Below, one piece after another: positions 1-27,765 of a stretch of DNA of 27,765 bases. A program made the translations under genes and the position numbers. Within the stretch, counting starts at the first letter, position 1. Each line of letters starts with the position of its first letter. The notes beneath the pieces are model-generated. The model was not told the origin of the DNA. It saw nothing but the letters and a program-made list of their open reading frames with translations, and made no database searches. The stretch comes from a virus, in the IMG/VR virus record IMGVR_UViG_3300025896_000156, positions 1 through 27,765 of that record, one strand, 5' to 3'.

Positions 1-80
1 CGATGAAGCGGGTTGTTGGCGTTCGGGATCAGCATCACCGACGCACCATCGTCAATCTGGTCGAAATCAGTTCGCATCAT
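1..80 (-). CDS. Small phage protein, partial (runs off left edge)
   Basis: An open frame on the minus strand begins with a double ATG at 80-75 and stays open to the window edge. The visible protein starts MMRTDFDQIDDGASVMLIPN. A good Shine-Dalgarno (GGAGAGG) precedes the ATG pair, and the stop of the upstream gene overlaps the first ATG as ATGA, so it belongs to the leftward operon. Function is unknown; only about 26 codons are visible. Confidence 0.7.
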   Translation of the reverse strand, partial: MMRTDFDQIDDGASVMLIPNANNPLH

Positions 81-229
81 CCTCTCCTCTGCACCCGGCT
101 CAGCGCCTGGTCGGCCTTCAATCCTGGGATCACGATATTCACGATTGTGTCCGCCAGCACATGCTTTGGTCCGTTGTCTGACTGGCGGAGCTTGGATACG
201 TAGGCCAATAGGATCTGTTCGTGGGTCAT
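77..229 (-). CDS. Hypothetical 50-aa phage protein
   Basis: This short acidic/basic mixed protein starts MTHEQILLAYVSKL and shows no recognisable motif. I chose the ATG at 229 because it overlaps the stop of the upstream HNH gene as ATGA, the usual junction in this operon; a longer frame from 265 is possible but overlaps more. Its own stop overlaps the start of the next gene. Function unknown. Confidence 0.65.
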   Translation of the reverse strand: MTHEQILLAYVSKLRQSDNGPKHVLADTIVNIVIPGLKADQALSRVQRRG

Positions 230-573
230 TGCTCTACCTTTCTGCGATGCGGGGACGCTTGCCAAAGCCTTTCGGCAATGAAGCGCATGGATATGTTGTG
301 TGCCTTCTCAAACCGCTCTTCGCCCCACGTATGTTGAAGTGCGTGGTGTAGCGAACAGAGGGGTATCGTCCAACAATCTGACGGCTTAACGCCCATGCCG
401 CCGTCAGTGCCGGTGCGGACATGGGCCGCCTCAATCGGCCCATCGCAGGGGGCCCGCCTATCCGCCACGCTGCACTCATGCCCCCTGATCCACTGGAGAT
501 GACTCGCACACCTGATCTGGGGCGCTTCCTTCACCCCCAGCTTGGGGGATTTCCTGCGGCGGGGGAGGTTCAC
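226..573 (-). CDS. HNH-type nuclease (DUF968-like)
   Basis: The 115-residue protein carries the signature of small phage HNH proteins of the DUF968 type: an early Cys pair region (RGHECSV), then AAHVRTG, GGMGVKPSD, IPLCSLHH and a final QH plus GEERF motif. The histidines and cysteines would bind a zinc ion and form the nuclease site. Related proteins sit in recombination modules of lambdoid phages, and here the neighbours are an exonuclease and an annealing protein. I chose the GTG at 573 because it overlaps the upstream stop as GTGA and has GGAG about 10 nt upstream. An ATG at 633 would give a 64-nt overlap. The role in recombination is inferred from family and context. Confidence 0.75.
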   Translation of the reverse strand: MNLPRRRKSPKLGVKEAPQIRCASHLQWIRGHECSVADRRAPCDGPIEAAHVRTGTDGGMGVKPSDCWTIPLCSLHHALQHTWGEERFEKAHNISMRFIAERLWQASPHRRKVEQ

Positions 574-1040
574 GAGCGCATCTCCGCCATCTGGCCGGTG
601 GCTTGGCGGAAGTGGCCCAGCACGTAGTCCCACCGCCGCGCCGACGCATCGTCGTGGTCAAGAACGGCTCGGCTGTTGACCATGCACATATTCAGTATTG
701 CCTGTCTGGCCCCCTCCGCGTCAGTCACTTCGCACCACTTCTGAAAGTCCACCCGCTCACACATCAGCGCCGCCTGTTGCGACCGTGGCAGTTCATCAAA
801 CCGTCTCCGCCCCTTTCCCGGGCCAGCCGCTTGTGACGACTGGCCCGGCTTGTCAGTGGAGGATGGCTTGAGCAGCGCCAAGGCTACGTGCTGTTCCTTC
901 CCGGGGATGGGCATCCCAAAGGCCGCGATGAAGCTCTCGGCCTTCTCTATCGGAATCTCAATTACCACCTGGGCAACCGAGCGGGACTTGACCAGCTTCA
1001 GGTCGCTATAGGTGCCGGCAATGGCTGCTGCGTCGGTCAT
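570..1040 (-). CDS. Hypothetical phage protein (156 aa)
   Basis: The protein has an N-terminal half with a YSDLKLVKSRSVAQVVIEIP stretch that resembles a class of uncharacterised phage proteins often found beside recombination genes. A Pro/Gly/Lys-rich linker around residues 58-80 follows, then a C-terminal half beginning RRFDELPRSQQAALMCE. No catalytic motif is visible. The ATG at 1040 is preceded by GGTGA and lies 4 nt after the upstream stop; an in-frame ATG at 1118 would overlap the upstream gene heavily. DNA-binding or recombination accessory function is possible but only from context. Confidence 0.7.
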   Translation of the reverse strand: MTDAAAIAGTYSDLKLVKSRSVAQVVIEIPIEKAESFIAAFGMPIPGKEQHVALALLKPSSTDKPGQSSQAAGPGKGRRRFDELPRSQQAALMCERVDFQKWCEVTDAEGARQAILNMCMVNSRAVLDHDDASARRWDYVLGHFRQATGQMAEMRS

Positions 1041-1044
1041 GGCG

Positions 1045-1293
1045 TCACCAGGGAATGTCCGAATCTTCCTGAGGCCGGCGCTCCCGATTGTTGGGCTTGC
1101 TCCGGTTCTGCTCATCACGATCCTGGAAGGATAGGGATAGATACTTGCCCTTCTGCCCCTCCTTCTTCCAGGCCGATACCCAAACCTTCCGCCCGCCGAT
1201 CACGGCGCGGCCCTTCCAGTCTGGGTGATTGTCGGACTCCTTGCGGTCGTTGACGAACATCACGCCCGTCATGTCTTTCTCTTCGCTGTTCAT
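1045..1293 (-). CDS. Small basic phage protein (82 aa)
   Basis: The 82-residue protein contains a compact beta-rich core (WKGRAVIGGRKVWVSAWKK, then KYLSLSFQ) and a charged, disordered C-terminus rich in R, K, N and E. The core resembles small DUF736-like or single-strand-binding-like phage proteins, but the match is by eye only. Its ATG at 1293 overlaps the stop of the annealing-protein gene as ATGA, so the two are probably translationally coupled. Confidence 0.65.
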   Translation of the reverse strand: MNSEEKDMTGVMFVNDRKESDNHPDWKGRAVIGGRKVWVSAWKKEGQKGKYLSLSFQDRDEQNRSKPNNRERRPQEDSDIPW

Positions 1294-1973
1294 GCTGCCT
1301 TTCCTTTCGCGTGTGCGGCTGAGTAGAGTTTCTTGATGCGGTCCACGATGTCGTCCTTGCCCGCCTCATCGGCCCGGGCCTGGATGTTGGCAAGGGTGGT
1401 GGCGTTCTCATCCCACAGGGCCTTGTGGCCGAACTCGGCAACGGCGGCTTCGTAAAGGTCCAGCCAGCGCGTCATGGAGGGCGCTACAGGGCCGCTCCCG
1501 GTCCCGGGGTAGATGAGTGACAGGGCGTGACGCGGGGCCTCTGCGGGCTTCTGCGGGGCATCGTTGGCAGGCTTGGCTTCCTTGAAGTCGTCCGCCTCCT
1601 CTTCCGAGTAGACAAACCCCGCCAGCCCCACGAGCTTGAGGATCACGCGGTCCTTGGCGCGCTTCTCTGCCATGGCGTAGGGGTAGGGCTGCATCTTCTC
1701 GGTGGTGCGATAGTTGCCGGGCGATGCTTCGCCAATTGACCACTCTGAGCGGTCGCCCATGTGACCCGTGACGCACAGGACAGCGGTCTTTTCCGCGCTG
1801 TTGGCCTCAATGACCTGTGGCGGATCGAACTTCACACCGGACTGCGCCGCGATCAGCTCGCAGAATCGGTGATACATGACCCATGTCCCCTTGCAGTCCC
1901 AAAGGGCCTCCTTGGGGTCCAGATCGTATTTCTTCAGGATCACAGCGATCCGGGGGTCTAGCGGCTTGGCCAT
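1290..1973 (-). CDS. Putative single-strand annealing protein
   Basis: The 227-residue protein has a conserved-looking N-terminal domain with LWDCKGTWVMYHRF, a VLCVTGHMGDRSEWSIGEA strand pair and the helix MAEKRAKDRVILKL followed by VGLAGFVYSEEEADDF. The tail is a Pro/Ala-rich linker and a small helical region. The helix with its Lys/Arg spacing recalls the Ala-Lys-Arg helix in Rad52/ERF-type annealing proteins. It follows an exonuclease gene directly (TAATG junction), as annealing proteins usually do. I chose the ATG at 1973 because the frame's longer extension to 2429 lies entirely inside the exonuclease gene. The annealing role is an inference; the fold would need profile comparison. Confidence 0.7.
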   Translation of the reverse strand: MAKPLDPRIAVILKKYDLDPKEALWDCKGTWVMYHRFCELIAAQSGVKFDPPQVIEANSAEKTAVLCVTGHMGDRSEWSIGEASPGNYRTTEKMQPYPYAMAEKRAKDRVILKLVGLAGFVYSEEEADDFKEAKPANDAPQKPAEAPRHALSLIYPGTGSGPVAPSMTRWLDLYEAAVAEFGHKALWDENATTLANIQARADEAGKDDIVDRIKKLYSAAHAKGKAA

Positions 1974-2695
1974 TATGCTGCACTCCATTGCATCGCGGCC
2001 TTGGCGGCCTCGTTCTGGTCTGACCAGTAAAAGGAATCGGTATTCAGGGGCATGTAGCGCATGGCCCGGTTGGGATCGGGGCAAACCCGCTTCCATCGCT
2101 CGATCATCTCGAAGGCGGTCAGCAGCTCCATCGCCCCCTTCACCGCATCGCAGCGGGTGAGGGTGAACCAGGCTGTTTTCTTCGGGGTGCCGTAGAGGAT
2201 GCGCGCCTGCTCCTGCCGCTCGCCGCTGTAAAGCCCTTGCTGGCGGATGTGGGACGGGGATGGGTCGCTCGGCAAGCGAAGGGTGGCCTTCAGATCCACC
2301 GAGAACCCCGGATAGACCAGATCGGGCTTCACGCTGATCTGATGCTCCAACTCTTCCAGGTAGACCCCGGACCAGGGCTGATAGGCGAGGGGCTTCCCGA
2401 GCGGGCGGAGAGCTTTGACGAACTGCCAAGCAATGTCGGCGGACGCATCGCGCCTCTCTCCGACTTCGCCGTGGCGGAGTTCGTCATACTTGCCCAGCGC
2501 GGCCTTCCTGATCTCGGCCTCCGGCATATCGTGGAGGATGCCCTGCCAAGCGCCCCATTCTGCGGCGGTGCCCATCGCGGTCCTTTCATTGTCCTCGCCC
2601 CAATGCTCGAAGCCGTAGCGCCACAGGAACGCGGACGGGCATTCAATGAACATGTTGCCCCCCGATGCGCTGTGACGGTACTTGGCGTAAAGCAC
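1973..2695 (-). CDS. PD-(D/E)XK exonuclease (RecB/Cas4-like)
   Basis: The 240-residue protein shows the order of a RecB-family nuclease. It opens with RHSASGGNMFIECPSAFLWR, the usual SxS...CP entry motif. A helix carries GTAAEWGAW. The active-site strands are KPDLVYPGFSVDLKAT, where the D of KPDL and the DxK of VDLKAT form the metal site. A later QQGLY motif matches the QxxxY helix of the family. The start is GTG at 2695, overlapping the upstream stop as TAGTG. It probably resects double-strand ends and hands single strands to the protein encoded just downstream. The family call is firm; the pairing is inferred from order. Confidence 0.85.
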   Translation of the reverse strand: MLYAKYRHSASGGNMFIECPSAFLWRYGFEHWGEDNERTAMGTAAEWGAWQGILHDMPEAEIRKAALGKYDELRHGEVGERRDASADIAWQFVKALRPLGKPLAYQPWSGVYLEELEHQISVKPDLVYPGFSVDLKATLRLPSDPSPSHIRQQGLYSGERQEQARILYGTPKKTAWFTLTRCDAVKGAMELLTAFEMIERWKRVCPDPNRAMRYMPLNTDSFYWSDQNEAAKAAMQWSAA

Positions 2696-2856
2696 TAGGC
2701 GGCCTCCATCTTCACGAGTTCGCGTCCGATCTCCGCCAGTTCTTCCCTCTGCTTTTGGGAAAGCTGGTTATGTTTCCCGATGAGCTCCCTTGCGTGTTCC
2801 GCGAAGGACCAGAGGGAGAGTTCAAGCATCTCTGAGGGGTTGGGGATGTGGTTCAT
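2695..2856 (-). CDS. Small helical protein (53 aa)
   Basis: The protein starts MNHIPNPSEMLELSL and is predicted to be almost entirely helical, with a Gln/Lys/Glu-rich second half. The ATG at 2856 overlaps the stop of the upstream gene as ATGA. The frame is open back to 3114, but that extension is Arg/Gly-rich and covers the upstream small genes, so I treat it as noise. Function unknown. Confidence 0.6.
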   Translation of the reverse strand: MNHIPNPSEMLELSLWSFAEHARELIGKHNQLSQKQREELAEIGRELVKMEAA

Positions 2857-3020
2857 GGCTGTTTCGTCCCCGCGCGAAGTGCGACGCGGATCGTCAGCCT
2901 GGTCTTTCGGATGCTTTGCAGCTCTTGTTCGCGCAGCGAGATGGCCTCGACGCGGTGCCAGTCCAGAACGTTCGTCAGTTCCGCCTCTGCCGCCCGCAGC
3001 GCGTCTATCAAGTCTTTCAT
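2853..3020 (-). CDS. Small coiled-coil protein (55 aa)
   Basis: The protein starts MKDLIDALRAAEAELTNVLD and has a heptad-like pattern of leucines and charged residues, suggesting one long helix or a coiled coil. I chose the ATG at 3020 because it overlaps the upstream stop as ATGA, with GAGG 11 nt upstream. An ATG at 3050 would add ten residues. Function unknown. Confidence 0.6.
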   Translation of the reverse strand: MKDLIDALRAAEAELTNVLDWHRVEAISLREQELQSIRKTRLTIRVALRAGTKQP

Positions 3021-3151
3021 AGCAATGTCCTCGACCACATTCCCGGGCATTCCATCTCGCTCTTCCCGCCCGCCTCTTTGGTGACCATGATGAATACGTT
3101 TCCGTTCTCATCAACGTGTGTGCCGCAGTATTTCCCCTTCTCCCCGGTCAT
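3017..3151 (-). CDS. Hypothetical 44-aa protein
   Basis: The frame reads MTGEKGKYCGTHVDENGN and onward, with several hydrophobic beta-type residues (VFIMV) and three cysteines in the longer form. The ATG at 3151 overlaps the stop of the tiny gene upstream (ATGA), and its own stop overlaps the next start in the same way. An upstream in-frame ATG at 3172 would give 51 residues. The chain of four-base overlaps is the main argument that it is translated. Confidence 0.5.
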   Translation of the reverse strand: MTGEKGKYCGTHVDENGNVFIMVTKEAGGKSEMECPGMWSRTLL

Positions 3152-3252
3152 AGACTCAACGTCACAGTCCATGGCGATCGACGCTTGATATGGTCCAGCT
3201 GCGCTTCAGTGAGGGACCGCACGTAGCGGGTGAGATAGGGCGAGCAAAGCAC
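3148..3252 (-). CDS. Hypothetical 34-aa protein
   Basis: A GTG at 3252 is preceded by a strong GGAGG six bases upstream, which lies inside the end of the preceding gene. The product starts VLCSPYLTRYVRSLTEAQL and is basic. Its stop overlaps the next ATG as ATGA. It is too short for motif analysis; the ribosome binding site and junctions support it. Confidence 0.45.
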   Translation of the reverse strand: MLCSPYLTRYVRSLTEAQLDHIKRRSPWTVTLSL

Positions 3253-3253
3253 T

Positions 3254-3655
3254 TCAATCCTCCAGTAGTGCGCGGCTGGCGGCTTCGTATGGCGTAACGC
3301 CTTCAAACGCCGCATGAAGACGCCGCAATTCCTGCATCAAGTATGCCTCGGCTGCGCTCTTGGGGATGAACCAAAGGCCGCCATCGGCGGCTTGCTCGTC
3401 AATGATAGCTTTCAGGGCTGCGTGGCTGTTCACGGCCTTGACGATCAGGGCGGCGTGCTGAGCCGCTACCAAATCGGTGCGGACGCATCCGTTTTCATCC
3501 CAATCCTCGTGAATTTCCGCGACATCCGAGTTCTGCATATCGCAAACGGCGCGGCCCTTCGCATCAAGGACGTGGCGCGAATAGTATTTGCCGTAGGAAT
3601 CTTCTGTTTCGATCAGGTCCTCGGACCACGGAAGATTCGCCTGCTCCTCAGTCAT
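3254..3655 (-). CDS. Hypothetical phage protein (133 aa)
   Basis: The protein opens MTEEQANLPWSEDLIETEDS, has a short beta-rich section that mentions Tyr/Gly (YGKYYSRHVLDAKGRAVCDM), then a long helical region (AAQHAALIVKAVNSHAALKA). This layout is typical of uncharacterised accessory proteins in temperate-phage early regions. The ATG at 3655 overlaps the upstream stop as TGATG. No enzyme motif is visible. Confidence 0.7.
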   Translation of the reverse strand: MTEEQANLPWSEDLIETEDSYGKYYSRHVLDAKGRAVCDMQNSDVAEIHEDWDENGCVRTDLVAAQHAALIVKAVNSHAALKAIIDEQAADGGLWFIPKSAAEAYLMQELRRLHAAFEGVTPYEAASRALLED

Positions 3656-3849
3656 CACACCCCCCACGTCGCCCAAGCCACGGGGATAGACACAGCAGCC
3701 CCGATCACCAACCCCCACACAAAGACGGGCAGGGTGGGCTTATCAATCGGCGGCTCGATATAGGCCCCGCCGCTCAGCCGGGCCACGCTCATCAGGATGT
3801 TTGCGCGACCGGCAGGGGTGAACTCGGGAAGCTCGTCAATGTCACGCAT
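3655..3849 (-). CDS. Small single-pass membrane protein (64 aa)
   Basis: The N-terminal half is soluble (MRDIDELPEFTPAGRANIL) and the C-terminal half is one hydrophobic segment from about residue 42 to the end (LPVFVWGLVIGAAVSIPVAW). This predicts a C-tail-anchored inner-membrane protein. The ATG at 3849 has the strongest Shine-Dalgarno of the operon (AAGGAGG). Superinfection exclusion is one possible role for such a protein, but nothing in the sequence shows it. Confidence 0.65.
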   Translation of the reverse strand: MRDIDELPEFTPAGRANILMSVARLSGGAYIEPPIDKPTLPVFVWGLVIGAAVSIPVAWATWGV

Positions 3850-3860
3850 GGTTGTCCTCC

Positions 3861-4283
3861 TTAGGCTGCATTGCTTTGAAGGACGCGGCGCACCGCAAAC
3901 GGCCCATTGGTGGCCATTTTGTCGGCCATCTCCACTGCGCGGTCCATGAAGGCGGTCACGTCGCCAGCGCCAAACTCGACGCGCAGCATCTGGTCGGTGC
4001 ATTCGCCGCGCTCCTCGGTGAGCCGGATGATGGCGAGCGCCATTTTCTTGATGAGGCCCCTTTCGCCATCCGCGCGCGCTTTGGCCCATGCGCTGCGCAG
4101 CTTGGCGAACAATTCGGCCCATTCATCCGCCTCGACATCGATGCTGATGCCCAGCGAGTTGCAGGAAATCGAGCCAGCCAACGGCTCTTTCGTATAGAGG
4201 CTCACCCGCACGCCGCAGATGCCACGGTTGCCGATGCTGCCGTCCAGCTCCTTGAGAGCCGCTTTGATCTCAGTCGGTGTCAC
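3861..4283 (-). CDS. Hypothetical phage protein (140 aa)
   Basis: The protein starts with GTG at 4283 behind GAGAGGAG. Residues 1-60 look like a small alpha/beta domain (GICGVRVSLYTKEPLAGSI), and the rest is helical. The start lies one base after the upstream stop. No recognisable family. Confidence 0.65.
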   Translation of the reverse strand: MTPTEIKAALKELDGSIGNRGICGVRVSLYTKEPLAGSISCNSLGISIDVEADEWAELFAKLRSAWAKARADGERGLIKKMALAIIRLTEERGECTDQMLRVEFGAGDVTAFMDRAVEMADKMATNGPFAVRRVLQSNAA

Positions 4284-4284
4284 G

Positions 4285-4533
4285 TCACTCTCCTCTCAAC
4301 AGGGGCAAATCCCCCAAGGCGTTGTCTATCTGCCCAAGCACGGCTTCTACGTCCTTCTTCGGGTGATGCCGGAGCTGCTGGGCTACGTCTGCTCTCGCCT
4401 TCTCCAAGATCCCCCGGGCCGTCTCAATCGGTGCGTTCCACTCGTCGTCCAGCGCCTCCTGGTGTTCTCGGATGCGGGCCTGGGATACCGACTCACTGGC
4501 GTAGGGGCCGAAGCAGTGGGAGGGGAGGATCAT
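4285..4533 (-). CDS. Hypothetical helical protein (82 aa)
   Basis: The protein starts MILPSHCFGPYASESVSQ and is otherwise helical and charged, with REHQEALDDEWNAPIETARG in the middle. The ATG at 4533 abuts the stop of the upstream gene. The gene is preceded by GGAGGGG within the neighbour. No function can be assigned. Confidence 0.6.
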   Translation of the reverse strand: MILPSHCFGPYASESVSQARIREHQEALDDEWNAPIETARGILEKARADVAQQLRHHPKKDVEAVLGQIDNALGDLPLLRGE

Positions 4534-5160
4534 CTATGCCCCCTCCAACAACTGCTTGAGCTTGCGCACCTGCCATTTGCGCTCAGCGTCGCTGGCAGCG
4601 ACCCCGGCAGCGGCCCCGGCAGCGTCCCTGGCAGCGGCCCTGGCAGCGGCCCAGGCAGCGCCCCTGGCAGCGTCACTGGCAGCGTCCCAGACAGCGGCCC
4701 AGGCAGCGTCCCAGGCAGCGCCCCTGGCAGCGTCCCTTTCCCCATCGGTGGCCTTGCCGTTCGCGAACGCTTCCGCGACCTTGATTGTGTTCCGCAGCGT
4801 TTCGACGTGCTTGGGATCGGCGTATTTCAGCGCGCGCTTGGCGCAGGCGCAAGCGAACAGCCGTGCCGTCCGGTCATTCCAGGCCGTGACCGGCTTGATC
4901 AGCCGCGCACGCTCCGCCACGGCCTTGTCGTCGCAGTCGATGATCTTGCCGGACGCCTCAACAACCCAGATCGTCGGGCCGAGCCACGTCAGCAGATCGC
5001 TTTCGTTCCGGCAGAAGTGATACCCGCGCTCGCACGGCTCTATGTCATCGATCTTCGGCATCCACTTGCCGGGCTTCGAGCCGCGCGGCAAATGCCACTG
5101 ACCAGAGCCGCCGTGAAAAGCCGCGCCATCCGCGTTCAGGACTTTGTAGCCAAGCATCAT
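4534..5160 (-). CDS. DUF7666-like protein with Ala-rich four-residue repeats
   Basis: Residues 1-75 match a domain common in phages, with YKVLNADGAAFHGG, WHLPRGSKPGKWMP, PCERGYHFC and LTWLGPTIWVVE; I recognise it as DUF7666-like. Residues 143-194 are thirteen strict four-residue units of the form x-A-A-x (DAAR, GAAW, DAAW and so on), followed by a basic helix KWQVRKLKQLL. The repeat would make a helix with an alanine stripe. Two ATG codons (5160 and 5157) are possible starts; the first overlaps the upstream stop as ATGA. Role unknown. Confidence 0.75.
   Translation of the reverse strand: MMLGYKVLNADGAAFHGGSGQWHLPRGSKPGKWMPKIDDIEPCERGYHFCRNESDLLTWLGPTIWVVEASGKIIDCDDKAVAERARLIKPVTAWNDRTARLFACACAKRALKYADPKHVETLRNTIKVAEAFANGKATDGERDAARGAAWDAAWAAVWDAASDAARGAAWAAARAAARDAAGAAAGVAASDAERKWQVRKLKQLLEGA
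4579..4734 (-). repeat. Tandem 12-bp repeat, about 13 units
   Basis: On the plus strand the unit is close to GGCAGCGGCCCT, repeated in frame with few changes. It encodes the x-A-A-x repeat of the DUF7666-like protein. Because the unit is a multiple of three and GC-rich, it also keeps the opposite strand open, producing a spurious Gly-Ser-Pro frame. The copy number could change by slippage without shifting the reading frame. Confidence 0.85.
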
Positions 5161-5585
5161 CCTCTCCTCAGTGTGTCCGGCTTCTGTGGGGTGGCGGGGC
5201 GGGCTTCGCGCCGGGGCGTATCTGCCAGTGACTCAATAAGGGCGCGCGCATGGTGTAGCCACTCGTCATGCCAAGCGTGATACGGAATGCCGATCTCCGG
5301 TTCCCCAATCTCTGGGCTGTTCATTTCAAGCGAGCCAGCATCTACCGCCGCTACCAGATCCCTAAGCAATGTTGCGGCTCTGTCCGCTTCAATGTCCGCA
5401 TCGCAAACGATCGAATAGCTAGCATCTTTCAACGCGTTGAACACCGCCGTCATGTAGTCGATGGCCGCTTCAGCGGCCGGACTTTCATAGCCCTCATAGC
5501 TCTCGCCGTTATCTCGCTTGGCAATACGGCGAGCGACAGTGGAGATCAGCAGAAAGCCCAAAGGGTGTTGATGCGGATCAGTCAT
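5157..5585 (-). CDS. Hypothetical phage protein (142 aa)
   Basis: The protein starts MTDPHQHPLGFLLISTVARR. The middle is acidic and helical (CDADIEADRAATLLRDLVAA), and the C-terminus is rich in Pro and Arg and probably disordered. The ATG at 5585 has GGAGG eight bases upstream. No known domain was recognised. Confidence 0.65.
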   Translation of the reverse strand: MTDPHQHPLGFLLISTVARRIAKRDNGESYEGYESPAAEAAIDYMTAVFNALKDASYSIVCDADIEADRAATLLRDLVAAVDAGSLEMNSPEIGEPEIGIPYHAWHDEWLHHARALIESLADTPRREARPATPQKPDTLRRG

Positions 5586-5618
5586 TCGATGCCTCCTTGG
5601 CCTTGGCTGCTCTCAGTG

Positions 5619-5641
5619 GAGGGCTACCAGCGGCAGCCCTC
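5619..5641. other. Stem-loop between two leftward genes
   Basis: GAGGGCT at 5619-5625 pairs perfectly with AGCCCTC at 5635-5641 across a nine-base loop. Neither side has a T-run, so it is not a standard intrinsic terminator. It lies in the leftward leader between the first and second genes and may affect RNA stability. Confidence 0.35.
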
Positions 5642-5649
5642 GGCGGAGG

Positions 5650-5805
5650 TCAGGCGGACTGACGATTGAGCTCCGCGAGATACGTCAGGATGGGCACCGC
5701 CTCATATTTCGCCGTGTTGAGAGCGGCGACGGCCTTCGCATTGAAGGTCTCGCAGACAACGGCCTTGGTTTCCTTGTTGCGGATGATCCAGCTCGCGGTG
5801 GTCAT
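5650..5805 (-). CDS. Small first gene of leftward operon (51 aa)
   Basis: The frame reads MTTASWIIRNKETKAVVCET and ends in YLAELNRQSA. It resembles short phage proteins that begin with a beta hairpin followed by a helix (NTAKYEAVPILTYL). GGAGAG precedes the ATG at 5805. It is the first gene after the leftward promoter, so it should be among the earliest expressed and directly under repressor control. Function unknown. Confidence 0.7.
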   Translation of the reverse strand: MTTASWIIRNKETKAVVCETFNAKAVAALNTAKYEAVPILTYLAELNRQSA

Positions 5806-5842
5806 CTGTCTCTCCATCTGAGCGGTGGGCTTCGATGGGAGG

Positions 5843-5871
5843 ATATTAGCGCCGCTAACTCATCACGTCAA
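5843..5871 (-). promoter_or_regulatory. Leftward early promoter (PL-like)
   Basis: On the minus strand TTGACG (5871-5866) and TAATAT (5848-5843) are separated by exactly 17 bases. The palindromic operator at 5846-5858 covers the end of the spacer and the first half of the -10 box, so a bound repressor would block RNA polymerase. The predicted start is near 5836, giving a leader of about 30 nt before the ATG at 5805. Confidence 0.8.
5846..5858. promoter_or_regulatory. Repressor operator OL1, TTAGCGCCGCTAA
   Basis: The site is a palindrome with arms TTAGC and GCTAA and a three-base centre. The same arms occur at 5880-5892 and 6501-6513. The position over the leftward -10 box indicates a repressor operator, inferred from location and repetition. 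Confidence 0.8.
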
Positions 5872-5879
5872 GCACAATC

Positions 5880-5892
5880 TTAGCCGAGCTAA
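5880..5892. promoter_or_regulatory. Repressor operator OL2, TTAGCCGAGCTAA
   Basis: Both five-base arms match the consensus perfectly. The centre is 34 bp from that of OL1 and lies just upstream of the leftward -35 box, a spacing that would allow cooperative binding or activation. Confidence 0.75.
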
Positions 5893-5915
5893 CTTTTTCT
5901 GATATGCCGAATGGA

Positions 5916-5937
5916 CTAGCTGGGTTAACGCCGCTAG
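5916..5937. promoter_or_regulatory. Degenerate operator cluster OL3
   Basis: Two overlapping weaker matches are present: CTAGCTGGGTTAA at 5916-5928 and TTAACGCCGCTAG at 5925-5937, each with 8 of 10 arm bases correct. A further partial match ending in GCTAA lies at 5948-5960 inside the end of the repressor gene. Confidence 0.5.
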
Positions 5938-5942
5938 ATTTC

Positions 5943-6476
5943 CTAGGTCTGCCGTGCTAATGAGTCGTTAATGACTGCTTGGGTCGGGTCGGGGGGCCAG
6001 AATGCCGAAGATGCGGTATAGCGGCGCAAGAGCGCGTCGATTGAATCGAGCGCGGTTCTTAACGCTCCAATTAAACTCGCAGTTGCTTCAAGGACAATGG
6101 TCCGGCCTTGTTGTCCTAGGAGGGCCAATCCCGGTTTACCCCCCGGCAAGATTATGGGCTGGACTGATGACACCTCCATGGAGGCGTCGGGGGCGGCGTC
6201 CTTAGGCCCGCCATCGGCGGACGGACCGAGTTGATCGGCCAATCCCAGATCCGCAGGGGAGCACCGCAGGACGGAGCACAGCGCCCTGATGTTCTTCGTC
6301 ATGGGGGCGGTTTCGTCCTTCTCCCACTGGGTCACGGACGAGGCGGTCAGCCCGCAGGCTTTCGCAACCTGCTTTTGTGTCAGGTCCAGTGCCAGCCGCC
6401 TGGCCCGAATCAATTGTCCAGTAGTGACCGCTTTTCCCATGCCGGAATGCTTAATGGAACGCCTCGTTAGTGTCAT
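5943..6476 (-). CDS. CI-like phage repressor (XRE/HTH_3)
   Basis: Residues 20-78 form a helix-turn-helix domain of the Cro/CI type, with LTQKQVAKACGLTASSVTQW as the turn and recognition helices. The gene lies between two divergent early promoters, each overlapped by the same palindrome, as cI does between OL and OR in lambdoid phages. The C-terminal 90 residues lack the Ser/Lys peptidase features of S24/LexA-type repressors, so induction may not involve RecA-driven self-cleavage. Two starts are possible: ATG 6476 (177 aa) or ATG 6440 (165 aa, MGKAVTTGQ); neither has a clear Shine-Dalgarno. The HTH call is firm; repressor role rests on context. Confidence 0.85.
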   Translation of the reverse strand: MTLTRRSIKHSGMGKAVTTGQLIRARRLALDLTQKQVAKACGLTASSVTQWEKDETAPMTKNIRALCSVLRCSPADLGLADQLGPSADGGPKDAAPDASMEVSSVQPIILPGGKPGLALLGQQGRTIVLEATASLIGALRTALDSIDALLRRYTASSAFWPPDPTQAVINDSLARQT

Positions 6477-6487
6477 GCTTAGAGGCG

Positions 6488-6516
6488 TTGACAGGGAAAG
6501 TTAGCGGTGCTAATGT
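6488..6516 (+). promoter_or_regulatory. Rightward early promoter (PR-like)
   Basis: A perfect TTGACA at 6488-6493 is 17 bases from TAATGT at 6511-6516. The operator occupies the spacer and the first half of the -10 box, as at the leftward promoter. The predicted transcription start is at about 6522-6524, directly at the ATG of the Cro-like gene. Confidence 0.85.
6501..6513. promoter_or_regulatory. Repressor operator OR, TTAGCGGTGCTAA
   Basis: The arms TTAGC and GCTAA are identical to those of OL1 and OL2. Its place between the -35 and -10 boxes of the rightward promoter makes steric repression likely. Confidence 0.8.
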
Positions 6517-6523
6517 GCCGCTT

Positions 6524-6730
6524 ATGACGCCAGAACACACCAAATCCATCATCAGAAAAGCCGGCGGCCCCGCGAAAGTTAGCAGGGAGGCCGGCATCAC
6601 CAGTTCCGCAGTGTCGCAGTGGGCCGTCATCCCCGCTGAGCGCGTTGGCCTGATATCGCATTTGACCGGGCTGCCGCCGCACGAAATCAGGCCGGACCTC
6701 TTTCCGGTGTCGGTCGAACAGCGGCACTGA
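6524..6730 (+). CDS. Cro/YdaS-like regulator (68 aa)
   Basis: The protein starts MTPEHTKSIIRKAGGPAKVS and has a compact helix-turn-helix: AKVSREAGITSSAVSQW, then AVIPAERVGLISHLTGLPPHEIRPDLFP. The VPAERV...TG.....LRPDLFP-like ending is typical of the YdaS/Cro family. It is the first gene of the rightward operon and faces the repressor gene, so it probably competes for the same operators. I chose the ATG at 6524 and not one at 6470, because the promoter elements lie between them. Translation would be from a leaderless transcript. Confidence 0.85.
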   Translation: MTPEHTKSIIRKAGGPAKVSREAGITSSAVSQWAVIPAERVGLISHLTGLPPHEIRPDLFPVSVEQRH

Positions 6731-6752
6731 GAGCGGGCAGGGGGCGGGGGCT

Positions 6753-7259
6753 ATGTTTCATATTGCACAGCACCAAGCCGAGCATGGATCTGGCCCAACG
6801 CCTGATCAACATCTCCGCTGCATCGCCGTTCCCCTGAAAGCCGCACGTCACTGGCTGATCAGTCCCAATCCGAAAGTATCCATAGGCACTCTAGCGGGGC
6901 GGGCAGTCTCTACCGGATACATCCAGATCGGCATTCGCGGTCGGCATCACCTCGCGCACCGACTTGCGTGGCTTGTCACGCACGGCGCTTGGCCAACCCA
7001 GCAGATTGACCACATCAACCGAGATGCTGCGGACAATCGAATCTGCAATCTCCGCGATGTATCGCCATCAGCTAACCAGCGAAACAAAAACAAACAAGCG
7101 ACCGGCGTGTGTTTCCATAAGAAGACCGGCAAATGGATGGCCCAAATAGTTTTGCCGGTGAAAAGAAAAAAGTATCTCGGGCTTTATGAAACCCGAGAAA
7201 AAGCCCGCGCTGCCTTCGAGGCCGCAAGATCCCAGGAAGAGCTACGGATGCTTGGATGA
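6753..7259 (+). CDS. Free-standing HNH-AP2 homing-type endonuclease
   Basis: Residues 54-112 form an HNH_3-type nuclease domain: GYIQIGIRGRHHLAHRLAWL, then QIDHINRDAADNRICNLR with catalytic D86-H87 and N89. Residues 116-158 form an AP2-type DNA-binding domain, GVCFHKKTGKWMAQIV followed by KYLGLYETREKARAAFEAA. This order is typical of phage mobile HNH proteins. It sits in the early operon between the Cro-like gene and a DUF1902-like gene, with an ATGA junction downstream. The first 30 residues (MFHIAQHQAEHGSGPTPDQH) do not resemble the usual N-terminus, so the start may be degraded. No intron structure was seen around it. Confidence 0.85.
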   Translation: MFHIAQHQAEHGSGPTPDQHLRCIAVPLKAARHWLISPNPKVSIGTLAGRAVSTGYIQIGIRGRHHLAHRLAWLVTHGAWPTQQIDHINRDAADNRICNLRDVSPSANQRNKNKQATGVCFHKKTGKWMAQIVLPVKRKKYLGLYETREKARAAFEAARSQEELRMLG

Positions 7260-7423
7260 CCGAGAACCTGACCCTCAACATTGAACGCGGCCAGTCCGGC
7301 CTTTGGTTCGTGACCTCGCCCGAGGTGCGCGGCCTGCTGGTGAGCGAGCGCACGATAGACGAGGCGCTTGCGGCAGTCGGCTCCGCGCTTCGCGATCTGG
7401 AATTGGCGGAGGCTCTGGGATGA
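7256..7423 (+). CDS. DUF1902/HicB-like small protein (55 aa)
   Basis: The frame reads MTENLTLNIERGQSGLWFVT followed by SPEVRGLLVSERTIDEALAA, the beta-beta-alpha pattern of DUF1902 or HicB-type partial RNase-H-like domains. It overlaps the HNH gene and the following HTH gene as ATGA on each side. No HicA toxin was seen next to it, so a toxin-antitoxin role is not supported. The fold assignment is by eye. Confidence 0.6.
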   Translation: MTENLTLNIERGQSGLWFVTSPEVRGLLVSERTIDEALAAVGSALRDLELAEALG

Positions 7424-7740
7424 GCGACCGTCTCAACGCAAGGGTCCCGAAACCCCGCCCGAACTATCAGTCAGTTCTGACGCGCATCAAGGAATGCCAA
7501 GCAAGGGGCCTGTCGCAGAAGGCAACGGCGGAAGAGATGGGCATCTCTGCGGAGAGCGTCTTCTACTACCTCAACCGCGACCGGATGCTTGAGCTGCGGA
7601 AGATACGCCACTCCAAGAGCATGTTGCGCTCCAAGACTGGTCCTTCATGCGACGAGTCGGACAAGGACATCTTCGAGACTGACGTGATGGCCCGTCGTTT
7701 CGCTGAAGCCATAGCTACGCAAGCACCGGGGAGGTACTGA
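7420..7740 (+). CDS. HTH-domain protein (106 aa)
   Basis: Residues 14-52 hold a helix-turn-helix: VLTRIKECQARGLSQKATAE, then EMGISAESVFYYLNRDR. The C-terminal half is charged and less structured. ATG 7420 overlaps the upstream stop as ATGA; the open frame back to 7303 is antisense-like noise inside the neighbour. It may be an early transcription regulator, but the target is unknown. Confidence 0.7.
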   Translation: MSDRLNARVPKPRPNYQSVLTRIKECQARGLSQKATAEEMGISAESVFYYLNRDRMLELRKIRHSKSMLRSKTGPSCDESDKDIFETDVMARRFAEAIATQAPGRY

Positions 7741-7907
7741 TGGGCACGGCTACGATGAAAGACCTTCCCCGCGAAGGCTGGACCGTATCGAAGATCGGCA
7801 AGTACATCATCCCGAGGAACGGGAACGTACTCGCCCCCCAACTTCCGCAAGCAAGAGCCTGTGCAGAAGCCCTGCGACTGCGGGGATGCGGGGGGTGGCC
7901 GGCGTGA
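7740..7907 (+). CDS. Hypothetical 55-aa protein
   Basis: The frame reads MGTATMKDLPREGWTVSKIG and ends in LRGCGGWPA. It begins at a TGATG junction and ends at a GTGA junction with the resolvase gene. Function unknown; support comes from the chain of overlaps. Confidence 0.5.
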   Translation: MGTATMKDLPREGWTVSKIGKYIIPRNGNVLAPQLPQARACAEALRLRGCGGWPA

Positions 7908-8656
7908 CTCGCAAGTCTCCCACGTTTCCTGACCTGGTGTGCAAGGCGTGCGGGCAGACAGCCCCGCGCGTCGGCCCCATGCAGAAGTATTGCCGGCCAT
8001 GCTCGGAAAGGCGCGACCTGGAGCGCAAAAGCAAATGGGCGCGCGAGAATGGCAAACCCAGGGCGCGGAAAGAGCGCCCCCTGATAATTGAGCGCGGCAA
8101 GGAACTAAGCGCCGGGGAGAAGCTGTCCATCGCCCACATTCCAGCCCAGCCAGACCTATTGTGGCTAGCGCGCATAGCAATCCCATTTAGCTGGGCGGCG
8201 TCTAAGAATCACATCTATGCGCTGCGAGCCAAGGGCCATGTGTTTCTGCGGCAGGAAGGCAAGGGCTACCGCCAACAGATTTCCCTCATGGTCAAGTCGG
8301 CTGTGCGCGACCTGCCTGTCGTGCAGAACAAGGTGTGGCTCGACATCCTTGTGCAGAAGCCGAACCACAGAGGGGACGCGACAAACTTCGTGGATCTGAT
8401 CTGCGATGCCGTCAAGGACGGCCTTGGGGTGGATGACCGCTGGTTCAGCATCCGTCGCCTCGATTGGCAGATCGTCAAGAACGACCCGCAAATCTACATC
8501 GGCATTGGTCAGGACGCTGACGCGCACGCGCAACCATGCTCTAGCTGCGGGCGCATCCAGCCGCTTACCGAGTTCCACAAGAGCAGGAGCAACAAGATGG
8601 GCGTTGGCCGGAATTGCAGGGATTGCAGCTCGGCTCGGAGGAAGGTGGCCGCATGA
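7904..8656 (+). CDS. RusA-like Holliday junction resolvase with two zinc fingers
   Basis: The central domain (about residues 85-205) matches RusA: KVWLDILVQKPNHRGDATNF, then VDLICDAVKDGLGVDDRWFS. The acidic residues D158, D164 and the pair D177-D178, counted from this start, are the likely metal ligands. Unusually, a CxxC...CxxC finger (C13, C16, C30, C33) precedes the core and another (C212, C215, C238, C241) follows it. RusA proteins are normally about 120 residues, and this one is 250. It would resolve branched recombination or replication intermediates. I chose GTG 7904 for its GTGA overlap; ATG 7886 would add six residues. Confidence 0.8.
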   Translation: MTRKSPTFPDLVCKACGQTAPRVGPMQKYCRPCSERRDLERKSKWARENGKPRARKERPLIIERGKELSAGEKLSIAHIPAQPDLLWLARIAIPFSWAASKNHIYALRAKGHVFLRQEGKGYRQQISLMVKSAVRDLPVVQNKVWLDILVQKPNHRGDATNFVDLICDAVKDGLGVDDRWFSIRRLDWQIVKNDPQIYIGIGQDADAHAQPCSSCGRIQPLTEFHKSRSNKMGVGRNCRDCSSARRKVAA

Positions 8657-8886
8657 GCACTGCCACTCCTTGCCCCAAGTGCTTTTGCGACGTGTCCAGA
8701 GTTGTCGAGGCGCGCCAGAGCGAGCGCCAGGGGCTTATGCGCCGCCGCCGGCAGTGCATCAACTGCGACACTCGGTATACGACCCTGGAGATCACGGAAG
8801 AGCGCTTTGAGGACATGGCGAAGCGCGCCGCTAGGTTTGAGACGGTCATGACCGCGTTGGCCGATCATGTGAGGGCAAAGCCATGA
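8653..8886 (+). CDS. NrdR-like zinc-ribbon protein (77 aa)
   Basis: The protein has CPKCFCDVSRVVEARQSE followed by RRRRQCINCDTRYTTLEITE, which is the layout of the NrdR zinc ribbon (CPxC...VxxxR...RRRRxCxxCxxRFTTxE). The ATP-cone domain of cellular NrdR is absent; only a short helix follows. Cellular NrdR represses ribonucleotide reductase genes, so a phage ribbon might affect nucleotide supply or act as a general DNA-binding module. The start overlaps the resolvase stop as ATGA. Confidence 0.75.
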   Translation: MSTATPCPKCFCDVSRVVEARQSERQGLMRRRRQCINCDTRYTTLEITEERFEDMAKRAARFETVMTALADHVRAKP

Positions 8887-8948
8887 AGATGATTTGGAAG
8901 CGTTACAGCTCCAGCCCGGCGTTGGTGGTCAAGGTGGCGAGGGCGTGA
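8883..8948 (+). CDS. Possible 21-aa peptide
   Basis: An ATG overlapping the previous stop (ATGA) opens a frame MKMIWKRYSSSPALVVKVAR that ends at a TGATG junction with the next gene. It may be a tiny gene or simply carry ribosomes to the next start. Too short to judge. Confidence 0.3.
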   Translation: MKMIWKRYSSSPALVVKVARA

Positions 8949-9184
8949 TGGGCAGGCCTGTCAAATACATCTTTGAAAGGAAGCATCTCATTCGCCTGCG
9001 CGCCGCTCGCATGGGGACTGTGCGCATCGCAAAGATTTACGGCTGCGATCCGACGACCGTGCGGCGGGCGCTGATAGCGATGGGCCTGCCTACACAATTC
9101 CCCGCCGTCACTCTTACCGACGAGATGGTGGAGAAGAAGATCAGGAAGTACCGGCAACACTGTGAATGGGCGGTGGCAGAATGA
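8948..9184 (+). CDS. HTH protein of the Hin/resolvase-helix type (78 aa)
   Basis: The protein reads MGRPVKYIFERKHLIRLRAA then RMGTVRIAKIYGCDPTTVRR, a helix-turn-helix like those used by Hin-type recombinases and small phage regulators. No catalytic domain is attached. ATG 8948 overlaps the preceding stop as TGATG. Likely a DNA-binding early regulator. Confidence 0.7.
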   Translation: MGRPVKYIFERKHLIRLRAARMGTVRIAKIYGCDPTTVRRALIAMGLPTQFPAVTLTDEMVEKKIRKYRQHCEWAVAE

Positions 9185-10185
9185 ACCTGCTCGGCAAGTT
9201 CTTTGGCTTCGGCCAAATGAAAACCCCGGAAGTGGTTTCCGGGGCTGTCTCAACAGAAGAGGGAATGGAAGTGATGTTAGTCGACACGAGCCAGAAGATC
9301 AAGATTGAGTCCGGTGCAGAGCCGTTGTTCTCTGCATCCGGTGCAGAACGTCGCCGCGCTGAAGCGATCTATGACGCATGGATGAAGCGAGCCATGCGCA
9401 ATGGGAAATTCGCCGAGGGCGTCACGATTACCCCGGCCTTGGCTGAAGTGCTTCTCAAGCACAACCCCGACAACCGGAAGATTTCGCGCATCGCCGTCAA
9501 CAAGTATGCCTCCGACATGAGCGGCGGGCGGTGGGAGTTCAACGGCGAGGCCATCGTCATTTCCGATACCGGAGAGCTGAACGACGGGCAGACCCGACTG
9601 ACCGCGTGTGTGCAGTCCGGCGTTTCGTTTCAGACCATCGTGGTCGTCGGCGTGTCCCGTCAGTCGCGCGAAACGCTTGACCAGGGGGCTCGCCGCACCC
9701 CCGGCCAGCAGCTGCAGATGCTTGGCTACAAAGACTCGAGCAATCTGGGCCATGCTGGGCGGGTGTACTGGCAGCTCGCCACTCATGGTCGGGTGAGTAG
9801 TGCACCCGAGTTTGCCTGCACTTGGCCGCAGATTCTTGAGACCGTCGAGGAAAACCCCGGCCTTTGTGATACCGCATATGGTCATCGCGCGTGGAAGGCC
9901 AAGCTCGGCGGCGTTGGTCTGCACGTGGCCCTTCGCCTGTGGTGCGCTAACATCGGTGGCGTGACGGCGGCGGAGAAATTCTTTGAGCCGGTGGTGTCGA
10001 GCCTCGGTTTCAGGGGCAAGACCGACCCCGCGTATCAGCTCCACAAGAGGCTGGAAGAGGGCAAAAAGCTGAATGAGGTCGAGCGCGCCGCGTTCGTCAT
10101 CAAGGCATGGAACGCCTTCCGCCGAGGGCAGCCCATTCGCGTCCTGAAGTTCCTTCCCGGCGAAGACTTCCCCCAAGCGGAGTAG
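9181..10185 (+). CDS. ParB-like fold phage protein (334 aa)
   Basis: Residues 80-160 carry the pattern of a ParB/sulfiredoxin-like domain: VTITPALAEVLLKHNPDNRK, then MSGGRWEFNGEAIVISDTGE and the key LNDGQTRLTACVQSG motif. Proteins of this type are widespread in phages and usually unannotated. The C-terminal half is helical. The start at 9181 overlaps the upstream stop (ATGA), but residues 15-22 are encoded by a terminator-like hairpin, so translation might begin at M32 (9274) instead. The domain call is moderate; function is unknown. Confidence 0.7.
   Translation: MNLLGKFFGFGQMKTPEVVSGAVSTEEGMEVMLVDTSQKIKIESGAEPLFSASGAERRRAEAIYDAWMKRAMRNGKFAEGVTITPALAEVLLKHNPDNRKISRIAVNKYASDMSGGRWEFNGEAIVISDTGELNDGQTRLTACVQSGVSFQTIVVVGVSRQSRETLDQGARRTPGQQLQMLGYKDSSNLGHAGRVYWQLATHGRVSSAPEFACTWPQILETVEENPGLCDTAYGHRAWKAKLGGVGLHVALRLWCANIGGVTAAEKFFEPVVSSLGFRGKTDPAYQLHKRLEEGKKLNEVERAAFVIKAWNAFRRGQPIRVLKFLPGEDFPQAE
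9210..9244 (-). terminator. Terminator-like hairpin facing left
   Basis: CCCCGGAA at 9224-9231 pairs with TTCCGGGG at 9237-9244 around a five-base loop. Read on the minus strand the stem is followed by TTTTCATTTGG. The tail and half of the stem (CCGGGGTTTTCATTTGGCCG) are repeated almost exactly on the plus strand at 12521-12541. It lies inside a plus-strand gene, so it would stop antisense transcription or be a relic. Confidence 0.5.
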
Positions 10186-10190
10186 CCACA

Positions 10191-10976
10191 ATGCAGCCAC
10201 GCGAAATCATCAACCTGATTGCCGAAAACATCTATGTCGGAGAACGCCTGCGCAAGACGGTAGACCCTGAGCGCGTGGCTGCCTTGGCTTCCTCGATTGA
10301 GAAGATCGGGCTTATGACCCCCATCACCATCCGCACCGTGCGCGAGATGGAAATTGACGGGGTGAAGGAAACCGATGTGCCGGTATTGGTCGCCGGCCTC
10401 CATCGGCTGGAGGCCATCAAGAAGCTCGGCATTGAATCCATCCAGTGCCTTGAGATGGACGACAACGACATTGAAGCCCAGCTTTGGGAGATTGCAGAGA
10501 ACCTCCACCGCTCGGAACTGACGGCACTGGAGCGAGACCAGCACATCGCGAAGTGGATTGAATTGGCCGACCGGAGAATTTTGGTTCAGATTGAACCAAA
10601 AATGGGAAGAGGCCGTCCGCAGGGAGGAGTCCGCGCGGCTTCACGCGACTTGGGCGTCCAGCACAATGATGCCCTTCGCGCCATCAAGGTTGCCTCTCTA
10701 TCCCAGAACGCAAAGGACGCGGCGATACGGGCGGGGCTGGATGACAACCGCTCCGCTTTGCTGGAGGCGGCCCGAGAATCCACGCCACAGGCCCAGGTGG
10801 CTGCCATTGAGCGCCGATCCATGCTCAACACCGGCATTGATCCCAAGACGGCCGTAGACGCCGCCGAGGAGGATCTAAAGCGCCTTCAGGGGGCATGGAA
10901 CAAGGCATGCGCCGAGGCCAGGAAGGCATTTCGTGAATGGATTGATGAGCCTGTGATGGATCGTCGGTTTGCCTGA
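10191..10976 (+). CDS. ParB/Spo0J-family protein (261 aa)
   Basis: The N-terminal domain has the ParB boxes: ERVAALASSIEKIGLMTPIT, then VLVAGLHRLEAIKKLG at about residues 66-80, and IAENLHRSELTALERD at 101-116. A central HTH-like region and a C-terminal charged helix follow. ATG 10191 is preceded by GGAG at a good distance and lies just after the stop of the other ParB-fold gene. In plasmids and some phages such proteins bind parS; in many phages they act as DNA-binding regulators or nucleases. No ParA is visible here. Confidence 0.85.
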   Translation: MQPREIINLIAENIYVGERLRKTVDPERVAALASSIEKIGLMTPITIRTVREMEIDGVKETDVPVLVAGLHRLEAIKKLGIESIQCLEMDDNDIEAQLWEIAENLHRSELTALERDQHIAKWIELADRRILVQIEPKMGRGRPQGGVRAASRDLGVQHNDALRAIKVASLSQNAKDAAIRAGLDDNRSALLEAARESTPQAQVAAIERRSMLNTGIDPKTAVDAAEEDLKRLQGAWNKACAEARKAFREWIDEPVMDRRFA

Positions 10977-11767
10977 TGAAGTGGTTTCGCTTCTATCACG
11001 AAGTTTTGGATGATCCCAAGGTTCAGCGGCTTCCAGCCGATCTGTTTAAGACTTGGGTCAACCTGCTGTGCGTCGCCAGCAAGAATGGCGGCCACATCAC
11101 AGCTGATTATGACGAGCTGTCCTTTATCCTCCGAACCACGCCCGAGAAGGTGGGAGAGGCAATCGACGCTCTGCTTAATGCTGGGCTTCTTGACCAGGGC
11201 GAAACCCTGCACCCCCATAACTGGACGTTACGCCAGTATGAGAGTGACGACAGCTCCGGCCGAGTGAAACGGCATAGGGAGCGTGAACGTAACGGCGATG
11301 TAACGGCGAGTGTAACGCCCCCAGAACAGAACAGACCAGATTCAGAACAGAACAGAACAGAAGCGCGGCGCGCTTGGTTCTCCCGGTTTTGGAAAGCCTA
11401 TCCTCGGAAGCAGGACAAGGGCCATGCCGAGAAGGCTTTTGACCGAGCCTGCAAGACCGCCGATCCCGAGGCCGTGATTGCCGCCTGCGAGAAATACCGC
11501 TGGCCGGAAGACAAGCAATTTATCCCGCTCCCTGCGACGTGGCTGAACGGTCGTCGCTGGGAAGATGAGCAATCTTCGCCGGCTGCCAACGGACACGCGC
11601 CCATTGACGAAGACGCCGCTTGGAGAGCCAAGGCGAAGAGCTACGCCGCGATGCTGGAGAAGGGGATATCCCTGGGCATGAGTGCGAGCGACAACGACAT
11701 CCGGCGCATGGTCAGGGAGCGGATCATCCCCCGCGAACTGGCGGAGCGCCGTGGGTATTCACTGTGA
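10976..11767 (+). CDS. Replication initiator / replisome organizer
   Basis: Residues 1-75 look like a winged helix (MKWFRFYHEVLDDPKVQRLP, TWVNLLCVASKNGGHI, ILRTTPEKVGEAIDALL). A polar linker rich in Q, N, R and T follows at about residues 105-130. Then comes FSRFWKAYPRKQDKGHAEKA, a motif common in phage helicase-loader or DnaT-like domains, with PLPATWLNGRRWEDE after it. This two-part plan is that of phage replisome organizers. The linker is encoded by short tandem repeats that may be part of an origin. Start overlaps the ParB stop as TGATG. Confidence 0.8.
   Translation: MKWFRFYHEVLDDPKVQRLPADLFKTWVNLLCVASKNGGHITADYDELSFILRTTPEKVGEAIDALLNAGLLDQGETLHPHNWTLRQYESDDSSGRVKRHRERERNGDVTASVTPPEQNRPDSEQNRTEARRAWFSRFWKAYPRKQDKGHAEKAFDRACKTADPEAVIAACEKYRWPEDKQFIPLPATWLNGRRWEDEQSSPAANGHAPIDEDAAWRAKAKSYAAMLEKGISLGMSASDNDIRRMVRERIIPRELAERRGYSL
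11289..11363 (+). repeat. Short tandem repeats in replication gene, candidate origin
   Basis: Three GTAACGGCG-like units begin at 11289, 11300 and 11312. They are followed by a run of five-base AGAAC-type units from 11323 to 11363, interrupted once. In lambda the origin iterons lie inside the initiator gene O, and the position here is equivalent. The origin role is an inference from position; linkers of this kind may also arise from slippage. Confidence 0.45.
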
Positions 11768-11812
11768 CCCCCTGCGGTCAGTACTGAGGAGAGGGTGAGA
11801 TGTTTGATTCAA

Positions 11813-11935
11813 ATGCGCATGCAAGCCTTGCTGTTCTGGACCGATGTGGTTATGCTTCCGGCCAGCGGCAAGGTAACGCTGACCTACCCGTCGCGCGAGG
11901 AATGGCGCGACATACCAGCGGAGGAGGGGGAATGA
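11813..11935 (+). CDS. Hypothetical 40-aa protein
   Basis: The frame reads MRMQALLFWTDVVMLPASGK, then VTLTYPSREEWRDIPAEEGE, and its stop overlaps the next ATG (ATGA). The strong Shine-Dalgarno GAGGAGAGGG lies upstream and could serve this gene (possibly from TTG 11804) or an ATG at 11800 in the neighbour's frame. I prefer this frame because its product looks protein-like. Confidence 0.45.
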   Translation: MRMQALLFWTDVVMLPASGKVTLTYPSREEWRDIPAEEGE

Positions 11936-12414
11936 CCCGACGCGTAGAAAAGGCTGATCGGGTGGAGCCCACCCCGGAGCGGGAGCGGCGCGGAGAGCTA
12001 GTGCAGGTGGAAGTCAAGCTGTTTGACGAAACCCACAAGGCTCGGCTGGATCTCAGGGCGTCCCTGCTGGACCGTTATTGGCGGGACCAGTTGCTGTTGG
12101 GCGACACAATGGACCTGGACACTGCGGCAGCCCGCCACGAGGCAGGCCAGCGCCTTCAGTTGCTCTATGAGGAGACGGGCATCAGGCAGCGTTTAATGGC
12201 CGTCTACGGCACACCTAACAGGGCACACGAGGAAATGACGGATGAACAGGCATCGGCCTTTGAGGCTTATAAGGTGATTCTCCGCAAGCTTACCTCCGCC
12301 TCCCCGGAGTGCGCATCCGCCGTGATTAATCTTTGCATTCACGAGATCGATCCGGTGAACCACGCACGGCTGCGCCAAGGGCTGGATATTTTGGTCCGGC
12401 ATTGGGGGCTTTAG
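11932..12414 (+). CDS. Hypothetical protein in the position of a Q antiterminator (160 aa)
   Basis: The protein is basic at its N-terminus (MTRRVEKADRVEPTPERERR) and then helical, with AAARHEAGQRLQLLYEETGI and a C-terminal HARLRQGLDILVRHWGL. It vaguely resembles DUF6456-type proteins (an AGxRLxxxxxxxG region followed by a GLDxL tail), but this is by eye. GGAGGAGGGGG precedes the ATG at 11932. It is the last early gene and is followed at once by a promoter and a terminator that separate it from the small terminase, so a role in late-gene control is an attractive inference. No sequence similarity to known Q proteins was recognised. Confidence 0.65.
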   Translation: MTRRVEKADRVEPTPERERRGELVQVEVKLFDETHKARLDLRASLLDRYWRDQLLLGDTMDLDTAAARHEAGQRLQLLYEETGIRQRLMAVYGTPNRAHEEMTDEQASAFEAYKVILRKLTSASPECASAVINLCIHEIDPVNHARLRQGLDILVRHWGL

Positions 12415-12438
12415 AAATCTTAAGCGGCCTTAAAAATC
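12411..12438 (+). promoter_or_regulatory. Candidate regulator-binding site upstream of the late promoter
   Basis: TTAGAAATC at 12411-12419 and TTAAAAATC at 12430-12438 are direct repeats 19 bp apart, and TTAAG and CTTAA between them form a perfect short palindrome with a CGGC centre (12420-12433). The block ends three bases before the -35 box of the late promoter. It may bind an activator or Q-like antiterminator. Confidence 0.4.
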
Positions 12439-12441
12439 CTA

Positions 12442-12470
12442 TTGACGCGCTCCCGAAAATTTGCTATGCA
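12442..12470 (+). promoter_or_regulatory. Late promoter (PR'-like)
   Basis: TTGACG at 12442-12447 and TATGCA at 12465-12470 are separated by 17 bases. The predicted start is near 12477. It is the only good promoter seen between the early operon and the late genes. Confidence 0.65.
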
Positions 12471-12505
12471 AGTCCTGACACCACAATTGCGCCTAGAGCG
12501 ATCCG

Positions 12506-12531
12506 CCCCGAGCCATAGAGCCGGGGTTTTT
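12506..12531 (+). terminator. Intrinsic terminator before the terminase genes
   Basis: CCCCG, a bulged A and GC pair with GCCGGGG, followed by TTTTT. Transcripts from the promoter at 12442 would end here after about 55 nt unless polymerase is modified. The distance is similar to that of late leader terminators in phages 21 and 82, from general knowledge. Confidence 0.7.
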
Positions 12532-12542
12532 CATTTGGCCGC

Positions 12543-12557
12543 AGTCCCTTAGAGGAC
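12543..12557 (+). promoter_or_regulatory. Conserved element copy A, AGTCCCTTAGA
   Basis: This is the first of three copies of AGTCCCTTAGA in front of late genes. Here GTCC and GGAC can pair around the loop CTTAGA. It lies about 35 nt before the small terminase start. Two other copies are at 18983 and 19923. Confidence 0.55.
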
Positions 12558-12588
12558 CAAGCCCGCCAAGAGGTTGAAATACAGAACA

Positions 12589-12891
12589 ATGTTTCAGAAG
12601 GGCCAGAGTGGCAACCCGGGTGGTCGCCGCAAAGAGAAGGTTTGGCGCAACGCCATTGAGCGCGCCATCAAGCGTTCCTCGAAGGAGGGAATGCAGGTGG
12701 TTGACGAGCTGGCGGACGCATTGATTCAGGCCGCGCTCGAAAGGGACGTGTCCGCCCTCAAGGAGATTGGCGACCGTCTGGACGGCAAGGTCCCGCAAGC
12801 CCTGATCGGTGGTGACGAGGACGACGCGCCTGTGTCGCTCCAGGTGATCGAACTCCGCGCCGTTTACCCGAAAGATGAAACAGGCGGTTGA
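12589..12891 (+). CDS. terS: Small terminase subunit-like protein (DUF5681)
   Basis: The 100-residue protein begins MFQKGQSGNPGGRRKEK, the signature of the DUF5681 domain found in many small-terminase-position proteins. A helical middle and KEIGDRLDGKVPQALIGGDE near the C-terminus follow, also typical. It lies directly before the large terminase and overlaps it by 17 nt. I chose the ATG at 12589 over a TTG at 12574. It would recognise phage DNA for packaging; the assignment rests on domain and position. Confidence 0.8.
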   Translation: MFQKGQSGNPGGRRKEKVWRNAIERAIKRSSKEGMQVVDELADALIQAALERDVSALKEIGDRLDGKVPQALIGGDEDDAPVSLQVIELRAVYPKDETGG

Positions 12892-14161
12892 TCTGCCGGC
12901 CAAGCTGGTCCCGGTATTCGAGGGGCCGGCGCTATATCGCGGGGCTTACGGCGGAAGAGGTTCGGCAAAGACCAGAACGTTCGCCAAGATGTCGGCGGTA
13001 TGGGGCGTGAGGTTCGCCCAAGCCAACATGCCTGGGGTTATCGTCTGCGGGCGTGAGTTCATGAACTCCCTGGATGACAGCTCGCTAGCCGAGGTCAAGG
13101 CGGCGATTCTGTCTGAGCCGTGGCTGGCGTCTCATTACGAAGTCGGGGAGAAGTTCGTCCGCACCCGGGACGGTCGGATCTACTACGCATTCATCGGCCT
13201 TCGCCACAACCTGGACAGCATCAAGTCCAAGGCCATGATCCGCCTGTTGTGGGTGGATGAGGCCGAGGCCGTCAGCGAGACGGCCTGGTACAAGGCAGAC
13301 AACACCGTCCGCGAGGATGGATCAGAGGTCTGGGTAACCTGGAACCCGGAGCGCAAGAACAGCGCCACGCACAAGCGGTTCCGCCTGGACCCGCCGCCGG
13401 AATCCAAAATCGTTGAGATGAACTGGCGGGATAACCCGTGGTTTCCCGACACCCTCAACAAGAAGCGCCTGGCCGACAAGGCAAAGCGACCGGACCAGTA
13501 TGAACACATCTGGGAAGGCGATTTCGTGACCGTGGTTGAGGGTGCCTACTTCGCCTCGTGCCTGAGTGAAGCCAAGGAGCGCATTACGAACGTCGCCAAA
13601 GACCCGCTGATGACCGTCAGGGCCTTTTGGGACATCGGCGGCACCGGAGCCAAGGCGGACGCCTGCGCCATCTGGATAGCCCAATTCGTGGGCAGGGAAA
13701 TCCGCGTGCTAGATTACCACGAGGCGGTTGGTCAGCCCCTTGCGGCGCATGTCGGCTGGCTGAGGGACAGGGGCTATGGAAACGCCCTCTGTGTCCTGCC
13801 GCATGACGGCTCGACCCACGACAGGGTGTACGACGTGTCCTACGAGAGTTCGCTGAAGGAGGCGGGTTTCGAGGTGAGCGTGGTTCCCAATCAAGGCCGT
13901 GGTGCCGCGAAGATGCGGATTGAAGCCGCGCGCAGGCTCTTTCCCTCAATCTGGTTCAACAAGGACACCACGGAAGCCGGGCGCGATGCCCTTGGCTGGT
14001 ATCACGAGAAACGCTCCGAGGATGACCGCAACATCGGGCTTGGGCCTGAGCATGACTGGTCTTCGCATGGCGCGGATGCGTTCGGCTTGATGTGCGTCGC
14101 CTATGAAGAGCCGCGAACCAAGAAGAAACCCCAGCGCCACGCGGGCGGGTGGATGTCGTGA
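12875..14161 (+). CDS. terL: Terminase large subunit
   Basis: This is the DNA-packaging motor ATPase and nuclease. Walker A is GGRGSAKT at residues 26-33, Walker B is LLWVDEAE at 124-131, and the coupling motif TWNP is at 155-158. The C-terminal nuclease domain has acidic residues at D253 (FWDIGGTG), D311 (LPHDGST) and D401 (HGADAF). The length of 428 residues fits the Terminase_3 family. The protein cuts concatemers and pumps DNA into the prohead through the portal encoded downstream. The reading frame is intact. Confidence 0.95.
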   Translation: MKQAVDLPAKLVPVFEGPALYRGAYGGRGSAKTRTFAKMSAVWGVRFAQANMPGVIVCGREFMNSLDDSSLAEVKAAILSEPWLASHYEVGEKFVRTRDGRIYYAFIGLRHNLDSIKSKAMIRLLWVDEAEAVSETAWYKADNTVREDGSEVWVTWNPERKNSATHKRFRLDPPPESKIVEMNWRDNPWFPDTLNKKRLADKAKRPDQYEHIWEGDFVTVVEGAYFASCLSEAKERITNVAKDPLMTVRAFWDIGGTGAKADACAIWIAQFVGREIRVLDYHEAVGQPLAAHVGWLRDRGYGNALCVLPHDGSTHDRVYDVSYESSLKEAGFEVSVVPNQGRGAAKMRIEAARRLFPSIWFNKDTTEAGRDALGWYHEKRSEDDRNIGLGPEHDWSSHGADAFGLMCVAYEEPRTKKKPQRHAGGWMS

Positions 14162-14328
14162 TGCGTCTTCCCCGCGCTAGACCACTGTTGGCGCGGGCCT
14201 TCGATGAAGACGACGAGCCTATCAGGATTGCAGAGCAGATCAGCCAGTCAGAAGCGCCGCCGGAGCCCGGCTTGGTGACGCGCCGCGCATGGCTGGACCC
14301 TATCGAGGCAGAGGCTAATGGCCGATAA
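14161..14328 (+). CDS. Hypothetical 55-aa protein between terminase and portal
   Basis: The frame reads MRLPRARPLLARAFDEDDEP and ends in WLDPIEAEANGR. It starts at a TGATG junction with the large terminase and overlaps the portal start by 11 nt. The N-terminus is basic and the middle acidic. Function unknown. Confidence 0.55.
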   Translation: MRLPRARPLLARAFDEDDEPIRIAEQISQSEAPPEPGLVTRRAWLDPIEAEANGR

Positions 14329-16528
14329 AGACGACCTGTCAGAGATCAGGGAGATCTACAAGGATTGCCAGAACGCCTGGTCCAAGAACCACGATCGTTT
14401 CCGCGAGGACTATCGGTTCTGCCGCCTTGGTGAGCAATGGCACGAGGCGGACAAGAAAGCCCGCAAGGAAGCCAACCGCCCATGCCTGACCATCAACAAG
14501 GTCAATCCGGTCGTTAAGCAGATCGTCAACGACGGGCGACAGAACAAACCCGCCATCAAGGTCCGCCCGGCTGACGACACAGCAGATCCCGAAACCGCCG
14601 AGGTGATGTCCGGCCTGATTCGGAACATCGAACAGACCTCCGGGGCGGACGCCGCATACGACACGGCTCTGGATCACGCCGCCTCTGGTGGCTTTGGCTT
14701 CCTCCGCGTTGTCATCGATCATGCCTATGACGACTCGTTTGACCTGGACATCCTCATCAAGCGCGTCAACAACCCGCTGAACGTGCTTGGCGACCCTTGG
14801 TCAACGGAAGTCGATAGCTCAGACTGGAATCACGCCTTTGTCACGGAAACCATGGCGCTTGACGTGTTCAAGCAGCGGTATCCCGATGCCGACCCCACGT
14901 CCTGGGATGCAGACAACCCGGATGTGAAGACCGACGACGGCGAGGACGTGACGGTTGCGGAGTATTGGTGCCGCAAGGATGTCGAGAAGACCATCGTCCG
15001 TCTGTCTGACGGGCATGTGATGGGCGAGGCGGAGTATGCGGCGCAAAAGGACGTGCTTGACGCCCTCGGGGTGACGGTCACGCAGTCCCGCAAGGTCAAG
15101 GCGAAGCGTGTCTATCAGAAGATTGTGAACGGCGGCGAAGTCCTTGTTGGGGAGAAGGACGAGAAGGGCAACTGGCCTGGCAAATACATCCCGATCATTC
15201 CCGTCTATGGCGATGAGATCCTTGATTCCGACACCGGGGAGCGGATTTTCGTCTCCGCGATTCACTACGCCAAAGACGCGCAGCGCATGTTCAACTACTG
15301 GCGCACGGTCACGACCGAACTGGTCGCGTTAGCCCCCAGGGTTCCCTATATCGGCCCTGAGGATGCGTTCAACGGCGAAGACTCCGCCAAGTGGGAGAGC
15401 GCCAACAACGGCAATTACGCTTACATCTCCTACAAGGGCGCGGTGGCTCCCCAGCGCCAGCCCATTGGCTCGGAAGTCCCCGCCGGGGCTCTACAGGAAG
15501 CACTGTCCGCCGCCGATGACGTGAAGGCCACCACGGGGCTTTACGACGCATCCCTTGGGGCGCGGTCGAATGAAACCTCCGGTGTCGCAATCGAGCGCCG
15601 GAAGATGGAAGGCGATACGGCGACCTTCAACTTCACCGACAACCTGTCGCGCGCCATTCGTCACACCGGGCGCATCCTCATTGACCTGATTCCGAAGGTC
15701 TACAAGCAGGACCGCGTAATCCGTGTGCTTGGTGAAGACGGCCAGGCCCAGAACGTCAAGCTCGGCCCAGCCCAGCCCACCCCAGAGGGCGTGAATCAGC
15801 CTGGTATGCCGAAAACCTACGCGGGCGTGTATGACCTCGCCGCCGGCAAGTATGACCTGGTGGTTGACAGCGGGCCGAGCTATTCCACGCGCCGCGTTGA
15901 GACTGCCGAGCAGATCATGGCGCTCATCCAGAACGCCCCCGATGTGGCCGTGAAGATTGGCGACATCCTGGCGAAGAACCTTGACTGGAAGGACGCGGAC
16001 CTTATTGCCGAGCGACTGAAGCCGTCCAGCGAACAGCAGATCCCCCCGGAGGTCCAGGCCCAGATCGAAGAGGGCAAGATGATGCTGGACAAGCTGAGCA
16101 AGGAGAACGAGCAGCTCCGCAACTCCGAACTCAAGGCCGCATCGGATTACGAGAAGGCCAAGACCGATCAGGCATCGAACGAGCTTGAGCGCCAGCGCCT
16201 TGCCCTTGAGCAAGCCCGCCTCCCGCTGGACGAGGTGCAGAAGCAGATTGAGCTTATTACGGCTCAAACCCAGCTCGTTCAGGCCCAAGCCTCCGCCAAG
16301 GCTATTACGACCGAAGCGGACGCCTCTGCGGGTGAGAAGACCGCCAACGCCAACGCCATGACGGAGTTTGCCCAGGCGGCGGCAATGCTCACCCAGGCCG
16401 CAGCCGCGATGTCTGCGGGTATCGCTGATCTACAGGTCAAGGTCAGTCAACCGAGAACCAAGCAGGGCCGGGCTATTAAGCTAAAGGACGGCTCTTGGGT
16501 CTTGGACGCGATGGAGGTTCAGGCGTAG
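14318..16528 (+). CDS. P22-type portal protein (736 aa)
   Basis: The portal is the dodecameric ring through which DNA enters and leaves the head. The sequence has the P22-portal pattern: YRFCRLGEQWHEADKKARKE, RPCLTINKVNPVVKQIVNDG, then SGGFGFLRVVIDHAYDDSFD and VNNPLNVLGDPWSTEVD, with GLYDASLGARSNETSGVAIE near residue 410. Residues about 575-700 form a long Gln/Ala/Glu-rich coiled coil, matching the barrel extension of P22-like portals. The length is close to P22 gp1 (about 725). The start overlaps the small upstream gene and has GAGGCTA before it. Confidence 0.95.
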   Translation: MADKDDLSEIREIYKDCQNAWSKNHDRFREDYRFCRLGEQWHEADKKARKEANRPCLTINKVNPVVKQIVNDGRQNKPAIKVRPADDTADPETAEVMSGLIRNIEQTSGADAAYDTALDHAASGGFGFLRVVIDHAYDDSFDLDILIKRVNNPLNVLGDPWSTEVDSSDWNHAFVTETMALDVFKQRYPDADPTSWDADNPDVKTDDGEDVTVAEYWCRKDVEKTIVRLSDGHVMGEAEYAAQKDVLDALGVTVTQSRKVKAKRVYQKIVNGGEVLVGEKDEKGNWPGKYIPIIPVYGDEILDSDTGERIFVSAIHYAKDAQRMFNYWRTVTTELVALAPRVPYIGPEDAFNGEDSAKWESANNGNYAYISYKGAVAPQRQPIGSEVPAGALQEALSAADDVKATTGLYDASLGARSNETSGVAIERRKMEGDTATFNFTDNLSRAIRHTGRILIDLIPKVYKQDRVIRVLGEDGQAQNVKLGPAQPTPEGVNQPGMPKTYAGVYDLAAGKYDLVVDSGPSYSTRRVETAEQIMALIQNAPDVAVKIGDILAKNLDWKDADLIAERLKPSSEQQIPPEVQAQIEEGKMMLDKLSKENEQLRNSELKAASDYEKAKTDQASNELERQRLALEQARLPLDEVQKQIELITAQTQLVQAQASAKAITTEADASAGEKTANANAMTEFAQAAAMLTQAAAAMSAGIADLQVKVSQPRTKQGRAIKLKDGSWVLDAMEVQA

Positions 16529-16560
16529 CCCGAAATATTCTGCGGGCGGTAAGGATATGA

Positions 16561-16756
16561 ATGATCAAAGTCATTGAGGAAGAGTTGGATTGGCGGCGAT
16601 TACTTCCGCGCCACGCTTGACAAGATTTATGACGTTGGCTGTTCCAGCGTCGCGATCTTCGGGCAGTCGGACGACCCCGATCCTGTAGCCGATAACCATG
16701 ACTGGCTGATCAACGGCGTGAGGCCGTTTATCGCCGCGAGAGGACTGGCGCTTTAA
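16561..16756 (+). pseudogene. Small phage protein with an apparent frameshift
   Basis: A good Shine-Dalgarno (AAGGA) stands before ATG 16561, which begins MIKVIEEELDWRR but stops after 19 codons. The neighbouring frame, open from 16565 and lacking an ATG, reads SWIGGDYFRATLDKIYDVGC and on to VRPFIAARGLAL at the stop overlapping the next gene (TAATG). The two halves look like one protein, MIKVIEE joined to SWIGGDYF, split by a +1 shift near 16583. It may be a mutation, a sequencing error or programmed frameshifting. If intact, translation would have to begin at TTG 16574. Confidence 0.5.
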
Positions 16757-17808
16757 TGGCTCTGCAATCGCTCAATGCCGCCATCCAATGGCCTGGCCTG
16801 GTCCCGAACACCGGGACGGCGCCGACCACGGCTGCGGGCGCGACGATTGACGCTGCGGGTGAGTATGACGGGGCTGTGTTCTGCGCCCCGTTCGACATGA
16901 CCATCAGCCATGTGGGCTGGCGCGTAAACACCGTATCGGGCTCTCCAACCTGCGATGTGCGGATTGAGACCGTTGCGGCAACTGGCCTGCCAAGCGGAAC
17001 TCTTTGGGCCACGAACACGAACGTAGTTACTGGCGTGATGACGGCGGCGTGGCGCTTGGATGCCCTGACTGCCTCCGCTTCGATCACCAAGGGCCAGTTG
17101 TTCGCGGTGAAGTTTCTGCACAACACCGGGACGAGCTTCACGATCCGCCTGTTGTCGTCCTACGGCATCTCGGTTGCCGGCTTGCCTTACCGCATCAGCA
17201 ACACCGGCACGCCTGCCAAAGCGAGCATGAACGGCATAAACTGTTGCTTCGGATCAAGCTCAACCACGTTCTACAGCCTGTTCCAAGCTATTCCCGTCAC
17301 CACGATCAACAACAACATCTTCAACAACTTGGGCTCAGCGGCGCGCGGCAATCGCTTCCAGGTGCCGTTTAAGTGCCGCGTGGCTGGCCTTGCATGGATC
17401 GCCGGAACATCGGTCGGGGACTTCAACGCGGTCCTGTATGACGACTCTGGAAACGAGCTGTCCAGCAGCAGCACGGCCTTTGATGGCGACTACAAGAACG
17501 CCGCAGCCGGCGCGCAGGTCAGGGCTTATTTCGACAACCCGGTGACGCTCAGTCCGGGGGCTTGGTATCGCATGGCGCTTGAACCAAGCAGCGCCACGAA
17601 TATCAACCAAACCGTCTTTGGCCTCTCCAGCGCGGATTACCGAACCGCCATGCCGGGCGGAACGAACTTCCACTACGCGACGAGGGCAGGCGGGACGTGG
17701 ACCGACACGACCACGAGCGTTGCACTTATGGACCTGTTGATTGACCAGCTTGACGACGGTGTGAGTGGGGCCGTTGGCGGCGGATTGCTGAGAGGGCTCG
17801 TCGGATGA
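16756..17808 (+). CDS. Structural protein, beta-rich (350 aa)
   Basis: The protein is Ser/Thr/Ala/Gly-rich with alternating hydrophobic residues, as in jelly-roll or beta-sandwich virion proteins. Recognisable repeated strands include AVFCAPFDMTISHVGWRVNT, KGQLFAVKFLHNTGTSFTIR and RFQVPFKCRVAGLAWIAGTS, and two halves of the protein appear similar (an FDMTISHVGW-like and a FKCRVAGLAW-like segment). This suggests a duplicated domain, perhaps in head decoration or fibre. The C-terminus is Gly-rich. It lies between portal and scaffold. No specific function can be assigned. Confidence 0.7.
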   Translation: MALQSLNAAIQWPGLVPNTGTAPTTAAGATIDAAGEYDGAVFCAPFDMTISHVGWRVNTVSGSPTCDVRIETVAATGLPSGTLWATNTNVVTGVMTAAWRLDALTASASITKGQLFAVKFLHNTGTSFTIRLLSSYGISVAGLPYRISNTGTPAKASMNGINCCFGSSSTTFYSLFQAIPVTTINNNIFNNLGSAARGNRFQVPFKCRVAGLAWIAGTSVGDFNAVLYDDSGNELSSSSTAFDGDYKNAAAGAQVRAYFDNPVTLSPGAWYRMALEPSSATNINQTVFGLSSADYRTAMPGGTNFHYATRAGGTWTDTTTSVALMDLLIDQLDDGVSGAVGGGLLRGLVG

Positions 17809-18506
17809 CCATTCACTTCGGCAACGTTCCGGCAGGATCGGTCCTCTACATCCCGTTCACCTCGTACAACAGCGCGGGCGCGTCGGTCACGCTGACCGGC
17901 TTGGCCGTCACGGACATTGAAATCTACAAGAACGGATCGACCACCCAGCGGGCGAGCGACAACGGCTATACGCTGCTCGACACGGATGGGATCGACTTCG
18001 ATGGCATCACCGGGCTGCATGGGTTTTCTATCGACCTCAGCGACAATTCCGACAGCGGCTTTTACGCTGCCGGCGCTCAGTATTGGGTCGTAGTCTCGAC
18101 GGTCACGATTGACGGGCAGACAGTTACGCTTCTTGCCTGCACCTTCCGCATTCAGGACGACCCGCCCACCGCTGCGGCCATTGCCGACGCGGTGTGGGAT
18201 GAAGACCTGACCGGCCACACTACAACTGATAGCGCGGGTCAGTTGGTCGCTGATACGGCTGTGACCGTGAGCAGCCTGGTGAGCAGCTTCAACGGCATCC
18301 CGCAAGGGGTATGGGAATATGGAGTTGATGGAGCTGTCACAGCTGAACAATCCATGCGCCTGCAAAACAGCGCGCTTGGCGGCAAGCTGAGCGGCGCCGG
18401 GACCGGAACGGAGACGGTGCGCGACCTGGCCGACACCAAGGACCGGCTCGTTTACACAGTCGATGACAACGGCAACCGAACTGCGGTGACCCGGGATCTG
18501 ACCTGA
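17805..18506 (+). CDS. Structural protein, Ig-like (233 aa)
   Basis: The N-terminal domain (residues 1-120) is all-beta: MTIHFGNVPAGSVLYIPFTS, GLAVTDIEIYKNGSTTQRAS and YWVVVSTVTIDGQTVTLLAC. After it comes PPTAAAIADAVWDEDLTGHT, a linker motif that I recognise from many phage structural proteins. The C-terminus repeats similar AVW/GVW features and ends with a predicted hairpin. It overlaps the preceding gene as ATGA and is probably co-expressed with it as a virion or decoration component. Confidence 0.7.
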   Translation: MTIHFGNVPAGSVLYIPFTSYNSAGASVTLTGLAVTDIEIYKNGSTTQRASDNGYTLLDTDGIDFDGITGLHGFSIDLSDNSDSGFYAAGAQYWVVVSTVTIDGQTVTLLACTFRIQDDPPTAAAIADAVWDEDLTGHTTTDSAGQLVADTAVTVSSLVSSFNGIPQGVWEYGVDGAVTAEQSMRLQNSALGGKLSGAGTGTETVRDLADTKDRLVYTVDDNGNRTAVTRDLT

Positions 18507-18955
18507 TGTTCCTAAGAGCCGAGGCGTTCCGCGCGAAAGCTTTTGCGGCACGCTTCCTCGGTGGGGTTGTCGGCGCGGCTCCCGAGCCTGAGGCGGAAGA
18601 GGTCAGCCCGGTAGGTGGCTGGGAGCGGCTTCAGCACGTCTTCCGCCGCCCGCAAACCGAAGAGGAAAAGCGGAAAGAGCGCGAGCGCCTTGGGATCATC
18701 CCGAGGGAACAACGCAAGATCGAACGTGCGGCCAAGGCAATTGCCAAGCGCATTGCCGAGCGGCCGTCAGTAGACATCGAAGCCGAGATATTGCGCGCCA
18801 GTGAGTTCAACAAGCTCATGGCCGACATATCGGCCCGCAACAAGGAAATCATTGGCGGCCTGTCGCTGTTTCTGGTGCAGGCCATCCAGGCGCGCATTCT
18901 GGAGGAGTTGCGCGACGAAGACGACGCAATAGCGATGCTGTTGCTCGAAATGTAG
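18506..18955 (+). CDS. Hypothetical helical protein (149 aa)
   Basis: The N-terminus is rich in Ala, Arg and Phe (MFLRAEAFRAKAFAARFLGG), followed by an acidic linker and a long charged helical region (TEEEKRKERERLGIIPREQR). The C-terminal third has a hydrophobic helix, IIGGLSLFLVQAIQARILEE. The TGATG junction links it to the upstream structural gene. Function unknown. Confidence 0.6.
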   Translation: MFLRAEAFRAKAFAARFLGGVVGAAPEPEAEEVSPVGGWERLQHVFRRPQTEEEKRKERERLGIIPREQRKIERAAKAIAKRIAERPSVDIEAEILRASEFNKLMADISARNKEIIGGLSLFLVQAIQARILEELRDEDDAIAMLLLEM

Positions 18956-18965
18956 GACCAAGCGC

Positions 18966-18997
18966 CGTCGTGATGACGCCGCAGTCCCTTAGAAGGA
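18966..18997 (+). promoter_or_regulatory. Conserved element copy B with hairpin
   Basis: CGTC at 18966-18969 and GACG at 18975-18978 pair around the loop GTGAT. Five bases later comes AGTCCCTTAGA (18983-18993), whose TCC can pair with the GGA of the scaffold Shine-Dalgarno. The same layout and spacing occur before the coat gene, with a compensating base-pair change. Confidence 0.6.
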
Positions 18998-19003
18998 GAG
19001 AAC

Positions 19004-19888
19004 ATGCACATCGATGATACCGACACCAATCCGGCGGCTGGCGACACCGAGACGGTGGACACTGGCGAGGAAGTGTTAGAGCCCGGCGGCGAAGCCGAAG
19101 GCACGGAATCGGAAGCCCCTGAAGGCCAAACCGAGGAAGAGCTTGAGGAGATCGAACGCGAGGGCAAAAAGGCCCGCATCCCGAAGTGGCTCAAGCCAGA
19201 ACTGATGATGCAGGCGGACTACACTCGGAAGACCCAAGAGGTTGCCGAGACGCGCAAGGCGTATGAGGCCCGACAGGCCCAGCTTGCCGAGCGTGAAAAG
19301 CAGTTCAACGCCGACACGGAAGAGCGGGTGGCGCTCCACGCGCTCACCAAGGCGATTGAGCAATACGAAAACATCAATTGGGCGCAGCTCGAACAGCAAA
19401 ACTGGCAGCTTGCACAAAGCAAGTACCGGGAACTGAACGAGATGCGCAACGCTGCGGGCCGCCTTCAATACGGCCTGGAGCAGAAAGCGGCACAGCGCCA
19501 GCAGGAGGCGGAGCGCGAACGCGCCAACCGCCTTCGTGAAAGGGACGCAAACGCCGCGAAGATGATTCCGGGGTTCAACCCGGCCCTGTTGAGCAAGATC
19601 CACGACTACGCCACGTCCGACGGCTACACGGCTGAAGAAGTCCAGTCGATTCAGGACGCGCGTTTTCTGAAGACACTCAACGAAGCAAGGCTGTGGCGAG
19701 AACACCAGGCGAAAGCCAAAGCAGCGGCGGCAACCGCCAAGCAGCAAGAAGAGCCAGTCCCATCCGCGACACCCACGGTTTCCACCCGTAAGCCACCGGA
19801 GCGCCTCACCGCGTCCCTGGCGAAGGAGAACGCCGAAAAGTGGATTGAGATGCGGAACAAGCAACTCGCAGCGAGACGGGGCCGCTAA
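19004..19888 (+). CDS. Head scaffolding protein (294 aa)
   Basis: The protein is highly charged and helical throughout. The N-terminal 50 residues are acidic (DTETVDTGEEVLEPGGEAEG). RIPKWLKPELMMQADYTRKT marks the start of a coiled coil rich in Q, E, R and A. A small domain near residues 185-225 reads MIPGFNPALLSKIHDYATSD, then a linker leads to a basic C-terminal helix (KWIEMRNKQLAARRGR). A basic C-terminus just before the coat gene is typical of P22-type scaffolds, where it contacts coat protein. GGAG precedes the ATG. Confidence 0.8.
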   Translation: MHIDDTDTNPAAGDTETVDTGEEVLEPGGEAEGTESEAPEGQTEEELEEIEREGKKARIPKWLKPELMMQADYTRKTQEVAETRKAYEARQAQLAEREKQFNADTEERVALHALTKAIEQYENINWAQLEQQNWQLAQSKYRELNEMRNAAGRLQYGLEQKAAQRQQEAERERANRLRERDANAAKMIPGFNPALLSKIHDYATSDGYTAEEVQSIQDARFLKTLNEARLWREHQAKAKAAAATAKQQEEPVPSATPTVSTRKPPERLTASLAKENAEKWIEMRNKQLAARRGR

Positions 19889-19905
19889 CCCCAACCGACA
19901 TGGCC

Positions 19906-19936
19906 CGCCGTGATGGCGCGCTAGTCCCTTAGATGG
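19906..19936 (+). promoter_or_regulatory. Conserved element copy C with hairpin
   Basis: CGCC at 19906-19909 and GGCG at 19915-19918 pair around GTGAT, and AGTCCCTTAGA follows at 19923-19933, five bases after the hairpin as in copy B. The element is ten bases before the coat start. Confidence 0.6.
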
Positions 19937-19945
19937 AAACTTAAA

Positions 19946-20026
19946 ATGGCGAACTCACTCATCACTGTTGATGAGCTGACCGCTGAAACCCTGCGCGTCC
20001 TGCATCAGGAGTGCAATTTCATCGGT
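19946..20026 (+). CDS. Coat protein, exon 1 (27 codons)
   Basis: The frame starts MANSLITVDELTAETLRVLH and ends QECNFIG before the intron. This is the typical N-terminus of P22-type coat proteins. Read on without splicing, the next codon is a TAA stop, so the exon alone makes no useful protein. Joined to 20859-21995 it gives a continuous coat of 405 residues. The last exon base is T (20026), as required at a group I 5' splice site. Confidence 0.9.
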
Positions 20027-20858
20027 TAACCTCAGCCGCTTTGCGTCGAAAGGCGCATCGAAAACGTTGTGAATTCGGGGGAAATCTCGTACATTGATTG
20101 CCGGGGCGAATCAACCGGCGGTAGTCAGTGAGCAAGACAATCCCGAGCCAAGCTTTGAGGTGGGAGAGGCTTCAGGCCAATCCCACGTGCAGAAAATGCG
20201 GAGTGACTAAAACCGTAGCCGACTTCCCGAGAAGGGCGGTCGATTACTCTTGCAACGAGTGCCGAAACGCGAGACAGCGCGAGGTCGCTCGGGCGAAGAA
20301 GGCAGCGATGACCGAGGAAGAGTGGCGGGCTCACCGCGCTCTGGTCAACGCGAACGCCAATAAGGCGCGGGCTCTTAGAATTGCCCGTATGACCCCGGAT
20401 GCCCTTGCGGCCTTTCGAGCGCGAGACAACGCAAGGAACCTTGCGGCTCGCAACAGCGTCCGCGATGTCGTCTACAATGCCTACGGCGGCTATCGTTGCA
20501 ATTGCTGCGGCGAAGATGAGCGGAGATTTCTCAGTATCGACCATGTGAACAACGATGGTGCTGCGCACCGTAGGGCACACGGTCACACGACGGGCGAGAA
20601 GATGCACCGTTGGTTGATACGAGAGGGTTTCCCGAGTGGGTTTCAGGTTCTCTGCATGAACTGCCAATGGGGCAAGCGCAATAACAATGGCGTTTGTCCC
20701 CACAAAGAAGGTGTAACGACTATCCCGCAGGGGAGTAGGGCCAAGCGGCCCGAAGCGCAACGCACCCATATTGGGTGATGATATAGTCTGCTCTGCATCG
20801 TGAGGTGCAGCAGCCCGCAAGGGCGGTCGTGGCTTAGCGATCCACGGCGAACACAAGG
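20027..20858 (+). ncRNA. Group I self-splicing intron in the coat gene
   Basis: The exon end CGGU pairs with GCCG at 20035-20038 (P1, with a U-G pair at the splice site). P2 is a stem TGCGTC/GGCGCA closed by GAAA (20042-20057). The core elements P (about 20074-20088), Q (AATCCCGAGCCAAGC, 20139-20153), R (GTGTAACGACTATC, 20711-20724) and S (ATGATATAGTCT, 20778-20789) match group I consensus, and P7 forms by GACTAT with ATAGTC. Three 3' stems follow: CTGCA/TGCAG, GCCC-GCAA-GGGC and CGTGG/CCACG. The intron ends with G at 20858. Splicing restores the coat reading frame. Confidence 0.92.
20128..20778 (+). CDS. Intron-encoded HNH homing endonuclease (216 aa)
   Basis: Residues 21-45 form a zinc finger (C21, C24, C42, C45). 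Residues 116-193 form the HNH nuclease, with CNCCGEDERRFLSIDHVNND containing catalytic D138-H139 and zinc ligands C124 and C127, then VLCMNCQWGKRNNNGVCPHK with C176, C179, N178 and H192. This is the standard type of intron-associated HNH protein and would cut an intronless coat allele to spread the intron. The start is GTG 20128, with TTG 20155 as an alternative. The gene overlaps the Q and R elements of the ribozyme, and its stop overlaps the beginning of S. Confidence 0.92.
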   Translation: MSKTIPSQALRWERLQANPTCRKCGVTKTVADFPRRAVDYSCNECRNARQREVARAKKAAMTEEEWRAHRALVNANANKARALRIARMTPDALAAFRARDNARNLAARNSVRDVVYNAYGGYRCNCCGEDERRFLSIDHVNNDGAAHRRAHGHTTGEKMHRWLIREGFPSGFQVLCMNCQWGKRNNNGVCPHKEGVTTIPQGSRAKRPEAQRTHIG

Positions 20859-21995
20859 ACCATCAACAAGCAGTACGACCCCTCGTTTGCGAAGGAAGGT
20901 GCCAAGATCGGCTCCAGCCTCCGCATCCGCAAGCCCAACCAGTACACCGTCCGCACTGGCAAGGTGTTGGACGTTCAGCACCAGGACGAGAAGTACGAAA
21001 CCCTGACCGTCAGCACCCAGAAGGGTGTGGACATGGTGTTCGACTCCTCGGAACTGACCCTCTCGATTGACCGCTTCTCGGAGCGTTACATCGTCCCGGC
21101 TGCCAAGGTGCTGGCGGCCAACATCGAAGCCGATGCGATGTCCATGAAGCTGGACATCTACAACCAGGTGTTCCCCGGCACCGCGACTGCGGCGTTGGAC
21201 CTGGAAACCATCGGCAAGGCGCGTCGCGTCCTCGTTGACAACCTGGTTCCGCGCGGTAGCTGGAAGGCCAACCTCCAGCCCCGTCAGACCCAGGACATCA
21301 TCAAGGACGGCAAGGCGCTGTTCCACTCCTCGGCGGAGATCAAGGAGCAGTATCTGGAAGGCATGGTTGGCCGCACGGCTGGCTTTGACTTCTACGAGAA
21401 CGCCACTTGGACCCGTCACACCCAGGGCGCTGGCAACGGTTCGTACACGACCGACACCCGCACCTCTGCGTGGCCGAACTCCTCGACCCCGGTGACTTCG
21501 ATCACCGTGGCCTCGGGCTCGGGCGCGCTGGCGGATGGCGACGTGTTCACCATCGCCAACGTCTACCGCGTCAACCCGGAGACCAAGGCCAACACCGGAG
21601 AGTTGCAACAGTTCATCGTGACTGCCGCGACCGCCTCGGGTGCTGGCTCCTGGTCGATCAGCCCGTCCATCATCCTGGCCGGCCCGCGTCAGAACGTGAC
21701 TGTCACCAGCACGTCGGCCACGGCGAGCATCACGATGGGCACCACCGCCTCCAAGAACTATGACGAGGGCCTGGCTTATCACCCGGACTTCGCCACGTTC
21801 GCAACGGCGGACCTGATCATGCCGGACGGCGTGGACTTCAAGTCCCGCAAGGTGGTGGACGGCATTTCGATGCGTGTCGTGCGCCAGTACGACATCAACA
21901 ACGACCAGATGCCGATGCGTATCGACATCCTCTACGGCTACAAGGTGCTTCGCCCCGAGCTGGCGGTGCGCGTTTGCAGCCGCACCGACGCGTAA
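20859..21995 (+). CDS. P22-type major coat protein, exon 2
   Basis: The exon begins TINKQYDPSFAKEGAKIGSS, which directly continues NFIG of exon 1. Later P22-coat landmarks are VRTGKVLDVQHQDEKYETLT, GVDMVFDSSELTLSIDRFSE and RYIVPAAKVLAANIEADAMS. Residues about 165-285 of the joined protein are a Ser/Thr/Gly-rich beta domain corresponding to the inserted I-domain region. The end is MRIDILYGYKVLRPELAVRV. The exon has no start codon of its own at the right place; a caller would pick GTG 20964 and lose the N-terminus. It forms the icosahedral head with the scaffold encoded upstream. Confidence 0.93.
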   Translation, partial: TINKQYDPSFAKEGAKIGSSLRIRKPNQYTVRTGKVLDVQHQDEKYETLTVSTQKGVDMVFDSSELTLSIDRFSERYIVPAAKVLAANIEADAMSMKLDIYNQVFPGTATAALDLETIGKARRVLVDNLVPRGSWKANLQPRQTQDIIKDGKALFHSSAEIKEQYLEGMVGRTAGFDFYENATWTRHTQGAGNGSYTTDTRTSAWPNSSTPVTSITVASGSGALADGDVFTIANVYRVNPETKANTGELQQFIVTAATASGAGSWSISPSIILAGPRQNVTVTSTSATASITMGTTASKNYDEGLAYHPDFATFATADLIMPDGVDFKSRKVVDGISMRVVRQYDINNDQMPMRIDILYGYKVLRPELAVRVCSRTDA

Positions 21996-22007
21996 GGAGA
22001 AACGACA

Positions 22008-22214
22008 ATGGCTGTAAAGCAACTCTCTGACGGCAATCCCGACGGCACCCAGCTTGGTCAGTCCGCTTCTGACCTCGTTGGGTTCTACGGGAAGACGCCG
22101 ATTGCCCAGGTCGCGGTGATTTCCACGACCGGCTCCACTGCGGCTTCGATGAAGACCCGCATCAACGCCATCACTACGCTGCTGCGCAACATCGGACTCT
22201 GCGCCGCTTCGTAA
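22008..22214 (+). CDS. Small head protein (68 aa)
   Basis: The sequence MAVKQLSDGNPDGTQLGQSA followed by SDLVGFYGKTPIAQ and a helical C-terminus resembles the C-terminal part of head-fibre or decoration proteins that follow coat genes in many phages (GFYGxTPVxQ motif). AAGGAG precedes the ATG. The function is inferred from motif and position. Confidence 0.75.
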   Translation: MAVKQLSDGNPDGTQLGQSASDLVGFYGKTPIAQVAVISTTGSTAASMKTRINAITTLLRNIGLCAAS

Positions 22215-22954
22215 TGCGGGTTGACTTCACCATCTCTCGGACGAGCGTTTCGGACGAGAAGTTGGCGGAGAATGTTTCCCACGCGCGCACCCTCGGGCTT
22301 CCGGGGGTGTCGCGCTGGGCACTGAACGTGATCGGTCGCGGTCCCTCGGTGGCCGGTCACGTTCGATTTCTTCAAGGCTCGGAACACAATCTTGCCTGCG
22401 GAACGGCTTGGGCATGGTGTCGCGACAACGGCATAGAGGCAACCATGATGATGGTTGACCCGAACCCGAGGCTTGCAAGCCCGGAATATACGCGAGGGGT
22501 CAAGAAGGCTTACGTCGCCTCGCAATGCGATCCGGCGATGTTTGATGCGCTGAAATCCGCCGATGTGCGGTTGCTGGACGAAGACAAGAGCAACCTCGGT
22601 TCGACCGCCGCGACCGTGGCAATGGTGATCGGGGCCTACCTGGGGTTTCCCAAGATCCGGCTGTATGGCTGCGAAAGCTGCTACGCCGAGACGACGCACG
22701 CGAACGAGGACATTCCCCAGCCCAACTTGATGGTTGTGCGCGCGAACGGAGAGACGTTCCGCACAAATCCTCAAATGCTGATCCAGGCCGAGGAAATGTC
22801 ATCGATCTTCCGCATGACCACGCCGGGCGTCTACGTGAATTGCTCCGGTGGGTTGCTGGGGGCGCTGATCGCCTCCGGTGGAGAGTGGGAATTGGTTGAG
22901 TGGGACAACGCGCCTGACAATGTGCGGGCGCTCATGGACGCAGGGAAGCAATGA
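22214..22954 (+). CDS. DUF115-like Rossmann protein (246 aa)
   Basis: The protein has GRGPSVAGHVRFLQGSEHNL (a possible nucleotide or sugar-phosphate loop), LGSTAATVAMVIGAYLGFPK and IRLYGCESCYAETTHANEDI, then NGETFRTNPQMLIQAEEMSS. This combination recalls DUF115/MptE-like proteins, which in other settings are linked to glycosylation or pterin metabolism. It lies between the coat and connector genes with a TAATG junction, an unusual place for an enzyme. A role in decorating virion proteins is conceivable but not shown. Confidence 0.65.
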   Translation: MRVDFTISRTSVSDEKLAENVSHARTLGLPGVSRWALNVIGRGPSVAGHVRFLQGSEHNLACGTAWAWCRDNGIEATMMMVDPNPRLASPEYTRGVKKAYVASQCDPAMFDALKSADVRLLDEDKSNLGSTAATVAMVIGAYLGFPKIRLYGCESCYAETTHANEDIPQPNLMVVRANGETFRTNPQMLIQAEEMSSIFRMTTPGVYVNCSGGLLGALIASGGEWELVEWDNAPDNVRALMDAGKQ

Positions 22955-23115
22955 AGACATTGCTAAGCCGATTCCGCAAGCAGCCCAAGGCGGACGAAGC
23001 GCCGAAGATGTTTCCCCTCTATGACGTGCTGGGCAACGAAACAGCCCGCGCCTGGAAGCCCGACTACCTGACGATCGCCTATCTGACCTATGCCGCGCCG
23101 AAGGGGACAGCATGA
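22951..23115 (+). CDS. Hypothetical 54-aa protein
   Basis: The frame reads MKTLLSRFRKQPKADEAPKM and ends in TIAYLTYAAPKGTA. Both ends overlap the neighbours as ATGA. Basic N-terminus; function unknown. Confidence 0.55.
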   Translation: MKTLLSRFRKQPKADEAPKMFPLYDVLGNETARAWKPDYLTIAYLTYAAPKGTA

Positions 23116-23765
23116 CCACCTACGTAACCCTTCGCACTCGCATCAACGATGAGCTTGACGAAAGCCTGTCCGACGCGACCGTGAACGCGGCCATCCAGAC
23201 GGCCATCAAGTTCTATGAGCGCAAGCGGTTCTGGTTCAACGAGAAGACCGGCACGTTCGCGACCGTGGGGGACCAGGAATACTACGGCTCGCTTGCCAAT
23301 TCAGATATTCCGAACCTCGTGACCATTGACAGCATGGTTGTGACGGAGAGCAGTTACAAAAGCCCGATGTATTCCGCCACGATGGAAATGATCGATGCCT
23401 GTCAGAATGGCTCGGTGACTGGCCTTCCAAAGCACTTCGCCTACTTCAATTCTCAGATCCGCCTCTATCCCATCCCGGATCAGGTCTACACAGTCACGAT
23501 GGCGTATCAGTATCGCCTGACCGCGCTTTCTGCGGATGCGGATAGCAATTCATGGACGACCGATGCGGAAGCGTTGATCCGCGCCCGCGCCAAGTGGGAA
23601 CTCTGCACGCACAAGCTCTGGAATTACGACCTTGCGGACAGGTTGATGTTGGTTGAGTCGCGGGAGCTGAACGAGCTTCAAGCCGAAACCCGCCGCCGCC
23701 GTTCTAACCGAACCCTGAAGGTCGATCTCCCCTCCACCCCTAACTTCGACATTCGTTACGACTGA
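23112..23765 (+). CDS. Head-tail adaptor (217 aa)
   Basis: The protein starts MTTYVTLRTRINDELDESLS, then AIQTAIKFYERKRFWFNE, and later QIRLYPIPDQVYTVTMAYQY and a helix LIRARAKWELCTHKLWNYDL. This is the pattern of the phage adaptor proteins that dock on the portal after packaging (gp6/P22 gp4-position proteins). It precedes the gp10-like gene, as in P22. Function is inferred from pattern and order. Confidence 0.8.
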   Translation: MTTYVTLRTRINDELDESLSDATVNAAIQTAIKFYERKRFWFNEKTGTFATVGDQEYYGSLANSDIPNLVTIDSMVVTESSYKSPMYSATMEMIDACQNGSVTGLPKHFAYFNSQIRLYPIPDQVYTVTMAYQYRLTALSADADSNSWTTDAEALIRARAKWELCTHKLWNYDLADRLMLVESRELNELQAETRRRRSNRTLKVDLPSTPNFDIRYD

Positions 23766-25228
23766 TGCTGAAGGTAGCGGAGTTCGCCCCCGATCTTCCA
23801 TCGCTGGAATCGGGCGTCACCACCTATGTCAACAACGTCGTCCCGAAGTCCCTGCTGAGCTACGGTCCCCTTCCGGCCTTGGTGTCCACGGGGGACGCCC
23901 TGACCCTTCGCTGCCAGGGGGCGGGGTCATTCCGTGGCCGCACCGGCACCATCAAGAACTTCGCCGGGGATGCGAACGACTTGTATGAGTGGGATGGCGT
24001 CTCCGCATGGGGGAACGTCACCCGCGCATCTGGGGGAGACTACAGCGTCCAATCGGACGATATGTGGGATATGACGCAGTACGGCAATCGCATCATCGCC
24101 GTGAACGGAACCGATGCGGTGCAGTACTATGACATCGGCACATCCACCGACTTTGCCGCCCTTGCCGGCTCTCCGCCCGTCGCGCGGTTCTGCTGGACGG
24201 CTCTTGAGTTCGTGGTTTTGGGCAGGCTGGCAAGCAAGCTGAACACGATTCAGTGGTCCGCCATCGGAGATACCGAGGGCTGGACTGTCGGCGTTGACCT
24301 GTCCGATGAGCAGGAGTTCCCGGACGGTGGCCGGGTGATGGGCGGGTCCGCAATCGGAACGTCCATGACGGTGTTCTGCGAAACGCAGATTCATGTCGGG
24401 ACGTTTGTCGGCACCGGAGACATCTGGAAGTTCCGCCCGATCTCGGTTGATCGTGGGTGTGCGGCGGAGGGGTCGATTGCCTCATGGCAAGGGGTGAACT
24501 TCTTCCTCGCCTATGACGGCTTTTACATGGTCGCCGGGGAATCGATCATCCCAATCGGCACGCAGAAGGTGGATTCGTATTTCTGGAACAACGTGAACCA
24601 GGATTACCTCTATCGCATCGTGGCCGTGGTTGATCCGGTTCGCAAGCTCTACATCGTCGCCTATCCATCGACGGACAGCACGGACGGCACGCCGGATACG
24701 TTGCTGTTCTACAACTTCGACATCAAGCGATGGTCGCGGGCTTCCGTCTCGCTCGATTATCTGTACAGGGCACGGACGAACGTCGGTTACACCCTCGACA
24801 ACCTGCCGTATTCCAACCTCGACACAATGCCGATTTCCCTGGACAGCAATCTTCTCTCCGGATCTCCAAAGGAAGTCCTGGCGGCGTTCTACACTGACAA
24901 AAAGCTGGCTTTCTTCAACGGGGCGAACCTGGAAGCGTCGGTTGACACAATCGAGGGTCAGTTGATCCCCGGCAGGAAGGCAAAGGTAAGGTCTATCCGT
25001 CCTCATGTGACGGGTGGAACTCCGACCATCACGATTGGCGGCAGAAACCGCATAGAGGATTCGGTGACGTGGGGGAGCGCGGTTGCCATGCGTTCCTCGG
25101 GAAGATGCCCCACGCCGTCGCAGTCCAACTATCGCTTCCACAGGGCGCGCATCATTGTTCCCTCCGGGTCTACCTGGACCGACTGCCTCGGGGTGGATCT
25201 TGAGGCGGAGCGGAGCGGGATACTGTGA
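23765..25228 (+). CDS. P22 gp10-like neck/stabilisation protein (487 aa)
   Basis: The length is close to P22 gp10 (472). The start MLKVAEFAPDLPSLESGVTT, followed by NNVVPKSLLSYGPLPALVST, and a series of beta-rich blades (NRIIAVNGTDAVQYYDIGTS, LDSNLLSGSPKEVLAAFYTD) fit the propeller-like neck proteins that close the portal channel and bind the tail. The RG...WQGVNFFLAYDGFYMVAG segment is typical. TGATG junction upstream. Confidence 0.85.
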   Translation: MLKVAEFAPDLPSLESGVTTYVNNVVPKSLLSYGPLPALVSTGDALTLRCQGAGSFRGRTGTIKNFAGDANDLYEWDGVSAWGNVTRASGGDYSVQSDDMWDMTQYGNRIIAVNGTDAVQYYDIGTSTDFAALAGSPPVARFCWTALEFVVLGRLASKLNTIQWSAIGDTEGWTVGVDLSDEQEFPDGGRVMGGSAIGTSMTVFCETQIHVGTFVGTGDIWKFRPISVDRGCAAEGSIASWQGVNFFLAYDGFYMVAGESIIPIGTQKVDSYFWNNVNQDYLYRIVAVVDPVRKLYIVAYPSTDSTDGTPDTLLFYNFDIKRWSRASVSLDYLYRARTNVGYTLDNLPYSNLDTMPISLDSNLLSGSPKEVLAAFYTDKKLAFFNGANLEASVDTIEGQLIPGRKAKVRSIRPHVTGGTPTITIGGRNRIEDSVTWGSAVAMRSSGRCPTPSQSNYRFHRARIIVPSGSTWTDCLGVDLEAERSGIL

Positions 25229-25548
25229 CCGTCCGCAGAATCTTCCCGATCCTCGACTATGGGATTGCCTGGGGTCAGGAGGCAATCGAGATCATCAACA
25301 ACGCCCTTCTCGGCAAGCAGAACATCTGCGGAGAAGTGACGCTTACCGCGAACTCCGCGACCACGACGCTTGCGGATGAGCTGATCACGCCGAACAGCGT
25401 TGTATCGCTCGACATGCCCATGACGAGCAACGCGGCGGCGGCTCTTGGGACAACGTATTTCAGCACCCCGACAAAGGGGTCTGTGACAATCAACCACGCG
25501 AACAACGCGCAGGTTGACCGGACTTTCAGATACACGGTGAAGGGGTAG
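25225..25548 (+). CDS. Small structural protein (107 aa)
   Basis: GTG 25225 overlaps the upstream stop as GTGA. The N-terminus VRRIFPILDYGIAWGQEAIE is helical, and the remainder is a small beta domain with TLTANSATTTLADELITPNS and a final NHANNAQVDRTFRYTVKG, a strand pattern used in phage fibre or spike fragments. Function unknown; virion component likely. Confidence 0.7.
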   Translation: MTVRRIFPILDYGIAWGQEAIEIINNALLGKQNICGEVTLTANSATTTLADELITPNSVVSLDMPMTSNAAAALGTTYFSTPTKGSVTINHANNAQVDRTFRYTVKG

Positions 25549-25551
25549 GCC

Positions 25552-26175
25552 ATGGCAGGCAAACCAGGGGGATACTCGGGCGGCAAAGACGGCCCGATGG
25601 GCGGCCACGTCGATGCTGTCGGTGGCGGGTATGGCATCGGCGGGAAGGGTGGGGGAAACGACACCGGCCCGCAGGGCAAGCTGTCGTCGCGCTACACCGG
25701 GTACAACACGCCCAGCTATGAGGCGTCGTGGGGCAACCTAGCCAAGCTCGGCATCGGTAGCATGATGGGCCTCGCCGCTCCCGGGATCGGCATTGGCCTT
25801 GGCCCGATGGCGTCTGACGCCATGGGCATGGGCTACACCGGCTATCAGGGCACTACCAAGGGCTACAGCTACGACTCCAAGAACATGGCGATGTCTGGTC
25901 AGGGGCAGGGGGCCATGTCCGCCGGCAGGCAGGTTCCCCCGCCGCCCTATGGTCAGTTCGGCACTGCCCAGCAGCATCAAAGCTACCTGGACAGCATTTC
26001 CAAGCCGGCGACGGCAAAGGCTCCGGCACCGGCTACTTACATCCCGCAGAAGACGATTGACACCAAATGGCTTGGCGTGAACGCGCCCGGCCTGCCGAGC
26101 TACGGGGTTTACTCCCCGTTCTATCGCTGGGGGTCGAAGACCGGGATCAAGGCCACAGAGAACCCGGTTAAGTGA
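25552..26175 (+). CDS. Gly-rich protein of the ejection module (207 aa)
   Basis: The N-terminus is extremely Gly-rich (MAGKPGGYSGGKDGPMGGHV), and residues about 63-87 form a hydrophobic Gly/Ala/Met segment (LGIGSMMGLAAPGIGIGLGP). The rest is Pro/Tyr/Ser-rich and ends in basic residues. Such low-complexity proteins with a hydrophobic segment often belong to the DNA-ejection set of podoviruses. The link is by position only. Confidence 0.6.
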   Translation: MAGKPGGYSGGKDGPMGGHVDAVGGGYGIGGKGGGNDTGPQGKLSSRYTGYNTPSYEASWGNLAKLGIGSMMGLAAPGIGIGLGPMASDAMGMGYTGYQGTTKGYSYDSKNMAMSGQGQGAMSAGRQVPPPPYGQFGTAQQHQSYLDSISKPATAKAPAPATYIPQKTIDTKWLGVNAPGLPSYGVYSPFYRWGSKTGIKATENPVK

Positions 26176-26582
26176 ACTTCCTAGGCATCCGTTCTGTAGA
26201 GGTGGATCGATACTGGAGCGAAGCTCAACCATTGTTGCAGAAGGCAATAGACCGAAACGGGAATTGTACCGCCGCGTCGGTCCTCAGCGCCTTAAGGTCC
26301 GCGCAGATGCAACTGTGGTGCGCGTACGATCAAGGCAAGATGGTTATGGCGGGGGTTACGGAAGTCTCCCAAAGCCCAAGGGCAAAGGTGTGCTTGCTGT
26401 ATCTGTGCGGTGGCATGGAGCTGGCTTCGTGGGTGGACTTTCGTCGGTACGTAGAACAGTGGGCGGTTGAGCAGGGGTGCGCCAAGGCGCGCATCGTCGG
26501 TCGGAAGGGTTGGAGGCGGCTCTTCCCCGACTATGAAGAACGCGCCGTGGTGCTTGAGAAGGATCTGGTAAATGGACGATAA
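26172..26582 (+). CDS. GNAT-like phage protein (136 aa)
   Basis: GTG 26172 overlaps the upstream stop as GTGA. The sequence shows MQLWCAYDQGKMVMAGVTEV, then KVCLLYLCGGMELASWVDFR and GCAKARIVGRKGWRRLFPDY, a layout common in small phage proteins predicted to have an acetyltransferase (GNAT) fold. A normal acetyl-CoA loop (R/QxxGxG/A) is not obvious, so the enzyme activity is uncertain. Confidence 0.7.
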   Translation: MNFLGIRSVEVDRYWSEAQPLLQKAIDRNGNCTAASVLSALRSAQMQLWCAYDQGKMVMAGVTEVSQSPRAKVCLLYLCGGMELASWVDFRRYVEQWAVEQGCAKARIVGRKGWRRLFPDYEERAVVLEKDLVNGR

Positions 26583-27318
26583 CGAGCCGAAGACGCAGAA
26601 GACGACCAGCACGTCGGAGCCCTACAAGCCGTCGCAGCCGCTTCTGAATACCACCATCAAGGACGCGGAGAACCTGTACAAGTCGGGCGGTCTGAATTAT
26701 CAGTACTACCCCGGCGAAACCGTTGCGCCCGTCTCCCCCGAGACTGGTTCCGCGTGGAGCATGATCGCTCAACGCGCGCAGGCTGGATCGCCGCTCACTG
26801 ACTCGGCCAAGGGCTATTACGGGGATGTCCTCGCCGGCAAATACGTCAACGCCGAGGCTCCCGGGTTTGATTCCGTCCTTCGCTCGGCCAGGAACGATGT
26901 GAACGCCAACAAGGCCGCATCGGGGCGGTATGGGTCCGGCTCGCATGACGCGGCTGTTGCGGAGGCTCTCGGTGGGTTGAGGTATCAGAACTACGCTCAG
27001 GAGCGCGGATACCAGGACGCCGCCGCCAGGTATGCCCCAGCCCTTGCCCAGCAGGACTATTACGACGCCAACCAATTGCTGAACGTCGGACAGCAGCGCC
27101 AGGGCCAGCTTCAGGACCAGATCAACGAGGGGATCAACCGCTGGAACTTCGATCAGAACTCGGCGGCGAACGCGATCGCCCTTGCTCAGTCGCTTGCCGG
27201 GGGAAACCTCGGGGCCACGACCAAGGCAACGCAGCCGGTTCAGGGCAGCGGGTATTCGCCCTTCGGTCAGGTTCTTGGGACCGCCCTTCAAGTCGCGCCG
27301 TATTTCCTGGGAGTCTAA
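26572..27318 (+). CDS. Putative DNA-ejection/internal virion protein (248 aa)
   Basis: The protein starts with a polar segment (MDDNEPKTQKTTSTSEPYKP), followed by a middle with AASGRYGSGSHDAAVAEALG and RYQNYAQERGYQDAAARYAP, a pattern common in internal virion proteins downstream of the neck genes. A Gln/Asn-rich helix and a short hydrophobic tail (GTALQVAPYFLGV) follow. It overlaps the GNAT-like gene by 11 nt. The ejection role is inferred from position and composition. Confidence 0.65.
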   Translation: MDDNEPKTQKTTSTSEPYKPSQPLLNTTIKDAENLYKSGGLNYQYYPGETVAPVSPETGSAWSMIAQRAQAGSPLTDSAKGYYGDVLAGKYVNAEAPGFDSVLRSARNDVNANKAASGRYGSGSHDAAVAEALGGLRYQNYAQERGYQDAAARYAPALAQQDYYDANQLLNVGQQRQGQLQDQINEGINRWNFDQNSAANAIALAQSLAGGNLGATTKATQPVQGSGYSPFGQVLGTALQVAPYFLGV

Positions 27319-27321
27319 GAC

Positions 27322-27765
27322 ATGGTGTCGTTCTCCCCGAATTGGGCCGCCATCGCATCCGTTCTTGGTTCAGCCGTCGCCGCCCCAAGGGGCCAATGGG
27401 CGCAGGGCGCTCAGATGGGCGCGCAGAACTACCAGTCCATGCAAGACGCGCAGATCCGGCGTCAGCTTCAGGAGCAGAGCCTTCAGCTTGCCCAGGAAGA
27501 GGCGGAAGCACGTCGCGCCGAGAACCAGCGCAAGACCGAGATGGAGGCGCAGTGGAAAGCCGGCCTGCCGAAGCTCTTCGGTGGGGAAGTCCAGGCCCCC
27601 GCAAACGGCATGTCTCAAGCACAGTTCGGCGGAGCCCCCACTGAGCAGACCCCGGGTTTGTTCAGTGATCTTGACCCTACCCGCAAGGCCCTGCTTCAGC
27701 AGGCGCTACAGTATGCCTCTCCGGGAGAGGGGGCTGGGTTCCTGCTGGACTATGCGACGAAGAGC
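27322..27765 (+). CDS. Ejection/internal virion protein, partial (runs off right edge)
   Basis: ATG 27322 is preceded by GGAG at a good distance. The 148 visible codons read MVSFSPNWAAIASVLGSAVA, then a Gln/Glu/Arg-rich coiled coil (QIRRQLQEQSLQLAQEEAEA) and a polar linker, then DPTRKALLQQALQYASPGEG. The frame is still open at the window edge. N-terminal small hydrophobic segment plus coiled coil fits podoviral ejection proteins. Confidence 0.65.
   Translation, partial: MVSFSPNWAAIASVLGSAVAAPRGQWAQGAQMGAQNYQSMQDAQIRRQLQEQSLQLAQEEAEARRAENQRKTEMEAQWKAGLPKLFGGEVQAPANGMSQAQFGGAPTEQTPGLFSDLDPTRKALLQQALQYASPGEGAGFLLDYATKS

Follow-up and report, generated by a model that had tools for sequence, protein, structure and literature searches.

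The analyzed window is a 27,765-nt stretch of viral DNA (IMG/VR record IMGVR_UViG_3300025896_000156), which carries a head gene module on the plus strand. The module includes the genes of a terminase large subunit (12875-14161; PF04466, E=5e-19), a P22-like portal protein (14318-16528; PF16510, E=7e-175), and a probable scaffolding protein (19004-19888) located directly upstream of the coat gene. No significant family match was obtained for the last of these, which is assigned by position, in analogy to records where a scaffold gene is annotated at the same place. The coat gene itself is split into two plus-strand exons. Exon 1 (19946-20026; MANSLITVDELTAETLRVLHQECNFIG) covers codons 1-27 from the ATG to a T at 20026, and its frame then meets a TAA at 20027-20029. 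Exon 2 (20859-21995), containing codons 28-405 and the stop codon, starts after a G at 20858. These ends, which the original prediction had proposed, are exact in the sequence, and joining of the two exons yielded a stop-free open reading frame of 405 amino acids.

We then compared the coat protein with known families. The P22_CoatProtein model PF11651 matched exon 2 with E=1.5e-30 and 106.8 bits (cut-off 24), in agreement with the predicted uninterrupted P22-type coat. Two solved chains described as "Putative coat protein," 8skg (E=0.0015) and 6mnt (E=0.0036), were also matched in phmmer searches. The product is thus predicted to be a P22-type coat protein with the HK97 fold, encoded inside a P22-like head module. 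In approximately 28 intron-free relatives, the motif N-F-[IV]-G-[ST]-I-N-x-x-Y-D, with slight deviations in some, runs uninterrupted across the position of the junction, as expected if NFIG is joined directly to TINKQYD. Three N-terminal residues of this region, G27, N30, and Y33, were invariant in the relatives. When only the downstream part was called, the coat began at a GTG codon at 20964 and had 343 amino acids, that is, the loss of 62 residues that had been anticipated for automatic annotation. Intron-split capsid genes of this type are mis-annotated as truncated ones in this way. A 41.6 kb sister contig in IMG/VR was identical to the window at all 9134 of the 9134 bases compared. Its coat gene is also split and occurs as a single copy, and no second copy of the coat gene was found on this contig.

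The two exons are separated by an 832-nt insert (20027-20858, plus strand) that begins with UAA, the in-frame stop, and ends with G. The Rfam group I intron model RF00028 matched 20017-20810 with 41.5 bits and E=5.7e-9 when 1 kb was searched at a relaxed threshold. The curated gathering cut-off of this model is 50 bits, and the search of the window at the gathering score returned no match. The match to the group I model was highly significant, but its score stayed below the gathering value, and routine annotation misses the intron for this reason. The same model gave 68-100 bits for several copies of the same lineage that have no internal endonuclease gene, and several endonuclease-carrying copies were missed at the Rfam cut-off.

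The secondary structure elements were assigned as follows, all on the plus strand. P1 (20023-20038) pairs the exon sequence CGGU (20023-20026) with the guide GCCG (20035-20038), placing a U.G pair at the splice site; it is short, consisting of four pairs and one U-A. A clear P10 could not be identified in this intron. P2 (20043-20056) is the hairpin GCGUC-GAAA-GGCGC. The 5' strand of P3 (20065-20071, CGUUGUG) has its partner CGCAACG at 20756-20762, and P4, in which 20074-20079 is paired with 20142-20147, encloses P5 (20074-20147). Comparative alignment located the 3' strand of P6, J6/7, and the 5' strand of P7 at 20710-20722 (GGUGUAACGACUA), the P7.1 and P7.2 hairpins at 20723-20751, and the P9, P9.1, and P9.2 hairpins at 20793-20846. 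The segment 20756-20788 contains the 3' strand of P3, the P8 hairpin (20763-20777), and the 3' strand of P7 (20784-20788). As shown by these assignments, the core helices P3-P8 and the guanosine site in P7 are all present in the correct order, as are the U.G of P1 at the 5' splice site and G20858 as the last intron base. The length, the GAAA-capped P2, the U.G in P1, and the three 3' hairpins described originally were all recovered. P7.1 and P7.2, which lie between P7 and P3, were paired in all nine introns aligned in this study; such a pair of hairpins at this position is what we take to define subgroup IA, and the label IA-type is used here on that basis.

In the Rfam alignment, the 5' strand of P7 (GACUA) fell at approximately 20205-20209, within endonuclease codons. 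This placement was rejected, since the comparative alignment gave 20718-20722, and the Rfam placement of P1 in these introns was likewise set aside for the comparative one. The position of P7 at 20718-20722 puts the endonuclease gene inside the P6 loop. This gene (20128-20778, plus strand) encodes 216 amino acids from a GTG start. Its frame opens at GTG 20128 in P5 and ends in P8, thereby overlapping P4', P6, P7, P7.1, P7.2, P3', and P8. The product contains a zinc-ribbon/HNH motif and matched PHROG 2255, HNH endonuclease (E=1.2e-14), as well as PHROG 1035, endonuclease VII (E=9e-12). The HNH models of Pfam and NCBIfam did not match the 216-residue product, and no relatives with solved structures were found by sequence. 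As a query against viral contigs, it recovered nothing beyond the window's own sister contig. The intronic HNH endonuclease gene that had been predicted is nevertheless substantiated by the PHROG 2255 match and by orthologues in the same-site introns of two other phages, L175 and L289.

A search with an intronic pattern identified L175, together with contigs of several other metagenomes, as having an 837-nt intron at exactly the window's site. The coat of L175 is 47% identical in amino acids to that of the window, and its endonuclease is about 52-53% identical. The third carrier, L289, was recovered with the L175 endonuclease as a query; its intron is 842 nt long, and its coat and endonuclease are about 48% and 51% identical to those of the window. 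All three introns start with UAA, a stop for the exon 1 frame, and the joined coats of L175 and L289 are intact. As regards the endonuclease starts, the L175 frame has no ATG, GTG, or TTG ahead of the zinc-ribbon segment, and an ATG start is possible in the P5 loop of L289.

The pairing was retained among the three introns by base changes on both sides. P1 changed in a compensatory manner from CGGU:GCCG in the window to CAGU:GCUG in L175, and P3 from CGUUGUG:CGCAACG to CGCUGUG:CGCAGCG and CAUUGUG:CGCAAUG over the three carriers. In P7, GACUA:UAGUC of the window is GACCA:UGGUC in L289, a compensatory exchange of U-A for C-G. The loop of P2 stays GNRA, with GUAA and GCAA caps in L289 and L175, and the stem differs each time.

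The cores of the window intron and eight relatives were also aligned after removal of the endonuclease gene. Over P2, P3, P4, P6, P7, P7.1, P7.2, P8, P9, P9.1, and P9.2, 468 of 498 cells were paired (94%), and compensatory changes were observed in 38 of 56 pairs. When the partners were slid by 1-3 columns as a control, only 31-41% of the cells were paired and 8-15 pairs were compensatory. P2 and P8 were the most variable helices. Furthermore, the last 150 nt were 71-79% identical to introns in replication genes of phages of Enterobacteria, Klebsiella, and Xanthomonas, and the similarity broke off at the 3' splice site of the window.

These results bear on two other explanations of the split gene. 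One is that the insertion of the endonuclease killed the coat, which would be a broken remnant in a phage that is defective or uses another coat; the stop in exon 1 and a longest downstream frame shortened by 62 residues would fit this. However, both exons are intact and come into frame on joining, compensatory changes conserve the intron core, the same site is filled in two other phages whose joined coats are intact, and the 41.6 kb contig holds no other coat. We consider a broken remnant highly improbable. The other is that translation rescues the coat with no RNA splicing, either by ribosomes bypassing the insert or by an internal start for exon 2, for which the GTG at 20964 is available. 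Gene 60 of phage T4 is a known case of translational bypassing. To our knowledge, however, skipping 832 nt that include a ribozyme core would be far past any known bypass, internal initiation would drop the invariant G27, N30, and Y33, and the insert is fully accounted for by a covarying group I core. Translational rescue of either kind therefore appears extremely unlikely.

We thus propose, with a probability of roughly 95% as judged from sequence comparison, that a mobile IA-type group I intron with an HNH gene in its P6 loop splits this P22-type (podovirus-like) coat gene after codon 27, is spliced out, and spreads by homing. In the proposed mechanism, the pre-mRNA would fold into a ribozyme, and exogenous guanosine bound at P7 would attack the U.G of P1. 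The freed exon 1 would then attack after the terminal G at 20858, giving a continuous mRNA for the 405-residue coat. The UAA that opens the intron may halt ribosomes before the core is unwound. The endonuclease would cut intron-free coat alleles at the stretch coding for a highly conserved part of the N-terminus, and repair from an intron-bearing allele would spread the intron. Catalysis, DNA cleavage, and the dependence of head assembly on splicing are inferred here. That splicing is needed for an intact coat, as originally suggested, is supported by the covariation, the exact empty alleles described below, the orthologous introns at the same site in two other coat lineages, and the single coat gene on the sister contig. 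Because no other late phage protein is made in such abundance as the capsid protein, a coat gene would tolerate an intron only if splicing were very efficient, and the coat intron is a good system for studying splicing coupled to late expression.

Intron-free alleles of the same genes were also identified. L062 shows 99.0% protein and 87.6% DNA identity to the joined coat of L289, with its junction exactly at the window's site, and L276 is 86.8% identical in amino acids to the L175 coat. For the window's own coat, no near-identical empty allele was found, the nearest intron-free coat being 53% identical. The designation as a group I intron with exact splice sites was upheld by such exact empty alleles, together with the covariation and the orthologous introns at the same site in two coat lineages. 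The last exon base was T in three of three carriers compared with 28 of 135 intron-free loci, which is explained by the requirement of the U.G of P1 for a T. In a tree of 109 coat proteins, the three carriers were scattered among intron-free coats, a sample size at which the shuffle test is powerless. Taken alone, this tree may also be compatible with an ancient presence followed by many losses. The T-ending exons, the scattered carriers, and the empty alleles together form a pattern of homing, and this distribution supports mobility. The same-site carriers and near-identical intron-free alleles represent ready-made homing pairs.

As a possible addition to homing, the intron might persist by benefiting its carrier, with the endonuclease attacking the coat genes of intron-free relatives during co-infection, rather than as a merely selfish element. 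The intron endonuclease of PhiPA3, which has been shown to act in this way, is a precedent (PMC11620839, discussed in PMC11878797). The recurrence of the intron in a gene that is late, essential, and highly conserved would suit this idea, as would the existence of near-identical intron-free rivals such as L062 (99.0% in amino acids). Nevertheless, copies in coat or head genes that have no endonuclease gene (L032, L322, and L196) indicate that these introns persist without the nuclease too, and we regard a carrier benefit as possible but less likely than not.

Introns were also detected elsewhere in P22-type coats. L013 and L014 contain a different coat intron (64.7 bits), inserted 16 nt farther downstream than that of the window, with the P1 CGUGAGU:GCUCACG and, by eye, an HNH-like gene in another loop. 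The intron-free L012 is 99.2% identical to this coat; splice sites for L013 near the window's site were ruled out by the P1 and by this 99% identical allele. The coat gene of MW202674 (L032) has an insert of 268 nt near codon 85, which carries no endonuclease gene and had no Rfam group I match. It shows a P1 of eight pairs with a U.G (AUGUGGAU:GUCCACAU), a terminal G, a P7-like pair ACGACUA/GAUAGUC, and a fold z of -3.0, and the intron-free MW202520 is 87.7% identical to its coat. We accept this insert as a probable group I intron on the basis of the P1, the terminal G, the P7-like pair, the fold, and the empty allele, with less confidence in its subgroup. L322, a diverged P22-type coat, contains an intron of 72.1 bits without an endonuclease gene, located approximately near the window's site. 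Group I introns were thus found in at least five coat lineages of the P22-type family. The extra-length coat matches of L059 and L065-L067 were rejected as introns, as part of the N-terminus is present there in an extra copy that directly precedes an intact coat; the duplicated part is about residues 6-61 in L059, L065, L066, and L067, and also 73-118 in L059.

Next, the host genes of the intron lineage were surveyed by two scans of IMG/VR with patterns running from P7 to P9. These patterns lie entirely inside the intron, and the sample of host genes is therefore unbiased by exons. Among the matches listed, the first scan found major head proteins of several families in 27 of 57 usable 3' exons and 9 of 23 clusters, and the other hosts included DNA polymerase, RNA polymerase, primase-helicase, tail sheath, terminase, portal, and thymidylate synthase. 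The second scan, covering 80 of 101 stretches, gave major head proteins in 40 of 53 usable exons and 5 of 15 clusters. When pooled, the major head protein was the largest host class among the matches listed, with 67 of 110 downstream exons and 14 of 38 clusters. Both samples are redundant, and the cluster counts (14/38) are the fairer ones, because two clusters of relatives contribute 35 of the 40 head exons of the second scan. For several loci (L196, L157, L201, L172, L368/L325, and L363), inspection by eye also showed the capsid exons on the upstream side. The description of P22-type coat genes as unusual hosts is not supported, given at least five intron-carrying coat lineages and head genes as the largest class among the matches listed. 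Regarding individual head loci, L314 (MCP exon 2260-3000, minus strand) has three group I introns of 65-84 bits in or next to the head gene, and L368 has two at the head gene, the upstream one of which is absent from its near relative L325.

Phage introns have been described as favoring genes of nucleotide and DNA metabolism, the reason for which is stated to be an open question (PMC11878797; PMC12350094). The prevalence of head genes among the hosts observed here differs from this view, and the counts bear on the question of why phage introns seemed confined to such genes (PMC11878797; PMC12350094). We consider it rather probable that major capsid genes are favored hosts of this IA-type lineage in uncultivated phages, that the nucleases target conserved codons of the N-terminus, and that P22-type coats have been repeatedly re-invaded. 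If so, the preference for nucleotide and DNA metabolism genes in the literature would mirror which phages were cultured.

Capsid-gene introns as a kind are already known (PMC3706429, PMC7886860). In the Cluster J mycobacteriophage LittleE, splicing of an 819-nt intron in the major capsid gene was shown by RT-PCR and N-terminal protein sequencing, and lactococcal phage Tuc2009 is cited alongside as another case (PMC3706429). Similar to the window, the LittleE intron contains a homing endonuclease, its exon ends with U, and the intron ends with G; however, LittleE is an actinobacterial phage with an HK97-type capsid and a protease-processed N-terminus, and its endonuclease is LAGLIDADG-related and on the opposite strand (PMC3706429). 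Group I introns have also been predicted in the MCP genes of crAss-like phages of the Delta and Zeta groups, with several in one gene in one case (PMC7886860). These phages are likewise uncultivated and have the introns in their major capsid genes, although they are large gut phages of Bacteroidota with a different capsid family, and, unlike here, the consulted passages of PMC7886860 do not describe empty alleles site by site. Our search of the open-licence literature did not find an earlier description of a P22-type coat gene with an intron, or of MCP genes being a leading host class.

The introns of ULINTec6, PhAPEC5, CP1, and Klebsiella IME184 belong to the same ribozyme lineage as that of the window, with 71-79% identity over the last 150 nt, the same set of P7.1, P7.2, P9, P9.1, and P9.2, and the same 3' end point. 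In contrast, their hosts are DNA polymerase, primase-helicase, and similar replication genes, and their endonucleases are different or absent. Another related case is Manatee Spring phage ctDrO704 (MW202512.1; L038), where an intron of 627 nt from the same lineage as that of the window, with the P1 CUUGGAU:GUUCAAG and the same 3' end GAACACAAGG, splits the N-terminal coding region of the major capsid gene. Its HNH gene is related to that of the window (51% amino acid identity over 43% of the protein), and the parts are annotated as separate ORFs. Unlike the window's coat, this capsid is identified by the annotation "major capsid protein" alone, and by eye it resembles the N4 gp56 type. The "icea protein" annotated beside it at 1089-1715 is the intron endonuclease.

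Two other genes of the window were also noted. A second, free-standing homing-type endonuclease gene, unrelated to that of the intron, is located at 6753-7259 on the plus strand; its product matched HNH_3 (PF13392, E=2e-12) and AP2 (PF00847, E=2e-6, below the PF00847 cut-off). On the minus strand, 4534-5160 encodes a DUF7666 protein with a long, alanine-rich tail of imperfect repeats (AAWDAAWAAVWDAASDAARG...).
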